Shown here: positions 1-64,000 of the stretch, piece by piece
Position numbering within the stretch: position 1 is the first letter of the stretch
Layout: every line of letters begins with the position of its first letter
Assembly: GCF_000316665.1 (NCBI RefSeq)
Contig: NC_019678.1
Span: 3,472,001 to 3,536,000 of the forward strand
DNA: 64,000 nucleotides
Direction: 5' to 3'
From: Rivularia sp. PCC 7116
Lineage (GTDB): Bacteria > Cyanobacteriota > Cyanobacteriia > Cyanobacteriales > Nostocaceae
Position numbers and translations under genes: made by a program
The notes under the pieces: model-generated
Told to the model about the DNA's origin: nothing
Seen by the model: only the letters and a program-made list of their open reading frames with translations
The model's database searches: none

Positions 1-1
1 C

Positions 2-301
2 AATGATGCACAAAAACCAGATCTAGCTGCTCCCGGAGCAATGATAGTTTCAGCCCTTTCTAGCGATGCCAACTTGGATAGATCGATGATTATTAATTCC
101 AAGTTTGTTGCATTAGCAGGAACTAGCATGGCGACACCTTTTGTTACCGGCTTAATTGCCCTACTTTTGCAGCGCAATCCCAAACTAGATCCCCAAGCTT
201 TGAAAAAGTTACTTTACCAGAATAGTTCTATTCCTGGCAAAGATAAAGGAACATTTGATAAAAAATGGGGATTTGGGCTGATTAACGCGGAAAAACTGTA
301 A
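2..301 (+). CDS. Subtilisin-like (S8) serine protease, C-terminal part only
   Basis: The reading frame is open from the first bases of the window, so only about the last 99 residues are visible and the start lies outside. The segment KPDLAAPG followed later by GTSMATPFVTG is the classic subtilase signature. The Ser of GTSMATP is the catalytic nucleophile. It is followed by the usual helix (GLIALLLQ, NPKLDPQALKKLL) and the C-terminal GFGLINAEKL, where subtilases with no extra C-terminal domain normally end. The Asp and His of the triad must lie upstream. A perfect 16-bp inverted repeat sits just after the stop, then a small I9-like gene in the same direction. Family assignment is secure; substrate and location cannot be told from this fragment. 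Confidence 0.93.
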   Translation, partial: NDAQKPDLAAPGAMIVSALSSDANLDRSMIINSKFVALAGTSMATPFVTGLIALLLQRNPKLDPQALKKLLYQNSSIPGKDKGTFDKKWGFGLINAEKL

Positions 302-321
302 ATACTATTGTTCTTGAAATA

Positions 322-398
322 TTTTTAAGCCTATCAATTGAATTAAGGTCTACATAAAGATGGATTGGAATCAACTTTATACTTGATAGGCTTAAAAA
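322..398 (+). terminator. Perfect 16-bp inverted repeat after the subtilase
   Basis: Arms at 322-337 (TTTTTAAGCCTATCAA) and 383-398 match perfectly as an inverted repeat, with a 45-base spacer. Each arm carries a run of five T or A at its outer edge, so transcripts from either strand would form a hairpin with a U/A tract. It may act as a terminator or RNA-stability element between the protease and the following small gene. A small mobile-repeat origin is also possible. Confidence 0.5.
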
Positions 399-445
399 GG
401 GGCAAGTAAGATTGCTGTTACCTGCCCTTAATTCATTAACAGTTT

Positions 446-721
446 ATGAACTTTAGTAAGCTAGATACCGCTCTTATATTGGCTCTTAGAAACACTCAAG
501 ACCAATCAAAACCTTGCTTAGTAGTTTTTATTCATACACAATCAGCTATAGACTCTGCGGCAATTGCTGTTTTGGAAGGTTTTGGTGTCAGTGGTATCAC
601 GGCAAAAAGAGATGTGTTTACAGCAACCGTGTCGCCAAATGCAGTTTCTCAGCTTTCAGAACAGCCTTGGGTAAAGTATCTAAGGCTTTCTCAGGAACTA
701 CGTTTGGTTAGCGGGGATTAG
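446..721 (+). CDS. Small protein resembling a stand-alone subtilase propeptide (I9-like)
   Basis: This 91-residue protein has no signal peptide and no membrane segment. Its second half (GVSGITAKRDVFTATVSPNA, then QLSEQPWVKYLRLSQEL) has the pattern of the peptidase-inhibitor I9 / subtilisin propeptide fold: a beta strand, a helix introduced by 'SPNAVSQLSEQPWV' and a closing strand 'KYLRLS'. In such propeptides the C-terminal tail blocks the protease active site. It lies 144 bp downstream of a subtilase on the same strand, which fits a role as inhibitor or folding helper in trans, but this is inferred from pattern and context. No clear Shine-Dalgarno sequence precedes the ATG. It could also be an unrelated conserved small protein. 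Confidence 0.6.
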   Translation: MNFSKLDTALILALRNTQDQSKPCLVVFIHTQSAIDSAAIAVLEGFGVSGITAKRDVFTATVSPNAVSQLSEQPWVKYLRLSQELRLVSGD

Positions 722-925
722 GATAGTAAAAGTGTAGTTGATTGATAAGAAGGTAACTTTAATTGATACATGTAATTCAACCTTGAAGTTATTAAAAGTC
801 CAATTTTTACTACAGCTATAGTGTTTTCATTAACTTACCTTAATCTTTGATTTCCCCTGTGCGAGCTGTCACACACAGTCATAAACTGATTAGTGAGAGC
901 TTCAAGGCAGTCTGGAGAAATATAA

Positions 926-2215
926 ATGAAAAAAGTTTTAGGTATTATTCTTGGTGGTGGTGCGGGTACCCGTCTTTATCCGCTAACAAAGTTCCGTGCT
1001 AAACCAGCAGTACCCTTAGCTGGTAAATATCGCTTAATAGATATTCCGGTTAGTAACTGTATCAATTCAGAAATATTTAAAATTTATGTTTTAACGCAGT
1101 TCAATTCGGCTTCCCTCAACCGTCACCTTGCTCGAACCTACAGCTTTGCTGGTTTTACCGAAGGTTTTGTAGAAGTGCTTGCCCCCCAAAAAACTCCAAG
1201 CAGTTCAAACTGGTTCCAAGGTACTGCCGATGCGGTGCGCCAATATCTATGGCTTTTTGAAGATTGGGATATAGATGAGTATCTGATTTTATCAGGCGAC
1301 CACCTTTATCGCATGGACTACCGCCAATTTATCCAACGTCACCGGGAAACTGGTGCTGATATTACTTTATCGGTAGTTCCAATAGAGGAGCGTGGTGCTT
1401 CTGCTTTTGGCTTAATCAAAATTGATGATACCGGTAAAATCATCGATTTCAGCGAAAAACCCAAAGGGGAAGCTTTGAAGCAAATGGCTGTTGATACAAC
1501 TGTATTGGGATTGGATACAGACCAAGCAAAACAAAAGCCTTATATTGCCTCAATGGGAATTTATGTCTTTAAAAAACAAGTTTTACTCGACTTGCTAAAA
1601 CATTCAAAAGACCAAACCGATTTTGGTAAAGAAATTCTTCCTGCTGCATTAAATAAATACAACGTTCAAGCTTTCTTGTTCGATGATTACTGGGAAGATA
1701 TTGGAACCATTGAGGCTTTTTATGATTCCAATTTGGCACTAACTCAGCAACCAACTCCACCTTTTAGCTTCTATGATGAAGAAGCACCGATTTACACGCG
1801 TTCTCGTTACCTGCCTCCCACTAAGCTATTAAATTGCCAGATAGCACAGTCTATGATTGGAGAAGGTTGTATCCTCAAAGATTGCCGCATTGTCAACTCA
1901 GTTTTAGGAGTGCGATCCCGCGTTGAATCTGGATGCAATATTGAAGATACGCTAATTATGGGATCGGATTTTTATGAGCCTTATGCTGAGCGTCAGTCCG
2001 ACTGTAGCGACGGTCCTGTTAGTTTAGGTATCGGAGCAAACACTACAATTCGCCGCGCCATAATTGACAAAAATGCTCATATTGGTTGCGACGTACAAAT
2101 TATCAACAAAGATAACGTTGAAGAAGCCGATCGTGAAGAAAAAGGCTTCTATATCCGCAGCGGTATTGTAGTAGTACTAAAAAATGCGGTGATAGCAGAC
2201 GGAACAATTATTTAA
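926..2215 (+). CDS. glgC: Glucose-1-phosphate adenylyltransferase (ADP-glucose pyrophosphorylase)
   Basis: This enzyme makes ADP-glucose from glucose-1-phosphate and ATP, the committed step of glycogen synthesis. The 429-residue length is exactly that of cyanobacterial enzymes. The nucleotide-binding signature [12 protein letters not shown] is at residues 10-21, followed by [29 protein letters not shown] is the metal/nucleotide loop, and [12 protein letters not shown] is the sugar-phosphate region. Residues from about 290 on form the left-handed beta-helix domain that carries the 3-phosphoglycerate regulatory site, ending in the conserved [18 protein letters not shown]. The gene stands alone, with a roughly 200-bp spacer upstream and a long spacer downstream. 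A glucosidase of the glycogen-debranching type lies 3 kb away, so two glycogen genes share this stretch. Confidence 0.98.
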
Positions 2216-2855
2216 CCAATAGTCATTAACAAGATTGAAACTCGGATAGCATGAAAGTTGTTAGCAAGATATCTAACAGCTACCAACTATCAGTTAATCG
2301 GGATTTATCTATTTCTCAATCTCTATTAGAACCTGGGCAAGAAGAATTTTAATACTTCCTTAATCTCAAATCTCTAATAAGATAGTTAATTTAGATTCTC
2401 CTACCACCTTTGCAAAAGCTACGGTGTACACATATTAGAATCTGTTATTGCCGAGCTTAACGCACCACCAGATTGGTGGTGCGTTGAAACTAACTTCTAG
2501 AACGCACCCGTTTGTCTGAGAATGCCATAGCTAGAAAAATGTGCTTTCGTTACAATTCCTCTGTAAAAAAAATGGCAAGCCTGCCCATTTTTGTAGGAAT
2601 ACGTCGGTAAGCTTTGACAGTCAAAATGCGCCTCAACTTGAACAAGCAATATTAACCGCTAGGCTTTGATATTTTGACCTTCAATAGTACGGAAATTTCA
2701 CTGTTTTGGACTAGCAAGAACCGCACCTAAAAATTATTTAATATTTGTTAATTTAATGTCAGAGCCAGAATGTCCATAATTATAATCTGGGCGCTATATT
2801 GGCTTAATTTATACATAGAAAAATATTGAAAATATACCAATTAGGAGGCTAGTAG
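2216..2855. other. 640-bp spacer between glgC and the J-domain gene
   Basis: No convincing gene is present. The only clear structure is a perfect 11-bp hairpin at 2459-2485. An 'aggagg' Shine-Dalgarno sequence for the next gene lies at 2843-2848, eight bases before its ATG. Confidence 0.6.
2459..2485. repeat. Perfect hairpin AACGCACCACC / GGTGGTGCGTT
   Basis: An 11-bp perfect stem with a five-base loop (AGATT). No T-run follows on either strand, so it is not a standard intrinsic terminator. The arm resembles the GGTGCGT ends of the palindromic elements seen at 27.6, 42.75 and 53.7 kb, which suggests a reduced member of that dispersed family. Confidence 0.55.
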
Positions 2856-3857
2856 ATGGCTGCAACCGACTTCAAGGATTATTATCAAATTTTAGGAGTA
2901 AATAAAAGTGCCACTCAGGAAGATATAAAAAAAGCTTTTCGTAAATTAGCCCGCAAATATCATCCTGATGTTAATCAAGGTAACAAGCAAGCCGAGGCAC
3001 GTTTTAAAGAAGTTAACGAAGCATACGAAGTTTTATCAGACCCCGAAAAGCGTCAAAAATACGATCAGTTCGGTCAATATTGGAAGCAAGTCGGACAAGG
3101 TTTCCCCAATGGTGCTGGTGGTGCTGGGGTAGATATGAATGGCTTTGATTTTGGTCAATACAGTAGCTTTGATGATTTTATTAACGAATTATTAGGACGT
3201 TTTGCCGGTGGAAACCGTGCAGGCGGACAGAGTTATTCCTATCGGACTTCAACTGGGGGTGCTAGTGGATTCGGTGGATTTAATGACTTTGGTGGTTTCC
3301 AAGACATGGGTCGAAACTCTGCCCAAGACAGCGAAGCGACTATTACCTTAAGCTTTGCAGAAGCTTTTAATGGCGTACAAAAGCGGTTTAACTTGGGTAA
3401 TGAAACTATCGACGTTCGCATACCAGCTGGAGCAAAACCTGGTAGTCGCTTACGAGTTAGAGGCAAAGGTCCGGTTAGCCCTTCAAGTCAAAGACGTGGC
3501 GATTTATATCTTGTAGTTGAACTGGGAACCCACCCATTTTTCAAGTTTGATGGCGATAACTTAGTATGTGAAGTACAGATTACTCCTGATGAAGCGGTAT
3601 TAGGAGCAACTATTGAAGTACCGACACCCGACGGTATGGTTGATGTCAAAATTCCAGCCGGAGTGCGGAGCGGGCAATCATTACGTTTACGTGGAAAAGG
3701 TTGGCGCAATCGTAACGGCGCTCGCACTGACCAATTAGTTAAGATTGCGATTGCTACACCAAAAAACATCAGCGAACAAGAACGAGAATATTATGAGAAA
3801 ATTCGGGATATTCGTACCTTCAATCCCCGCAGTAATTTACAGCAATTTAGACTATAG
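2856..3857 (+). CDS. J-domain protein, DnaJ/CbpA type without zinc finger
   Basis: A co-chaperone that stimulates DnaK ATPase and delivers client proteins. The J domain occupies residues 7-72 with the essential HPD at 36-38. It is followed by a Gly/Phe-rich region (about 80-145) and the C-terminal substrate-binding beta domains CTDI/CTDII (about 160-320), including RIPAGAKPG and [18 protein letters not shown]. There is no CxxCxGxG zinc-finger block, so this is a type II (CbpA-like) protein rather than full DnaJ. The ATG has a very good Shine-Dalgarno sequence (AGGAGG, 2843-2848). The gene ends next to a strong bidirectional hairpin terminator and is convergent with the peroxiredoxin genes. 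Confidence 0.95.
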
Positions 3858-3940
3858 CGATTGGTTAAACGCTATGAGAGTGGGGTAGACCTACTCTTTT
3901 TTTTGCCGAATAATTAAAAGTAAATATTAAAAAAATTATT

Positions 3941-3970
3941 AAACCCGGTTTTCTAAAAAACCGGGTTTTT
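3941..3970. terminator. Bidirectional intrinsic terminator (AAACCCGGTTTT hairpin)
   Basis: An A-rich tract leads into AAACCCGGTTTT, a short loop and AAAACCGGGTTTTT. This is a GC-core stem ending in a T-run on both strands. It lies between the J-domain gene (+) and the redoxin gene (-), as expected for a shared terminator of convergent genes. Similar AACCCGGTT hairpins recur at 40.7, 55.6 and 63.4 kb. Confidence 0.8.
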
Positions 3971-4013
3971 AAAGAAGGTAAAGTATTAATTCTTTGTTAC
4001 TTGTATTTATTAC

Positions 4014-4562
4014 TTATTTGAAATTGGAATCGATGCAAGACAGTAAAGTTTCTATGCTGGCATTATGGTCTAAAAACGAAAATAAATGTTTATAAATCAG
4101 TTTCCCTTGTTTATCTAAAATAAATTGTCCGGGTAAAGGGGCACCCAATGCTTGCCCAACTCCATAACTACGAAATACTCTACAGCTAGGGTCGCTCAAT
4201 AAAGGCATTCTTAAACCTAAATCTTTTACAACTATTTGACTTTGACGTTCGTCAGTACTTGTAATTAGTAAAACTTCTACACCCCTATTTTGAAATTGTT
4301 CGTAGTTTTCATTTAAAGCTTTGATATGGGGGAAACAGAAAGGACAATATTGCTTTTCAGTAAAAATGCGCGTTAATGCCACAATTACTGGCTGTTTATT
4401 TTGATAATTTGATAATTTAACTAAGTTACCGTTTGTAATATCTGGAAGTTGAAATTGAGGTGTCAATTCTCCCAATCGGAAATTATTCTCAGCGGGAATT
4501 GGTAGAAAATTATGTAAAAATCGCTCGTTGAATAAACCACTAAAATCAGTAGAAGTTAACAT
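4014..4562 (-). CDS. AhpC/TSA (redoxin)-family peroxiredoxin-like protein
   Basis: 182 residues with a thioredoxin fold of the AhpC/TSA type: LGELTPQFQLPDI starts the fold near residue 30, KLSNYQNKQPVIVALTR follows, and the active-site segment is YCPFCFPHIKAL (about 72-84). The CxxC arrangement, in place of the PxxxT/SxxC of classical 2-Cys enzymes, fits the PRX-like / AhpC-TSA type-2 group found in cyanobacteria. The C-terminal LGAPLPGQFILDKQGKLIYKH is typical of the fold. It lies downstream of the 2-Cys peroxiredoxin on the same strand (127-bp gap), so both may answer to oxidative stress. Whether it has peroxidase or disulfide-reductase activity is not decided by the sequence. Confidence 0.88.
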   Translation of the reverse strand: MLTSTDFSGLFNERFLHNFLPIPAENNFRLGELTPQFQLPDITNGNLVKLSNYQNKQPVIVALTRIFTEKQYCPFCFPHIKALNENYEQFQNRGVEVLLITSTDERQSQIVVKDLGLRMPLLSDPSCRVFRSYGVGQALGAPLPGQFILDKQGKLIYKHLFSFLDHNASIETLLSCIDSNFK

Positions 4563-4689
4563 TTTGAATACTTTTATTTTGAAATTATATTAATAAATCT
4601 ACTTATTTAATTTGCTAAATATCTCTATTAAAGTATGGTTAATGGTAACTTGATTACCGCTAACCATACTTTAATCAGCTGCCAAAAAA

Positions 4690-5301
4690 CTAAATTGCAG
4701 AGAAATATACTTTGGACTTCTCTGGGTCGGGATTCATTGTTTTATCGCCCGGTTGCCAACCAGCAGGACAAACTTCATCGGGATGAGATTGAACGTATTG
4801 AATAGCTTGTAATGTCCGTAATGTCTCCTCTACATTACGACCAAAGGACAAGTTATTGATGGTAGCATGTTGAATTACACCATCTTTGTCTATAATGAAC
4901 AAACCGCGCAAAGCTACACCTGCTTCTGGGTCTAACACGTTGTAAGCAGCGCTAACTTCTTTCTTTATATCCGATACTAAGGGATAATTTAAGTCACCCA
5001 CTCCACCAGACTTACGGTCTGTTTGAATCCATGCTAAGTGGGAAAATTCGCTGTCAACGGAAACACCAAGTACCTCAGTGTTGAGCTTTTTAAATTCTTC
5101 GTAACGGTCGCTAAAAGCTGTAATCTCAGTAGGACAGACAAATGTAAAGTCTAAAGGATAGAAAAACAGAACGGCATACTTACCGCGATAGTCGGAAAGC
5201 TTGACTGTTTTGAATTCTTGATCGACTACTGCTGTAGCTGTGAAATCCGGAGCCTGCTGACCAACTCGGAGGCATCCTTCTGATGAATAAGTAAGGGGCA
5301 T
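4690..5301 (-). CDS. Typical 2-Cys peroxiredoxin
   Basis: Reduces hydrogen peroxide and alkyl peroxides using thioredoxin or similar donors. The peroxidatic cysteine is Cys56 in FTFVCPTE and the resolving cysteine is Cys178 in EVCPAGW, both in canonical positions for the 203-residue length. The C-terminal YF motif (residues 199-200) is present, and the partner motif reads GGVG (about 99-102) rather than GGLG. These two motifs are associated with sensitivity to over-oxidation in plant and animal enzymes, so partial sensitivity is possible here. A GGAGAA Shine-Dalgarno sequence lies about 11 bases before the ATG. It is divergent from the glucosidase gene at 5446. Confidence 0.96.
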
Positions 5302-5445
5302 TATAATTAATTCTCCTCGGGGCTATATTTTTGCAGCATCGCAAATCTCGGTGGTCTATATAACGTTCACCGATTTGACGCTTTGATTATTTAATTACGA
5401 ACTGTTACAAATAATATCATACTCATAACGATTTCTCGTTTGGAA

Positions 5446-7551
5446 ATGGGAGATTTAGATACTCGAGAATGGTTGTTGACTAATGGCTTGGGAAGTTTTG
5501 CAAGTGGTACAGTTTCCGATGTCCGCACTCGCACTTACCATGGTTGGTTATTTGCTGCAACAAGTCCACCTTCTGGGCGCACTTTGTTGATGTCACACTT
5601 AGAAGCTAGCTTAGAATTACCTCATAAAGTAATAACCTTGGGGACTAATTTTTGGGCTAGCGGTCAAATCGAACCGCAAGGCTACAAACTGCTACGTTCG
5701 TTTGATATTAACCCAGTTCCCGAATGGACTTGGGGCGAACAAGGCTGGCAATTGAGCAGGCAAATATTTATGCCATATGGATTGCAGGCAAATGCAGAAG
5801 CACAGAAGGAAAAACAAGACTTTGGTGATTCAATACTCGGTACTAACCAAACACCATTCCGAGACCGCGTATTGATTCAGTATCGCTATCAAGGTAGGGA
5901 TACCGCCGTTTTGAGGCTGAGGTTGCTAGTTGGCGATCGCGACTTTCACCATCAGCAAAAAGGAGGTTCTCAATTGCAGTTTTTGCAACAGCTTAATAAG
6001 GGACAGCTTTGTTTGCAATCAAAAAATGCAAATGAATTTGGTACGCCTTGGCATTTGCGTTGGAGCAAAGGTACTTATCAATCGAACGGTATTTGGTACT
6101 GGAATTATGGTTTACCCGAAGAGAGTCGTAGAGGATTGTGTGACATAGAAGACCTTTATAGCCCAGGCTACTTAAGTATTGTTTTGGAATCTGGAGATAC
6201 TGTAACACTAGAGGCGCAACTTGGTTTTCCTGATGAATCGAATATTGCTCTCAATTGCGAAAGTTTTAACCGAGAAATATTAGCAGAGCAAAAGAGGTTA
6301 TCGCAGATTTTTGGATGGGAAAACTATGAAGAGAGCGAAGGAAATAAGTTAAAGTTTTGCAACCCTTCTACTTCCCTACCTCCAAAAAATGTAATTTGGC
6401 AAAAACTATTACGTGCTAGCGATCAATTTATAGTCCATAGAGCGTCAATTGATGGTCCGACAGTAATTGCAGGGTATCACTGGTTCAATGATTGGGGACG
6501 GGATACTTTAATTGCTTTACCAGGTATAGCGATAGTACCGCAACGTTTTGAAATAGCCAAAGGATTGTTGCAAACCTTTGGACATTACTGTCGTCAAGGT
6601 TTGATTCCTAATGCTTTTCCTGATGCTGGTGGCGAACCTTTTTACAATAGTATAGATGCAACATTGTGGTGGATTGAAACTTTAGGTATCTATTTAGAAG
6701 CTACCCAAGATTGGAAATTTTTAGCAGAACAGTATCCCATTGTCCGAAAAATCTATAAAGCATTAGTTGGCGGTACAAATTACAAAATTAATGTTGATTC
6801 TACGGATGGTTTATTAAGTTGGGACGCTGCTGGTGTAGCTCTTACTTGGATGGATGCTGTGGTGGAAGGTACTCCTATAACTCCTCGTCGCGGTAAGCCA
6901 GTAGAAATCAATGCTTTATGGTATTCCGCTTTATGCTGGGCTTCACGATGGGCAGAAATATTAAGCGAGCAGCATTTTGGTGAAGAGGGAGTCCGATTCG
7001 CAAATCAAGCCCGGAGGTATAGTCAGCAAGCCGAACAGGTAAAGCAGTCGCTGCAAAAATTCTGGAATCCTAAAGCTTGCTATTTATACGACACCATCGA
7101 ACCGGATGATTGTCGCAATTCTCAAATTAGACCAAATGCAGTTTTAGCACTTTCACTAAGCCACTGCGGCTTTTCTGGTAAGCAAGGGTATCAAGTACTC
7201 GAACGAGCAGCAAAAACCTTACTTACTCCCTACGGACTCCGCTCTCTCGAACCCTCAGATCCCGAGTACATCGGAAAATACATTGGCAATTTAGTTAGTC
7301 GTGACGGTGCTTATCATCAAGGTACTGTTTGGAGCTGGTTAATTGGTCCTTTCATCCGGGCTTGGCAGCGTTTTCATAAAGATGAAGCCTTACCTTTTGA
7401 TTGGGAACCCTTAATACAACATTTTTTATCAGATGCTTGTCTTGGCTCAATTTCGGAAATTTTTGATGGCGATGAACCGCACCAGCCAAAAGGAGCCGTA
7501 GCTCAAGCTTGGTCTGTTGCTGAGGTGATTAGACATTACCACGATTTTTAG
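5446..7551 (+). CDS. Glycogen debranching-type amylo-alpha-1,6-glucosidase
   Basis: A soluble enzyme of about 702 residues of the bacterial/archaeal glycogen debranching family (GDE; GH133-like). The N-terminal GDE_N domain (about 5-220) begins with REWLLTNGLGSFASGTV and RTYHGWL. The C-terminal (alpha/alpha)6 catalytic domain (about 315-700) contains NDWGRDTLIALPG, GEPFYNSIDATLWW, DGLLSWD and GAVAQAWSVAE, all characteristic. It should hydrolyse alpha-1,6 branch glucose during glycogen breakdown. The ATG at 5446 is chosen; a TTG at 5440 in the same frame would add two residues. Neither has a strong Shine-Dalgarno sequence. The gene is divergent from the 2-Cys peroxiredoxin, with a 144-bp shared promoter region. 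Confidence 0.93.
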   Translation: MGDLDTREWLLTNGLGSFASGTVSDVRTRTYHGWLFAATSPPSGRTLLMSHLEASLELPHKVITLGTNFWASGQIEPQGYKLLRSFDINPVPEWTWGEQGWQLSRQIFMPYGLQANAEAQKEKQDFGDSILGTNQTPFRDRVLIQYRYQGRDTAVLRLRLLVGDRDFHHQQKGGSQLQFLQQLNKGQLCLQSKNANEFGTPWHLRWSKGTYQSNGIWYWNYGLPEESRRGLCDIEDLYSPGYLSIVLESGDTVTLEAQLGFPDESNIALNCESFNREILAEQKRLSQIFGWENYEESEGNKLKFCNPSTSLPPKNVIWQKLLRASDQFIVHRASIDGPTVIAGYHWFNDWGRDTLIALPGIAIVPQRFEIAKGLLQTFGHYCRQGLIPNAFPDAGGEPFYNSIDATLWWIETLGIYLEATQDWKFLAEQYPIVRKIYKALVGGTNYKINVDSTDGLLSWDAAGVALTWMDAVVEGTPITPRRGKPVEINALWYSALCWASRWAEILSEQHFGEEGVRFANQARRYSQQAEQVKQSLQKFWNPKACYLYDTIEPDDCRNSQIRPNAVLALSLSHCGFSGKQGYQVLERAAKTLLTPYGLRSLEPSDPEYIGKYIGNLVSRDGAYHQGTVWSWLIGPFIRAWQRFHKDEALPFDWEPLIQHFLSDACLGSISEIFDGDEPHQPKGAVAQAWSVAEVIRHYHDF

Positions 7552-7851
7552 AGGGGGAGTGGGGAGTTAGGAGTAGCAAGTAGCAAGTAACATTCATGGC
7601 GATATTTATTCATTGTCTTATGGCAATCGGAAATTAAATATTCATTACTCGCTACTTTTAGAATCTTCACCATTTCCCCCCGAGCCGCACGCCACCCAGG
7701 GCGGATTACGCCATTTCTCTCAAGCTTGGGACGAGTACCCACCAGAGGATTTACCATCCCCCTACCTTTTCATCTTGCAGATAGCGCAGGTAAAATAAGT
7801 TATAGGATTGACATATTTGCCAATCCCTAAGCTGTTAACTAATTAATTTAA
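7552..7851. other. Spacer before the tRNA gene
   Basis: Contains a locally GC-richer stretch (about 7675-7765) with short open frames on both strands. These have neither family-like sequence nor ribosome binding sites, and I do not call a gene. Short repeated motifs of the 'agtagcaagtagcaagtaac' kind at 7571-7590 are typical STRR debris. Confidence 0.5.
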
Positions 7852-7925
7852 TGGCTCAGGTGCGACTCGAACGCACGACCAAGGGCTTATGAGTCCCCTA
7901 CTCTAACCAACTGAGCTACTGAGCC
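7852..7925 (-). tRNA. tRNA with CAT anticodon (Met, or Ile2 if lysidine-modified)
   Basis: On the minus strand a 74-nt cloverleaf can be read. The acceptor stem GGCTCAG/CTGAGCC has discriminator A. The D-arm is GCTC...GAGT, the anticodon loop CTCATAA gives CAT, and the T-arm is GTGCG-TTCGAGT-CGCAC. The 3' CCA is not encoded. The anticodon stem has a G27-T43 wobble and an apparent A31-G39 mismatch. The wobble and the following TGGTC variable region resemble bacterial tRNA-Ile2 (CAT) as well as elongator Met, so identity between Met and TilS-modified Ile2 is left open. It is not the initiator, which usually has a mismatched 1-72 pair and GGG/CCC at the anticodon stem. Confidence 0.93.
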
Positions 7926-8059
7926 AAATTTTATTTGATTATCAATATATCATATAAACAAAGTCTTGACTAGCATTTGAATAAATTATTTTTTAAGCAG
8001 ATAATTGAGAATCAAAATCTGTTAACCGTTATCTGCAAGAAGCTAATAAGGTATACCAA

Positions 8060-8090
8060 TTAAAAGCAAAAGAGGGAGACATTCTCCCTC
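8060..8090 (-). terminator. Intrinsic terminator of the M23 peptidase gene
   Basis: On the minus strand GAGGGAG-AATGT-CTCCCTC (8072-8090) forms a 7-bp GC-rich stem with a 5-base loop, followed directly by TTTTGCTTTTAATT. It lies 42 bp after the stop codon of the peptidase gene. Confidence 0.8.
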
Positions 8091-8131
8091 AACCTTCCAA
8101 GGCAATTATCTAGATGCTAATCAATCGGAAA

Positions 8132-10165
8132 TTATTTGCGAGGAGGAAGGAAAGCTACAGGGTTAACAGCTTTTTTGCCACCTTTACGGATTTCAAAGTG
8201 CAGGTGAGGACCAGTACTAAAGCCGGTGCTACCCATTAAAGAAATTCTTTGACCTTGCTGTACGCGCTGACCTTTACGCACAACAATCTTGCTGTTATGA
8301 GCGTAGCGAGTCAAGGTACCATCAGGATGACGAATATCGACTAACTTACCGTAACCGCCGCGATTCCAACCAGCAGATACAACGACACCATCTGCTGCTG
8401 CATGAATGGGGGTACCTGTGGGGGCTGCGATGTCAATTCCTTTATGCATTCTTCCCCAGCGAGGACCGAAACCAGAGGTGAAAACACCTTTAGCAGGCCA
8501 TACAAAACCTTTTGAAGGTGGTTTTGACTCGTCAATAGGTTTGGGTAAATATCTATCAACTGCTGCCAATGGAGGTAGCCCTGGAGATAGTGTTGTTTTT
8601 ACAACCGAGGAAGATTGAGAACGACCGCTAAAACTTGAAGAAGGTCTTACTACCCTTACACCTCTACTACGAGAGAAATTAGGATTAATATCCTGGCTTG
8701 GTGAAGGAACCGGGATCGCCACTGCTGCGGTGTTAGGTCTAGCAACGCGAATGGGTACCGAAGCTTTGCCTACTATAGGCTTTGTTACAGGAATAGGTAT
8801 AGAAGCTGATGCTGGTTTGCGAACAGGTACTTCTACTGAGTTTGTAGTAGTATTTGCCTGGGGTACAACCACTCCAGATTGTTGAGTGCGGTATTTTTCC
8901 CGCAATCTTTCGATTTCTGCTTTTAATTTACGAAGACGCTCATTTCTAGAAACTTTTCTCGCTAAAGCATTACGTCTATCAGCGAGTTGCATTTCTGAAA
9001 ATACAGAAGGTACGGGAGTATCGCCACCTACGCCGAAAGAATTTACACTATTGTCGGCGTTAACAACAGAAGATGAAAACTGCGAATCATTCTTTGCAGT
9101 TGAATCCGATGCAATTGCAACAACATTACTATTGCTTTGGGCACTAGGAACAATCAACTGTTGATTGACCTTTAATTCGTTGGGGTTAGACAATTGATTG
9201 GCTTTTGCTAGTTTGGATACCGAAGTACCGTAGTTGCTAGCTATTTTGGCAAGAGTGTCCCCAGGTTTAACTAAGTGCGCTGCTGCTATTGCAGTTGGTG
9301 CTGCTACTGTTGAGTCAACTGCTGTTGGAACTGTTACAGCTTGTTGTACCGGATTAACACTAGATGGAAGTTTGGCAGTTTCTGATGCAGTGTTGGTAAT
9401 TGCTGTTGATGTTTGCTCAACTTGAGTTTCCTGCTGCGTTTTCAACGCTGCTGGCTTCACACTTTCAACCGAAGTCGAACGTAGCTTATTAAGACTTGCT
9501 TTTAAGCGGTTCGATTTTTGCTTTAAACGGTTAAGTGCAAATTTTTGTTGAGCTTCGAGCTGAGTGTTGCCAGATAAAGCAACCTCTTGAGCATCAACAG
9601 ATGGTGGAGCAATTGTAATATTTTTACTTTGGGTGCTATTTGCAGTGGTAATAGCTCGGGAAATAATCCGTCCCTTAGCCACTTGCGGCACGGAGTAAAC
9701 TGTATTGCTACTTGCTGCTGTTACACTTTTGCTAGGTGTTTGTACTCCGAACTGAACAGACTTCGGACTTGAGGCAACACGTAATCTAGCTCCAAACCCA
9801 TTTGCCTTCGAGATTGCTGTCGGCTCCACTACGGTAGGACTCGTTGCCCCAATATCGCTGGAGATAGCTTTAAAAGACCGCTTTTGTGTGGGAACAAACT
9901 TTATCTCATCGGATGCAGCAGGAATTGTAGAGGCGGTATTTTCATTGCCTACAGGTTCTGCTGCTAGGGCTTGGTCGCTTTGTCGAGTCACGAAAAGGCT
10001 GGTTGCTCCCATCGAGATTGCTAAGCCAATCATGGCGGCTTTAGGCATCCGACGCTTAACCTGCGGAGTAACTAAGCTACTGTGATCTATCGAAGCATCA
10101 TTATTACTAATATGACTTTCTAACACAGCTTTCATTTTCTTCTTCAATGCTCGTTTCAAAGACAA
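8132..10165 (-). CDS. LysM- and M23-domain envelope peptidase
   Basis: A 677-residue membrane-anchored peptidoglycan endopeptidase. A hydrophobic segment (about 43-61, AAMIGLAISMGATSLFV) follows a basic N-terminus and places the rest in the periplasm. A long Ser/Thr/Ala-rich low-complexity region precedes one LysM domain (about 296-340, VKPGDTLAKIASNYG) and a short charged coiled coil (about 393-420). The C-terminal M23 LytM-type domain keeps all zinc and catalytic residues seen in active enzymes: HxxxD at His574/Asp578 and HLH at His654/His656. It should therefore be active on peptide cross-links. LysM binds glycan chains. Cyanobacterial relatives act in septum and cell-wall remodelling. The gene is single, with a terminator downstream and an unusually long (831 bp) upstream spacer. 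Confidence 0.92.
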   Translation of the reverse strand: MSLKRALKKKMKAVLESHISNNDASIDHSSLVTPQVKRRMPKAAMIGLAISMGATSLFVTRQSDQALAAEPVGNENTASTIPAASDEIKFVPTQKRSFKAISSDIGATSPTVVEPTAISKANGFGARLRVASSPKSVQFGVQTPSKSVTAASSNTVYSVPQVAKGRIISRAITTANSTQSKNITIAPPSVDAQEVALSGNTQLEAQQKFALNRLKQKSNRLKASLNKLRSTSVESVKPAALKTQQETQVEQTSTAITNTASETAKLPSSVNPVQQAVTVPTAVDSTVAAPTAIAAAHLVKPGDTLAKIASNYGTSVSKLAKANQLSNPNELKVNQQLIVPSAQSNSNVVAIASDSTAKNDSQFSSSVVNADNSVNSFGVGGDTPVPSVFSEMQLADRRNALARKVSRNERLRKLKAEIERLREKYRTQQSGVVVPQANTTTNSVEVPVRKPASASIPIPVTKPIVGKASVPIRVARPNTAAVAIPVPSPSQDINPNFSRSRGVRVVRPSSSFSGRSQSSSVVKTTLSPGLPPLAAVDRYLPKPIDESKPPSKGFVWPAKGVFTSGFGPRWGRMHKGIDIAAPTGTPIHAAADGVVVSAGWNRGGYGKLVDIRHPDGTLTRYAHNSKIVVRKGQRVQQGQRISLMGSTGFSTGPHLHFEIRKGGKKAVNPVAFLPPRK

Positions 10166-10996
10166 CCTCCTACGATCGCTAGCGCTTAACCGAGCTCGAT
10201 TTACTTATTTCAACAAAATTCAATGATTTGAATCACTCAGAATAATAGATCGAGATCACATTTACCAGAGATACTTAGGCAAGATTAACCCGGTTCTCTG
10301 TTTTAGACAAGTTAACACTGTACTAGTAAAAATCAACTTTTTGTGCTTACTTATCTATGCTGTTGACTACACCCTAATTTAGTTTTCCTTGATACAGACA
10401 TATACATTTACATCTGCTTCAAGAAAACATCAAACTTTATAAGTAAGAACAATAATAAAGCTTCATGTTCGGACCATTACTACCTTAATCGGCAGCAATT
10501 TTCAGGAATAAGCATATATCTTGCTGTAATTTTTAAGCAGCAGTTGCAACCTATCCCACCCTCCCAATCGAGACTTTACGTTGATTTTTCCCCAAAGTAC
10601 AACCGTATTTACTCGCAAGTACATTTGCGCTTCAAAAAAATCTCAGGGATTGCAACAAAGGCTCAACTGCCCTGCCATAACAAACTTTACCCAAACCAAA
10701 AGCAATTATCGGGATAATTCCAATTAACAAAAATCTATGATTCGATTTCAAGAAAACTTTAAACTATATATACAAATTTCTTATATAAGAACGTTACTGC
10801 ACTTAAGTATTTTTCACTATTAATGAAATAGACAACAAATTAAAAGTAACATGTAACACATTATTTTTATTCTATAACAGGTATTTATTCTATAAATAAT
10901 CAAGTTGGATAGATATTTTATGGTTTTCCAGAAATTATCACTTAGGTAATATAGCCAAATAAATATATATATATATTTGAAGCAGGAGAATTGCGC
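10166..10996. other. 831-bp spacer, upstream region of the M23 peptidase
   Basis: No coding potential was found on either strand. It is AT-rich, with an (AT)n run near 10960-10976. The 200 bp next to the peptidase start would be its leader. I looked for a ydaO-type c-di-AMP riboswitch, known upstream of some wall peptidases, and could not recognise its conserved blocks. Confidence 0.5.
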
Positions 10997-11458
10997 TCAA
11001 GAGAGATACCCTAAAAAACGACGAGCCTCAAACAAACTTATAGCAACACTTACAGAAAGATTTAAGCTGCGAACTTTGGCTTCTTTCATCGGAATATGAA
11101 GGGTTGCATCACATTCTGCTAAGACATCGCTTGGTAAGCCCGTGGTTTCACTGCCAAATAGAAGCCAATCGGTTGGTTGATACTCATAAGCTGTGTAATT
11201 AAAATTACCTCTAACGCTGAAACCTAATAATCTTCCTCCACGCTGTTGATGAAAGACTTTGAAGTCTTCTAGAGATTGATGATTATGCAGCTTTACGTAA
11301 GGCCAATAATCTAAGCCTGCTCGCTTTAGATAACGGTCAGTGATTTCAAAACCTAAAGGACCAACTAAGTGCAATTCGGTACCTGTAGCTGCACAAGTAC
11401 GGGCAATATTACCTGTATTTGGAGGAATTTGCGGATGGACTAAAACTATCTGTGGCAT
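10997..11458 (-). CDS. trmL: tRNA (cytidine/uridine-34-2'-O)-methyltransferase
   Basis: A SPOUT-family methyltransferase of 153 residues that 2'-O-methylates the wobble base of tRNA-Leu anticodons. The N-terminus MPQIVLVHPQIPPNTGNIAR with AATGTELHLVGPLGF is the TrmL/YibK signature. The trefoil-knot SAM site is formed by LLFGSETTGLP and by IPM...VRSLNLSVSVAISLFEARR near the C-terminus. The ATG at 11458 gives the usual TrmL N-terminus; a TTG two codons upstream is less likely. The gene stands alone between two spacers. Confidence 0.95.
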   Translation of the reverse strand: MPQIVLVHPQIPPNTGNIARTCAATGTELHLVGPLGFEITDRYLKRAGLDYWPYVKLHNHQSLEDFKVFHQQRGGRLLGFSVRGNFNYTAYEYQPTDWLLFGSETTGLPSDVLAECDATLHIPMKEAKVRSLNLSVSVAISLFEARRFLGYLS

Positions 11459-11719
11459 TGGCAATCAACTAATTGTATTCAAAAAAACAATGTATTCGTT
11501 TTTTCAAAACTATCTTGGGATAGAAGACACATATAGTTTTTTTTAATATAAATCAGTCTGTCAGAATCTATAAAAAAAATTAAACCGGCAATAGTGCTTT
11601 AAAAAAGCTTCTATGAAGGGTATTTAAAGTCAATGTTAAAAGATAGTAAATTTTTGAGGTCACAGATGTTTATGTTTCCGGCAAAATATACCATCTTTTG
11701 ATCAAAAAACAGAACGGTG

Positions 11720-12859
11720 TCAAGCTAGTAAAGTAGAACACAATTTATCTTCAAGTTCTAATTCTCTTTCTCGAATTGAATCGATGGCTTGTGAGATAAC
11801 ATTACGGCTGCTGACACCTAAGCGGTGAAGCTGTAACCATTTTTGAGCTTGATTACCTTCACGAAGAATTTTTTGTAGTGGTGAGATAAAGCATCCAAAG
11901 CCTTGCTGTTTGGCAAAGGATGCCGCTGGTTCGTAAAGTTCATTTATCCACTCCGCAGCTTTGAGTGTTCTGCCGTCAACCCAATGAATTAGATCGGCAT
12001 CTAAACTATGAGAAGCGCAATTCGCTTCGTTTTGGGCTGTAATCGCGACTAATTCTTCCGGAGAAAAACTACTTTTGACCAATGGATCGAGGTCTGGATT
12101 GTTAATTACTTGCAGCAAACGCACTTCTAACAAAGCTGTAATTGCTAGTAGTGCAATGGGGTCAGTTACTAAATCGCAAATTCGTAATTCAAGCCGATTT
12201 AAATCGTAGGGACGGCGATCGCCATTTGGTCGAACTGATGTCCATAGATGTCGCACGTTTTGCATTGTGCCTTGAGCTAGCTGTTCTTGAGTCCACCGAA
12301 TATGATGAGCGTGGCTTTCAAATAATGGGACTGATGAAGGTGTTTGTGGGAAAAGACCCCAACGAGTAGAGTGATAACCCGTTGCTTTGCCGTCTAAAAA
12401 CGGTGATGAAGCGCTTAGAGCAAGATACAAAGGAGCTTCTAAGCGAATAACGCGACATGCCCGCATTAGTACTTCGGGGTCGCTGATACCCACATTGATA
12501 TGAACGCTAGCGGTAACGACTTTAGTACCGTAAGTGTTTTCTATATACTCGTGATAGGGATTATTTGGGTTAGAGCGGAAAAATTTTTCACTTCCTCCCA
12601 GAGATAGAGTACTGCCAGGAATTAAAGTATAGTTACCTAGTTTCTGAAGATACTTTCTTAATTTCAAGCGAGGACATAACAGACCACATAAAAGTCTTTC
12701 GTAGTCGTAGAATGGAGCGGTTACATATTCAACATTGCGGCTATCCGGTTCCCGCATAAACCCATCTAATGCAGCGGTGATTTTGTCAGAGAGACCAATG
12801 ATGTCACCTTGAGGCGTACCAGTATACATCTCAATCTCAAAACCTTTCGATAGCACCAC
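11720..12859 (-). CDS. gshA: Glutamate-cysteine ligase, cyanobacterial type
   Basis: First enzyme of glutathione synthesis, joining glutamate and cysteine with ATP. The 379-residue protein matches the cyanobacterial GshA pattern: GFEIEMYTGTPQG at the N-terminus, the REPDSRNVEYVTAPF stretch, the substrate-binding PGSTLSLGG region, VTASVHINVGI, and RPYDLNRLELRICD in the C-terminal half. A GTG start is supported by an AAGGAGAG Shine-Dalgarno sequence about five bases upstream. A different ligase family (GCS2-like) occurs at 20.5 kb, so the window carries two glutamate gamma-carboxyl ligases. No operon partner is seen; gshB is absent. Confidence 0.93.
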   Translation of the reverse strand: MVLSKGFEIEMYTGTPQGDIIGLSDKITAALDGFMREPDSRNVEYVTAPFYDYERLLCGLLCPRLKLRKYLQKLGNYTLIPGSTLSLGGSEKFFRSNPNNPYHEYIENTYGTKVVTASVHINVGISDPEVLMRACRVIRLEAPLYLALSASSPFLDGKATGYHSTRWGLFPQTPSSVPLFESHAHHIRWTQEQLAQGTMQNVRHLWTSVRPNGDRRPYDLNRLELRICDLVTDPIALLAITALLEVRLLQVINNPDLDPLVKSSFSPEELVAITAQNEANCASHSLDADLIHWVDGRTLKAAEWINELYEPAASFAKQQGFGCFISPLQKILREGNQAQKWLQLHRLGVSSRNVISQAIDSIRERELELEDKLCSTLLA

Positions 12860-13197
12860 AAATACTCTCCTTGGCTCTTTAATGATTCTTTAGTGATATT
12901 AAAATTGTATCCGAGGTAACGGAATTACGCATCAACCTTTTGATAGCTATCGAGAGAAATAATTGTTAAACAGAATTTAAATTTTAGTCAATATAAGGTA
13001 TTAGCATTTGTTTTTATGAGTATGCAAAAAGGAATAGGTAGCAGCCAGAATAGTTAATATTATCAAATAATATGGCTTGCAGAATATATCTTGTTTTATA
13101 CCCTTAGCTTTACTAGATTCTTAAGTGCAGAAGCATTACCCAAAGTTATGAAGAACCAATCCTTTATTCAAAAGCTGAGAAATTTGGCTATCTATCA
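12860..13197. other. 338-bp spacer downstream of the DICT kinase
   Basis: AT-rich, with no open frame of interest and no clear hairpin terminator. The part next to gshA holds its Shine-Dalgarno sequence and presumably its promoter. Confidence 0.4.
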
Positions 13198-15192
13198 TCA
13201 AAGTTGATTATATGTTTGGACTGTATCTGCAATCGGTAGCGTAAAATGAAACTCGCTGCCTTGATTTTTCCCATTAGATGTAGCCCAAATTTGTCCGCCT
13301 AATTTTTGAATAATTTGACGACAAATAGCTAAACCCAAACCAGTACCACCAATTGAGCGCTGCAAAAAGTTTTCTTCTTGGTAAAAACGTTGAAAAATTC
13401 TTTCTAATTCTACTGGTTCAATCCCTCTACCCGTATCTTTAATAACAACTTCTAGTTGATTTGAAAGGAGTTGTTTGTCAGCTTCTTCTTGGGAAATATT
13501 TTCTTTATGGATTCGAGTGCTAACCGTAATTTGCCCATCTGATGGAGTGAACTTACAAGCGTTATCTAAAAGTTTAGATAATACTTCCATAATTCCTTCT
13601 CTTTCCGCCAGCACTAAAGGTAAATCAGATGGCAAATCTACAACAATTTGGGGCAAACTATTATTTAAATTACGTCTTTTGACACTACCTAAAACCAAAC
13701 TCAAGCTTTCTTGTAGCGAAGTCGCTTCTAGCTGCGATCGCGCTGTATTAGCTTCCAGTTTTGAGAGGGTGAGGAAATCCCCGATTAATCTGCCCATGCG
13801 TTCGGAATCCCCTAAAGCAGTATCTAACATTGTCTGCTGAACTTCTAGAGGTATATTTTCCTCTAAGGCTAAAGTCTCTAAACAAATTTGAATAGTAGAT
13901 AAAGGAGTCCGCAATTCATGACCTACTATAGCTATTAAGTTACTTTGGGTACGTTCTAAATCTGCCAATCGGCGGTTAAGTTTTTCTAAATTACGATAGG
14001 CTTGAGATTGCATCAAGGCAATTGCAACTTGCGTGGCAATTACTTCTACAAATGTACGTTCGGATTTGTTCCAAATATAGGGTTGATTGCCACAGTGATG
14101 AATTTCTAAAATACCTAACCAACTTTCTTGATAGCGAATTGGTATTAACAAACAGGAACAAATTTGCCAACGTTGGAAGTTATCGCTCAATTCGGGATGT
14201 GCTTGAATACCTAAGTCTTGGCTAGCATCGGTAATAGCAATAACGTGATTTTTTTCTAAAGCATTTTGAAATAAAGGATGATTTGCTATTAACCAATTTT
14301 CTCCTTTCATAGAAGGAAGTACATCTGCCACGCATTCATAATTAATTGATGCGGTTTTATCTGCTGGATAATGATAAAAAATACAGCGGCAAGGACTAAA
14401 AACTCGACCTAATTCTCTAACCGTACTAGTAAGAATTTCTTCCGAGTCTAAAGAGTTACGAATAAAAGCTGTGACCCTATTAATCAATCTTTCAAATGTT
14501 TCTTTTTGCAGAATTGTACGATAGGATTTTAGCTGTTTATATTGACTTGATTGTAAATAATTTACTAAGCGACCTGTAAAAAGTCGAGCATCAATTTCTA
14601 AAATTTGCTCGCTTGCTGTTTGAGGTTTATGCTCGTAATTAAGACCGTAACGTTGCTTTGCTAATTCTACTTTCTGTGCTAGCTGTGGTTGATAATCTAA
14701 AATCCGTTCTAATAATAAAACCGCTGCTTTTTTGCTTGTTGCACGGTCAAATGTCCAAATACCTTTAAATTGCCTTAATTCGTCAAAAGATACTCCTTCC
14801 ACTGGAGCAGAAAATTCTCGACAAACGATACAAGCTGAGTATTTTTGGGCAACAATAACTAAATGCCATTCTTGAGCTAAAAAATCATCTTTTGGATCGA
14901 AGGGCACTACCTCATAGGGATTAGAAGTTGCGACTAATTCAGAATCCGGTGCAGCCATAACATAAACTTGATCGCTGCGTCTTGCAATTCTGGCATAGCG
15001 ACGGGTTTCTTGACGGTAAAAACGCTCGTGCTGAAAATTAGCGATTACCAAAGGTTTATCGTTTCCTACTATTACCAAGTCCTCCATTGCGTGGGAAAGC
15101 GCAATTAAGGAAGCTTTAAAATAGACTTGAGGACGTAATAATTTATTCGCGAGCAGTAAACTGTATAACAGGGATTGCTGGGAAATATTCAT
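13198..15192 (-). CDS. DICT-GAF sensor histidine kinase
   Basis: A 664-residue cytoplasmic kinase with no membrane segments. Residues 1 to about 180 match the DICT domain (diguanylate cyclase- and two-component-system-associated), including SLIALSHAMEDLV and FYRQETRRYARIARRSDQVYVMA. A GAF domain follows (about 245-395, with CRCIFYHYPAD and ICSCLLIPI), then a HisKA dimerisation helix with the phospho-acceptor His425 in VGHELRTPL, and an HATPase domain with N box (LLDNACKFTP), DTGRGI and GGTGLGLAI. The DICT-GAF input suggests a soluble ligand or photic/redox cue, but the GAF Cys for bilin attachment was not established. No response regulator is adjacent, so its partner must be elsewhere. Confidence 0.93.
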   Translation of the reverse strand: MNISQQSLLYSLLLANKLLRPQVYFKASLIALSHAMEDLVIVGNDKPLVIANFQHERFYRQETRRYARIARRSDQVYVMAAPDSELVATSNPYEVVPFDPKDDFLAQEWHLVIVAQKYSACIVCREFSAPVEGVSFDELRQFKGIWTFDRATSKKAAVLLLERILDYQPQLAQKVELAKQRYGLNYEHKPQTASEQILEIDARLFTGRLVNYLQSSQYKQLKSYRTILQKETFERLINRVTAFIRNSLDSEEILTSTVRELGRVFSPCRCIFYHYPADKTASINYECVADVLPSMKGENWLIANHPLFQNALEKNHVIAITDASQDLGIQAHPELSDNFQRWQICSCLLIPIRYQESWLGILEIHHCGNQPYIWNKSERTFVEVIATQVAIALMQSQAYRNLEKLNRRLADLERTQSNLIAIVGHELRTPLSTIQICLETLALEENIPLEVQQTMLDTALGDSERMGRLIGDFLTLSKLEANTARSQLEATSLQESLSLVLGSVKRRNLNNSLPQIVVDLPSDLPLVLAEREGIMEVLSKLLDNACKFTPSDGQITVSTRIHKENISQEEADKQLLSNQLEVVIKDTGRGIEPVELERIFQRFYQEENFLQRSIGGTGLGLAICRQIIQKLGGQIWATSNGKNQGSEFHFTLPIADTVQTYNQL

Positions 15193-15323
15193 TTATTGAA
15201 TCGATAAATACACTCACCTCCGTCATGCTGTTTGCAGCAATAATAAGGAGCGATTTGTGATATTACGAAAGTTGTTGGTTAATTCGTGAGGAAATGAATC
15301 TAATTACCGCATAGAACATTTAT

Positions 15324-15941
15324 TCAGACAATCTCAAGTAGTAAAGAAGCTGAATTTGTTTCGCTAATTTTAGCGTTATATAGTTCTGCTTCTTCTAAAC
15401 TGACAAAACTGAGATCCGCATCTCTCATATCAACTCTTGCTAAGATAGCTTTGCTTAAATTGACGTTGTACAAATCTGCTTTATTGAGAATTGCTCCCGT
15501 CAAATTAGCCCCGGTAAGGTTGGAGTTTGCTAAATTAGCACCAGTCAAATCGGCGTAACGTAAATCCGCGCCTTCGAGGTTGGTATTACTAATATCAGCA
15601 TAGCGTAGAGAAGTCAGACGCATATCAGCTTTACTCAAATTAGCTTTATGCAAATCTACACGATTCAAATTAGCCTTAATCAAACAGGCTTTAGCCAAAC
15701 AAGACCAAATCAAGAAAGATTTACTCAAGTCGCACCTCCAGAGAGTGGCTTTCTCCAAATTTGCTTCATTTAACTTGGCTCTGTATAGTGACGCTCCCTC
15801 TAAATTTGCACTGGTGAGGTCTGCTCGATTCAAGTTAATTCCATTTAAGCAAATCTCACTCAGATTCGCTTGCTGCAAATTTGCTTCTACAAAATCTCTA
15901 TTACCCGCTAGATATTGCTCTATCAGCTTATTAGTATCCAT
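15324..15941 (-). CDS. Pentapeptide-repeat protein (205 aa)
   Basis: Almost the whole protein from residue 20 to 195 consists of A(D/N)LXX pentapeptides (for example ANLEGASLYRAKLNEANL, ADLTGANLANSNLTGANL), which fold as a right-handed quadrilateral beta-helix. There is a short N-terminal helix (LIEQYLAGNRDF) and no signal peptide or membrane segment. The central stretch ATLWRCDLSKSFLIWSCLAKACL has large and Cys residues in place of the usual small ones, an irregular coil. It sits 131 bp upstream of the DICT kinase gene on the same strand, so co-transcription is possible. Function is not predictable from repeats alone. Confidence 0.9.
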   Translation of the reverse strand: MDTNKLIEQYLAGNRDFVEANLQQANLSEICLNGINLNRADLTSANLEGASLYRAKLNEANLEKATLWRCDLSKSFLIWSCLAKACLIKANLNRVDLHKANLSKADMRLTSLRYADISNTNLEGADLRYADLTGANLANSNLTGANLTGAILNKADLYNVNLSKAILARVDMRDADLSFVSLEEAELYNAKISETNSASLLLEIV

Positions 15942-16574
15942 AAAACAACACGCGCTCGAATAATTAAGGGCAAGCAGATTAACTAATTACAGTATCTATA
16001 TGGCATTGCCAAGAAATAACATTTCTTAACAGCTTCTTAAGAAAAACCTTCTTTGAAGAAAGCAATGATGCTAATTCGGCGAGTCTCTAAAGATAAATGC
16101 TTAGCAGGTGAAAGCTGCTTCTAATCTCGGTTAGCAGACCCGACAAAATACAAAAAAGTAACCAATCACTTAATTTAAGTAATCTGCACTTTTGTTAATT
16201 TTTGTTAACCTCTGTAAATAAGATAAGTAATTTTGTTACGTTTAGTCAAGAGAAATTGACAAGTTTTCTTTAGTAAATTGAAACTTGTAGGGATTCGACA
16301 GGAGAATGCAGTTCCTGCTATGACGGCAAAAGTTTTATAGATTTCATACCTTGTATTATTCGAGTAGGAGTATTGCATAAGCCCGGTTTCTCTTCGTGCA
16401 ATTAGCGACAAACCGTGAATAATTCTACTTTTGTGATACTGCTGTAACTTCCCGTTCGCCTTTTTGTAGGGCTGGGTGTGGGAATAAATATTAACCTTAT
16501 TTGTATTCAAAACCGGCTGATTTTATCGAGATTGTGTATCAAAATTTCGAGGTAGGCTTATTTATTACTGAGAT
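15942..16574. other. 632-bp spacer between two pentapeptide-repeat genes
   Basis: Divergent promoter region for the two pentapeptide-repeat genes. A 101-codon minus-strand open frame (16205-16510) has no family-like pattern, no ribosome binding site and an amino-acid composition unlike its neighbours. I regard it as chance. 'TTGTTAATT' runs near 16190-16210 are AT-rich background. Confidence 0.5.
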
Positions 16575-18503
16575 ATGCTAGGCGAAAATTCCCAACCTTT
16601 ATCTTTTAAAGGTCAAGACTTAGCTGGTGTAAACTTTGACCATAAAGATTTGCGATTTGCAGATTTTACTAGTGCGAAACTAGAAAAAGCTACTTTTGTT
16701 AGTGCTAATCTTCAAGGAGCTATTTTTGATAAAGCTGTTTTAGAACAAGTAAATTTCCAAGAAGCTAATCTTCAAGGGGCAACATTACAGTTTGCCAATT
16801 TAGTAGAAGCTTATTTTTCGGAAGCGGATTTAAGTAAAGCTAATTTTTACGGGTCTAACTTGGATTCGGCTTCTTTTAGAAGAAGTAGTTTGCGGGGGAC
16901 GGATTTGCGAGAAACAATTCTTGCAAAAGTAAATTTCAGCGAGAGTCTAATCAATAATGATACTCAGATAGAAGATAAGTGGAGACTGGTTTGGGAAATC
17001 GTTAACAAGCCCCAGGAAAGTCGTAATTTAAGTCAGTGCGATTTACAAGCAGCTAATTTAGTTGAAGCTAATTTGCAAAAAGCTAACTTGATAGAAACCG
17101 ATTTGCGAGGCGCTATTCTGGAACGGGCAAATTTAGAAGCCGCAAATCTTCGAGGAGCTGATTTAGAAGCTGCAAACCTCCAAGGAGCAAATATTTGGGA
17201 AGCAGTAATGGAAAACGCTAATCTTAAAGATGCCAATCTTAAAGATGCAAACCTTTGTGGAGTTGACTTTAGCAATGCTTTTTTAGAAAGAGTTAATTTT
17301 AAGCAGAGTCAAATCAGCGTAGAAACTCAACTGAGCGAAAAGTGGAAATTAGTTTGGGAACTAGTAAATAAAAATGTTGAAGCTCGGGATTTAAGTCAAT
17401 TTGATTTGCAGCAAGCTAACTTAAGTGAAGCCCACCTGAAAAAAGCTAATCTTAGTGAAACAAACTTGCAAGGAGTAATTTTTACAGAAGCTAACTTGCA
17501 ACAAGCAAATTTATGGGCAGCCAAACTGCAAGGAGCAAATTTTGAAAAAGCCAATTTAGAAGAAGTCAATTTTCAGGAAGCTGACTTTGACAAACAAGCT
17601 AATTTACAACATAGTAATCTTCAAAAAGCTGATTTACTCGAAGTGACTTTGGAAGAAGCTAATTTACAACATAGCAATCTTCAAGGAGCTAATTTAAAGG
17701 TAGCCAATCTTCAAAAAGCTAACTTAAAAGGAGCTAATCTACAGCATACCTATTTACGTGGTGCGAGACTGCAACAAGCAAATTTTCAAGAAGCTAATCT
17801 CGAAGCTGCGGTTTTTCAAGAAGCTAATCTTCAAGGAGCCAATTTCTGCAAAGCTAACTTGAAAAAAACCGTTTTTATCGCCGCAAATTTGACAGAAGCA
17901 ATCGAATCAGAAGAAGTTATAGTTACAAACTTTGAAGAAGCTGACTTAGAAAAGGCAGACTTCAGTTGTGCAAAACTAATAAGAGCTAATTTGCAAAAAG
18001 CAAACCTAGTCAAAGCTAATCTTAAAGCAGCAGACTTAGAAGCAGCAGACTTAAGATACAGCAATCTTGCAGAAGCAGACCTTTTAGATGCTAATCTTCG
18101 GGTTGCTTTTTTACGAGAAGCAAGCTTTTACAGAGCGGATTTACATAGAGCTAATTTACAAGTAGCCAATCTTTATAGAGCTAACCTACAATCAGCTAAG
18201 TTAGTTGGAGCTAATTTAGTCAAAGCCGATTTGCAAAAAGCTAATCTAAAACTAACTAATCTAACATCAGCTAATTTACAATTCGCCGATTTATACCGAG
18301 CGGATCTAGAAGCAGCAAATTTGGAAAATGCGAACTTGGAAAAGGCTCATCTCGAAGGAGCAAATCTTTCAAGAGCAAACCTTAAAAATACAAATTTTAA
18401 AGGTGCTGACTTAGATATAGCCGACTTTTCCCAAACTAAAAATTTTACTGAACAACAAGTTCAGGAAGCCAATAACTGGGAAAGAGCAAGACGAGACAAA
18501 TAA
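16575..18503 (+). CDS. Large pentapeptide-repeat protein (642 aa)
   Basis: A cytoplasmic-type protein made almost entirely of A(N/D)LXX pentapeptides, with Gln-Gly, Glu-Ala and Lys-Ala fillers. Two near-identical non-repeat modules interrupt the helix at about residues 134-156 and 252-274 (DTQIEDKWRLVWEIVNK and ETQLSEKWKLVWELVNK, each followed by R(N/D)LSQ). The N-terminal part is thus a two-fold duplication of a 118-residue unit. The same KWRLVWEIVN type of module is familiar from other cyanobacterial pentapeptide proteins. Such proteins can mimic DNA shape (MfpA/Qnr) or act as scaffolds; nothing here selects one role. A strong intrinsic terminator follows the stop. Confidence 0.92.
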   Translation: MLGENSQPLSFKGQDLAGVNFDHKDLRFADFTSAKLEKATFVSANLQGAIFDKAVLEQVNFQEANLQGATLQFANLVEAYFSEADLSKANFYGSNLDSASFRRSSLRGTDLRETILAKVNFSESLINNDTQIEDKWRLVWEIVNKPQESRNLSQCDLQAANLVEANLQKANLIETDLRGAILERANLEAANLRGADLEAANLQGANIWEAVMENANLKDANLKDANLCGVDFSNAFLERVNFKQSQISVETQLSEKWKLVWELVNKNVEARDLSQFDLQQANLSEAHLKKANLSETNLQGVIFTEANLQQANLWAAKLQGANFEKANLEEVNFQEADFDKQANLQHSNLQKADLLEVTLEEANLQHSNLQGANLKVANLQKANLKGANLQHTYLRGARLQQANFQEANLEAAVFQEANLQGANFCKANLKKTVFIAANLTEAIESEEVIVTNFEEADLEKADFSCAKLIRANLQKANLVKANLKAADLEAADLRYSNLAEADLLDANLRVAFLREASFYRADLHRANLQVANLYRANLQSAKLVGANLVKADLQKANLKLTNLTSANLQFADLYRADLEAANLENANLEKAHLEGANLSRANLKNTNFKGADLDIADFSQTKNFTEQQVQEANNWERARRDK

Positions 18504-18526
18504 CAAAATCAAGCAATATTTTCAAT

Positions 18527-18566
18527 AGATAGGTCTTGTTGCAAATAATCAACCTATCTTTTTTTA
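18527..18566 (+). terminator. Intrinsic terminator of the 642-aa pentapeptide gene
   Basis: AGATAGGT (18527-18534) pairs with ACCTATCT (18552-18559) across a 17-base loop, and the right arm runs into seven T residues. It starts 24 bp after the stop codon. Confidence 0.78.
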
Positions 18567-19175
18567 CGACCAAATGTTATAATTTTTATACAAAAAATAT
18601 TTTGACCTGCTTTGTCGCACCTAGAAAAAATATGGCGCTCAGCTTTTAAGTGTGATACAAACAAACAAGTAAGTTGTATAAAATACGCCTGCGCGGTAAA
18701 TCCATAGAACGTGAATATACAGGGTATATTTAGTTACGGTTTATTCTATGTAGGTCTATTTACAGAGATTCAAAAAATATGGCTGTAGCCCTGCTTTTTC
18801 TGTTCTCTTAATTAAACAATTTGATAAAGGGAATCTGGAAAGGTAATAATAATTAATATCGATTGGTAATCTTTCTTAAATACCGCAATGTCTTTGTAGA
18901 TACAGCTTGGCGAGTTTTTTCACCTATTAGTTAAGAATAAGTGCAAAAAAGTTAAAGGATGTTTGGAAAGTCTAATTTTATAATTTAGCACTGCGGTACT
19001 GCAAGCTAATAGCTATAATAAATACTTCCAACATGCAAGTGTTTAATCGCAACATAAAAACTTAGTAAATATTATATTTACCTGATATTTACCTGTAGAA
19101 TTTCCAAATATCCTTTTAAATTCTTGAAAGCGAAAAAACAAATCAGTTTAAACCAAAATTAACTGATTAACAACT
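18567..19175. other. About 610-bp spacer upstream of proA
   Basis: AT-rich, with no gene or convincing structural RNA seen. It would contain the promoter of the proA-ligase gene pair; no operator motif was recognised. Confidence 0.45.
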
Positions 19176-20462
19176 ATGAATATAAGTCAAGACATCGCTC
19201 AAACTGCAAAAAATTGTGCATCAATTATCGCCAATACTCCAACAGAACAAAAAAATGCAGTTCTGTTGAAAATGGCTCAGCTTTTAGATACTCATCGTGG
19301 GGATATCGTAGCAGCTAACCAGACTGACCTAACCGCAGCTAAAAAAAACAATTTGCCAAGCAACTTAGTGGCTCGCTTGCAATGGTCTGATGCCAAAATT
19401 AATTCTAGTATTGCAGCACTTCACAAAATTGCGAATTTACCCGATCCAGTAGGACAGTTATTCGAGCCGATAAGTAGTTCTAACGGACTTAAAGCTTGTC
19501 GAATGCGAGTTCCATTAGGGGTGATTATGATGATTTACGAGGCTCGTCCTCATGTCACCGTTAATGCTGGTTCGTTTTGTTTGAAGTCGGGAAATGCAGT
19601 AATTTTACGGGGAGGTTCGGAAGCGAAAACCTGCAATCAGAAATTAGGAGAATTGTGGCAAACTGCTTTAGCCGATGTGGGTTTATCTATCCAAGCGATC
19701 CAGGTAATAAGTGGTTCTCACGAACAAATTAATGAATTATTACAACTTAATAGCTTTATTGACTTGGTTATTCCGCGAGGTGGACCAAAACTGATTGAAA
19801 CAGTCAGTAAAAAATCTCAAATTCCGGTTTTAAAACATTACAACGGAATTTGTCATGTCTATATTGACGAAGCAGCCGATTTGCATCAAGGATTAGAAAT
19901 TGCTTTAGATTCAAAGTGTTTGATGCCATCTGTTTGTAATGCGATGGAAACTCTATTAATTCATAGTTCTTTTGAATCGCACCTAAATACAATTATCAAA
20001 GCATTTCAAGATAATGGTGTAGAAGTCAAAGGTTGCGAACGGATTCGTAATGCAGTTTCCGGAATTGAAGCAGCAACAGAACAAGATTGGACAACCGAAT
20101 ACCTTGATATGAAAGTGTCGATGCGGATGGTAGACAGTGTAGATGAAGCAATTTCCCATATTAATCAATTTGGTTCGCATCATACTGACGCAATCGTCAC
20201 TGACAGTCAAACCAGAGCCGAACAGTTTGTCAATCTAGTTGATTCTGCGGTGGTACTAGTAAATGCTTCTACAATGTTTTGTGATGGCGATACTTTGGGT
20301 ATGGGGGCTGAAATTGGTATTGCTACTGGTAAATTCCACGCTCGCGGACCGATGGGATTACAGGAATTGACCAGTTATAAATTTGTCGTCCGGGGTTCGG
20401 GACAAACTATGGGTGGCGATTTTCTTCCTTCAGCTGCTACAACTGCACCTGACAAGGTTTAA
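19176..20462 (+). CDS. proA: Gamma-glutamyl-phosphate reductase-type enzyme
   Basis: A 428-residue aldehyde-dehydrogenase-superfamily enzyme that reduces gamma-glutamyl phosphate with NADPH to glutamate-5-semialdehyde. Visible motifs are PLGVIMMIYEARPHVT (substrate/cofactor), LKSGNAVILRGGSEA, VIPRGGPKLI, the catalytic Cys254 in PSVCNAMETLL, and RGPMGLQELTSYKFVVRGSG at the C-terminus. The gene is followed after 19 bp by a GCS2-like glutamate ligase and then a zinc alcohol dehydrogenase; proB is absent. This context, and wording such as MIYEARPHVTVNAGSFCL, which is not what I recall for housekeeping cyanobacterial ProA, suggest a pathway-specific paralogue. The paralogue claim is inference; it could still be the only ProA. 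Confidence 0.93.
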   Translation: MNISQDIAQTAKNCASIIANTPTEQKNAVLLKMAQLLDTHRGDIVAANQTDLTAAKKNNLPSNLVARLQWSDAKINSSIAALHKIANLPDPVGQLFEPISSSNGLKACRMRVPLGVIMMIYEARPHVTVNAGSFCLKSGNAVILRGGSEAKTCNQKLGELWQTALADVGLSIQAIQVISGSHEQINELLQLNSFIDLVIPRGGPKLIETVSKKSQIPVLKHYNGICHVYIDEAADLHQGLEIALDSKCLMPSVCNAMETLLIHSSFESHLNTIIKAFQDNGVEVKGCERIRNAVSGIEAATEQDWTTEYLDMKVSMRMVDSVDEAISHINQFGSHHTDAIVTDSQTRAEQFVNLVDSAVVLVNASTMFCDGDTLGMGAEIGIATGKFHARGPMGLQELTSYKFVVRGSGQTMGGDFLPSAATTAPDKV

Positions 20463-20481
20463 CGAGGTAATTTAGGTACTA

Positions 20482-21870
20482 ATGGAATCTGTAGCTGCAT
20501 CGAAAATATACGAATATCTCCAGCAAGGACTTGATAAACCCAAATCAGTTTCGGGACAGCGGATTGGGACTGAATTAAAATTTCCCTTGGTAGAACAGCA
20601 AAATGGATGCGCGGTTAAATTAGAAACTGTTAATGCTCTGTGGTCGTATCTGATCGATCGCGGCTGGGAAGCATCTGTAGATCCGGTAACTAACAAGATA
20701 GTGGGAGCAACTAAACCTGGAGAGTATAACGATACCTTAGCTTCTTGTGAAACTGGATTTTGCAAAATAGAATTTTCTCTAGCTCATGTGGGAGATTTAC
20801 ATGCTTTGACTCGTCAAATTGATTCGTTGATAGCAGAATTAATTCCTTTCGCAAACGAGCATCAGGTAAGCTTTCTTGGTTGCGGTATTCACCCAGTGTC
20901 TCCACCAAGTCCGGAATTGGTAATTGCTAAACAAAGAACATTAGCTTGGGATACTCTATTTCCAGAAGGAGAGATAGTTAACGATAAACCTCGTCCGGGA
21001 CTTCACTTATTTACAGTTAATTCTGGCTCTCACGTACACTTGAGCGTATCCTCTGCTGAAGAAGCTGTTGGAGTAACCAATGTTTTCAATGGTTTTGCTG
21101 GAGCGCAAATTGCTTTGATGGGGAATTCTAGTGTATGGAGAGGAAAAGTCGATTCTGTCTATCAATGTGTCGCAGAAAAGTTTTGGGATTGGTGGATGCT
21201 AGATGAAGCACGAGTCGGACTTCCGAGTAAGTGTTTTACAGACATAGAAGACTATGGAAATGCGATTGCTAGATTGCGACCTCTTTATGTAGAAAGGAAT
21301 GAAAATCCGATTCTTATAAGTCACTATCCAACTTTTGCTGACTACTACGATTGTTCTCCAGCAACAGGAAAATATTTATCGGGAGAAGAAGTAGTTGTCT
21401 ATCCTGAAGCAAAAGATATTAAGTTGCACAATTCATTTTATTGGTTCACCGCTCGCATCTCTCGCTACTTTACCGTCGAAAATCGATTGTGCGACCAACA
21501 AGTTCCCGGTGATTTAGCCTGTCCTGCTGCTCTGAGTTTAGGACTGCTCAAAGCTTTACCAGAAGCCCAAGAAGAATTAAATCAATTCCAATGGTCAACT
21601 CTCAAGCTAATGCGAGAAGCAGCAATGAGAAAAGGTCTAGATGCAAAAGTCGAAGGAATTGCATTAGCTGATATGGCTGGACGAATGTTGGAATTAGCAA
21701 CGTTGGGGTTAGAGCGTCGCGGACTTGGTGAAGAGGTCTATTTAGAACCTTTACAACAGCGATTAACTAGTAAGCAAAATCCAGCGATGGAAGCGAGTGA
21801 AATATTTAGTCAAGGTGGAATCAAAGCTTTAATTGAAGCTAGGGATATTCTTGTTGGGAGTAGTAAGTAG
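20482..21870 (+). CDS. GCS2-like glutamate-cysteine ligase-family carboxylate-amine ligase
   Basis: 462 residues of the plant-type/proteobacterial GCS2 ligase superfamily (also the EgtA family), which activates the gamma-carboxyl of glutamate with ATP and joins an amine. Supporting segments are RIGTELKFPLVEQ near the N-terminus (metal/ATP-binding acidic strand), CETGFCKIEFSLAHVGDL, FLGCGIHPVSPPSPEL, GSHVHLSVS, the aromatic-rich IKLHNSFYWFTARISRYFTVENRLCDQQVPGD, and a helical C-terminal region (LADMAGRMLELATLGLERRG). It differs from the cyanobacterial GshA encoded at 11.7-12.9 kb. The 19-bp gap to proA implies translational coupling. The amine substrate is unknown; cysteine is only one possibility. 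Confidence 0.8.
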   Translation: MESVAASKIYEYLQQGLDKPKSVSGQRIGTELKFPLVEQQNGCAVKLETVNALWSYLIDRGWEASVDPVTNKIVGATKPGEYNDTLASCETGFCKIEFSLAHVGDLHALTRQIDSLIAELIPFANEHQVSFLGCGIHPVSPPSPELVIAKQRTLAWDTLFPEGEIVNDKPRPGLHLFTVNSGSHVHLSVSSAEEAVGVTNVFNGFAGAQIALMGNSSVWRGKVDSVYQCVAEKFWDWWMLDEARVGLPSKCFTDIEDYGNAIARLRPLYVERNENPILISHYPTFADYYDCSPATGKYLSGEEVVVYPEAKDIKLHNSFYWFTARISRYFTVENRLCDQQVPGDLACPAALSLGLLKALPEAQEELNQFQWSTLKLMREAAMRKGLDAKVEGIALADMAGRMLELATLGLERRGLGEEVYLEPLQQRLTSKQNPAMEASEIFSQGGIKALIEARDILVGSSK

Positions 21871-22085
21871 TTGTAGGTTAGGTTGAACAAAGTGTAAGCG
21901 TTAGCGTTACCCTGACGGGTCAGCAAGCTGAACACGCAGTGAGTCCTCAGACTAAGCGTGTCCAACAGGACATAGCTTTCTCGTAGAGTAACCCAACAGA
22001 CAGACGTGTTGTTGGGTTGCGCTCCGCTTAACCCAACCTACAAAACTTCCAACCTTTGACCTTTGACCTTTGACCTTTAATTCAT
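21871..22085. repeat. Spacer with imperfect palindromic repeat debris
   Basis: Holds several short inverted repeats around TTGGGTT/AACCCAAC (for example 'gttgggttgcgctccgcttaacccaacc', split here by its centre) and a run of 'cctttga' heptamers at 22048-22075. These are typical dispersed repeats of filamentous cyanobacteria. They separate the ligase from the alcohol dehydrogenase gene, so an uninterrupted transcript is possible but not certain. Confidence 0.55.
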
Positions 22086-23087
22086 ATGATTAATGCATTA
22101 GCTGCTGAAAAATCTGGTGGAGAACTTAAGCCTTTTGAGTACGAACCAGGAGCTTTAGGAGAGGAAGAAGTTGAAATTAATGTCGAGTTCTGCGGGGTTT
22201 GTCGCAGCGATTTAATGTTGCTCGATAATGAACGGGGGGGAACCCAATATCCTTTGGTTCCGGGACATGAAGTTATTGGTACTGTATCTGCTGTTGGAAG
22301 TGGTGTTGAGAATTTAAAGGTTTCTCAGCGTGTCGGTTTGGGCTGGTATTCGGGTTCATGTATGAATTGCGAATGGTGTCAAGGAGGTCATCATAATTTC
22401 TGTCGTCAAGCGGAACAAACTATCGTTGGTCGTCATGGTGGTTTTGCTGATAAGGTTCGCGCTCATAAAAGTTGGGTATTTCCTCTTCCTGACAAAGTTG
22501 AGTCTGTATCTGCTGGACCGCTATTTTGCGGGGGAATTACTGTTTTTAATCCGATAATTCAGTTTGATATTCAGCCGAAACATCGCGTGGGAGTCATTGG
22601 AATTGGTGGTCTGGGACATTTAGCAATTCAGTTTCTTCATGCTTGGGGATGTGAAGTTACAGCTTTTTCTAGTAATCCAACCAAGGAAGCTGATGCTAGA
22701 GAATTAGGAGCCGACCATTTTGTTAATTCTCGCAATCAAGAAGCAATTGAAGCAGTAGAAGATTCCTTTGATTTGATTGTTTCAACTGTTAATGCTGACC
22801 TCGATTGGAATGTTTATATTAAAGCTTTACGTCCTTTAGGAAGACTGCATTTTGTGGGAGGAGTACCGAATCCAATTTGTTTTCCGGTTTTGCTGTTGTT
22901 AGATGGACAAAAATCCGTTTCTGGTAGTCCGGTGGGTAGTCCAAATACTATTTTTCAAATGCTTGATTTTGTTGAGGAACATCAAATTAAACCTGTTATA
23001 GAAGTATTTAGTTTTGAACAGGTGAATGAAGCACTTGATAAATTACGTAATGGGAAGGTTCGTTATCGGTTGATTTTGAAGCGGTGA
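22086..23087 (+). CDS. Zinc-dependent alcohol dehydrogenase (MDR, cinnamyl-alcohol/YahK type)
   Basis: A 333-residue cytosolic oxidoreductase of the medium-chain family that probably reduces aldehydes with NADPH. The catalytic zinc site is CGVCRSDL plus PGHEVIG. The structural zinc site is formed by the four Cys of CMNCEWCQGGHHNFC. The nucleotide fold carries GIGGLGHLAIQF, and the following FSSNPTKEADA (Ser-Ser after the strand) favours NADPH. The GVCRSD and GGFADKVRAH patterns place it in the CAD/YahK group. Position after the proA-like and glutamate-ligase genes makes an aldehyde produced by ProA a natural substrate candidate, which is inference. The start is ATG at 22086 with no strong Shine-Dalgarno sequence. 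Confidence 0.92.
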   Translation: MINALAAEKSGGELKPFEYEPGALGEEEVEINVEFCGVCRSDLMLLDNERGGTQYPLVPGHEVIGTVSAVGSGVENLKVSQRVGLGWYSGSCMNCEWCQGGHHNFCRQAEQTIVGRHGGFADKVRAHKSWVFPLPDKVESVSAGPLFCGGITVFNPIIQFDIQPKHRVGVIGIGGLGHLAIQFLHAWGCEVTAFSSNPTKEADARELGADHFVNSRNQEAIEAVEDSFDLIVSTVNADLDWNVYIKALRPLGRLHFVGGVPNPICFPVLLLLDGQKSVSGSPVGSPNTIFQMLDFVEEHQIKPVIEVFSFEQVNEALDKLRNGKVRYRLILKR

Positions 23088-23159
23088 ACGGTTTCAGTTA
23101 ACAGTTAACAGTTATCAAATGATATAGCGGTTTTCAGTTGATTTTAATACACTTGAAAC

Positions 23160-23198
23160 CTCACCCCCTTCCCCTCTCCTTATTAAGGAGAGGGGTGT
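23160..23198. repeat. Dispersed palindrome CCCCTCTCCTTA-T-TAAGGAGAGGGG
   Basis: A perfect 12-bp stem around a single central base, inside the longer repeat 'acctcacccccttccc...'. The same element is arrayed after the CHAT gene (47.69-47.90 kb) and is present in coding form inside that gene (44.36-44.49 kb). Confidence 0.8.
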
Positions 23199-23269
23199 TT
23201 GAAAGACAGTGTGAGATTCATTATTCCATCTAAGTGAAGACCGCTATAATTTGTCATTGATAATTTAAA

Positions 23270-23464
23270 TTACTCGATTTTCTGTAAATAACCGGTTGCG
23301 GGGTCAATTATTTTTAGAGCTAAATCGGGACATTTGATGGCTAAAGAAACTTTATTTCCGCTACCAAAAACATTAATTATTTCAACGACTCCAAATTGTT
23401 TAAGTAATTCGTGAATTACTGTATCTCCCACTTTCCAATTTTCATTTGAAGTTGTTTTATTCAC
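23270..23464 (-). CDS. Stand-alone copy of the PcrA C-terminal (Tudor-like) domain
   Basis: This 64-residue protein aligns along its whole length with the last 57 residues of the PcrA helicase encoded immediately upstream. NWKVGDTVIHELLKQFG corresponds to NWQVGDKVMHKSFGAG, FGSGNKVSLAIKCPDL to FGGGNKVSVAIKFPGL, and KIIDPATGYLQKIE to KIIDPRVAQLQKME. It is therefore a tandem duplication of the 3' end of pcrA that has diverged but kept an open frame and its own ATG. In PcrA/UvrD this domain binds RNA polymerase. The spacer (23465-23504) carries 'tattccc' heptamer repeats. It may be a functional small partner, a competitor, or a decaying remnant. Confidence 0.75.
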   Translation of the reverse strand: MNKTTSNENWKVGDTVIHELLKQFGVVEIINVFGSGNKVSLAIKCPDLALKIIDPATGYLQKIE

Positions 23465-23504
23465 TATTCTCTATTCCCTATTCCCTATTCCCTGATAACT
23501 GTAA

Positions 23505-25865
23505 TTATTCCATCTTTTGCAATTGAGCTACTCTAGGGTCGATAATTTTTTGACCTAAGCCGGGAAATTTAATGGCTACGGAAACTTTATTTCCTCCACC
23601 AAAAATATGAGTTATTTCACCGGCTCCGAATGATTTATGCATTACTTTGTCGCCAACCTGCCAATTTACGTTTGCGGTTGGTTTGCTACTACTCGTACTT
23701 TCAAAGCCATTATTGTAGCTAGCTGAAGTACGACCGCCGGTATTTGTATAAGTAACGCTACGAGGATATTGGGTAGCTAATAACTCTCTTGGTAACTCGT
23801 CGAGAAATTGCGATCGCACTGCTGGTTCGCGTGTTCCATACAGCCTGCGTTCTCGGGCGTGGGATAAGAATAACCTCTCTTGAGCGCGGGTAATACCGAC
23901 GTAACATAAACGACGTTCTTCTTCTAATGAGGCTGGGTCGTTCATGGAACGATAGTTGGGAAATAATCCTTGTTCTAACCCTACTAGAAAGACTACGGGA
24001 AATTCCAATCCTTTGGAAGAATGTAAGGTCATTAAGGATACTGCACTTTGCCCTTCTTTGACGTTATCCAAGTCGGAACTTAAAGCGGTACTAGCCAGGA
24101 ATCCAGCAAGGGAAGCATCTTGTTCGGCTTCTTCTTCATATTGACGAACTGCATTATAAAGTTCTCCGACGTTGCGGATTCTATCTTCTGCTTCGTCGTT
24201 TCCTTGTTTATGCAAATCTTGAACGTAGCCGGATTCATCTAAAACGGTTTGCAAAATTTCCGAAGCAGGCAGGTTTTCAACTTCTTGCTGCAAGCGACCA
24301 ATCATTTTAGCGAAGTTGTTTACCGATTTAGCCGAACGTCCGCCCAAAGTATTAACCGATGTTTCATCGCTCAATATTTCCCACAAGCTAACACCTAATT
24401 CTTGAGCGGCGTTTGTTAGGTTTTCAATGGTGGCTTTACCAATACCGCGTCTGGGCGTATTAATTACCCGTAATAAACTTACAGTATCGGCAGGGTTGGC
24501 AATAGCCCTTAAATAACCCAAGACATCTTTAATTTCTTTACGGTCATAGAACTTTAATCCCCCAACTACAGTGTAGGGAATTCCATTTCTCACTAACATA
24601 TCCTCAAAGGGACGAGATTGAGCGTTAGTACGGTAAAGAATAGAAAAATTTCCCCAATTTATATCGGGATTTTCTTTTTCCAAAGAACGAATTTTATTGA
24701 TAACAAAATTAGCTTCTGCTACTTCATCATCGGCTTTAAAATAAAAAATTTGTTCGCCTTCACCCCGCGTTGCTTTAAGAACCTTATCAATCCGCTGGGT
24801 GTTATTTTCAATTAAATGATTCGCAGCTTGGAGAATATTTTCACAAGAACGATAGTTTTCTTCTAATTTCACCATCGAACGAGTATCGTCATCATCTAAA
24901 CCATCACCAAAATCTTGTTGAAAGTCTAACAAAATTGTGAAGTCAGCCATTCTAAAAGAATATATAGATTGGTCTGCATCGCCTACTACGAATACCGAAC
25001 GGTTTTGCCACTTCCAGTGACTTTTCTGTTCTCCATAAGTCGCTAGCAAACTTATCAATTGATATTGAGTGCGGTTTGTATCTTGATATTCATCTACTAA
25101 GATATGACGAAATTTATTGTGCCAGTAACCCAAAACCTGCTCGTTTTGCTGAAACAATCTGACTGGAACCAAAATCAAATCGTCAAAATCCAGAGCATTA
25201 TTTGCTGCTAACCTATCTTGATAGCAATTGTAAACTTCTGCAATTACTCTTCCCTTATAATTCGGTTCTTCTTTCTCATAATCCTTTGGCGATAATCCCT
25301 GATTTTTAGCATTACTGATGGTGTAGCGAACGGAACGAGGATTAAATTTTTTATCGCTTAGATTCAACTGCTTGGTAACAATTTCCTTAACCAAACTTTG
25401 AGCGTCAGATTCATCAAAAATCGAAAAATTCTTCTTCCAAGCACGTCCATTCTCATCTTGATATTTCTCGATATCAAACCGAAGAATCCGAGAAAGCAAA
25501 CTGTGGAAAGTACCGCACCATAAATCCTTAATAACAAGCTTGTAAACCTTCGACCTTAACTTTACCTGGTCGTATTCCGGTAACAAATCGTAACGTTCGC
25601 CATATTCAGAAAGTGCCATTTGTTCGGCGAATAGCTTTTGAATACGCTCCTTCATCTCCCGAGCAGCTTTATTAGTAAAAGTAACCGCTAAGATATTTTC
25701 TGGATTGACTTTATGCTCTGTAATTAAGTTAGCAATGCGATAAGTCAGCGCTCGTGTTTTACCAGAACCCGCGCCAGCAACAACTAGCAATGGGCCGCAA
25801 AAATGTTCGACAGCGCGACGTTGATGGGGATTGAGGTGACTGAGAGAGTCGGTTGTAGTTGTCAT
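23505..25865 (-). CDS. pcrA: ATP-dependent 3'-5' DNA helicase PcrA/UvrD
   Basis: A superfamily 1A helicase of 786 residues used in repair and in removing replication blocks. Motif Q/I region: LNPHQRRAVEHF and GAGSGKTRALTYR (Walker A, about 34-40). Also seen are FTNKAAREMKERI, the Walker B segment VDEYQDTNRTQYQ, GDADQSIYSFRMAD, LEENYRS, VVGGLKFYDRKEIKDVLGYLRAI and LMTLHSSKGLEFPVVFLVGLEQGLFP with ITRAQERLFLSHA. The C-terminal Tudor-like domain (about 730-786) follows a flexible linker, and its diverged copy forms a separate gene downstream. The length and order match cyanobacterial PcrA. Confidence 0.97.
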   Translation of the reverse strand: MTTTTDSLSHLNPHQRRAVEHFCGPLLVVAGAGSGKTRALTYRIANLITEHKVNPENILAVTFTNKAAREMKERIQKLFAEQMALSEYGERYDLLPEYDQVKLRSKVYKLVIKDLWCGTFHSLLSRILRFDIEKYQDENGRAWKKNFSIFDESDAQSLVKEIVTKQLNLSDKKFNPRSVRYTISNAKNQGLSPKDYEKEEPNYKGRVIAEVYNCYQDRLAANNALDFDDLILVPVRLFQQNEQVLGYWHNKFRHILVDEYQDTNRTQYQLISLLATYGEQKSHWKWQNRSVFVVGDADQSIYSFRMADFTILLDFQQDFGDGLDDDDTRSMVKLEENYRSCENILQAANHLIENNTQRIDKVLKATRGEGEQIFYFKADDEVAEANFVINKIRSLEKENPDINWGNFSILYRTNAQSRPFEDMLVRNGIPYTVVGGLKFYDRKEIKDVLGYLRAIANPADTVSLLRVINTPRRGIGKATIENLTNAAQELGVSLWEILSDETSVNTLGGRSAKSVNNFAKMIGRLQQEVENLPASEILQTVLDESGYVQDLHKQGNDEAEDRIRNVGELYNAVRQYEEEAEQDASLAGFLASTALSSDLDNVKEGQSAVSLMTLHSSKGLEFPVVFLVGLEQGLFPNYRSMNDPASLEEERRLCYVGITRAQERLFLSHARERRLYGTREPAVRSQFLDELPRELLATQYPRSVTYTNTGGRTSASYNNGFESTSSSKPTANVNWQVGDKVMHKSFGAGEITHIFGGGNKVSVAIKFPGLGQKIIDPRVAQLQKME

Positions 25866-26341
25866 GGACGTGGGGGGTAAGCAGGGCTAAAATACGAGTC
25901 GTAGCAATGTAGCAATATACCTTTCTAGCTACATTAATACAACTGTCTTATATCGCGAACTTTATAATCTTACCGAAATTTAACCGACTCAAATTAAGAT
26001 TATTTAGTAATTTGGTTGCTTATAGCAAAGTAATCTGTAGTATAGATATTGTATTTCCCTTTGGGCGATGATATTTTCCTGTAAGACTTTCCCGTTCCAA
26101 CTTTGTTTTATTATAGTTTTTTTAAATAGTTTTTTTGATAAATATTATGATGAAAAAAAACAGCAAACGAGGAAAACAACTTTGCGTAATTATCGCTTTC
26201 CATTTACTGTTTTTAATATTTTAAATAATTTAATTCAGCTCTGTCTTTAAAAATCAAATATTATTTGCTTACTTATTTTGTCCACAGCATAGTTCTTTCA
26301 GCAAACTTGTATTAGGACAGAAAAAGATTCTATAGAATAAT
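25866..26341. other. 476-bp AT-rich spacer
   Basis: Upstream region of pcrA. A 60-codon plus-strand open frame (26068-26250) is Phe/Asn/Lys-rich in the way random AT-rich DNA is and has no ribosome binding site; I do not call it. Confidence 0.45.
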
Positions 26342-26530
26342 TTACGAGTTGCGACTGACGGCAGACAAAATTCCCGCACCGATAGCTAACAGCACTAAAG
26401 CCCAAATTGCTTCTTGAGGAAATTGCAATATTCCAAAAGCTTGTAATAAGAGAACTATAGCTAGAACTACTAATAAAGAGCCTGCGACGTATAAGAAAGT
26501 GGTAACGGCAAGATTAGGACGACGACTCAC
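26342..26530 (-). CDS. Small two-helix membrane protein
   Basis: About 62 residues with two hydrophobic helices (TFLYVAGSLLVVLAIVLLLQAF and IWALVLLAIGAGILSAV) separated by a short loop (GILQFPQEA), and a basic N-terminus (SRRPN). GTG at 26530 is chosen because GAGGAG lies 8-9 bases upstream. An in-frame TTG at 26536 would add two residues and has a shorter spacing. Not assigned to a named family; the clear start signal and membrane topology make it a likely real gene. Confidence 0.65.
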   Translation of the reverse strand: MSRRPNLAVTTFLYVAGSLLVVLAIVLLLQAFGILQFPQEAIWALVLLAIGAGILSAVSRNS

Positions 26531-26670
26531 AAGCAAAACTCCTCACTATTTAGAAAAAATTGCATTTTATATTGTTGCACAATTGTTTTAGAAAATAATC
26601 TTCATCTCGACACAGTTTTGGCATTAATTCAATTATGCCAAAAGGATAATATATATTATCTTAACTTGAA

Positions 26671-27453
26671 TCAATAAAAAAGCTTGCTAACAATTGTATT
26701 AAAAATATGATTAAATTTATTCTTAGCTGCTTCAAACTCTACAACTTGATAACTCGGAGGTTCCGGTTTATCAATCTGATTTTCCTGTAAGTAAACGTGG
26801 TAGCGAACTTCAATCTGAAGACTTTCTATATTAGGCATCTCACCATAATGTCTGGTAATATATCCTCCACTAAAAGTTTTGTTTCTAACTACTTGTAATC
26901 CTTGATTGGTAAAACTTTTGTCTACAGTAGAAATTAAAAATTCCGAACAAGTTTGATTATTTAGGTTGCCCAAACAAATATCGTCATCTATTAATCCGCA
27001 GAAGCTATGTAAATCTAAAAGATAAACTTTGCCAAATCGTTCCATTTTTTCTTCAAGAAGCGACTTTAATTGATGGTGATAGGGAAGATAGTATTTTTCA
27101 ATTCGTGCTTTTATTTCTTTGTCAGTAGGTTGATTTTGATAAATAGATTTATTAAAGGCTGTATTTTCTGGAATTACCGCAGACCAAAAAGAGCCAAATA
27201 ATGGTTCTTTTGCTTGACGATTCAAATCAACAACATATCGATTATGAGTAGCCTGTAAAACGGTAATTCCTAAATTAGGAAGAAAATCATAAAGTTTATC
27301 GAGATGCCAATCGCTATTTGGCAGAGAATTTAAGTGTTCGGCTGTAAATTGAGTAGCAATATCTTCAGGTACAAATAAGCCACTATGAGGAATATTTGCC
27401 ACTATAGGTAGTGATTTAACTGTTGTTGGTTGATAAATATTGAATAATTGCAT
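26671..27453 (-). CDS. N-formylglutamate amidohydrolase-family protein
   Basis: 260 residues of the FGase fold. The N-terminal NIPHSGLFVPE, the metal-ligand segment NSDWHLDKLYDF, ATHNRYVVDLNR, VYLLDLHSFC and GGYITRHYG followed by IESLQIEVRYHVYL are the signature blocks of this zinc hydrolase family (histidine degradation HutG and relatives). No other hut gene is nearby. In cyanobacteria such proteins occur outside histidine catabolism, so the true substrate is uncertain. The stand-alone gene is on the minus strand, with a 121-bp repeat element upstream. Confidence 0.88.
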   Translation of the reverse strand: MQLFNIYQPTTVKSLPIVANIPHSGLFVPEDIATQFTAEHLNSLPNSDWHLDKLYDFLPNLGITVLQATHNRYVVDLNRQAKEPLFGSFWSAVIPENTAFNKSIYQNQPTDKEIKARIEKYYLPYHHQLKSLLEEKMERFGKVYLLDLHSFCGLIDDDICLGNLNNQTCSEFLISTVDKSFTNQGLQVVRNKTFSGGYITRHYGEMPNIESLQIEVRYHVYLQENQIDKPEPPSYQVVEFEAAKNKFNHIFNTIVSKLFY

Positions 27454-27571
27454 TAATAAAAACTAGATTACACTTAATATCATATCCGTTAGAACACCTA
27501 TCATATCTGTGGAGCTTGGTAATGGGTAATAGGTAATCAAAGATTACGAACGCTAGGGGTTATATAGTCAT

Positions 27572-27692
27572 GACTTACGCAGTTGTCACAATACCCGGTT
27601 GGTGCGTGACACTCATAACCTTATTACTACGTTCCGCCATTTTATTAAGTGTCACAGCACCCTACAATAAAAATGTGCCGGTTGCGTAAGTC
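27572..27692. mobile_element. MITE-like element, 121 bp, with nested inverted repeats
   Basis: The ends are perfect 10-bp inverted repeats (GACTTACGCA at 27572-27581, TGCGTAAGTC at 27683-27692). Inside, GGTGCGTGACACT (from about 27600) pairs with AGTGTCACAGCACC (about 27648-27661). There is no coding capacity. The inner part resembles, in reverse orientation, the element at 53659-53727. The end motif also occurs at 31353-31430. A non-autonomous transposable repeat is the simplest reading. Confidence 0.65.
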
Positions 27693-27797
27693 CTAATAGT
27701 AAATAATCAACCAGACTTTATAGAACTGAAAGTACAAAACGCTAATAAGGTGCATTGCTCTGTGCAACAACACACCCTGGGATTAACTGGTAACTGA

Positions 27798-29504
27798 TTA
27801 CTGATTACTGATTGCAGGTAACCAAACGGTGAAAGTAGAACCTACTTCAAACTTGCTTTGCACTTTAATATCACCACCCATCATTTGACAAAAATGACGG
27901 GTAATTGCTAATCCTAATCCAGTTCCGCCATACTTTTTAGTGGTTGAAGCATCACCTTGAGTAAATGGTTTAAACAATTGCTCGATTTGATATTCAGTCA
28001 TTCCAATACCGGTATCTTTGACAGTAAAAACAATTGTTTCACCCGAGATACTGGGGATAATATCTTTTTGCCGTCTAACTTTCAGAGTTATTAGACCATT
28101 TCTAGTAAATTTTGAGGCATTGCTTAACAAATTCAGCAGCACCTGTTGTACTCTTGTTTGATCTTGGTACATGGTGCCTAATTCTCCATCGCAATCAATT
28201 TCTAAGGAACTACCATTTTTCTGTATAGCTGATTTAATTGTGAGAACGAGATTGTTTATCAGCGATACTACTTCAAATGTTTCCGGGTAAAGGGTCATTT
28301 TCCCGGCTTCAATTTTAGATAAGTCAAGAATGTCGTTGATTAGCTCCAATAAATGTTTGCCGGATGTATTAATTATTTCTAAATCCGCGGCAAAATCTTC
28401 CTCTACCCCTAAATCCGTAGCGTCTTCTTGTAAAAGCTGGCTTAAGCCGATTATGGCATTTAATGGCGTGCGTAATTCATGGCTGACGTTTGCTAAAAAT
28501 TGACTTTTTGCTTTGCTCGCGGCTTCTGCTAATTCTTTGGCTTGTTCTAATTGCTTGGTTCTTTTTGAAACTCTTTCGATTAAATGATTCAGTGATTTTG
28601 CAAGTAAACCAATTTCATCTTCAGTGGTAACGGGAGCGCGTAAATCGAAATTTGATTTGCGAGCGACTTGTTCGGCTACTTGAGTAACAACCACCACGGG
28701 TTCGGCAATAGCGCGGGAAGTTCGCCAAGCTACCACAACTGCGATCGCTACTGAAAGCAGCATACTCGCGATTACAATTGTTCTTTCAATTCCTTTGGAA
28801 AATTCTAGGTCTTTTGCTCTACGATATTCTTGTGCTTGGGCACTTTGAAGAATATTATTTAATTTTCTACCTAGCTGTTCTAAACGAATTGCTGCTTGAG
28901 AGCGAGTCAGTTCGAGCAATTGTTGCTGAACCTGTGAAAGTTGTTGAGATTGAGATTGCTTGTCTACTTGCTGCAATATCGAATCTAGTTGTTGCGTGTA
29001 AGATTCTAAACTTATTTCGTAATCTCGTAATAATGTCTGAAGAGTTGCTTCTGTAGCTGCTAATTTTCCAGGTTTACTGCTAATAAATTCTGCAATATCG
29101 GTTTCGACTTTCTCAACTTTACCAATGCTCTCATCAAATTCAGCCTTTTTGCGAGAAAAAAGAAGCGGTTGTTGGACTACAGCAGCCAAACTATAGCTGT
29201 GCAACTGCACTTCTACCAAAGCATCCTTGTAATTTGCCAGCATTTGTGTTTGATATTGGGCATGATTAAACTGTCTGATTTCTCTTGCACGGTAGTAGTT
29301 GGCAATCACTAACCCCACAAGCGAACCAAAAAAACCAATTCCAATCGCTGCAAAATATCCACAGCCAATTTTCTGATGGATACGCCTAGAGCTAGCTTTA
29401 AGTTTCCCGCTGGAAGGGAATTCTAAAGTAGGCAATTCATCGTTTGAGGGCTGTCCGCTTGATACATCTATACTACTATCACCTACGGTTTTTTGAGTTC
29501 GCAT
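27798..29504 (-). CDS. Membrane sensor histidine kinase (HAMP-HisKA-HATPase)
   Basis: A 568-residue inner-membrane kinase. TM1 is at about 47-70 ([24 protein letters not shown]) and TM2 at about 240-262. Between them lies a helical, Gln-rich periplasmic region of about 165 residues, likely a four-helix-bundle sensor. A HAMP linker (about 262-312, ending [12 protein letters not shown]) and a coiled coil lead to HisKA with His342 in [16 protein letters not shown]. The HATPase then shows [16 protein letters not shown] and GGTGLGLAI. No receiver domain is fused and no response regulator is adjacent. AAGGAG precedes the ATG. The signal sensed is unknown. Confidence 0.93.
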
Positions 29505-29842
29505 CCCTCAAATCTCCTTACCCTCCCGCTATAATTTATACATTATTTCAGGTGGTGAAATTTATACAAAAAGAGCCAATATTAATTATCTTCTTTTATA
29601 GCAATTACAAAAGCCTAATTGCTACATACTTTGCACGAGCTTTATAATATTTCGGTAAATCTATAGTTAAAATTTAACAAAATCAATTACGTCTACTTAT
29701 CACTATTGACCATAACAAAGAAGTGAGGAGCGACAAACTTTAGCGTTACTCCTCACTTACTATTAAAATCTAAAATCGCTTTATTTACTTCTTCCTTACT
29801 TCAAGAAAGCTACTCGTCCACGAAAAACGAGGCTACCTTATT
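29505..29842. other. 338-bp spacer between metK and the kinase gene
   Basis: Contains a perfect 10-bp hairpin at 29721-29758 but no gene. The kinase Shine-Dalgarno sequence is at the 29510-29520 edge. Confidence 0.45.
29721..29758 (-). terminator. Hairpin AAGTGAGGAG / CTCCTCACTT downstream of metK
   Basis: A perfect 10-bp stem with an 18-base loop, followed on the minus strand by CTTTGTTATGG, a weak T-rich tract. It lies 85 bp past the metK stop and is a possible terminator or mRNA 3'-end stabiliser. Confidence 0.5.
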
Positions 29843-31132
29843 TTAGGAAAGACTCAAAGCTTTAGTCGAGTTTGGTACTCCAACTCCATTTGAGTTGCTT
29901 GCTTCCTGCTTTAATAACTCTGCTTTATCCGTATTTTCCCATGGTAATTCTAAATCGGTACGTCCGAAATGACCGTAAGCTGCGACGTCCTGATAAAAAC
30001 GTCCGCCTCGTTCATTCGATAATTTACGCAAGTTGAACGCATGAATAATACCAGCCGGACGAAGTTCAAAATGCTTTTGAACTAATTCCAACAAGATTTC
30101 CTCATCAACTTTGCCGGTACCGAAGGTTTCTATCATTATGCTCACGGGTCGTGCAACACCGATTGCATAACTTAACTGAACTTCACATTTTTCTGCTAAA
30201 CCAGCAGCAACAATGTTTTTAGCTACATAGCGACAAGCATAAGCAGCACTGCGATCTACTTTTGTGGGGTCTTTTCCGGAGAAAGCTCCGCCACCATGTC
30301 GGGAATAACCACCGTAGGTATCAACGATAATTTTACGTCCGGTAAGACCTGAGTCTCCTTGAGGTCCGCCGATGACAAATTTTCCGGTGGGGTTAACCAA
30401 AAATCGGGTTTGTTCGTCGGGCTTGATGTCAATATCGCCGAATACAGGTTCAACTACCGCAGACCATAAGTCTTTCTGAATTTTTTCCCTTACTGCTGTT
30501 TCATCGCTTATGTCGCCGATGTTGGGAGCGTGCTGGGTAGAAATCAAGATGGTGTCGATACCTACTGGTTTACCATCTTCGTAAGCTATACTTACTTGAG
30601 TTTTACCGTCGGGACGTAGATAAGACAATTCACCCGTCTTGCGAACTGCTGCTAACCTGCGAGCAATACGATGAGCAAGACTAATAGGCAAGGGCATTAA
30701 TTCGGGAGTTTCGTCACAAGCGAAGCCGAACATGATTCCTTGGTCGCCAGCGCCAATTTTGTCAAATTGTTCTTCACTGGACTCTTCACGGTTTTCTTGA
30801 GCGGTGTTAACGCCTTGAGCAATATCTGCCGATTGTTCGTCTAAAGCGACTAAAATCGAACAGCTATTGGAGCAAAAACCATTTACAGCATCGGTGTAAC
30901 CAATCTCAGCTATTTTCTTTCTAGCGAGATTCATGTAATTAACATTTGCTTTACTGGTTATTTCGCCAGTAATTAGCACCAAGCCAGTATTGACCACAAC
31001 CTCAGCAGCAACGCGGCTGGATGGGTCTTGTTCGAGCAAAGCATCCAAAATAGTATCTGAAATCTGGTCGCAGATTTTATCTGGATGACCCTCAGTTACA
31101 GACTCGGAGGTAAATAGATAGCGACGAGTCAA
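29843..31132 (-). CDS. metK: S-adenosylmethionine synthase
   Basis: Makes S-adenosylmethionine from ATP and methionine. Signatures are [18 protein letters not shown] (ATP/methionine binding), [41 protein letters not shown] and the C-terminal [11 protein letters not shown]. The likely start is the TTG at 31132, giving [11 protein letters not shown], because a strong AAGGAGG sits eight bases before it. Another TTG two codons upstream is only two bases from that Shine-Dalgarno sequence. No SAM-type riboswitch was recognised in the leader. Length is about 429 residues, as in other cyanobacteria. Confidence 0.97.
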
Positions 31133-31351
31133 ATTCAATTCCTCCTTAAAGAGTATTTAGACTTAATTTATGCAAGATTTGTGCAAGCATTTTATTAAGC
31201 CTCTTTAACCTGCAATCATACCAATATTTTTGCAATTAATAATGATAATTAAGTTAACTTTCTCAAAATCAATAGTTATCTAGATAGCTTTTAATATTTG
31301 TTTTTTTTTGCTACTTGCTTAAATATCTTGAAAAGGAATAGTTTTTTCATA

Positions 31352-31430
31352 GGACTTACCCACCCGCAACAATAAACTAAGCTTCTACTACTTTAATAGT
31401 CCCGTTCTTTAAAGGGGCTTTGCGTAAGTT
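31352..31430. mobile_element. Degenerate MITE-like repeat with GACTTAC ends
   Basis: Left end GACTTACCC and right end TGCGTAAGTT form an imperfect terminal inverted repeat about 79 bp apart. They share the GACTTAC(G)C end sequence with the 121-bp element at 27.6 kb, but the interior differs. Confidence 0.4.
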
Positions 31431-31486
31431 ATGTTTGAATTATTTACTTAACTTAATCTATCTTTGAACTGTGTTTTATTTATGAC

Positions 31487-31514
31487 TAAAAAAGGGACAC
31501 CATACGGATGTCCC
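31487..31514 (-). terminator. Intrinsic terminator of prk
   Basis: On the minus strand GGGACATCC-GTA-TGGTGTCCC forms a GC-rich hairpin (31494-31514) followed directly by TTTTTTAG. It lies 43 bp after the prk stop. Confidence 0.85.
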
Positions 31515-31556
31515 AAGAAATAATACAATGATTAAAAAAAGTACTTAAACGTTTAC

Positions 31557-32561
31557 TTAAACTTCAACCGCCATTTTCGCTTCTGTCTGTGTCAAACGCT
31601 CGTAAGCAGCGCGCATTTTTAAACCAGTTAATACCTGGAATAAGCCGGTTCCATTATTAGAACCTGGATATTCGCGGTGTTGGAGCAATAAGTGAGTCAT
31701 CTCTCCCTGATACTTGGTAGATGTTTTGCTCAAATGTGTCTCAATGTAAATTACTTCATCGAGGTTATCAAATTGACCGTCAACCTCTAATACTGAGACA
31801 TAGCGACCGTAATACACATCAGAACCGTAGTACATTTGCATACCAGGGTAAGAACAAGTTAGCTTACGTCCGCAAGGAGTCCACTGAATGGTTGAACCTT
31901 CGTCAAACAGATAGACGGGTTCAAATCCTTCTTTGCCTTCCCGTTGCAGCATCCGCACTCGGAGTACTTTACGCTCTTTATCTTCTTTAATCAGATTTGT
32001 CGGCAATACTTGAATGACCACATCAGCATGTTCTCTTTGCGGTTCGATGTAGTTTTGGAAATCGGGCTTGCGGGAATTAATTGCAGCTAGAACATCTTCG
32101 TATGTATGACCCCTTTCTTCCATATCGCGCTGGATTTTCCAAGCGATTTTAACTTCATCGCTAATGTCCAAATACACGCTGAAATCAATCAAAGAACGCA
32201 CCCGTTCGTCATATAAAGGATGCAACCCTTCTATGACAATAATATGATTTGGCTCTATTCTTTCTGGGGGATCTAATTCGCCTGTTTCATGGTTATAAAT
32301 AGGTTTATCGATGGCTTGACCTTCTTTGAGAGCTTTCATTTGCTCGTACATCAAGTCAAAGTTATTCGCCTTCGGATTTAGTGCCGTAATACCTGTTTCT
32401 TTACGTTGCTTACGGTCTAAACTATGATAGTCGTCCAAACAGATGACTGTCATAAATTCTTCACCAAACAAATCAATTAAGCGACGCAAAAACGTAGATT
32501 TACCGCATCCGGAGTCTCCAGCAACTCCAATCATTACAATGCGATCGAGCTTATTTGCCAT
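31557..32561 (-). CDS. prk: Phosphoribulokinase
   Basis: Calvin-Benson cycle enzyme forming ribulose-1,5-bisphosphate from ribulose-5-phosphate and ATP. 334 residues, the size of the cyanobacterial/plant type. The P-loop GVAGDSGCGKST contains the redox-regulatory Cys19, and Cys41 (VICLDDYHS) is its disulfide partner. The C-terminal cysteines that form the second regulatory pair in related enzymes are seen in WTPCGRKLTCSYPG. Thus CP12/thioredoxin control is expected. The ATG is preceded by AGAGGGG. It is divergently arranged to petH with 1.3 kb between starts, and has a strong terminator downstream. Confidence 0.98.
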   Translation of the reverse strand: MANKLDRIVMIGVAGDSGCGKSTFLRRLIDLFGEEFMTVICLDDYHSLDRKQRKETGITALNPKANNFDLMYEQMKALKEGQAIDKPIYNHETGELDPPERIEPNHIIVIEGLHPLYDERVRSLIDFSVYLDISDEVKIAWKIQRDMEERGHTYEDVLAAINSRKPDFQNYIEPQREHADVVIQVLPTNLIKEDKERKVLRVRMLQREGKEGFEPVYLFDEGSTIQWTPCGRKLTCSYPGMQMYYGSDVYYGRYVSVLEVDGQFDNLDEVIYIETHLSKTSTKYQGEMTHLLLQHREYPGSNNGTGLFQVLTGLKMRAAYERLTQTEAKMAVEV

Positions 32562-33689
32562 AAATCCCCTCTAATTAGTTTCTAAAGATGACTGAATCAA
32601 TATTTTTTTACACAGATTTATTACAAGTCAGGGTTGCCATTAAATTCTTTTTTTATAAAAGAAAAATTTAACGGGTGCCCGTCAGGAGTTCCCATTACGG
32701 TTACCCTGCGTTCTTGCTACACAACACCAACATACGACAATAAACGGGCAAATAATAATTTCATCACTTGATCCCTGCCTTGTTAGTCGAGATTCGTTGT
32801 TGTAAGTATTTAATCCTAGCTATATTTCGGATTGTAACAGAAGCGGCGTATCATATACAAGCGTTGCACCCGAATAATCCACCTATCCAGGTTGCCTTAT
32901 AATCACGAATATTACTTTATCAGTTAAATTATTAATATACCAATAGACTTCAAACTTAGAGTCCCTATCTACAAGTTTAAAACTTGTACTTAAACCTGCA
33001 ATTTAATTATTTTGTCCATAATACATAAATGTATCATGTTTTGATTACCATTAACCGAGAAACTCTAACCTTTGTGCGGTCGGTTTCTGTTTCTAGCATC
33101 AAAACTAACCAAAATCAATCAAAACTAATAATTATCTAATCTGAAAATAGATTATATATTTTACTACAAGATAGCTAATTTGATAATATAGGATGATAAA
33201 TAATCTATGATTTTTAGTTTTTAGCTGTGGATCTGCAAACTCCTTCAACAATAACATTGGTGAAGGTTGACAGATGTTTCACATCACGTAAAACTAATAA
33301 TAGTAGTTTATATAACTTTAAGTTGTCGATAAAACTCAACTGCATTTTGTTATTGCTAAGGTGAAAATCGTAGCGAATAAAACTTGTAGTTAGCGAAGTT
33401 CCACTCGGTTTTTGCTAAGAGCGGTTTCGTCATACTAAAGTATTAATAACAGCTAATAACATAATTCCAGATAAGTGAAAAAGTATTACAGGTAAGGAAT
33501 ATAATATTCTTTTGTGAATAATTATCATTAATTTTGACAGACCCAGTGGGCTAATAGTTTACTGTCATGCTGGCAGATTTGAGCTATCAGACCTGATTAA
33601 GCAGTCAAAATTGACAAAGAAAAAATTAAATTGATTCATTATTAACATTCTGCGAACAACTTATCAATTACCTTAGAAGGTGAACAGGT
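32562..33689. other. 1.1-kb regulatory spacer between prk and petH leader
   Basis: No gene was recognised between the prk start and the small open frame at 33690. It must contain the promoters of both photosynthetic genes. I looked for an NtcA site (GTA-N8-TAC), known upstream of petH in Anabaena, and found no clear match. TTGACA hexamers occur at 33534-33539 and 33611-33616, without a well-spaced -10 box. Confidence 0.5.
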
Positions 33690-33848
33690 GTGTCTTTAAC
33701 TGACCCTAACCCAGCTAAGGCGAGTGTAAGCAGTAATACTGATGGCTATGTTTATGCCATTTCCCTTGTAGCAACTGCGAAAAGTATGCCGAAATTCGGT
33801 AGACGATGTCGAGTTGTCTTTGGGAAAAATTTTGTTGAAAAGGGTTAA
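33690..33848 (+). CDS. Small open reading frame (52 aa) in the petH leader
   Basis: A GTG-initiated frame of 52 codons ends 25 bp before the petH ATG. It has a well-placed Shine-Dalgarno sequence, AGAAGG at 33675-33680, nine bases before the GTG. An in-frame stop just upstream (33681-33683) fixes the start. The product begins MSLTDPNPAKASVSS and continues with a hydrophobic/basic C-terminal half (YVYAISLVATAKS, FGRRCRVVFGKNF). I do not recognise the family. The ribosome-binding signal and the short distance to petH suggest either a real small protein or a regulatory uORF controlling FNR translation. Chance remains possible. Confidence 0.5.
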   Translation: MSLTDPNPAKASVSSNTDGYVYAISLVATAKSMPKFGRRCRVVFGKNFVEKG

Positions 33849-33852
33849 GTAA

Positions 33853-35130
<1,278 letters not shown>

Positions 35131-35242
35131 GAAAAGTTGTTGGTCTGAAAGTAAACTTTTGACTGTTAACTTTTGACATAAAATACTTAGGTAGGGTATA
35201 TTGCCCTACCTATATTATTAAGTGGAGTTGGGTGCTGTAATC

Positions 35243-36559
35243 GTGGCTTTTAAACTGGGAATCTTAGGATTGGGTACCGTCGGATGCGGTACGGTGCAGT
35301 TATTAACTGATAGCGATGGTCGTCATCCTTTATTAGAAGAAATTGAAATATATCGTGTTGGAGTGCGATCGCTAGATAAGCCTCGTGAAGTAAAATTGCC
35401 CAAAGGGGTTGTCACCACAGATTTAGAAGCGATTGTCACCGACCCAGAGATAGATATTGTTGTAGAAGTAATGGGTGGTTTAGAGCCAGCTAGAGAGTTG
35501 ATGCTCAAAGCTATTCGTAACGGTAAGCATGTAGTAACTGCGAATAAAGCCGCGATTTCCCGTTTTGGAGAAGAATTGTATACAGCCGCCAATCAAGCGG
35601 GAGTATATGTAATGCTTGAGGCATCTGTGGGTGGTGGAATTCCGGTAATTCAACCGCTAAAGCAATCTTTGAGCGTTAATAAAATTCAAGCCGTGACGGG
35701 GATTATTAACGGAACCACTAACTATATCTTGACGCGGATGCAGGATGAAGGCAGCAGTTTCGATGATGTATTAGCTGATGCTCAGAAATTAGGTTATGCC
35801 GAAGCCGATCCGACTGCTGACGTAGAAGGTTTAGACGCTGCCGATAAAATTTCTATCTTGGCTTCTATAGCCTTTGATGGAGGTGTAAATCGGGAAGATG
35901 TGTATTGTGAAGGGATTCGGCAGATTAGCAAAACCGATATTGAATACGCTCAAAAGCTAGGATTTGTAATTAAATTGTTGGCGATCGCTAAAAAAGTTAA
36001 TCAATCGTCCCTTTCTGTAAGAGTGCATCCAACTTTAGTACCTTCGGAACATCCCTTAGCGAGTATCCACGGCGTAAATAATGCCATTTTTGTTGAAGGT
36101 GAACCCATCGGAGAAGTAATGTTTTTTGGTCCGGGTGCGGGTGCGGGTGCTACAGCTTCCGCCGTGTCATCAGATATTTTAAATCTTGTATCTCAACTTA
36201 TAAGTTTACCTGAATCGAATAGCGAAAATTCAAAATATAAAATTTCAAATTTAGATCCGCTATTAGCTAGTTTTCATCAAGAGTATTCTCAATTAGCTCC
36301 TTCTGAAGAACTTGTTACAAGATTTTATGCGCGTTTCCTAACAAAAGACCAACCCGGAGTAATTGGTAAATTAGGTACTTGTTTTGGCAAACATGGAGTC
36401 AGCTTAGAATCAGTTGTGCAAACCGGTTTTCAAGAAAAATTAGCCGAAATAGTAGTAGTTACTCATGACGTTAGTGAAGGTAGTTTTCACCAAGCTTTGG
36501 AAGAAATTGGCACCTTAGAAGCAATTGACAGCATTCCTAGTTTGTTGCGAGTACTTTAA
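35243..36559 (+). CDS. hom: Homoserine dehydrogenase
   Basis: Reduces aspartate semialdehyde to homoserine for threonine and methionine synthesis. The N-terminal Rossmann motif GILGLGTVGCGTV is at about 5-17. Catalytic-domain blocks are TANKAAISRFG, GGGIPVIQPLK, GIINGTTNYILTRM, GYAEADPTADVEGLDAADKI and FFGPGAGAGATASAV. A C-terminal ACT domain (about 350-430, TKDQPGVIGKLGTCFGKHGVSLESVVQ) provides amino-acid feedback. GTG at 35243 (MAFKLGILGLG) is preferred as the usual start; a GTG at 35222 would add seven residues. The gene follows petH by 112 bp but is functionally unrelated. Confidence 0.97.
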   Translation: MAFKLGILGLGTVGCGTVQLLTDSDGRHPLLEEIEIYRVGVRSLDKPREVKLPKGVVTTDLEAIVTDPEIDIVVEVMGGLEPARELMLKAIRNGKHVVTANKAAISRFGEELYTAANQAGVYVMLEASVGGGIPVIQPLKQSLSVNKIQAVTGIINGTTNYILTRMQDEGSSFDDVLADAQKLGYAEADPTADVEGLDAADKISILASIAFDGGVNREDVYCEGIRQISKTDIEYAQKLGFVIKLLAIAKKVNQSSLSVRVHPTLVPSEHPLASIHGVNNAIFVEGEPIGEVMFFGPGAGAGATASAVSSDILNLVSQLISLPESNSENSKYKISNLDPLLASFHQEYSQLAPSEELVTRFYARFLTKDQPGVIGKLGTCFGKHGVSLESVVQTGFQEKLAEIVVVTHDVSEGSFHQALEEIGTLEAIDSIPSLLRVL

Positions 36560-36737
36560 CAGCGAACAGTCAGCAGTGAGCAGTTATTCCCAATGCCCAA
36601 TTCCCAATTGCCAATGCCTAATGCCCAATTCTCAATGTCGAATTAACAAAAAATATTGAAAAAAGTACAGTAAGGGGATAGTCTATGGCTTAATTCTGTT
36701 AGATGCTAATTCTAATACCAACAAGATAATTAACACC

Positions 36738-37943
36738 ATGACTAATCAACCACCTCCCAATCCTGGCTCGTCTTCAGACGATGATTTAGGGTTTGATGAT
36801 TTGATAGGCATACTGGTTGCTTTTTTAACTATCGGTACTGTTCTTTTCTGGTCGCTTTCTCGAAGAGAAACAAACTGGGGTTTTGGCAATTTGTTGTCAA
36901 AAGCTCCCGCGAGTGACAAGGTAATAGCAAGGTCAGATAAAAAAGATAATAAGTTAAATGATTTGACAGCTTTGTTGGCTCCTTCTCCAGAACCAAATAA
37001 CAACATTAAGCCCAATCAACCAATCGTTGAAGCTGAACCAAGCCAAAGAAATGCAAATCCAGTTTTATTAGAAAGAGAAACTTTTGACGCGATGATACCG
37101 CCATTCATAGTACCACCTGGGACAAGAGTACCACCAGACTATGACAAAGTAACTGGAAATAATACTAATAACGCGGGGGTAAATGTAACAGATGATAAGC
37201 TCAAGCCTGTGGATGTACCGGTAGTTGTTAATAAGCCGACTCCAACACAGACACCTACTCCAACACAGGCTGCTACTCCAACACAGACACCTACCCCAAC
37301 AGCAACCCCAGAAGCAAAAGCGACAAAACCACCTACAATTCCGCCACCAAAAGATTTTGCGGATGTACCTGCTGATTTTTGGGCAAAGCCTTTTGTAGAT
37401 AAGCTTTCATCGCGGAAACTGATTACAGGTTATGAAAACAATACCTATAGACCGCAGCAACCAGTAACCCGTGCTGAGTTCGCGGCGATGATTGACAGAG
37501 CATTTCAAACCGATCTTACTAATGCTAATAGAACTTTTGCGGATGTACCCAATGATTTTTGGGCACAAAAGCAAATTAAAAATGCTGTCGATAAAAAGTT
37601 TATGAAAGGTTATGACGCAAATACCTTTAGACCAGAACAGAGGATTCCGCGAGTGCAAGTTATAGCAGCATTAGTTAGCGGACTGGATAAAACTTTAAAA
37701 ACTCCTGCTTCACCAGATCAAGCTTTAGGTAATTACCAAGATGCCGACCAAATTCCTCAATGGGCAAGAGAACAAGTTGCAATTGCTACAGCGAATGGCT
37801 TAATTGTAAATTATCCAGACCAAAAATTGTTCCGACCCAATGAAGAAGCTACACGCGCGGAGGTAGCAGCCATGCTTCACCAAGCTTTAGTGAAAATCGA
37901 TAAAGTCGAACCGATAAAATCACAATACGTGATAAATCAGTAG
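36738..37943 (+). CDS. SLH-domain envelope protein
   Basis: 401 residues. An acidic/Pro-rich N-terminus precedes one hydrophobic helix (about 19-39, DDLIGILVAFLTIGTVLFWSL), so the protein is anchored in the inner membrane. A Pro/Thr-rich linker (PTPTQTPTPTQ type, about 165-205) leads to three S-layer-homology domains (about 210-395), each with the FADVPxDFWA ... F(R)P pattern and the RAE(F/V)A(A)M motif, the middle one degenerate (IPRVQVIAAL). SLH domains bind secondary polymers of peptidoglycan, so it may link membrane and wall. No porin barrel is present, unlike SLH-porins. The gene stands alone. Confidence 0.9.
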   Translation: MTNQPPPNPGSSSDDDLGFDDLIGILVAFLTIGTVLFWSLSRRETNWGFGNLLSKAPASDKVIARSDKKDNKLNDLTALLAPSPEPNNNIKPNQPIVEAEPSQRNANPVLLERETFDAMIPPFIVPPGTRVPPDYDKVTGNNTNNAGVNVTDDKLKPVDVPVVVNKPTPTQTPTPTQAATPTQTPTPTATPEAKATKPPTIPPPKDFADVPADFWAKPFVDKLSSRKLITGYENNTYRPQQPVTRAEFAAMIDRAFQTDLTNANRTFADVPNDFWAQKQIKNAVDKKFMKGYDANTFRPEQRIPRVQVIAALVSGLDKTLKTPASPDQALGNYQDADQIPQWAREQVAIATANGLIVNYPDQKLFRPNEEATRAEVAAMLHQALVKIDKVEPIKSQYVINQ

Positions 37944-38251
37944 TAGTTGACTACAAAGTATGAAAGTTGGGTTGTGGTGCTGTTTTGCTTGCTGGCAATT
38001 AGTGTTTAGTTAGAGCAATTCTGACTGCTTAGTTTTCGACCTAACGTCGGGAGATGTAGCAGTGCTACGTCTCTACAACTCTTAAGAATTAATCAAAAGA
38101 ACTACTAGCCCTAGAGCGAGACGCTTTCACTACAATTTTCTGATGATAATTAGACAAAATGCAGACCCCCAAAAGGTCTGCATTATGATTTTACGTATAT
38201 GGAAAATGCTTTGCATCGTATCAGCCGTATCCAACGGCTAATTACTGATTT
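37944..38251. other. Spacer with shared hairpin between convergent genes
   Basis: 308 bp containing the hairpin at 38158-38184 and no gene. Confidence 0.5.
38158..38184. terminator. Hairpin AATGCAGACC / GGTCTGCATT
   Basis: A perfect 10-bp stem with a 7-base loop between the convergent SLH (+) and CAAD (-) genes. On the minus strand the stem is followed by TTGTCTAATT and on the plus strand by ATGATTTT, so it may terminate either way, with weak T-tracts. Confidence 0.6.
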
Positions 38252-38692
38252 TTAAGCATCTTTGCCTACTACTTGTGATTTCAGGGTTGTGATTTCGCTG
38301 GTCAATTCATTGCGGGTGGAGGCTTTGAGTAAGTAGCGGTAGATAAACCAAGCAGAATAGCCAATACCAATTAATTCAAAAGTCGGTGCTACTAAAGGAA
38401 CATCATTTAATGCGTCCAAAATAGCCAGCACAACTCTAACTGCAATTAGGGCAGCTATACCTATACCAAAGACAATTAAAGGCTGCTTGTACTGATTAAA
38501 GAAGGTTCCAGCGTTATCGGAGAACTGTTTTAAAAAGCTAGAAAGTTGCTCTCCATATTTCAGCCATTGCTCTTGAGATTGCGTGGAAGGCTGAATTTTG
38601 GTTATAGTTCCAGTAGGGTTATTCATTTCTGGCACTTTTGTCTCTGATGTTTTAGTTTCCACGGTTTCTGGTTCTTGCATTGGGGCTTCCAT
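38252..38692 (-). CDS. CAAD-domain thylakoid membrane protein
   Basis: About 146 residues from the ATG at 38692 (MEAPMQEPE). An acidic Thr/Glu-rich N-terminus is followed by an amphipathic stretch (WLKYGEQLSSFLKQF) and two transmembrane helices (about 78-102, PLIVFGIGIAALIAVRVVLAI, and about 112-131, FELIGIGYSAWFIYRYLL). It ends in a short helix. This is the CAAD domain, first noted in cyanobacterial aminoacyl-tRNA synthetases and shared with the thylakoid-curvature protein CURT1. The expected site is the thylakoid. The open frame extends upstream to 38833, but that extension has no conserved character. Confidence 0.88.
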   Translation of the reverse strand: MEAPMQEPETVETKTSETKVPEMNNPTGTITKIQPSTQSQEQWLKYGEQLSSFLKQFSDNAGTFFNQYKQPLIVFGIGIAALIAVRVVLAILDALNDVPLVAPTFELIGIGYSAWFIYRYLLKASTRNELTSEITTLKSQVVGKDA

Positions 38693-39145
38693 GATTGTGG
38701 TACTTGTTTTTATTGTTCTGGGGACAGTTATAACTATTACGTTTTTTGGGTAGATATTACCGCTTTTATGAGCAAAGTTAGAAAAGCGGTACAAAACGAT
38801 TTTAGTTACCGGCGTTTTAGGATTATCCCTCAACCACTACTTCAACAACTTAAGAAGTTGAGATTTAGAAGACAGAGGTTATAAGTCAGAAGCGAGCAAG
38901 ATATACCATTTTAGGCAAATTGGGTTTCTGAATTTTAAAAACTAGAACCCCAAAAACGGTAATTTTATCTTGCGCTTACAAGTTGCTAATAATCATAGCC
39001 ATTTAAGTACAGATTATGCAAAAATCTGTTAAGTTTTTAGTTTTTATATGAATCGGACAGTTAGGATGCTCTAAAACGAGAAGGTTCTTTATCTTAACTC
39101 CCGAAATAAAGGGCTTGCCTGAGTCGTTTACCATTTATTTCCATC
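38693..39145. other. 453-bp spacer
   Basis: Presumed promoter region for the CAAD gene and the small membrane-protein gene. No further gene was found. Confidence 0.4.
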
Positions 39146-39409
39146 GTGAGCAAACAATCTTCACAGAAGCGACTATTAATTTGTACTTTTTTAGCATTAG
39201 CATCCGGTTTTTTTGGAGGTTATATCGGCGGGCAAATCAGTTTGCAAGCCCACAGCCAAAATTGCCAGAATCAACGCTGGGAATTATTTAAAGCAGGTTG
39301 TAAAGTTGCGATCGCGCCTGGTGCTATGTGGCAGGGCAGCACTACAGGTATTTGGACTGGAAGCGTCTTGGGTGCTTTTTTCGGTGGTTTAGTAACGCGG
39401 AAGGAGTAA
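39146..39409 (+). CDS. Small Gly-rich membrane protein (87 aa)
   Basis: GTG start. A basic N-terminus (MSKQSSQKR) precedes a hydrophobic helix (LLICTFLALASGFFGGYIGGQI) with GxxxG-type spacing. A polar central part with two Cys (QNCQNQRW, KAGCKVAI) follows, and then a second Gly-rich helix (GIWTGSVLGAFFGGLV) ending RKE. Two membrane spans and a possible disulfide in the loop are inferred. Not assigned to a named family. The heptamer-repeat array starts immediately after its stop. Confidence 0.62.
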   Translation: MSKQSSQKRLLICTFLALASGFFGGYIGGQISLQAHSQNCQNQRWELFKAGCKVAIAPGAMWQGSTTGIWTGSVLGAFFGGLVTRKE

Positions 39410-39410
39410 C

Positions 39411-39479
39411 AGTGAGTAGTGAGCAGTGAGCAGTGAGCAGTGAGCAGTGAGCAGTGAGCAGTGAGCAGTGAGCAGTGAA
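39411..39479. repeat. Heptanucleotide tandem repeat (GTGAGCA)n
   Basis: About nine to ten near-perfect copies of the 7-mer AGTGAGC, starting with one GTGAGTA variant. This is the short tandemly repeated repetitive (STRR) class known from heterocyst-forming cyanobacteria. It is followed by further 7-mers of 'ttaccaa' and 'ccaatgc' type to about 39545. Confidence 0.92.
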
Positions 39480-39546
39480 CGGTTAGGAGTTACCAATTAC
39501 CAATTACCAATTACCCATTCCCAATGCCCAATACCCAATGCCCAAT
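39480..39546. repeat. Further STRR heptamers (TTACCAA / CCAATGC type)
   Basis: 'accaattaccaattacc' and 'cccaatgcccaataccc' runs are degenerate tandem 7-mers. The same class recurs at 36586-36645 and, inverted, at 61270-61400. Confidence 0.75.
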
Positions 39547-39561
39547 TGTGCATTCAAGTTT

Positions 39562-39942
39562 TTAGTTCAAGCGGTGGGGTGTTTGTAAGTTATTCCAGTT
39601 TTTCCAAGAACTGCTGTTGGTATCAAAACATCGCCACGAACCGTTCTCGGACTCTTGATAACAAAATAAACTGCGTTCGCTGGCGTAAATATTATCGGTA
39701 AAGTAATATACTATATCGCGAAAAGGATAGGTTTTCCGGCTTAATCGTTTTGCTACAGCTTGGTTGGGACATTCAACTACAAACACTGGCTCAGAATCTA
39801 TATAGCCTAAAGAGAAGATGCACATTCGTAAGATAGCTCGCAGCCAGCTTTCTGAATTTTCAAAACATTTATCAACAATTGTATTGCTTAAAGCTCTTTC
39901 TAATTTACGATTTTGTTTATCGGGAATACGATGCTCTGACAT
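39562..39942 (-). CDS. Hypothetical protein (126 aa)
   Basis: A soluble-looking protein with a helical, basic N-terminus (RKLERALSNTIVDKCFENSESWLRAILRMC), a central FVVECPNQAVAKRLSRKTYPFRD and a tyrosine-rich IVYYFTDNIY, ending SLFCYQESENGSWRCFDTNSSSWKNW. The non-random mix of motifs and even codon use suggest a real gene, but I cannot name the family. The last residues run close to the repeat array, so the C-terminus may be variable between strains. Confidence 0.6.
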   Translation of the reverse strand: MSEHRIPDKQNRKLERALSNTIVDKCFENSESWLRAILRMCIFSLGYIDSEPVFVVECPNQAVAKRLSRKTYPFRDIVYYFTDNIYASERSLFCYQESENGSWRCFDTNSSSWKNWNNLQTPHRLN

Positions 39943-40214
39943 ACCGTCACCATATTGCAGAGGGCGTTGTTTTGAGATTAAACTATAAGCTCTTTGGGTG
40001 ACAAGCGCATACGCGAAATTACTGCATCTAAATGTTCAAATAGGGAATGTGAACGGTGAACAGTAACCAGTAACCGGGAAGCAGGGATCGGGGAATAGGT
40101 AACAGGAAAATAGGGAGTAGCAATAGTTATTAATTTTATAACAGCTAACTGTTGACTGTTAACTGGTAACTGTTAACTGGTAAAATTTATTTAAGTTAAT
40201 AAAAATAATTTGTG

Positions 40215-40520
40215 ATGACTGCTGACGCTAATCAAATGAATGCATCAACTAAGGGTGCTGATGCTGTTGACGAAGCTATTGCTAAAGGTATTGATTTAGA
40301 TGGCTCTGCCATTGAACCTGAAAAGCTGGATTTATATAACAAAGTAATGGCTTTGGAAGGTAATAGACAGCGTAGTGGTGTAAAGAATACTATGCGATCG
40401 CGCATTGTGAGAATTGGTGCGAAACATATTTCTCAAGAGGAACTTAATAAAATGCTCTCCGAAGCTGATTTCTTGCCTTTGAAGGAAAAGGAAATCGCTT
40501 TTTATTATGGTGGGAAGTAA
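40215..40520 (+). CDS. Conserved-looking small acidic/basic protein (101 aa)
   Basis: The ATG at 40215 is preferred over an in-frame GTG at 40212. An acidic N-terminal half (DAVDEAIAKGIDLDGSAIEPEKLDLYNKVMALE) is followed by a basic central patch (NRQRSGVKNTMRSRIVRIG) and a C-terminal KEKEIAFYYGGK. The pattern is that of a small conserved cyanobacterial protein of unknown role, and the basic patch could bind nucleic acid. It precedes the accessory cluster by about 380 bp and a hairpin terminator separates the two. Confidence 0.65.
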   Translation: MTADANQMNASTKGADAVDEAIAKGIDLDGSAIEPEKLDLYNKVMALEGNRQRSGVKNTMRSRIVRIGAKHISQEELNKMLSEADFLPLKEKEIAFYYGGK

Positions 40521-40896
40521 GGTAAAGCTGATTTCGGGCAATGTATAATTAATTATTTTAATTATTAGTAGCAAGGATGCTTCTGCCACAAAAGTTTCAG
40601 CATATTGCCTTTTTGGCTTTATAGTCGAGATCATATTTGACTATAAAATTCAAAACTATAGATTTTTCAGAATAGCAGCTTTAAATTATTTAACGAAATA
40701 ATTAATCAACCCGGTTTTTTTAAAAAACCGGGTTTTTCAATACTAAGTAACTTCGTAGGTTGCTGAAAAATACTTCATACATTGTCTTTTCCCGTTTCCC
40801 ATTCCCCATTCCCTGTTCCCTAATAAAAAAATATTTGTTTTTGCGTAAAAGTTGGACGTAGAGGAAGATACCAGAATAGAAGTTACCAAACCTATT
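40521..40896. other. Spacer with terminator upstream of the sigma-like gene
   Basis: 376 bp. It contains the AACCCGGTT hairpin at 40709-40737 and a run of 'ccattcc/cctgttcc' STRR-like heptamers at about 40785-40820. No gene. Confidence 0.5.
40709..40737. terminator. AACCCGGTTTTT hairpin
   Basis: AACCCGGTTTTTT / AAAAAACCGGGTTTTT, the same element as at 3941-3970, with A- and T-runs on both sides. It probably ends transcription from the 101-aa gene and insulates the accessory cluster. Confidence 0.7.
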
Positions 40897-41553
40897 ATGG
40901 ATAATGCTCTCAACCAACAGTTACAGCAATTAGTCGAGGAGATTAAGCAATATTCTGCTAACGACTGTAGCACCACGATCCGAGTTAGACGACGGATAGC
41001 TTTGAATAAGTTTGTTAATGCTGTTGTAAATTCTGGACGATTGTGCAAGCAAACTCAGTGGTCTGGATTGCCTAATTATGAAGATTATCATAATGAGGCA
41101 TTGCAGCTAACTTTGATGGAAATATGCAAAAAAATTGACGAATATAATCCACAATATCCTGTCATGGTATGGGTAAATAAAATTTTTCACTGGCGATTTA
41201 TTGATGTTGTTAATAAGGAACGTAGGAGAGGACTTACCAGGGTTCCGAGAGGGGAAACAATATCGCCAGTTTTGTCTTTAGATGATATCAATAAGGAAAT
41301 AAATACAGAAAATTCAATATCACAACAAGAAATTGTGAAGGAAATTATCTGCAAAGACCCAGAAAATTATCTGGTTAGTCAACATTTAAGAGGGCATTCG
41401 GAAGCGAATTTACAAGCCATTTTGATTTTACTATTAGAGGGAAAAAAGTGGAAAGAGATTTCTCAATATTTGGGTGTTCCTTTGACAACGGCTTCTAGTT
41501 TTTATCAACGTCGAATGCATAAAATTATTGACTATTTAAAGAAGTATATATAG
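40897..41553 (+). CDS. Sigma-70-like (ECF-type) protein of the CHAT cluster
   Basis: About 218 residues from the ATG at 40897. The centre (NEALQLTLMEICKKIDEYNPQ ... VMVWVNKIFHWRFIDVVNKERRRG) resembles sigma region 2. The C-terminus (ILLLEGKKWKEISQYLGVPLTTASSFYQRRMHKII) is a helix-turn-helix like region 4. Long spacing between the two and the divergent region 2 suggest a specialised family member. It is followed after 36 bp by a DUF1822 gene in the same direction, which together look like one transcript. A role as a dedicated transcription switch for the downstream genes is inferred. Confidence 0.75.
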   Translation: MDNALNQQLQQLVEEIKQYSANDCSTTIRVRRRIALNKFVNAVVNSGRLCKQTQWSGLPNYEDYHNEALQLTLMEICKKIDEYNPQYPVMVWVNKIFHWRFIDVVNKERRRGLTRVPRGETISPVLSLDDINKEINTENSISQQEIVKEIICKDPENYLVSQHLRGHSEANLQAILILLLEGKKWKEISQYLGVPLTTASSFYQRRMHKIIDYLKKYI

Positions 41554-41589
41554 AAGTAAATTAACCCGTGCCACCCAAATAGTTTTATC

Positions 41590-42522
41590 ATGAACAGTAC
41601 CACCCAAAAACTCAGCTTTACAGTGAACTTGTCTTTTGAAGCTCACTCAATAGCTCAAGAATTAGTATCGAAAATCTCGAATCAAAAAAAACGCCAACAG
41701 ATTTATTTAAATAGTTTAGCTGTTTTTGCAGTCAATCATTATTTACTGTGCATGGGGTTTGAGACTGATTACTTAGAAGGTGACAGTCGAAATCCTGTAG
41801 CCGTTCAATTAATGAATGTCGCCGATTTAATAGTGAAAGATATTGGAAAATTAGAATGTATTCCAATTTTAGCTGAAACGGAAGTTGTGGAAATTCCTCC
41901 GGAGGTTTGGGAAGATAGAGTTGGTTATATTTTTGTAGAGTTAAATGATTCTCTTAAGGAAGCCAATATATTAGGTTTTATTCCTAAAGCAAGGGATAAG
42001 GTTTTTTTAAGTAAATTAAATTCTTTGGAAGATTTTCTAGTTTATTTAACTGAATTGGAAGTCGTAGAATCTGTCCAAGCTGAAACAACATCTCATGTTA
42101 TTAGTTTTAGACAATGGTGGGATGGAGTTATTGATACTAGCTGGCAAAAAGTTGAACAATTATTAAATCCTCAACAGTTAGGTTTAGCTTATAGAAGTAA
42201 TATGAGCCTTATCACTAGAGGACAAAAAATTGATTTAGGAATGCATTTAGATCAAATTTCTGTGGCTTTGGTAATGAAAGTTATGTCGGAAAGCGACAGT
42301 GAAGAAGTTGATATTTTAACCCAAGTGTATCCTGTGGGAGAAATGGCTTTACCGGAAGGAATTAAATTAATTATCGGGGATGAAACTGGAGAAGGTTCGG
42401 AAGTTGTTTCGAGAGAAGATGATAACTGGATTCAATCGGAATTTAGTGCTGAATCTGGGGAAAGGTTTAGTATTACAGTTGCTTATGGTGATTCGGAGGT
42501 GAAGAAAGAATTTGAAGTATGA
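41590..42522 (+). CDS. DUF1822-family protein
   Basis: 310 residues, soluble, with the typical DUF1822 N-terminus (LSFTVNLSFEAHSIAQ, RQQIYLNSLAVFAVNHYLLCMGFETD, then CIPILAE and VWEDRVGYIFVEL) and a C-terminal beta-rich part (QKIDLGMHLDQISVALVMKV, VDILTQVYPVGE). DUF1822 genes in cyanobacteria often sit beside sigma-like and CHAT-domain genes, which is also the case here. The molecular function is unknown. Strong coupling to the sigma-like gene (36-bp gap) suggests it may control that factor or the CHAT protein. Confidence 0.85.
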   Translation: MNSTTQKLSFTVNLSFEAHSIAQELVSKISNQKKRQQIYLNSLAVFAVNHYLLCMGFETDYLEGDSRNPVAVQLMNVADLIVKDIGKLECIPILAETEVVEIPPEVWEDRVGYIFVELNDSLKEANILGFIPKARDKVFLSKLNSLEDFLVYLTELEVVESVQAETTSHVISFRQWWDGVIDTSWQKVEQLLNPQQLGLAYRSNMSLITRGQKIDLGMHLDQISVALVMKVMSESDSEEVDILTQVYPVGEMALPEGIKLIIGDETGEGSEVVSREDDNWIQSEFSAESGERFSITVAYGDSEVKKEFEV

Positions 42523-42988
42523 AATGGATTTTAGATTTTAACTACGGATGCGTTTATGCAGGGATTTTGGATTATAGAATGCATCTTTAATAAATTGTTA
42601 ATCTAAAATCCCTTTTTTAATATCAGCTTTTTCAAATTTAGCTATAGCCGTAATTATTACGTTGATTAAATAGTTAGAATGCTGGGTTACTCTGAGAATA
42701 CGCCGAAAAATAAATTATTCGTAATATATCGTTATTAGCATAATCTCATGGTGCGTTACGGCAATTTAAAGATTGTAATCTCGATTAAAATTACTCAAGC
42801 CGTAACACACCCTACATGGGTTTCTCCGCAGCTTTTTGTATAATAATTTATTTTTTTCTGTTACCAGATTCTTGATATAAGTACGCTACAACCAGATAAA
42901 TGTTCGATTTTTACGTTATTTTTGCGTAAAATTATGCACAAACTACCGATAACTTAATATAGCTTCCGGTATCGTTGCGGTAACAAAT
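42523..42988. other. 466-bp spacer upstream of the CHAT gene
   Basis: Contains the palindromic element at 42750-42815. No gene. Confidence 0.5.
42750..42815. repeat. Palindromic element GGTGCGTTACGGC ... GCCGTAACACACCC
   Basis: Imperfect inverted repeat about 66 bp long ending CACACCCTAC. A second copy lies at 53771-53837. Both share ends with the inner element at 27600-27666 and 53659-53727. Confidence 0.6.
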
Positions 42989-45900
42989 ATGAAAAAGTTA
43001 GTTGTACTTAAACTGGATGGTGATTTTAATCAAGGGTTTAGCGTAAGTTTAGAAATCGGTGAAGATGGTAAGCGCGCGGATGTTGAGTTAAACGACAGTC
43101 AGTTACGATTGCCTGCTATCCCCAAGCTTCCTAATATTTATCAAGAGTGGTGTAGAAGCTATCGCGGTTTAGATGGATATCGAATAAAAGTTAAAAAGGG
43201 GCATTTATCAAACGTTAAAGTTTCTTCTTTAAAGGAAGATTGTCAGACGAAAGCTGATAATATCAAGCTGATTTTTACTAACTGGTTAAAAGCTGATTCG
43301 TTTTACCGAATTAAGGAAAAATGTTTAATACATTTATCTCCTGAAGATGAAATTAGATTTATTATTCGTACTACTGAATTTCAGTTACGAAAACTTCCTT
43401 GGCATTTATGGGATTTGTTTGATAGTTATCCCGATGCTGAGATAGGTTTAAGTTCTTTTGATAGTCGTAGTTTTACTAGAAGTTATCGCAATCGGGTAAG
43501 AATTTTAATTGTTTTGGGCAATAGTGAAGGAATCAATGTTGTTGAAGATGAAAAGCTTTTAAAAGAATATTGTCAAGATGCTGAATTAGTTGTTTTAACT
43601 GAACCTTCTGTATTAGAGTTAAACGAATATATTTGGGATGAAAGAGGTTGGGATATTCTTTTCTTTTCCGGGCATAGTCAAACGGAATCGGAACAAGGAA
43701 TAATTTATCTAAATAGCGGTGAATCTTTAACAATAGCAGAATTGAAGGAAAGTTTAAAAAGAGCGGTTAGGGGTGGATTAAAGTTAGCTTTTTTTAATTC
43801 TTGCGATGGTTTGGGAATTGCTGCTGAATTGGAAAATTTGCATATCCCGCAAGTAATTGTGATGCGGGAACCCGTTCCGGATAAGTTAGCAAACCATTTT
43901 TTAAAATACTTTTTTGATGAATTTACTGGGGGAAAGTCTTTTTATAAGTCGGTTAATATTGCTCGGAGAAAGTTACAGGGATTAGAGAAAAAATATCCCT
44001 GTGCAAGTTGGTTGCCGGTGATTGTGCAGAATTTATTGGAAATACCTCCCACATGGCAAAGTTTGGGTGCGATCGCCAAGAATCCTTATTTGGGTTTGGC
44101 TGCTTTTAAGGAGGAGGATGCAGCTAATTTTTTTGGTAGAGAATTTGTCACAAGACAGTTGGTTTCGACGGTTAATGAAAAGCCGTTTTTTGCTGTTGTA
44201 GGTGCTTCGGGAAGTGGAAAATCTAGCGTGGTTTTTGCGGGTTTGATTCCGCAGTTGAAGCAGAATAAGAAACGTGATTGGTTGATTGTTGATTTTCGTC
44301 CAGGTAATAATCCTTTTAAATCTTTGGCTATTGGTTTATTACAAGGATTTTTGCATTTGGAACCTCACCCTAACCCTTTTCTTGGTAGGGAGAGGGAATT
44401 AGCAAAACCTCACTCTAGCCCTTTTCTTGGTAGGGAGAGGGAATTAGCAAAACCTCACCCTAACCCTCTCCTTGTTAAGGAGAGGGGACAGGAGTTTGAA
44501 TCTCTTTCTAATGTTTCTGTTGGTAAGGAGAGGGAAGAAGATTTGAATTCTAATCGTTTGACGGAGTTGGAATTAGAAGTTGAGTTAAGAAGTGGTAAAA
44601 ATAGTTTAGAAAATTTTGTTGAACCGTTTATTATTGGCAATCAAAAGTTACGTTTAGCGATAATTGTAGACCAATTTGAAGAACTTTTTACTTTATGTTC
44701 CGATACAGATTCTCGCCATCTTTTTATCAATAATTTACTTAATTTAACTGAAATTCCTGGCTGTCATGTAATTATCACGCTACGAGCGGATTTTTACGCG
44801 GAAGCTTTATCATATCGCCTTTTGGCTGATGCTTTGCAGGATGCTCAGGTGAATTTGGCTGCGATGGATGAGGAAGAATTGCGAGCAGCGATTGAAAAAC
44901 CAGCAGGTAATTACAGCGTCAGTTTAGAAGAAGGTTTGAGTCAACGTTTGATTGATGCTGTCTTGGAATCTCCGAGTAATTTACCTTTGTTGGAATTTAC
45001 TTTGACTCAGCTGTGGGGAAAGCAGCATGATGGTTGGTTAACTCATCAAGCTTATGAAGATATTGGTGGTGTGGAAACTGCTTTGGCTAACCATGCGGAA
45101 GCAATTTACGCTCAGTTAAGTTTAGTAGATAAAGAGAAGGTGCAGCAGATATTTGTTCAATTGGTGCAACCTTCAGAAATCAGCGCAGATATTCGCCGTT
45201 TGGCGATTCGGGAAGAAGTGGGGAATTGGGATTTGGTTTCTCGGTTAGCTGATGGGCGTTTGGTGGTAACAAATAGCAATCAAGTTACTGGAGTAGAAAC
45301 GGTTGAAATTGTTCACGAAGCGTTAATTAAAAATTGGCGACGATTGCAAAAGTGGATGTTGGAAGATAGAGATTTTAGGTATTGGCAAGAGCATTTAAGG
45401 GTTTTTATTAGACAGTGGGAAAAAAGCGATAAAGATGAGGGGGCTTTGTTGCGCGGTAAGCCGTTAATTGATGCGGAAGAATGGTTACTGCAACGCTCAA
45501 ATCAATTTAGTTCCGTTGAACAAGGTTTTATTGATTTAAGTTTAGATTTACGCAATAGAGAAACACGAGAAAAGGAAGCAGCGAGAAGAAAAGTTATTGT
45601 TTGGTTAGTTTGTGGTTTGATTGCTGCTTTAATATTAGCTGCAATTGCTGAAGATAAACGTCGAGAAAGCGAGATTAATCAAATAAATACTTTGAGTTTG
45701 ACTGCAAAAACTTTGTTAAATTCGGGGAATCAAGTTGAAGCGTTGAATTCTACTTTAGAAGCGAATAATAAACTGATTGAATTAAGAAATAATTTGGATG
45801 CCGAAACTAAAAATGGATTATTTAGCTCTCTGCTAGAAAATTTTAATTCGATTCGCGAATTTAATAGTTTAAATGCTCATGATGGTGCTGTTAATAGCGT

Positions 45901-47680
45901 TGATATTAGTGATGATGGCAAGCTTTTAGCTTCTGGTAGTGATGATAATAAGATTAAGATTTGGCGACGGGATGGGAAGATTTTGCAAACGCTGTTAGGA
46001 CATAAACAAGGCATTTTTAGTGTTATATTTAGTCCTGATGATAAATTTATGATTGCTGCGAGTTTTGACAATACGGTTAGTTTGTGGCGATATAATTCCA
46101 CGACAGGTTTATTTACAAATCGTCCTTTTGTAAGAATATCAGAACCTGATGGATTGTGGGCGATCGCCTTTAATCCAAATAATAATATTATCGCCACTGC
46201 AAGCGAAAACGGCAAAGTCAAATTTTGGACTCTCGACGGTAAATTAATTAAAACAATTCCCGCTCACGATGAAAAAATCTGGGGTCTAAATTTTAGTGCA
46301 GATGGAAAATATTTAGCTACCGCAAGCGCCGATAATACTATTAAGATATGGGATAGTCAGGGAAGGTTTTTAAAAACTTTGACAGGTCATAAAGATAAAG
46401 TTTTAAGCGTAAATTTTAGTCCCGATAGTAAATATATTGTTTCTGGAAGCGAAGATAAAACTGTTAAACTTTGGGATTTAACAGGTAAATTATTACATAC
46501 ATTTGAAGGTCATACAAATGACGTTTTAGACGTGCGTTTTAATCCAGATGGTAAATTGATTGCTTCAGCAAGTGCCGACGATACGGTTCGAGTTTGGGAT
46601 GTTGCTTTAAAAGAAGAATATCAGCAAGTTAGATATGGTAGCAAAGCAATTGAAGTTAAATTTAGTCCTGACGGTAAAACTTTTGCTACTGCGAGTGGAG
46701 ATAAAACCGTTAAGCTAAGTTACCTTAAGGGCATTTTACCAACTTTTACAGGGAATAGCGTTAGTATTAGTCCCGATAGTGAAACTGTTGCGATCGCGAA
46801 TCAAAATATAATTACTCTACAACGACGGAATGGAAATTTGATTCGTCGTTTTGATGTAGAAATAGAAGAAATTAACAAGGTAATATTTAGTCCCACGGGA
46901 AAGTATTTTGCAACGATTGATAGCGAGAATCAAATAAAAGTTTGGAATTTAAAAGGAAAGCTTTTACGAAATTGGCAGGGACATGATGTCAAAAATAATC
47001 CTATGGATTTTGATGCAATTCAAGATATTGATATTAGTCCCGATGGTAAAACAATTGCCACAATTAGCAGAGTTGATAAACAAGTTAAGCTGTGGAATTT
47101 GCAAGGGAAGTTAATTAAAAGCTGGCAATTTAATGATTATTTCGCGACGAGTATTAAATTTAGTCCCGGCGGAGAAACTTTAGCAATTGCTGAAGGTAAA
47201 AATGTAACATTGTGGAATTTAGAAGGGAACTTATTACGTACAATTACTGGTCATAAAGATAGTATTGCAGCTTTAAGTTTTAATTCTGATGGCAGAATAA
47301 TTGCCACTGCAAGTAACGATAAAACAGTTAAACTTTGGCAGCACGATACGGGTAAGCTGTTGCAAACTTTAGCTCACCAAGACAATGTTTATGCCGTTAC
47401 TTTTAGTGCTGATGATTCTTTGGTGATTTCTGGAAGTACAGATAAAAGTTTGAATTTATGGACTATGAGCGGAAAGTTACTTAATACTATCGAAGCACAT
47501 CAGGGAAAGATTAAGGAAATTGAATTTAGTCGAGATAATAATATATTTGCTTCGGTAGATATGGAAGATAACGTGATTTTGTGGAATTTGGATATTGATG
47601 AATTGCAACAGCGCGGTTGTGATTGGTTAAAGGATTATTTGAGGACGAATGTTGATTTGGATCGGAAGGTTTGCGATTGA
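42989..47680 (+). CDS. CHAT caspase-like protease - nSTAND ATPase - WD40 protein
   Basis: 1563 residues. Residues about 150-345 form a CHAT (caspase-HetF-associated with TPRs) peptidase with the catalytic pair intact: His229 in FFSGHSQ and Cys272 in FNSCDG. An nSTAND1 ATPase follows (about 370-780) with Walker A GASGSGKSS (Lys411) and Walker B IIVDQFEELF (Asp561). Its start NPYLGLAAF is typical. Residues 459-500 are three 15-residue repeats coded by an inserted DNA repeat. A hydrophobic helix (about 869-888, VIVWLVCGLIAALILAAIA) is a likely membrane anchor, followed by a coil and 14 WD40 repeats (about 962-1545, two seven-blade propellers; blades 7, 8 and 10 degenerate). The C-terminus ends GCDWLKDYL. 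A sensor-activated protease is inferred. Confidence 0.93.
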   Translation: MKKLVVLKLDGDFNQGFSVSLEIGEDGKRADVELNDSQLRLPAIPKLPNIYQEWCRSYRGLDGYRIKVKKGHLSNVKVSSLKEDCQTKADNIKLIFTNWLKADSFYRIKEKCLIHLSPEDEIRFIIRTTEFQLRKLPWHLWDLFDSYPDAEIGLSSFDSRSFTRSYRNRVRILIVLGNSEGINVVEDEKLLKEYCQDAELVVLTEPSVLELNEYIWDERGWDILFFSGHSQTESEQGIIYLNSGESLTIAELKESLKRAVRGGLKLAFFNSCDGLGIAAELENLHIPQVIVMREPVPDKLANHFLKYFFDEFTGGKSFYKSVNIARRKLQGLEKKYPCASWLPVIVQNLLEIPPTWQSLGAIAKNPYLGLAAFKEEDAANFFGREFVTRQLVSTVNEKPFFAVVGASGSGKSSVVFAGLIPQLKQNKKRDWLIVDFRPGNNPFKSLAIGLLQGFLHLEPHPNPFLGRERELAKPHSSPFLGRERELAKPHPNPLLVKERGQEFESLSNVSVGKEREEDLNSNRLTELELEVELRSGKNSLENFVEPFIIGNQKLRLAIIVDQFEELFTLCSDTDSRHLFINNLLNLTEIPGCHVIITLRADFYAEALSYRLLADALQDAQVNLAAMDEEELRAAIEKPAGNYSVSLEEGLSQRLIDAVLESPSNLPLLEFTLTQLWGKQHDGWLTHQAYEDIGGVETALANHAEAIYAQLSLVDKEKVQQIFVQLVQPSEISADIRRLAIREEVGNWDLVSRLADGRLVVTNSNQVTGVETVEIVHEALIKNWRRLQKWMLEDRDFRYWQEHLRVFIRQWEKSDKDEGALLRGKPLIDAEEWLLQRSNQFSSVEQGFIDLSLDLRNRETREKEAARRKVIVWLVCGLIAALILAAIAEDKRRESEINQINTLSLTAKTLLNSGNQVEALNSTLEANNKLIELRNNLDAETKNGLFSSLLENFNSIREFNSLNAHDGAVNSVDISDDGKLLASGSDDNKIKIWRRDGKILQTLLGHKQGIFSVIFSPDDKFMIAASFDNTVSLWRYNSTTGLFTNRPFVRISEPDGLWAIAFNPNNNIIATASENGKVKFWTLDGKLIKTIPAHDEKIWGLNFSADGKYLATASADNTIKIWDSQGRFLKTLTGHKDKVLSVNFSPDSKYIVSGSEDKTVKLWDLTGKLLHTFEGHTNDVLDVRFNPDGKLIASASADDTVRVWDVALKEEYQQVRYGSKAIEVKFSPDGKTFATASGDKTVKLSYLKGILPTFTGNSVSISPDSETVAIANQNIITLQRRNGNLIRRFDVEIEEINKVIFSPTGKYFATIDSENQIKVWNLKGKLLRNWQGHDVKNNPMDFDAIQDIDISPDGKTIATISRVDKQVKLWNLQGKLIKSWQFNDYFATSIKFSPGGETLAIAEGKNVTLWNLEGNLLRTITGHKDSIAALSFNSDGRIIATASNDKTVKLWQHDTGKLLQTLAHQDNVYAVTFSADDSLVISGSTDKSLNLWTMSGKLLNTIEAHQGKIKEIEFSRDNNIFASVDMEDNVILWNLDIDELQQRGCDWLKDYLRTNVDLDRKVCD
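44363..44535. repeat. Repeat array translated within the CHAT gene
   Basis: Three copies of 45 bp beginning 'cctcaccctaacccttttc' at 44363, 44408 and 44453, plus a fragment ('ggtaaggagaggg') at 44521. They encode PHPNPFLGRERELAK-type repeats. The third copy retains the CTCTCCTTGTTAAGGAGAG palindrome of the intergenic family at 23160 and 47686. They interrupt the ATPase domain between the Walker A and Walker B motifs. Confidence 0.85.
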
Positions 47681-47685
47681 TTGAA

Positions 47686-47899
47686 ACCTCACCCCCTTCC
47701 CCTCTCCTTGTTAAGGAGAGGGGTGATATATTCTTTCTTCTCTCTTTGTTAAGGAAAGGGGTGATATGTTCTTTCCCCTCTCTTTGTTAAGGAAAGGGGT
47801 GATATGTTCTCTTCACTCTCACCTTGATAAGAAGAAGGATGATATGTTCTCTTCCCCTCTCCTTGATAAGGAGAGGGGTGCCGCAGGCGGGGTGAGGTT
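47686..47899. repeat. Array of about five CTCTCCTTGTTAAGGAGAG palindromes
   Basis: About 40-bp spaced palindromic units joined by 'gtgatat(g/a)ttct' linkers, starting with a near-perfect copy (47699-47723) and ending with another (about 47853-47879). The fourth unit is degenerate. It separates the CHAT gene from the next TPR gene and could act as a hairpin-rich transcript end. Confidence 0.85.
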
Positions 47900-47936
47900 T
47901 AAATTACGATGAAAACGAATTAATATTTTACCAATT

Positions 47937-48791
47937 ATGAATTACAAAAAACTAATTTCCCTAACCCTAACAATTGCCACCTTAACCACAATAAATACAA
48001 TCATCCCACAAATTAAAACCCAAGCCAACCAACCGCAAAATAAACCAACAACAACTCAAACAAAAGCTAGCGATTGGTATTACCAAGGGATAATTAAAGC
48101 GAACCAAAAAGATTACCAAGGCGCGATTAATGATTTTACAAAAGCGATTCAAATGAATCCCCAATACGCAGCAGCTTATCATCAACGGGGTTTAATTTAT
48201 GCTAATTATGCTCGTGGTAAAATATTGCGTTCCGATGGTACTTTACCGGGATGCGTGAGAGTTGATGATTATAGTGTTAGCTGTGAAGTTAAAGTAACTG
48301 CGAATTGGAAACAGCAGAATCAACAACAAGCTATCAAAGATTTTAATCGAGTAATTAAAATTAGTCCTCGATATGCAGCAGCTTATCGTCAAAGGGGATT
48401 GATTCAAGAAAATCGAGGGGATAAGTTAAAGGATGTTCAGGTAGCAGCAGATATTTATCATTCTCAGGCTTTAAGGTATTTGGATCGGGAGAATTATTTA
48501 CAAGCAGCCAGACTTTTAGAAAAGGTTGATAAATTATATTTAGAAATGAATCCAGAAGCAGGAATTATAGAACGTCCTACGGGTTCTCCTGGAGCGCTTT
48601 CTGATTATAAAAAATCCCCCTATCAGTTAATGAGAGAGGGAACACAAGCTTTGGACAAAGCAGATTTGCAAACGGCTTTGAGGAAGTATAGATTGGCTGC
48701 GCGGAAATTGAAGTACGGTACTAAGAAGGATAGGAGGAAGTATAGGGATTTGCAGGGGATTATTGGAAAGCTTGAGGGGAAGAAGAGGTGA
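47937..48791 (+). CDS. Secreted TPR protein
   Basis: 284 residues. The N-terminus (MNYKKLISLTLTIATLTTIN) is a signal peptide or anchor. Two clear TPR units follow, YYQGIIKANQKDYQGAINDF...AAAYHQRG and KQQNQQQAIKDF...AAAYRQRG, with a Cys-containing insert between them (LPGCVRVDD, SVSCEVKV). The C-terminal part has one or two diverged helical repeats and a very basic end (KKDRRKYRDLQGIIGKLEGKKR). The last gene on the plus strand in the CHAT cluster, it is convergent with the protease-TPR gene. It may assemble with that protein or the CHAT protein. Confidence 0.82.
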   Translation: MNYKKLISLTLTIATLTTINTIIPQIKTQANQPQNKPTTTQTKASDWYYQGIIKANQKDYQGAINDFTKAIQMNPQYAAAYHQRGLIYANYARGKILRSDGTLPGCVRVDDYSVSCEVKVTANWKQQNQQQAIKDFNRVIKISPRYAAAYRQRGLIQENRGDKLKDVQVAADIYHSQALRYLDRENYLQAARLLEKVDKLYLEMNPEAGIIERPTGSPGALSDYKKSPYQLMREGTQALDKADLQTALRKYRLAARKLKYGTKKDRRKYRDLQGIIGKLEGKKR

Positions 48792-48842
48792 TGAGGATTA
48801 GCAATTAGGGAATTATGGGGTTTAATTCCTAGTTCCTGGGGT

Positions 48843-51323
48843 TTATTGTTGTAATTGTTGTAATAGATTTATTACTTGTTCATATCTAGTAGTATTATTT
48901 TTAGATTTATACAGTTGGGCGGCTTTTTGTAAATCTTGAATAGCTTTTTGTTTATTTCCTATTTCAATTAGAACTAATGCTCTATTTTGGTAAGCTAAAG
49001 CAAACTTGCGATCCATTTGAATAAATTTGTTGAAATTAGCCAGTGCTAAATCCCATTTCTTTTGGTAAGAGTAAATATATCCCCGCCTTAAGTAAGCTAT
49101 ATTATCCGCAAAATTAATTTGAATAAGTTTGTTGAAATCAGCAAGTGCTAAATCCCATTTTTGTTGAAAATAGTAAAAATGTCCGCGAGTAAGGTAAGCA
49201 ATACCGGATTTAGGATTAATTTGAATAGCTTTGTTATAATGAGGCAGCGCTAAATCCCATTTTTTGTTAGTATTGTTTTTATAAAGATTTCCCCAATTGA
49301 GATAAAATAATGCACGAGGACTAAGTTTAATTGCTTGTTTAATTGCTATCTCAGCTTCTTTATACTGTTTTAAATACGTTAAAACTTTTGATTTTTCGTA
49401 ATAGAGATTCGGGTTTTTAGGTTGAAGCTTAATTGCTTTGTCTATTGCTATTAATGCTTTGTCTAACTCGCCTATAGAACTATTAAATGAGCTTAAGGTT
49501 TGCCAAGCAGCAACAAAATTAGATTTTAATTTGACAGCTTGATTTAATGCAGCAATAGCTTCTCTACTTTTGCTCTGCTGTGCTAACGCTAAACTCTTAC
49601 CATAGAAAGCTAAATGAACAAAAGCTGGTTTTTGGTTAATGGCTTCATCAAAGGCTTTAACTGCTTCTTCATTACGACGCAACCGCCAAAGTTGATTTCC
49701 TCTTTCTAACCATTGGGAAGCAGAAGCATTTCCTTTAGAAACATCAACTGATAATATTGCTTTTTCGATTAACTTGTTTTTCTGTGCGTTCAGTCGTGGT
49801 GGTCGGGTATTTTCTAAGTTTGGCGGTTTTACACTTAATCGCGGAACTACCCCTAAGAAGGTACTTACAGGAATACCTAAACTATATCCTATCTGAAAAT
49901 CTCCTTCAGTTCCTTCAGTACGTCCGTGAATACCAATTACTCTTCCTTGCCAATTTAAAACCGGACCTCCACTCATTCCACCATAAGTGATGCTGGTGTA
50001 AACTAACTCATACCCTCCAGTTAAAGAACTAGCTCTTTGTAATTTACCAAAATTATAATTTTGAAAATCAGATTGTTTAGTTCTTGTCAGCCCGAAATCT
50101 TTATCAAATATTTGTCCTACTGTAAACCGCCAAGGTGAATCATTTTTTAATTTAGGATATCCCGCAGTAAATATATAATTACCTTCATTGGGATTATAAT
50201 CAGCAAGAGTCGCTATTTCATAATTCTCAGAACTCTTAAACTTAACTACCGCTAAATCAACTCCTGACTCAATTTTGATACTGCTTTTATCTGCAGCATA
50301 TTTATCGCCATCTGGTGCTAATATTTCATAAATATTACCAGGACATGGCGGTGTCCCGTTTTCACTTTCGCACAATACATGAGCCGATGTTAAAACGGTG
50401 TAAGTATTCCCTTCTTTAGCAATAATTATTCCCGAACCATTCGCTGTACTACTACTATCAATTCTTACCGTAAATTGTTTAGCTTTTTGTTCTAATTCTC
50501 CTAACCATCCTGTATATTCCGGTTCCGGTATTGCAGCACCACCTTCTGGTAAAGGTAATTTATAAGCTGTCAATAAATCACTATCAACCCATGCTAAAAC
50601 AGTTGAAATCGGAATACCCCAACTCAACTTTCTCATTTCTGTAATTTCCGCTTCACTCGGACGTTTACCATTTTGATAAACATAACCTGTATTTAAAATC
50701 GGATAAGCACTTTTACCATTGATCCCTACAAGTTCCCCCATCGAATTAAGAATTGCACCACCGCTCATTCCTTGTTCGATGTTGCTGCTATAACCAATTT
50801 CGTATCCTTCTTTTAAATTAGAAGTCTTTTTAACTTCCCCTTCACTAAATACAATATTTCCCGTCGAACCAGAAAAACCCGCAGCCAAAATATTTGTATT
50901 AATATCGGGTGTTGCTGTAGAAACTTCTGCGAAACAATAACTTTGACTGCTTTGGAATTTTAATAGGGTAATATCTGAATTTTTAAAGTTTTTTTGCGGA
51001 ATTATTTCTGCTGAATAAGTTTTACCGTCAGCAGTTTGTAATTTAATCGAATTCACACCTTGAATTACATGAGAATTGGTTAAAACTAAATAATTATTTC
51101 CTTGTTTACCGATTAGCGTTCCCGAACCACCGTTGTTATCTCCGATGATTTTTACTGTGATTTTATTAGCAAGGGTTTGTAGTTCTTTGGTTGAATATTC
51201 TTCGTTTTCTCGTTCGATTTGGCAAATTGAATTTTGGGCTATGGAAGGAGGAGCGGCTTTGATGGGGGAGGTGGGGAATTGTAATAAGAATAGAGAGGAA
51301 AGAAGGATTAAGTTGCGGTTCAT
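48843..51323 (-). CDS. Secreted protein with two trypsin-like domains and TPRs
   Basis: 826 residues with a signal peptide (about 1-24). Two S1 (trypsin-like) domains in tandem both keep the triad: His85/Asp117/Ser187 (LTNSHVI, DITLL, GMSGGA) and His315/Asp357/Ser451 (LTSAHVL, DLAVV, GMSGGP). Residues about 545-826 are at least seven TPRs (for example KAFDEAINQKPAF, KALIAIDKAIKLQPKN). Duplicated active protease domains fused to a protein-binding array suggest a periplasmic processing or scaffold protease. It lies opposite to the TPR gene and near the CHAT protease, COP23 and HtrA genes. Confidence 0.9.
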   Translation of the reverse strand: MNRNLILLSSLFLLQFPTSPIKAAPPSIAQNSICQIERENEEYSTKELQTLANKITVKIIGDNNGGSGTLIGKQGNNYLVLTNSHVIQGVNSIKLQTADGKTYSAEIIPQKNFKNSDITLLKFQSSQSYCFAEVSTATPDINTNILAAGFSGSTGNIVFSEGEVKKTSNLKEGYEIGYSSNIEQGMSGGAILNSMGELVGINGKSAYPILNTGYVYQNGKRPSEAEITEMRKLSWGIPISTVLAWVDSDLLTAYKLPLPEGGAAIPEPEYTGWLGELEQKAKQFTVRIDSSSTANGSGIIIAKEGNTYTVLTSAHVLCESENGTPPCPGNIYEILAPDGDKYAADKSSIKIESGVDLAVVKFKSSENYEIATLADYNPNEGNYIFTAGYPKLKNDSPWRFTVGQIFDKDFGLTRTKQSDFQNYNFGKLQRASSLTGGYELVYTSITYGGMSGGPVLNWQGRVIGIHGRTEGTEGDFQIGYSLGIPVSTFLGVVPRLSVKPPNLENTRPPRLNAQKNKLIEKAILSVDVSKGNASASQWLERGNQLWRLRRNEEAVKAFDEAINQKPAFVHLAFYGKSLALAQQSKSREAIAALNQAVKLKSNFVAAWQTLSSFNSSIGELDKALIAIDKAIKLQPKNPNLYYEKSKVLTYLKQYKEAEIAIKQAIKLSPRALFYLNWGNLYKNNTNKKWDLALPHYNKAIQINPKSGIAYLTRGHFYYFQQKWDLALADFNKLIQINFADNIAYLRRGYIYSYQKKWDLALANFNKFIQMDRKFALAYQNRALVLIEIGNKQKAIQDLQKAAQLYKSKNNTTRYEQVINLLQQLQQ

Positions 51324-51390
51324 TTTTTTGATAGGTGAATGGATGGCGAATGAATGGCAGGGGATTTTTTCGTTGTTGCGGAAAATGTAG

Positions 51391-51480
51391 ATCCCTCTAA
51401 ATCCCCCTTAAAAAGGGGGACTTGAAAGGCTAAATTGGGGAACTTAAGCCCCCCTTGATAAGGGGGGTTGGGGGGATCTC
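51391..51480. repeat. Dispersed repeat GATCCC...CCCCCTT / AAGGGGG...GGGGATC
   Basis: Outer inverted ends around an inner CCCCCTTAAAAAGGGGG stem and a second stem CCCCCCTTGATAAGGGGGG. A related, more degraded copy is at 55428-55505. This is a common palindromic repeat type in filamentous cyanobacteria. Confidence 0.75.
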
Positions 51481-51486
51481 ATTTCT

Positions 51487-52092
51487 CTAATCCTCAACCT
51501 CTACCAAAGGTGCTTTATCAAAAACATTCTGCATTTCAACATACAATTGCTTACCGGAATTTTGATAAAGAACTGTTGATGATTGTCCTTCAAATATCCC
51601 TAAAAGTCTTTGTAAAACTATCTTGGGATTATGACCGTGTTTAATGGTAAACAAGTGATTATCTTTAGTACAGTTTTCTCCTTGTTTGGCTGCACAAATA
51701 ACTGGATATCCGTTACGTTTTCCTGTTGATAAATAATCTAATCTACCTTCGTCATAATATTTCTGAAAGTTTTTTGTTACCGATGCACAACGTTTTTCCG
51801 GACTCCAACTTGAAAAATATTCAGATTTCCAGCCAATTAAACGTACATGCCCGTTACGTTTGGGTACCCAAGCTACTGTTGCAGGAATATTTGATTCGCT
51901 GGCTGGATCGAAGATTTCTTTACACAAGAATTTAACTGCATCCTGTTGAGAATTTTCGGCTTTTTCTTGGGTTGATGTATCTGCTAAATTACCGATTATC
52001 ATCTGACTAAATGTTGGGGAGATGTTGTTAGTAAAAACCAAAATTGTGGTTAATGTGGAGAGTCCGATATTTAGAATAAAATTGCGCTGCAT
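51487..52092 (-). CDS. COP23-domain secreted protein
   Basis: 201 residues with a signal peptide (MQRNFILNIGLSTLTTILVF). The mature part follows the COP23 pattern: FLCKEIF, PATVAWVPKRNG, LIGWKSEYFSSWSPEKRCASVTKNFQKYYDEGRLDYLSTGKRNGYPVICAA and the tail FDKAPLVEVED. COP23 was named for a circadian-oscillating cyanobacterial protein of unknown function. Conserved Cys residues suggest periplasmic disulfides. It is between the dual-protease gene and the HtrA-like gene, all on the minus strand, which suggests joint expression. Confidence 0.8.
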   Translation of the reverse strand: MQRNFILNIGLSTLTTILVFTNNISPTFSQMIIGNLADTSTQEKAENSQQDAVKFLCKEIFDPASESNIPATVAWVPKRNGHVRLIGWKSEYFSSWSPEKRCASVTKNFQKYYDEGRLDYLSTGKRNGYPVICAAKQGENCTKDNHLFTIKHGHNPKIVLQRLLGIFEGQSSTVLYQNSGKQLYVEMQNVFDKAPLVEVED

Positions 52093-52203
52093 TGATTTGA
52101 TTCCTTGATTTTTGAATTAAATAAATATTGAGAAATTAGAAGCCGCACGCAATACCCTAGAAGGGTATCGCTACATTTACGAAGCCTGCCTCCGCAGGCT
52201 ATC

Positions 52204-52258
52204 AAGCCCAGGCAGGTGGGCTTTGTATCTGTAGCCCCACTCTTCGAGGGTGAGGGCG
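52204..52258. repeat. Direct-repeat element flanking the HtrA-like gene, copy 1
   Basis: Aligns with 53858-53912 over about 52 bases in the same orientation (core 'gcaggtgggctt', then 'tgtagccccac' and 'cttcgagggt', then 'agggcg'), with several differences. The copies bracket the HtrA-like gene. Confidence 0.65.
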
Positions 52259-52294
52259 AATGTGGTTGATTACTAGACACCGAGGTAATTACCA

Positions 52295-53404
52295 TTAGGG
52301 ATTAACAACCGCTCGCAAACTATAATCACCTGCTTGTCCACCTGCGGAAGATTTCGCTTCTATTACATAAACTCCATCCGCTGGTATAGCTATAGAGATT
52401 CGAGAATTAAAATCACCGGCTCCTTTGTCGTCGTTTTGAGCTATTCGTTGATAATCTCTACCTCTAGAAGTTTCGATAGCTTGATATAAACCCAAAGCGG
52501 GATTCATGTTTTTACTTGTCATCTCAATGGTGACTTTTTGTCCTGCTTTACCTTGAAAAACATACAGGTTCAAAAAGCCATTTTCTTTTGTTAGTTTGTC
52601 ATTGATGACTTTATCGTTAAGGGAGATAGGAATAAATTCTCGCTGTTTTTGTCTTTCTAATGTGGAATCTTGAGATACATCACCTTTTCTTGCAGCAGCT
52701 ATAAATGACTTTACTTTGGATGCGGGTATTGCAAAGTTCATTCCTGTATTTAATTTTGCAGGTGAGCCAGTTATAATTCTCGTGTTTACACCGACTACTT
52801 GACCTTTGGTATTAAGTAATGGTCCCCCGGAATTACCTCCAAAAACTGCTGCGTCGTGTTGAACCTCTCCATTGCTCTTGTTGATACGAGTGATGTGTCC
52901 CTGAGTAAACGTGTCTTTAAATTCAGGATTAAGAGGTGAACCAAGCGCAAACACGCGATCGCCAACTTGAGCGCTGTTATCAGAAGCTAGTGTGAGTGTC
53001 CGTAAATTCTTTTGTCCGTGAATTTTTAACACTGCTAAATCTAATCCACCTTTAGCAAAACCAAGCACGTCAGCAGGAATTTTTCTCCCATCTGGAAATT
53101 CAACGGTAACTACACTCGGACTTCCTTCGACGACATGAGCGTTGGTAATAATCAATCCATCTTGACTAACCACAAAACCGCTTCCGTGTCCTTTTCCATC
53201 CTTTACCGTTACAACCGTCGAACTTGCCTTTTTATAAACGCTGCGAGCAATTTGTTCTGATGCGGTTTGCGCTACAGCACTGTTGGAATACCCTAATTTA
53301 TCTCTTTGAACAGATAAAACTTCTTCGATAGCTATCAAACCAATCCAGTTAAATAAAACACACAGTGTCAAACCACTAAATCGAGATAATTTACTGTTAA
53401 CCAT
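52295..53404 (-). CDS. HtrA/trypsin-like protease with C-terminal PPC domain
   Basis: 369 residues, with an N-terminal hydrophobic segment (SGLTLCVLFNWIGLIAI) as signal anchor. The S1C protease core has the triad His90 (IITNAHVVE), Asp122 (DLAVLKI) and Ser192 (GGNSGGPLL). Instead of a PDZ domain, the C-terminus (about 262-369, KVTIEMTSKNMNPALGLY ... GVYVIEAKSSAGGQAGDYSLRA) is a bacterial pre-peptidase C-terminal (PPC) domain. Thus it is HtrA-like but not a standard DegP. It is flanked by two copies of a direct repeat. As part of the protease-rich cluster it may be a partner of the COP23 and dual-protease genes. Confidence 0.92.
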   Translation of the reverse strand: MVNSKLSRFSGLTLCVLFNWIGLIAIEEVLSVQRDKLGYSNSAVAQTASEQIARSVYKKASSTVVTVKDGKGHGSGFVVSQDGLIITNAHVVEGSPSVVTVEFPDGRKIPADVLGFAKGGLDLAVLKIHGQKNLRTLTLASDNSAQVGDRVFALGSPLNPEFKDTFTQGHITRINKSNGEVQHDAAVFGGNSGGPLLNTKGQVVGVNTRIITGSPAKLNTGMNFAIPASKVKSFIAAARKGDVSQDSTLERQKQREFIPISLNDKVINDKLTKENGFLNLYVFQGKAGQKVTIEMTSKNMNPALGLYQAIETSRGRDYQRIAQNDDKGAGDFNSRISIAIPADGVYVIEAKSSAGGQAGDYSLRAVVNP

Positions 53405-53658
53405 TAGTTTATATTTGCTTAATAGACTCTATATCAGCGGTCAAGACGGAATAAAAAGCGATTTTGCACAAAGTGATTTAATTGACCGTACAATATGCAT
53501 AAATCTCAGTCAATACACTTAACGGCAATTTTTTGTGTAAACTCAAATTGCACCCCTCGAAATTAGCTTCTGATAGAATTACTGACTGAAGAGTGCTTTT
53601 TTACGCAAATTATTTAATTTTTTTGAAGTGGTTTATTCTTTTGTGAGGAATATTTCTT

Positions 53659-53727
53659 GTAGGGTGCTGTGACGCTGTGAGAAAATTTGAACGTAGTAAT
53701 ATCGCTGTTTAGCGTCACGCACCACCG
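53659..53727. repeat. Palindromic element, inverted copy of the 27.6-kb inner repeat
   Basis: Begins GTAGGGTGCTGTGACGCT and ends AGCGTCACGCACCACC. Reversed, it matches the inner part of the 27572-27692 element, including TTACTACGTTC in the middle. Confidence 0.65.
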
Positions 53728-53770
53728 TTTATTGTGACAATAAACTACCGCGTCACTGTTAGTTGAAGAA

Positions 53771-53837
53771 GGTGCGTTACGGCAATTCCTAAGTTTCTCT
53801 TACTATTAAATTATTCCGTAGCCGTAGCACACCCTAC
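53771..53837. repeat. Palindromic element GGTGCGTTACGGC, second copy
   Basis: Same ends and orientation as 42750-42815, with a different AT-rich middle. Confidence 0.6.
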
Positions 53838-53857
53838 GTCTGAAAATCAAATGATTA

Positions 53858-53912
53858 AAGCCCACGCAGGTGGGCTTCGCAATTGTAGCCCCACCCTTCG
53901 AGGGTAAGGGCG
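53858..53912. repeat. Direct-repeat element flanking the HtrA-like gene, copy 2
   Basis: Second copy of the 52204-52258 element; contains the AGCCCACGCAGGTGGGCT hairpin and a CCCTTCGAGGG hairpin. Confidence 0.65.
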
Positions 53913-53929
53913 TATTTATTGTCAATATC

Positions 53930-55327
53930 TCACTTTGACTTTTGCATTTTCTCCTCAGAAACCCAATCACCATGAAAGCCATAGGGTACTCGCTGCGGAA
54001 TCAATACCCGCGCTACTGGCTCGGATGTCATATCTTGAGCATCAACTACTACTAATTCAGATATATCCTCGTTAGAGTCATACACAAAAGTAATTACCCA
54101 ACCTTCATCTTCCCCGTTTCCACCGGCGCGGGGTGCAAATACTGCTTCACCACCATAACGCCCTTTGCCAAATTCGTGAGTTTGGGATTTACCGCTATTC
54201 AATTCATATTTAATTACACCTTCAAAACTAGGCATCGCACCTTGTCCCATTTTGCCAGCGTAACCGTAGCGGGTTGGTTGCCCTAAAAAGTTATCGTTGA
54301 CGCGAGGGAATTCTGAAGGTACATCGTCTAACTTTTCTTCGCGCACGCTACCGTCTTTTAAGTTAAATCTCCAACGATATAGGTATGGAATATCTCCTTC
54401 GGCATCGCGTTGCTCGTTATTGGTGGCAAGCACATTTGTGGAATTCATCCGACAAGCAACAAGTATTACTTCATCTCCCTCTTCGTAAGCATTTAAAGTA
54501 TGCCATACAAAGCAAGAGGGAGCTTCAAACCAGCGAATATCATTATTATCGCCGTGACGGGGAACTATACCAAAACGACTGGCTCTATCTTTCTCAAACA
54601 TCATACCGGGTTCGCCTTTTTGCATTCGCATGGGGTTGAATGTCAATGGCAAATCCATAAATATTGTATAGTTGGCGGTGATGGCGAAATCGTGCATCAT
54701 TACTCCCATCGGTAATTCAATGGGTACGGTTTTCAAAAGTTCGCCTTCTGATGAAACTACACTGTAATGTAAGAATGGCGGAGCAAATGAATAGCCGAAA
54801 AACATCATTTCACCGGTTACGGCATCTACTTTAGGATGTGCGGTAAAGGCTGATTGCAATTTACCGTTGTAATTATATTCGCCAAAAGTGTCTAATTCTG
54901 GAAGTTTAATTGCATGAGGGGCACCTCCCTCCCAAAGCGCTAAAAATTCTCCCGCGTGCCATACCAGCGCCGTATTCGCAGCGTTTTTATATGCTCCGTG
55001 GGGATTATCCATCTGCGGAGGCTCTAACATCCCACTCCACACGGCTTTACCTTCTTGATGTTCGATTTGCCATCCTTTGGTTCGCACGTAACGGTTGCGA
55101 TAGCTGGCTTTACCGTTAGAAATCCTTACGCCGTGGAGCATTCCGTCGCCATCAAACCAATGATACTGCCCTTTGGGTTGCCATTGAGGATTGGGGCCAT
55201 TTCTCACAAACATTCCCGACAAATCGGGGGGTAATTCTCCAATTATTTTTAAATTATCGGCGGTAATTTCTTCGCGCACCGGAGCATAATTACCATCGAG
55301 AAAGGGATTTACTGCTGCTGTTACCAT
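53930..55327 (-). CDS. Carotenoid (apocarotenoid) cleavage oxygenase
   Basis: 465 residues of the RPE65/carotenoid oxygenase family: NPFLDGNYAPVREE, GMFVRNGPNPQW, YHWFDGDGMLHGV, and the four iron-ligand histidines in FTAHPKVD, MMHDFAI, VWHTLNAYE and GFHGDWVS. Further conserved blocks are PRVNDNFLGQPTRYGY and GGEAVFAPR. In cyanobacteria such enzymes cleave carotenoids or apocarotenoids, giving retinal or related products. The exact bond cleaved cannot be told. The gene is cytosolic/peripheral-membrane and stands alone, with a heptamer-like 'gttaaag' repeat upstream of its start. Confidence 0.95.
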   Translation of the reverse strand: MVTAAVNPFLDGNYAPVREEITADNLKIIGELPPDLSGMFVRNGPNPQWQPKGQYHWFDGDGMLHGVRISNGKASYRNRYVRTKGWQIEHQEGKAVWSGMLEPPQMDNPHGAYKNAANTALVWHAGEFLALWEGGAPHAIKLPELDTFGEYNYNGKLQSAFTAHPKVDAVTGEMMFFGYSFAPPFLHYSVVSSEGELLKTVPIELPMGVMMHDFAITANYTIFMDLPLTFNPMRMQKGEPGMMFEKDRASRFGIVPRHGDNNDIRWFEAPSCFVWHTLNAYEEGDEVILVACRMNSTNVLATNNEQRDAEGDIPYLYRWRFNLKDGSVREEKLDDVPSEFPRVNDNFLGQPTRYGYAGKMGQGAMPSFEGVIKYELNSGKSQTHEFGKGRYGGEAVFAPRAGGNGEDEGWVITFVYDSNEDISELVVVDAQDMTSEPVARVLIPQRVPYGFHGDWVSEEKMQKSK

Positions 55328-55725
55328 TGTTAGAGGTTAAAGGTTAAAGGTTAGAGGTTAAAGGTTAATCTGTTTTAGATTAAGGGCGTTGCACAATTGA
55401 GATATGAATTTATTCTTCTTATATTTAATATGCCCCCTAAATTCCCCAAAACTGGGGGACTTGAAATTATTTTTATCCCGCCAAGTTAGGGGTTAGGGGG
55501 CTTCGGCATACTTCTAATCAGCAACGCCAGATTAACAATTTTGGGTTTATTTGACGGATGAATTGCAACTTATATTTTATAACGTTGAGAAACCCGGTTT
55601 TGAGGAAAAACCGGGCTTATTGAGTCTCGCGCATTGTTCCAAAATGCAATAAAACCTCTATTCTACGAGGTAAGTAATTAATTATGCCCCTGAAGTGAAT
55701 ATGTACAGTGTTGGTTGAGCAATTT
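55328..55725. other. 398-bp spacer with repeats
   Basis: Holds 'ggttaaaggttagag' heptamers (about 55329-55368), the degraded GGGGGACTT repeat (55428-55505) and an AACCCGGTT hairpin (55589-55617). No gene. Confidence 0.55.
55589..55617. terminator. AACCCGGTTTT hairpin
   Basis: GAAACCCGGTTTT-GAGG-AAAAACCGGGCTT. Same family as at 3941 and 40709. It lies after the miniprotein gene on the minus strand, about 110 bp past its stop. Confidence 0.6.
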
Positions 55726-55872
55726 CTAGTCTGCTTGTTTTACGGGAATAGTCGCAACAGCTTGAGCGTTTGATTTGCTTTTAACTGCGAAAACGGAAGA
55801 TATGATTTTGGGAAACACGATGCAGATAACAGTACTGACAAGAGTTAATAAAAAACCATCAGTTAAACTCAT
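55726..55872 (-). CDS. 48-aa single-pass membrane miniprotein
   Basis: Read from the minus strand: ATG at 55872, stop TAG at 55726. The product starts MSLTDGFLLTLVSTVICIV and continues FPKIISSVFAVKSKS to a short polar tail ending VKQAD. One hydrophobic helix (about 7-29) is followed by a basic patch. GGAG lies about eight bases before the ATG, a good ribosome-binding signal. The size and topology are like those of small thylakoid or regulatory miniproteins, but I recognise no family. An overlapping frame on the opposite strand (55775-55984) has no such signals. Confidence 0.5.
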   Translation of the reverse strand: MSLTDGFLLTLVSTVICIVFPKIISSVFAVKSKSNAQAVATIPVKQAD

Positions 55873-56388
55873 CTTGAACTCTCCATTTTCTGAAAAAGTT
55901 TATATTCTATTGTGGAACAAAATCTTAAGAATTAAATCAGTACTGGCTTTTAAATTTCTTCTGATTTATATAACTGGCATTTAATATTTATATCGGATTT
56001 GACATTCGCGAACCATACACCGTAAAGCAATTATGATGATAAAAATTTTCTTTTGTTAGAATTTATTCACCAAGACAAATTGGAAATTATTGCTTTAAGC
56101 ACCGCTTAATAATTGTTTTTCATCTAAAATGCTGTTTTGAAGGGATTTTTTATTCCTATTACAGCTTGTCTGTTTGGTAAATATTAATGTCATATATCTT
56201 TATATCTCTATAAACATATTTTATCGAACCAGGTTTATATAAATAAATTTTTATAGATATAAGTTAACATTAATTCACCAAATTCATCTGACTGCGGATA
56301 AAAGCATTTGTATCTGTAATAGTTGTCTATTTGTACCAAATGAAGCAATATACTTTCATATACATATTATTGACTATAAAGCCAGCAT
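55873..56388. other. 516-bp AT-rich spacer
   Basis: Divergent region between the miniprotein and the acyl-activating enzyme. No gene or clear motif beyond AT-rich DNA. Confidence 0.4.
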
Positions 56389-58380
56389 ATGATTTCTAAA
56401 ACTAAGAGCACAAAAAATTTATTTCCTAAGCTTTCTGAAACGGACAGTTTAAATTTAAAAAGCGCGGTGGATTACTCAAAGGTAGAGTCCTTACCTGAAA
56501 TTTGGTCAATCGCAGCAAGTCAATTCGGCGATATAACTGCTTTGCATAATCCCCATGCTAAGCCTAAACAGGAAATATTTACTTATAGACAACTTTTTAA
56601 TCAAATTCAACAGTTTGCTGCTGGTTTACAGGCTTTGGGAGTCAAGCCAGAAGCTGGGATTTCTCGGATTTCACTAATTGCCGATAATAGTCCTCGCTGG
56701 TTTATTGCCGACCAAGGTATTATGACCGCTGGGGCTGTAGATGCAGTCCGCAGTTCTCAAGCTGATGTCGATGAGTTAGCGTATATTTTGGCTAATAGCG
56801 ATAGTAATGCTTTAGTAGCGCAAGATTTAGCAACTTTTGAGAAATTGCGTCCTCGTTTAGATGATTTACCAATTCAATTAGTCATTTTGTTAACTGAAGA
56901 ATCACCACCAACTGAAGAAGTTATTAAGGTGTTTAATTTCGGGCAGTTAATGGAGATTGGTGCAAAGCATAATCTAGAACCGGTTAAGCGAAGCCGCGAT
57001 TCTTTAGCAACTTTACTTTATACCTCTGGAACTTCGGGTAAACCCAAAGGAGTAATGCTTTCTCACGGAAATTTGCTGTATCAGGTACGAAATTTACGGG
57101 CAATAGTGCAACCTGAAGCTGGAGATGTTGTTTTAAGTATTCTTCCCACCTGGCACGTGCTAGAACGCACCGGCGAGTATTTCCTGCTTTCTCAAGGCTG
57201 TACCCAAGTTTATACAAATTTACGTTCGATCAAAAATGATTTGAAAAAGTATAAACCCCACTACATGATTGCGGTACCGCGTATTTTAGAATCAGTTTAC
57301 GAAGGAGTACAAAAGCAGTTTCGCGAACAACCAACTTCCAAGCAAAATTTAATTAATCGGTTTTTAGGTATTAGTGGCAAATATATCCAAGCGCGACGAA
57401 TTGCTCAAAACCTAGATTTACAAAATCTGAATCCCTCCACGGGAGAACGAATTGCGGCTAGCATTCAAGAAAAAGCACTTTCACCACTACACGCCCTAGC
57501 TGGAAAAATAGTTTATGGCAAGGTAAAGGAAGCGACGGGAGGAAGAATTAAACAGTTTATTTGTGGTGGTGGTGCATTAGCAAAGCACATAGATGACTTC
57601 TACGAGATTATTGGTATAGAAATCTTGGTTGGTTACGGCTTAACGGAAACCTCTCCTGTTACTCACGCCCGCCGTCACTGGAGCAACTTACGAGGTTCTT
57701 CGGGATTGGGGGTACCGGGCACGGAAGTCAAAATTGTTGATTTGGAAACTCGTAAAGAATTAGCGCCCACAGAAAAGGGTTTGGTATTGCTTAAAGGACC
57801 GCAAATTATGCAGGGTTATTATAAGAACCCAGAAGCAACAAAGAAAGCAATTGATAGCGAAGGCTGGTTTGATAGCGGCGATTTGGGTTGGGTAACTCCC
57901 CGTCTAGATATAGTTTTAACCGGACGAGCAAAAGACACTATCGTATTAACCAACGGGGAAAACATTGAGCCGCTTCCCATCGAAGACGCTTGCTTGAGAT
58001 CTTCATTTATCGACCAAATAATGCTAGTGGGACAAGACAAAAAAAGTCTTGGTGCTTTCATAGTTCCGAATGTAGAAGCATTAGAAAAATGGGCAGAAGC
58101 ACAAAATTTGGAATTATGTGTTAAAGAAGACAATGTTACGTCATCCACCAGCCAAAAAATCAACCTTGAGAGTAAAATGATCCAGGATTTGTTTAGGCAA
58201 GAGTTGACTCGGGAAGTGCGGAATCGTCCGGGATATCGACCGGATGACCGTATCGGGCCATTTAAACTGATTCTGGAACCGTTTTCTATGGAAAATGGCA
58301 TGATGACACGCACTCTTAAAGTCCGGCGACACGTTGTGATGGAACGCTATCACGATATGATTGAGCGGATGTTTGCCTAA
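56389..58380 (+). CDS. aas: Long-chain acyl-CoA ligase / acyl-ACP synthetase
   Basis: 663 residues of the AMP-forming family that activates fatty acids as acyl-AMP and transfers them to a carrier. Motifs: LLYTSGTSGKPKGVMLSHGN (about 208-227), LPTWHVLER, GYGLTETSPV, GWFDSGDLGW and LTGRAKDTIVLTNGENIEP. The N-terminal SIAASQFGDITALHNPHA, the DLQNLNPSTG region and the overall size match cyanobacterial Aas, which recycles free fatty acids onto acyl carrier protein. No signal peptide. A YlqD-like gene follows after 47 bp on the same strand. Distinction between ACP and CoA acceptor is inferred from lineage. Confidence 0.9.
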   Translation: MISKTKSTKNLFPKLSETDSLNLKSAVDYSKVESLPEIWSIAASQFGDITALHNPHAKPKQEIFTYRQLFNQIQQFAAGLQALGVKPEAGISRISLIADNSPRWFIADQGIMTAGAVDAVRSSQADVDELAYILANSDSNALVAQDLATFEKLRPRLDDLPIQLVILLTEESPPTEEVIKVFNFGQLMEIGAKHNLEPVKRSRDSLATLLYTSGTSGKPKGVMLSHGNLLYQVRNLRAIVQPEAGDVVLSILPTWHVLERTGEYFLLSQGCTQVYTNLRSIKNDLKKYKPHYMIAVPRILESVYEGVQKQFREQPTSKQNLINRFLGISGKYIQARRIAQNLDLQNLNPSTGERIAASIQEKALSPLHALAGKIVYGKVKEATGGRIKQFICGGGALAKHIDDFYEIIGIEILVGYGLTETSPVTHARRHWSNLRGSSGLGVPGTEVKIVDLETRKELAPTEKGLVLLKGPQIMQGYYKNPEATKKAIDSEGWFDSGDLGWVTPRLDIVLTGRAKDTIVLTNGENIEPLPIEDACLRSSFIDQIMLVGQDKKSLGAFIVPNVEALEKWAEAQNLELCVKEDNVTSSTSQKINLESKMIQDLFRQELTREVRNRPGYRPDDRIGPFKLILEPFSMENGMMTRTLKVRRHVVMERYHDMIERMFA

Positions 58381-58427
58381 ACATATTCATTTGTTATCGA
58401 ACTTCAAAGGAAAAAAAAGATACTTCT

Positions 58428-58877
58428 ATGGACATCTCTAACCCTCAATTGCTGCTAAAACGCGTTATTAACGTTAAAGCCATCGTTACACCTTTATGGA
58501 AAGAGGAAGTAACCCAGCAATTACAATCTCAAATCAACCAAACCGACCAGCAATTACAGCAAATTGATGTCCAAGGGCAACGAGCAATTACTGAAATTCA
58601 GAAGCAAGGTTTGCAACCCCCAGGACCTCAAACACTACAGCAAATTGAGAATATTCAAACTCAAGTGAATGAGAAAAAAAGCGAGATGCTAGAGCAGAAA
58701 AACCAAAGCCTGCAAAATCTCCAACAAGTACAAATGCTTGAATTAGACCAAGAAGTGAATCAATTTCAACTCGAAGGTTTCTTCCGAGCAGAACAAGGCG
58801 ATAACCTAATTAGTAAAATGCAGGTCGAAATTGTTCTGCGCGATGGCGTTATCGAAGAAATTCGCGGCGACATTTAA
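58428..58877 (+). CDS. YlqD-family coiled-coil protein
   Basis: 149 residues, almost fully helical and Gln-rich (about 25-115, for example TQQLQSQINQTDQQLQQID), with a short beta end (SKMQVEIVLRDGVIEEIRGDI). This layout is the YlqD family, of unknown function. It begins 47 bp after the acyl-ACP synthetase gene and has its own GGAAAAAAAAG purine tract before the ATG. Co-transcription with aas is likely. Confidence 0.82.
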   Translation: MDISNPQLLLKRVINVKAIVTPLWKEEVTQQLQSQINQTDQQLQQIDVQGQRAITEIQKQGLQPPGPQTLQQIENIQTQVNEKKSEMLEQKNQSLQNLQQVQMLELDQEVNQFQLEGFFRAEQGDNLISKMQVEIVLRDGVIEEIRGDI

Positions 58878-58886
58878 CAAATAGTA

Positions 58887-58923
58887 AGAATTCTGGATTC
58901 ATCAAAAGTGAATTCAGAATTCT
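58887..58923. terminator. Hairpin AGAATTCTGGATTCA / TGAATTCAGAATTCT
   Basis: A 15-bp stem with one mismatch pair, between the convergent YlqD (+) and 173-aa (-) genes. The plus strand continues 'gaatgtttattttctt', moderately T-rich. Confidence 0.55.
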
Positions 58924-58974
58924 GAATGTTTATTTTCTTCTCGGGTATGATTTCTCGATGGTGAAAGGTAAAGA

Positions 58975-59496
58975 TTAACGACAGGCTGCGCTGGGAACTG
59001 TATTGTTTCTACTTACTAAACATTGCTCGGAAGAACCAGCCCACACAATTTGCCACAACGGAGGCGAACTTACAAACAGCGAACGTCCTAAGCTTGTCAG
59101 TTCAACTTTATATTTAATTGGCTTTGTCTCCGATGAAGCTAAATTAGTTTGGGTAATCAAAACCATTGCTCGATCTCTTTGAGGATAAATTACCTCCACC
59201 TTGCGATTTAACTGCTGCGATTGAGTTGCATCAAAAGCATTGATGGCGAGGGCTGCCGGATCGGTGCCTCTAAGTACCGTCCTAAATCTGGTTAGCGGTA
59301 TTGCTTTATACTCTATCCTCGAGTGGTATGCTACAAGCTTTTGATTTGGGTTCTGCTTTGCCTGGATTTGCTGTTGTTTTTTAGAGTTATATAACCGATT
59401 AGAATGCCATCTTTGGATTCGATCAATTCCAACTACAACAGCGGTGGCAAAGATGCTTAGCGTAAATAGCATCAAAAATTTCAACTTTGCCGACAT
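58975..59496 (-). CDS. Membrane-anchored hypothetical protein (173 aa)
   Basis: One N-terminal hydrophobic helix (about 5-24, KFLMLFTLSIFATAVVVGI) and a basic, Gln-rich linker, followed by a mixed alpha/beta domain (RFRTVLRGTDPAALAINAFDA, KVEVIYPQRDRAMVLITQTNL, YKVELTSLGRSLFV, PPLWQIVWAGSSEQC). Two Cys near the C-terminus may form a disulfide outside the membrane. The domain pattern looks conserved, but I cannot assign a family. It is convergent with the YlqD gene. Confidence 0.68.
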   Translation of the reverse strand: MSAKLKFLMLFTLSIFATAVVVGIDRIQRWHSNRLYNSKKQQQIQAKQNPNQKLVAYHSRIEYKAIPLTRFRTVLRGTDPAALAINAFDATQSQQLNRKVEVIYPQRDRAMVLITQTNLASSETKPIKYKVELTSLGRSLFVSSPPLWQIVWAGSSEQCLVSRNNTVPSAACR

Positions 59497-59944
59497 AAGA
59501 TTTTAAGAAAATTTTAAAGGGTTGGTTTTTTTTATCTATCCATAATGAATTTTAATTCTAGACATGACTCCTTACTTCATGCCCTGAGTAGAATTTCCGA
59601 AAAATTTTGCTAAAAAAGGATTATGCTCGGAGATATTTTTGACTTTACTTGGGTATGTATTACTTAATGCTGTGTATCCCGAACGACATCTAATTGGAGA
59701 TTCACGAACAAAAATTTAGCAAAATTTCTCAGGTTGAAAAAATATAAGCACATTCTCCATAGGTAAGCAGACGACTTTATATTTTTTTAAGATTCTGATA
59801 TTTAATACCTTCCTTAGTACGCACAAATACAGATTCTTCTACAAGTGTAGTTCTAAAATAGTTCGTCGCGTCCGCCCTCGCGATACAATGCAATCTGGAA
59901 AAAACTATTAAAGTCCGTAAATTATTTATTCGCCTTCATTTCTT
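59497..59944. other. 448-bp divergent promoter region
   Basis: Spacer between the 173-aa gene and the E2 gene. No gene and no recognised operator. Confidence 0.4.
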
Positions 59945-61264
59945 ATGAGTATTCACGAAATATTTATGCCCGCGCTGAGTTCTACAATGACCGAAGGTAA
60001 AATCGTCTCTTGGGAGAAATCTCCTGGGGACAAAGTAGAGAAAGGCGAAACGGTGGTAGTTGTTGAATCAGATAAAGCAGATATGGATGTGGAATCCTTC
60101 TATGAAGGGTACATGGCACATATCTTAGTAGAAGCCGGAAGCAGTGCCCCTGTAGGTTCTGCGATCGCGTTTTTAGCGGAAACTGAAGCTGAAATTGAAA
60201 CAGCAATAGCTCAAGCCAAATCGAGCGGTGCTGCACCAGAACCGGCTAAAGTTGCTGCTGCAACTGCCCCCGGACAAACAGCACAATCTGCCCCAACAAC
60301 TTCAACGAATGGTACTTCTCAAAATGGTGCGGCACGTGGGAGTGGTAGAAAAATTGCTTCACCCCGCGCTCGTAAATTAGCTAAGGAATTTAAAGTTGAT
60401 TTAAGCGGTATTTCGGGTAGCGGTCCTCACGGGCGTATTATTGCACAAGACGTGGAAACTGCTGCCGGTAAGTCTACTACAGTTAAATCTTCTGCACCTG
60501 CAACGGCTCAACCAACTGCTGCACCCGCTCACAGTTCTCCTAAAGTTACCCCTGCTGCGACACCTGCACCTATGCCAGTAGCAGCAACTCCAGGGCAAAC
60601 AGTACCTTTGACGACTTTGCAAAATGCCGTAGTGCGGACTATGAATCATAGCTTGTCCGTACCGACATTCCACGTAGGTTATTCGATTGCTACCGACGAA
60701 TTAAACAAACTTTATAAGCAAATAAAATCTAAAGGCGTAACAATGACGGCGCTACTAGCGAAAGCGGTAGCAATGACATTACAGAAACACCCCTTGTTGA
60801 ATACAAACTATTCAGAACAGGGAATAGTATATCCTGCGAACATCAATATTGCGGTAGCTGTAGCAATGGATGACGGAGGATTAATTACACCAGTATTGCA
60901 AAATGCCGATCGACTAGATATTTACAGCTTGTCGCGTAACTGGAAATCATTGGTAGAACGCGCTCGGGCAAAGCAACTGCAGCCAGAAGAATACAGTAGC
61001 GGCACCTTCACCATATCCAATTTGGGTATGTTTGGCGTAGATACATTCGATGCTATTTTGCCACCCAATCAAGGTTCAATATTAGCGATCGCTGCATCTC
61101 GTCCGGAAGTAGTAGCCACCCCCGACGGTATGATGGGAGTACGTACTCTAATGAAAGTTAACATTACCTGCGACCATAGAGTTATCTACGGTGCCCATGC
61201 AGCAGCATTCCTCAAAGATTTAGCGCAATTAATTGAAACCAATTCTCAATCTTTGACAATGTAA
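59945..61264 (+). CDS. pdhC: Pyruvate dehydrogenase E2, dihydrolipoamide acetyltransferase
   Basis: 439 residues, with one lipoyl domain (1-80) carrying the lipoylation site Lys44 in ESDKADMDVES, an Ala/Pro-rich linker and a peripheral subunit-binding domain (about 138-175, SPRARKLAKEFKVDLSGISG). A second Ala/Pro linker precedes the acetyltransferase domain (about 215-439), where DHRVIYGAHAA contains the catalytic His411. The catalytic start TVPLTTLQNAVVRTMNHS is typical of cyanobacterial/plastid E2. It transfers acetyl groups to CoA. The other complex genes are not in this window. An STRR heptamer run follows the stop. Confidence 0.96.
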   Translation: MSIHEIFMPALSSTMTEGKIVSWEKSPGDKVEKGETVVVVESDKADMDVESFYEGYMAHILVEAGSSAPVGSAIAFLAETEAEIETAIAQAKSSGAAPEPAKVAAATAPGQTAQSAPTTSTNGTSQNGAARGSGRKIASPRARKLAKEFKVDLSGISGSGPHGRIIAQDVETAAGKSTTVKSSAPATAQPTAAPAHSSPKVTPAATPAPMPVAATPGQTVPLTTLQNAVVRTMNHSLSVPTFHVGYSIATDELNKLYKQIKSKGVTMTALLAKAVAMTLQKHPLLNTNYSEQGIVYPANINIAVAVAMDDGGLITPVLQNADRLDIYSLSRNWKSLVERARAKQLQPEEYSSGTFTISNLGMFGVDTFDAILPPNQGSILAIAASRPEVVATPDGMMGVRTLMKVNITCDHRVIYGAHAAAFLKDLAQLIETNSQSLTM

Positions 61265-61405
61265 ATAAATTGGGAATGGGGAATTGGGAATTGGTAATTG
61301 GTAATTGGTAATTGGTAATTGGTAAAATCAATTATTCTTCCCCCTCTTCCCCATTTCCCCCCTCTTTCCCAATGCCCGATGCCCCATGCCCAATTCTCCA
61401 TTTTC
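61265..61405. repeat. STRR heptamers (TGGTAAT)n and (CCCAATG)-type
   Basis: At least five copies of a 7-mer 'ttggtaa' (about 61283-61326) followed by degenerate 'cccatgcccaattctcc' units. Same class as the arrays at 39.4 and 36.6 kb. Confidence 0.85.
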
Positions 61406-61492
61406 TAATCTTAAAAATAAACTTACCTCGGCGAAATTGCCACCATCATTGCTGTAGGATACTTAAGAATTAAGATAAAAGAGGGAATAAAT

Positions 61493-62524
61493 ATGTCTTT
61501 TAAATATAAAGTATTATCAATCGATGGTGGCGGTATTCGTGGTATTGTTCCGGCAATAATTCTTAAGGAAATTGAACAACGAACTCAAAAACGAATATGG
61601 GAATTGTTTGATTTAATCGCTGGAACTTCAACTGGAGGTTTTCTAGCAATGATTCTCACCATGCCAAATCCCGAAAATCCAAATACTGCTCGGTACAGTA
61701 TGGAAGAGATAATCAATATGTACCGAAAAGATGGAAAAAATATTTTTCACGAGCCTTTTTTAGAAAGTTTGACGGAAGTTGATGATTTATTAAGACCAAA
61801 ATATCCTTCTGAGGGTAGACAAAAAATTGCTGAAAAATACTTTCAGGATGCCGTTCTTCAAGATGCATTAACTAATATTTTTATTACTAGTTACGATATA
61901 GAGTTGCGGGTGCCGGTATTTTTTATTAATAATTCTACATTTCAAAGACATTCAGGAACTAGTTTTCGCAAGCTTTGTACCGATTACAAGATGATAGAAG
62001 CTGCGATGGCAACTTCTGCTGCTCCAACTTTTTTTGAACCTTATAAATTAGCGATGCGCGGTTGTGATGATGCTGGCGATTATGCTTTAGTCGATGGTGC
62101 AATGTTTGCAAATAATCCTACAGCCTTAGCAATTGTTGAAGCTATTATCTATTCGCAAAATCACGGTGAAGAAATAGGTTTAGAAAATATTTTAGTTGCT
62201 TCTTTTGGTACCGGTTCTCTGACAAGAAAATTTCCTTACGACGAAGCAGTTAATTGGGGAAAACTGCAATGGTTGCAGCCATTAATTAATATTTTTCTTG
62301 ATGGTGCTAGCGAGGTCGCAAACTATCAATTAAGACAGTTATTACCGGATGCCCAAAATATCGATAAACAGTACTACCGCTTCCAAAAAGAATTAACTGA
62401 AGCAAATGATGATTTAGATAATACGACTGAAGAAAATATGAAATTATTGGAAAAAGTTGCACATACAATTATTTCAGAGCAAAGTCGAGAACTTGATAAA
62501 TTGTGCGAGCATCTTGGAGCTTAA
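61493..62524 (+). CDS. Patatin-like phospholipase
   Basis: 343 residues, cytosolic. The patatin fold is shown by the oxyanion loop DGGGIRGIVP (11-20), the nucleophile elbow GTSTGG with Ser46, and the Asp of DGA (Asp201); the Ser-Asp dyad is complete. Further blocks are MATSAAPTFFEPY and NNPTALAIVEA. It should hydrolyse acyl esters of phospho- or glycolipids. The C-terminus from about 270 is helical and charged (ELTEANDDLDNTTEEN). A GAGGGAA Shine-Dalgarno sequence precedes the ATG. Patatins also act as effectors in some immune systems, but no such partner is adjacent, so a lipid-metabolism role is preferred. Confidence 0.93.
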   Translation: MSFKYKVLSIDGGGIRGIVPAIILKEIEQRTQKRIWELFDLIAGTSTGGFLAMILTMPNPENPNTARYSMEEIINMYRKDGKNIFHEPFLESLTEVDDLLRPKYPSEGRQKIAEKYFQDAVLQDALTNIFITSYDIELRVPVFFINNSTFQRHSGTSFRKLCTDYKMIEAAMATSAAPTFFEPYKLAMRGCDDAGDYALVDGAMFANNPTALAIVEAIIYSQNHGEEIGLENILVASFGTGSLTRKFPYDEAVNWGKLQWLQPLINIFLDGASEVANYQLRQLLPDAQNIDKQYYRFQKELTEANDDLDNTTEENMKLLEKVAHTIISEQSRELDKLCEHLGA

Positions 62525-62895
62525 AAAGACTCTTGATTATTTAATTTAGCCAAGAAATCTTGTAGGTTGGGTTAGACACGATAAGTAATGTGAGCTTGTG
62601 ACGAAAATCGATCAAATCGTGTCGTAACCCAACATGATTATTTAAAGATAGACTTAGAAGTTTTCTTGCGTCTAATCAAACCTACTAACTGTTCTCTGTT
62701 CCTTTTCACTCAACGGCTTTTAACACTGAAGGCATATTACTTTAGACTGAGAAACTTTTAAGAATAAATTCCTTTTGGGTGACGGATTTTAGCAATAAAC
62801 AGCGTTAATCTACAGCACAGAAGTGCAGCTACTGTTCCTAACCCAGACGGTAACAAGCTTTATCTTTATACAAATTAACTTCCTGTTACCAACCT
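62525..62895. other. 371-bp spacer with one palindromic repeat
   Basis: Contains an imperfect palindrome at 62566-62633 (GTTGGGTTAGACACGAT ... ATCGTGTCGTAACCCAAC, one-base indel) and no gene. Confidence 0.5.
62566..62633. repeat. Palindromic repeat GTTGGGTTA-GACACGAT
   Basis: 17- and 18-base arms that match in inverted orientation apart from a single inserted base, around a 33-base centre. Related by its GTTGGGTT end to the debris at 21.9-22.0 kb. Confidence 0.7.
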
Positions 62896-63354
62896 ATGAA
62901 ATTAGAAAGCGATAGTTTTTCTGCGGATGGATTAATTCCACCTGAATTTACCTGCGATGGTGAAGCAATTTCCCCATCTTTGAAGTGGGATGAACCACCT
63001 CGTGAAACCCAAAGTCTGGTGTTAATCATGGACGATCCAGATGCTCCCGGTAAGACTTTTGTTCATTGGGTGCTTTACGATATTCCACCGAAAACTCGTT
63101 ATATCCCTCAAGCAATTGCGCCGGATGCAATGCTAGATGGTAGCGGGATTCACGGCACTAACGACTACGAACAATTTGGTTACGGAGCTCCATGTCCCCC
63201 CGACGGAACCCATCGCTACTATTTCAAGCTATATGCTTTAGACACATCTTTAGGTTTAGCTGCGGGTGCTAGTAAAAAAGATATCGAAGCAGCTATGGAA
63301 GGGCATATAGTTTCGCAAACAGAATTAATCGGACGCTACAAACGACAAAAGTAG
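62896..63354 (+). CDS. YbhB/YbcL-type PEBP (Raf-kinase-inhibitor-like) protein
   Basis: 152 residues of the phosphatidylethanolamine-binding protein family. FTCDGEAISPSLKWDEPP, LVLIMDDPDAPGKTFVHWVLYDIP and the C-terminal YGAPCPPDGTHRYYFKLYALD contain the DPDxP, GxHR-like (DGTHRY) and ligand-pocket residues of bacterial YbhB/YbcL. No signal peptide, so cytosolic. Ligand and role unknown in bacteria. The gene stands alone, with a repeat-hairpin downstream. Confidence 0.94.
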   Translation: MKLESDSFSADGLIPPEFTCDGEAISPSLKWDEPPRETQSLVLIMDDPDAPGKTFVHWVLYDIPPKTRYIPQAIAPDAMLDGSGIHGTNDYEQFGYGAPCPPDGTHRYYFKLYALDTSLGLAAGASKKDIEAAMEGHIVSQTELIGRYKRQK

Positions 63355-63427
63355 TTTTTAGTAGTTTTTTTAATGAACTGGTGAAAGGAATTCGTAGTAG
63401 GTAATAGGGAATAGAAAACAGCAAAAT

Positions 63428-63490
63428 AAACCGGGTTTCTAGTCGTAAAAATATTATTCTTAGTTTAGCGATTCATTAGAAACCCGGTTT
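63428..63490. terminator. Long inverted repeat AAACCGGGTTTCT / AGAAACCCGGTTT
   Basis: Perfect 13-bp arms separated by 37 bases, after the PEBP gene. Belongs to the AACCCGGTTT family, here with a long loop, so more likely a repeat pair than a compact terminator. Confidence 0.55.
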
Positions 63491-63555
63491 CTAATCTAAG
63501 CACAACATATGACTTTAATCTAAAATTGAAATTATAGTCATGCAAGGTACGGCTT

Positions 63556-64000
63556 ATGTCTTCTCCATTTCCAGGAATGAACCCCTATCTAGAAAATCCT
63601 GAATTATGGTCGGAAGTTCATCATCGTTTGATTACAGCAATTGCTGATGCAGTAGAACCGCAACTTAGCCTAGAATATCGGGTAGCTATCGAAAAGCGGA
63701 CTTATTTAGGTGATGTTGAAGATTCGGTTTTGGTGGGAATTCCTGATGTAGCTGTAACAACTAAAAAAAATACTTCTACTGAGAATAAAGTAGCAACAGC
63801 AACTTTACCCGTTCAAGGTGAATCGGTAACTGTAAAACTTCCAGTACCGGAAGAAAAGAAAGAAGCATATTTAGAAATTCGAGAAGTCGCAACTGGGTAT
63901 GTCGTAACAACTATCGAAGTTCTTTCTCCTACTAATAAACGTACCGGAAAAGGAAGAGATGCTTACGAAGAAAAGCGTCGAGATGTATTAAGTACTCCTA
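63556..64000 (+). CDS. DUF4058-family protein, 5' part only
   Basis: The frame starts at ATG 63556 and is still open at the window end (148 full codons). The N-terminus MSSPFPGMNPYLENPELW with EVHHRLI, followed by IPDVAVTT and IEVLSPTNKRTGKGRDAYEEKR, is the DUF4058 signature, common and often multicopy in cyanobacteria. The C-terminal part is outside the window. The segment EVLSPTNK...YEEKRRD resembles the catalytic region of PD-(D/E)XK-like Uma2 nuclease folds, a suggestion only. Function unknown. Confidence 0.88.
   Translation, partial: MSSPFPGMNPYLENPELWSEVHHRLITAIADAVEPQLSLEYRVAIEKRTYLGDVEDSVLVGIPDVAVTTKKNTSTENKVATATLPVQGESVTVKLPVPEEKKEAYLEIREVATGYVVTTIEVLSPTNKRTGKGRDAYEEKRRDVLSTP

Follow-up and report, generated by a model that had tools for sequence, protein, structure and literature searches.

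A CHAT-nSTAND1-WD40 gene, an ECF-like sigma factor gene and a secreted protease unit form a co-inherited, probably co-regulated cassette in some filamentous cyanobacteria

We studied a cluster of seven genes within a 64 kb stretch of the Rivularia sp. PCC 7116 genome, the whole of which is referred to as the window. The plus strand carries, in this order, genes for an ECF-like sigma factor (40897..41553, 218 aa), a DUF1822 protein (41590..42522, 310 aa; PF08852, 5.8e-62), a large CHAT protease-nSTAND1 ATPase with WD40 repeats (42989..47680, 1563 aa) and a TPR protein, probably exported, which served as a marker of the cassette (47937..48791, 284 aa; Pfam TPR). The minus strand carries genes for a probably secreted double trypsin-TPR protein (48843..51323, 826 aa; two Trypsin_2 domains and TPRs), a COP23 protein (51487..52092, 201 aa; PF14218, 8e-39) and an HtrA-type trypsin-PPC protease (52295..53404, 369 aa; Trypsin_2, 3.4e-32). 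Domains were called with Pfam and NCBIfam, and transmembrane (TM) helices and signal peptides by a hydropathy scan and inspection of the N-termini. All seven ORFs listed in a first-pass annotation were recovered at the coordinates it had given, with every frame intact and the domains it had named. Pattern matching revealed three copies of a promoter-like element: 5' of the sigma gene (40843..40880, plus strand, with GCGTAAAA at 40843-40850, a GATA box, and AATAGA at 40875-40880), 5' of the CHAT gene (42924..42961, plus strand) and 5' of the HtrA-PPC gene, at the head of the minus-strand unit (53569..53606, minus strand).

The sigma-like ORF matched TIGR02937 (1.6e-7, residues 58-212) and Sigma70_r4_2 (8e-4), both under the curated cut-offs. 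A profile search of the PDB returned RpoE (E 0.004) and SigK (E 0.007), with the sigma2 part only. In Foldseek searches with the predicted structure the best ten matches were all sigma factors, mostly ECF, at E 0.014 to 0.17, i.e., none at E ≤ 0.001; comparison with 1or7, 6kop, 4cxf and 5wuq gave probabilities of 0.85-0.98 and E 0.02-0.5 with low TM-scores. There is moderate evidence that this protein is an ECF sigma factor with sigma2 and sigma4 domains. Translation from ATG 40897, and not from TTG 40852, agrees with the position of the element at 40843. The adjoining DUF1822 protein, which may be the partner of the sigma factor and a substrate of CHAT, had no TM segment in the hydropathy scan. 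Its AF2 model (pLDDT 88.9) is mixed alpha/beta and lacks a run of paired helices, on which ground we rejected a TPR fold; it gave no fold match in the PDB at E ≤ 0.001. Identity with Csx30 was also rejected, since the profile search of the PDB did not find a Csx30 sequence and the 50 fold matches listed, out of 1476, included neither Csx30 nor any anti-sigma factor. The alignments, to which the window sequences were added, comprised 50 of 58 listed relatives for DUF1822 and 43 of 52 for sigma. The Rivularia genome has 15 DUF1822 genes, 14 of them outside the window; of these 14, eight have a CHAT paralog nearby, and matches to trypsin-TPR, COP23 or HtrA-PPC were found at none of their loci.

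In the CHAT protein, the CHAT domain (PF12770, 1.1e-10 when the N-terminal 364 aa were scanned alone) is followed by nSTAND1 (2.9e-113), with the Walker A motif at residue 405, a predicted TM helix (aa 869-887) and matched WD40 repeats. Motif inspection bore out the earlier claim of an intact active site, H229 and C272, and both residues were kept in 110 of 113 gathered CHAT rows, the other three having a gap there. A TM helix between STAND and WD was predicted by the hydropathy scan in 26 of 28 CHAT-STAND-WD proteins (27 distinct), and all 26 showed a K+R excess on the CHAT side. Relatives were taken as the best 80 of 121 CHAT proteins. The part preceding CHAT matched no Pfam family, and it is conserved across the 79 relatives. 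Among relatives that are 600 aa or longer and have no WD matches (n=69), CHASE2 followed CHAT in 48; other C-termini were AAA_35 (4), nSTAND1, Peripla_BP_6 and pentapeptide (3 each), and PBP_like_2, COP23, trypsin and GUN4 (1 each). A trypsin match was absent at 72 of 79 CHAT loci of this set. At one locus, L048, CHAT is fused to COP23 and trypsin; its DUF1822 partner bears a TRADD-like_N domain, in agreement with the TRADD-N link described in PMC8195603, and the protein falls outside the clade of the block in a CHAT tree built from rows in which 280 or more residues were aligned. A further CHAT-trypsin fusion (G074) was not placed on the tree.

The secreted half has three trypsin-like active sites, which, as had been proposed, are intact by their His/Ser motifs: H85/S187 and H315/S451 in the double trypsin-TPR protein and H90/S192 in the HtrA-PPC protein, whose PPC match was barely under its cut-off. 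Genes of this kind are widespread without CHAT: at 40 COP23 loci a trypsin gene lay within 2.5 kb in 35, and the stretch held a CHAT gene in two. A search of the 388 genomes of the order for the TPR marker gene gave matches at E ≤ 1e-30 in seven, always adjoining the CHAT gene.

The seven families had been grouped by proximity. Their linkage holds across genomes: they occur on one contig in nine genomes, Rivularia included, in seven distinct contexts, or eight counting a genome (G153) in which the block is cut by a contig end, as it also is in G152 and G387. The cassette occurs in some filamentous cyanobacteria. Its plus- and minus-strand halves stay together there; their separation in other genomes was the outcome that the first-pass annotation had named as a refutation. 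Their arrangement varies. The seven genes lie head to tail on a single strand in a genome of another family (G021); CHAT and the TPR gene are inverted relative to sigma in two genomes (G058, G394); and four (G149, G150, G151, G111) carry a plus-strand trypsin-TPR gene between DUF1822 and CHAT. A relic of this extra gene in the Rivularia interval 42523-42988 was rejected, as the six-frame search gave one match at E 0.09. Flanking genes, compared in ten genomes, were shared by the members of each of two same-genus pairs; across genera there were three matches, with 37-43% identity. The best genome-wide HtrA-PPC match lay within the block in five of six genomes; for G152, the remaining one, it was on a different contig, next to COP23 and trypsin genes.

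Matches to the element, GCGTAAAA-N16-GWWM with AATAGA downstream, numbered three in the window against 0.09 expected, one upstream of each of the sigma, CHAT and opposite-strand HtrA-PPC genes; none of 100 shuffles reached three. In eleven genomes with the block it preceded sigma in 11, the HtrA-PPC unit in 11 and CHAT in 8. Note that the patterns were derived from the same loci on which they were counted. The strict pattern, which in Rivularia fits the sigma copy only, had 32 matches genome-wide in these eleven genomes, all at cassette genes, and its reversed form none; seven of the 32 fall at the sigma gene's 3' end, ahead of DUF1822, and could be coding sequence. With duplicates removed, and counting genes that encode 120 aa or more and have 300 nt or more of upstream sequence, GCGTAAAA lay within 550 nt upstream of 9/9 sigma, 10/11 HtrA-PPC and 7/11 CHAT genes vs 4/178 other genes of the same loci. 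A Fisher test made before duplicate removal gave p = 1.8e-14, a value that does not count independent events because the block loci are related by descent. One of the four CHAT genes without a nearby GCGTAAAA has GCATAAAA. At the 40 COP23 loci elsewhere, GCGTAAAA was found within the same distance of none of 50 COP23 and 64 trypsin genes; at 16 further, differently chosen loci it occurred at 1/19 trypsin (L122) and 1/12 COP23 genes (L143). The core alone is unspecific: the first-found 13-mer has two copies in the window, a number equalled by 16 of 100 shuffles, and TTTGCGTAAAA had 27 matches in the Rivularia genome, only three of them at the cassette, vs 16 reversed. The trypsin gene at L122 is a stand-alone trypsin-TPR gene of Rivularia MS3, which has the element and lies elsewhere in that genome. 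At the counterpart site of our genome (L211, assigned by six neighbouring genes matching at 78-97%) the element is kept and the trypsin gene is absent; a pattern made from this element alone gave 2 matches in our genome vs 1 reversed.

Joint retention and the common promoter-like element suggest one system in which a sensor turns on proteases, and the L048 and G074 fusions count as separate instances of such coupling. We give a probability of roughly 60% to the reading that the locus is one co-inherited cassette, very probably co-regulated, running from sensor through sigma factor to protease output. The sensor would be membrane-anchored, with CHAT and nSTAND1 in the cytosol, one TM helix, and the WD40 repeats outside the cytoplasm, a topology we infer. 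A sensor role agrees with the CHASE2 and, in a few cases, periplasmic-binding domains of CHAT relatives, and with the TM helix and K+R bias of the CHAT-STAND-WD proteins. A signal met through WD40 on the periplasmic face may activate it, and it may then act on the adjoining ECF-like sigma factor, most likely by cutting DUF1822, the putative anti-sigma factor and CHAT substrate. The freed sigma would read the common GCGTAAAA / GWWA promoter and thereby transcribe its own gene with DUF1822, the sensor gene and the minus-strand HtrA-PPC, COP23 and double trypsin-TPR genes, presumably one transcription unit whose proteases would be the output. We hold more tentatively, at somewhat under even odds, the wider proposal that a CRISPR-independent membrane CHAT switch cuts DUF1822 as a new anti-sigma family and frees an ECF sigma for a GCGTAAAA / CGWAA promoter class that drives secreted COP23, trypsin and HtrA proteins, and that related triads with other sensors control exoprotease regulons across cyanobacteria.

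Elsewhere in the order the strict pattern had 27 matches in 17 genomes, the reversed control having 7 over 148. Only four of the 27 lie directly before triads, so that another sigma factor could read the element, and for 21 the next 4.2 kb downstream contained no gene labelled as belonging to a cassette family. At 18 such or similar loci the downstream gene was scanned; six encode proteases (three subtilases, two trypsins and one M50, the last with a match barely under the cut-off) and three RTX-repeat proteins. In these genomes the element outside the cassette often stands before exoprotein genes. As raw counts, these numbers would agree with a general class of alternative sigma factor or regulator that serves exoproteins and has no relation to the cassette sigma, both halves being no more than targets of that third factor. 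We consider this unlikely: the strict matches of the eleven block genomes all lie at the cassette, unlike those of a general regulon, and GCRTAAAA occurs within 300 nt of 17/42 sigma genes from the broader family of triads vs 16/629 background genes, which fits autoregulation.

The first-pass annotation had suggested a cross-membrane proteolytic cascade at the locus. What stood of this is the linkage of the halves, to which a promoter-like element common to both is now added; the common promoter makes the proteases resemble output more than early steps of a cascade. In the relay form of that idea, secreted HtrA and trypsins would not only be output but would stand ahead of CHAT and activate it by processing either the WD40 ectodomain or its ligand. 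Judged by their N-termini the proteases are exported, which would put them on the side of the membrane where the WD40 ectodomain is predicted to be, L048 joins CHAT, COP23 and trypsin in one chain, and DegS acting on RseA, named in PMC10028731, is a precedent. However, regulon membership is the simpler account of promoter sharing, there is no cleavage site or substrate to point to, and the DegS-RseA layout is not directly transferable, given that DUF1822 has no TM segment. A relay is thus improbable in our judgement; positive feedback would combine it with the output reading.

We are equally doubtful of a counter-invader or cell-death system as in Kaur et al., with CHAT-nSTAND1 as executioner and the proteases as effectors. 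PMC8195603 treats the triad class and nSTAND1 as conflict systems, and the distribution is patchy, as the few genomes with the TPR marker show. Against this, no defence gene was among five scanned neighbours in the window, of which four belong to the homoserine dehydrogenase, SLH, CAAD and RPE65 families and the fifth to none; PADLOC gave only generic matches (WD40 region or repeat, Walker, trypsin fold) and no system-specific one; and exported proteases would be odd executioners. By far the least probable reading takes the halves as unrelated, a standard EACC2-CHAT/sigma/DUF1822 triad and a COP23-trypsin module of a common kind having come to adjoin each other by chance. The abundance of such modules without CHAT and the 14 other DUF1822 loci would favour it, but it is largely refuted by joint retention, in rearranged form, in contexts that number seven to eight and share almost no flanks across genera, by the element on both strands and its absence from the 114 COP23 and trypsin genes elsewhere, and by the L048 fusion.

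We compared the sensor-sigma-protease reading with known systems; neither the cassette with its element nor a triad coupled by a common promoter to a COP23/trypsin/HtrA exoprotease module was found in the open-access literature. The sigma/DUF1822/CHAT triad itself was described in silico by Kaur et al. 2021 (PMC8195603). Common to both are a caspase domain, here equated with CHAT, carrying catalytic His and Cys, a C-terminus that varies (the paper names STAND, CHASE2 and trypsin) and a linked ECF sigma and DUF1822 gene; the paper's constant N-terminal module, the alpha+beta EACC2 domain, may correspond to the conserved part preceding CHAT. By contrast, COP23 is not mentioned in the main text of that paper, its section 9 has no secreted double-trypsin/HtrA-PPC unit or common promoter, and it calls DUF1822 a TPR protein, at odds with our mixed alpha/beta model. 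Such cyanobacteria encode many caspase-like CHAT proteins of this class, which have been treated as death or defence genes with no output assigned to them; naming a promoter and its targets makes one CHAT branch a directly testable signalling pathway. Another CHAT gene was reported as co-expressed in a MoxR/VWA locus of Nostoc (PMC12691664), and PMC7159879 mentions neither sigma factor, CHAT, COP23 nor nSTAND. Cyanobacterial COP23-trypsin modules resemble the minus-strand half in that COP23 adjoins trypsin-type proteases, and differ in lacking GCGTAAAA upstream and, mostly, CHAT. DegS-RseA-sigmaE also places an HtrA-type protease and an ECF sigma in one envelope-signalling pathway (PMC10028731), with a transmembrane anti-sigma factor that was not found in the cassette. 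CalpL/CalpT/CalpS shares the three-part protease/anti-sigma/ECF sigma logic and uses, according to PMC11417357, a Lon-type protease with a SAVED sensor instead of CHAT-nSTAND1-WD40. A similar logic is that of type III-E Craspase/CASP, where a CHAT protease, a third protein and an ECF sigma are co-encoded (PMC10028731, PMC9729208) and the CHAT protease Csx29 cuts Csx30, the inhibitor of CASP-sigma (PMC10028731); cleavage of DUF1822 would be the predicted counterpart. The cassette differs in that its seven genes and the five neighbours scanned include no Cas gene, and no gRAMP/Cas7-11 effector among them, its CHAT protein is predicted to be membrane-anchored with nSTAND1-WD40, and its DUF1822 protein showed no relation to Csx30 in the profile and fold searches. 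DUF1822, so far a Pfam family without an assigned function, gains a testable role as a sigma partner and, if the proposal is true, a CHAT-cuts-anti-sigma logic known from CRISPR would be extended to a membrane sensor.

An ORF check of the window and family scans bore out the seven ORFs in the layout and with the domains of the first-pass annotation: a weak sigma-like match, DUF1822, CHAT-nSTAND1-WD40 and TPR on the plus strand, and double Trypsin_2-TPR, COP23 and trypsin-PPC (HtrA-PPC) on the minus strand. CHAT residues H229 and C272 and the three trypsin His/Ser sets were intact in the motif check, as had been claimed, and so was the Walker A of nSTAND1. The Rivularia sp. PCC 7116 genome has 8.73 Mb in three contigs, with the window at G000:C1:3472001-3536000; the closest named record among the matches listed was a Rivularia MAG (87% in the N-terminal part of CHAT). 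Within the CHAT gene, the nSTAND1 part contains four 45-nt tandem repeats (44361-44543; spacing 45, 45 and 48; 67-100% alike), and the intergenic region before the TPR gene (47681-47936) is filled with similar CTCACCC...AGGAGAGGGG repeats, as if an intergenic repeat had been inserted in frame.

The plus- and minus-strand halves, previously joined from proximity, were found together elsewhere. Nine genomes carried the seven families on one contig (PCC 7116, G148, G149, G150, G151, G058, G111, G394 and G021), and contig ends cut the block in three others (G152, G153 and G387). A genome-collection scan with the CHAT N-terminal part gave at least 79 loci; trypsin matches occurred at 7 of the 79 listed, namely the six closest (L023-L028) and a fusion, L048, and COP23 matches at L023-L026, L028 and L048, L027, whose contig ends there, having none. 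The best whole-genome match of HtrA-PPC lay inside the block in five of the six genomes of the closest loci and, in the sixth (G152), on another contig, adjoining COP23 and trypsin. The TPR protein was present in 7 of 388 genomes of the same order, beside the CHAT gene every time (one of the seven, G077, is the L028 genome again, with the same contig). Gene order and orientation differ among the block genomes: G058 and G394 carry CHAT-TPR the other way round, and all seven families are on one strand in G021, from another family. Flanks were compared in ten genomes, the nine complete blocks and G153 (left flank absent in G149 and G153, one left gene only in G111). Common flanking genes were found in two same-genus pairs, PCC 7116/G148 (left side only) and G058/G394, with three matches of 37-43% identity outside them; the nine genomes therefore represent seven contexts, eight with G153. 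The cassette is real and linked. Two CHAT triads lie on the 64-kb contig G021:C55 (L136-L138, L212), together with two HtrA-PPC genes and several genes each for trypsin and COP23; the second CHAT on this contig has a periplasmic-binding domain.

The minus-strand half also occurs as a separate module. At the best 40 COP23 loci of a longer match list, one per genome (L144-L183), a trypsin-type protease lay within 2.5 kb of COP23 in 35, with CHAT at 2/40, DUF1822 at 1/40 and sigma at 0/40. This is a general COP23-trypsin partnership, common without CHAT, and the cassette is one special branch of it. In a CHAT tree of 104 rows the ten block rows included formed one clade (support 100/98). Its sister clade had 14 rows, with sigma and DUF1822 adjoining in six and a sigma fragment in one; no trypsin was found beside CHAT there. 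The L048 CHAT, itself carrying COP23 and trypsin, fell outside these 24 rows, which suggests that the coupling of CHAT with COP23/trypsin arose more than once. That Oscillatoria princeps locus (L048 8088-12463) has HTH-TRADD-N-DUF1822 as a single gene, followed by the CHAT-TM-COP23-trypsin fusion.

Upstream of both sigma and CHAT the window has TTTTTGCGTAAAA, two matches that alone are not significant (16/100 shuffles reach two). Upstream comparison revealed a fixed-spacing element before HtrA-PPC too, on the opposite strand. The columns common to 37 sites were TAAASTTTTGTAACA, then TTTGCGTAAAA, CGWAA ~22 nt further and AATAGAAG, a list that is descriptive and no test because the sites were picked from the cassette; the geometry would fit -35, -10 and start. 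GCGTAAAA-N16-GWWM matched three times in the window against 0.09 expected (0/100 shuffles reach three), once each upstream of sigma, CHAT and HtrA-PPC. Each of the 11 block genomes covered (G387 left out) had element sites before sigma and before the HtrA-PPC unit (in G149 before COP23, which heads the unit there), and 8 of the 11 had one before CHAT. A stricter pattern gave 32 matches in these genomes, all at cassette genes, and none when reversed; PCC 7116 contributed its sigma site only, and seven matches at the 3' end of sigma, before DUF1822, may reflect coding sequence. With duplicates removed, in counts that are not phylogenetically independent, GCGTAAAA occurred within 550 nt upstream of sigma in 9/9, HtrA-PPC in 10/11 (at 950 nt in the eleventh, G149), CHAT in 7/11, DUF1822 in 3/9, trypsin in 3/22, COP23 in 2/17, TPR in 0/11 and other genes in 4/178. 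Within that distance it preceded 0/50 COP23 and 0/64 trypsin genes at the best 40 COP23 loci, and 0/3 HtrA-PPC, 1/19 trypsin (L122) and 1/12 COP23 genes (L143) at 16 further loci picked through trypsin or own COP23 matches. The cassette is very probably co-regulated. In G149 a Ser/Thr kinase-PsbP-like protein adjoining the cassette (L213 3147-4733) has GCGTAAAA 44 nt upstream. Three block genomes have a small gene with its own element upstream of CHAT (142-168 aa, 59-93% alike; L024 6211-6717, L131 8869-9321 and L225 1593-2021), whose L024 copy had no Pfam match.

The core TTTGCGTAAAA alone gave 27 matches in PCC 7116, three at the cassette, versus 16 reversed. The strict pattern gave 39 matches versus 7 reversed in 148 order genomes. 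All 27 outside block genomes were fetched: four lay directly upstream of sigma-DUF1822-CHAT triads, one 922 nt upstream of a CHAT-trypsin fusion, and one had COP23 3.5 kb downstream. At 18 outside loci, including the last (L249, L250, L255 and L257 left out), the scanned downstream ORF, not always the first after the element, encoded by raw count six proteases (three subtilases, two trypsins and one M50 just below its cut-off), three RTX-repeat proteins, and a lectin, ThiF, CobW, Cas1, a histidine kinase, a TPR protein and three products without family. GCRTAAAA lay within 300 nt of 17/42 sigma genes from the broader family of triads, versus 16/629 background genes. These sequence patterns suggest a promoter class linked to exoproteins and exoproteases. 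PCC 7116 also has an orphan HtrA-type element with no trypsin gene behind it (G000:C1:717724-717752; L211 9752, minus strand); at the matching place in Rivularia MS3 (L122) a 1201-aa trypsin-TPR is still present, and the orphan seems to be a promoter that outlived its gene.

The ten best matches of the sigma-like protein model were sigma factors, mostly ECF, with E no better than 0.014; the DUF1822 model (pLDDT 88.9) matched no solved fold at E <= 0.001. In the CHAT protein a single TM separates nSTAND1 from WD40, placed alike in 26/28 such proteins, with a K+R excess on the CHAT side in 26/26 TM-bearing ones. Since a TM also follows soon C-terminal of CHAT in 57/66 non-STAND relatives, the variable part is probably an outside sensor. 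CHASE2 stood C-terminal of CHAT in 48/69 non-WD relatives scanned among the matches listed. PCC 7116 has 15 DUF1822 genes, 14 of them beyond the window; for 8 of these 14 the fetched stretch contained a CHAT paralog, with CHASE2 (5), periplasmic-binding (2) or pentapeptide repeats (1, N-terminal to CHAT).

The sigma/DUF1822/CHAT core is a known in-silico class. In their account of it, Kaur et al. 2021 (PMC8195603) describe an EACC2-caspase protein whose C-terminus varies and which is linked to DUF1822 and an ECF sigma factor, the linkage also seen in the window; we read their caspase domain as the CHAT of this cassette. The cassette is a fresh variant within that class, its function as read here being putative. 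Based on the models, the TM position and the precedents below, we infer that CHAT would cleave DUF1822 and that sigma would act on the element promoter: a signal would reach WD40/nSTAND1, CHAT would then cut DUF1822, and the freed sigma would autoactivate and turn on the secreted proteases. Precedents for such cutting are found in the accounts of Csx29-Csx30 (PMC10028731, PMC9729208) and CalpL-CalpT (PMC11417357), in both of which the target of the protease is the partner protein of an ECF sigma factor.
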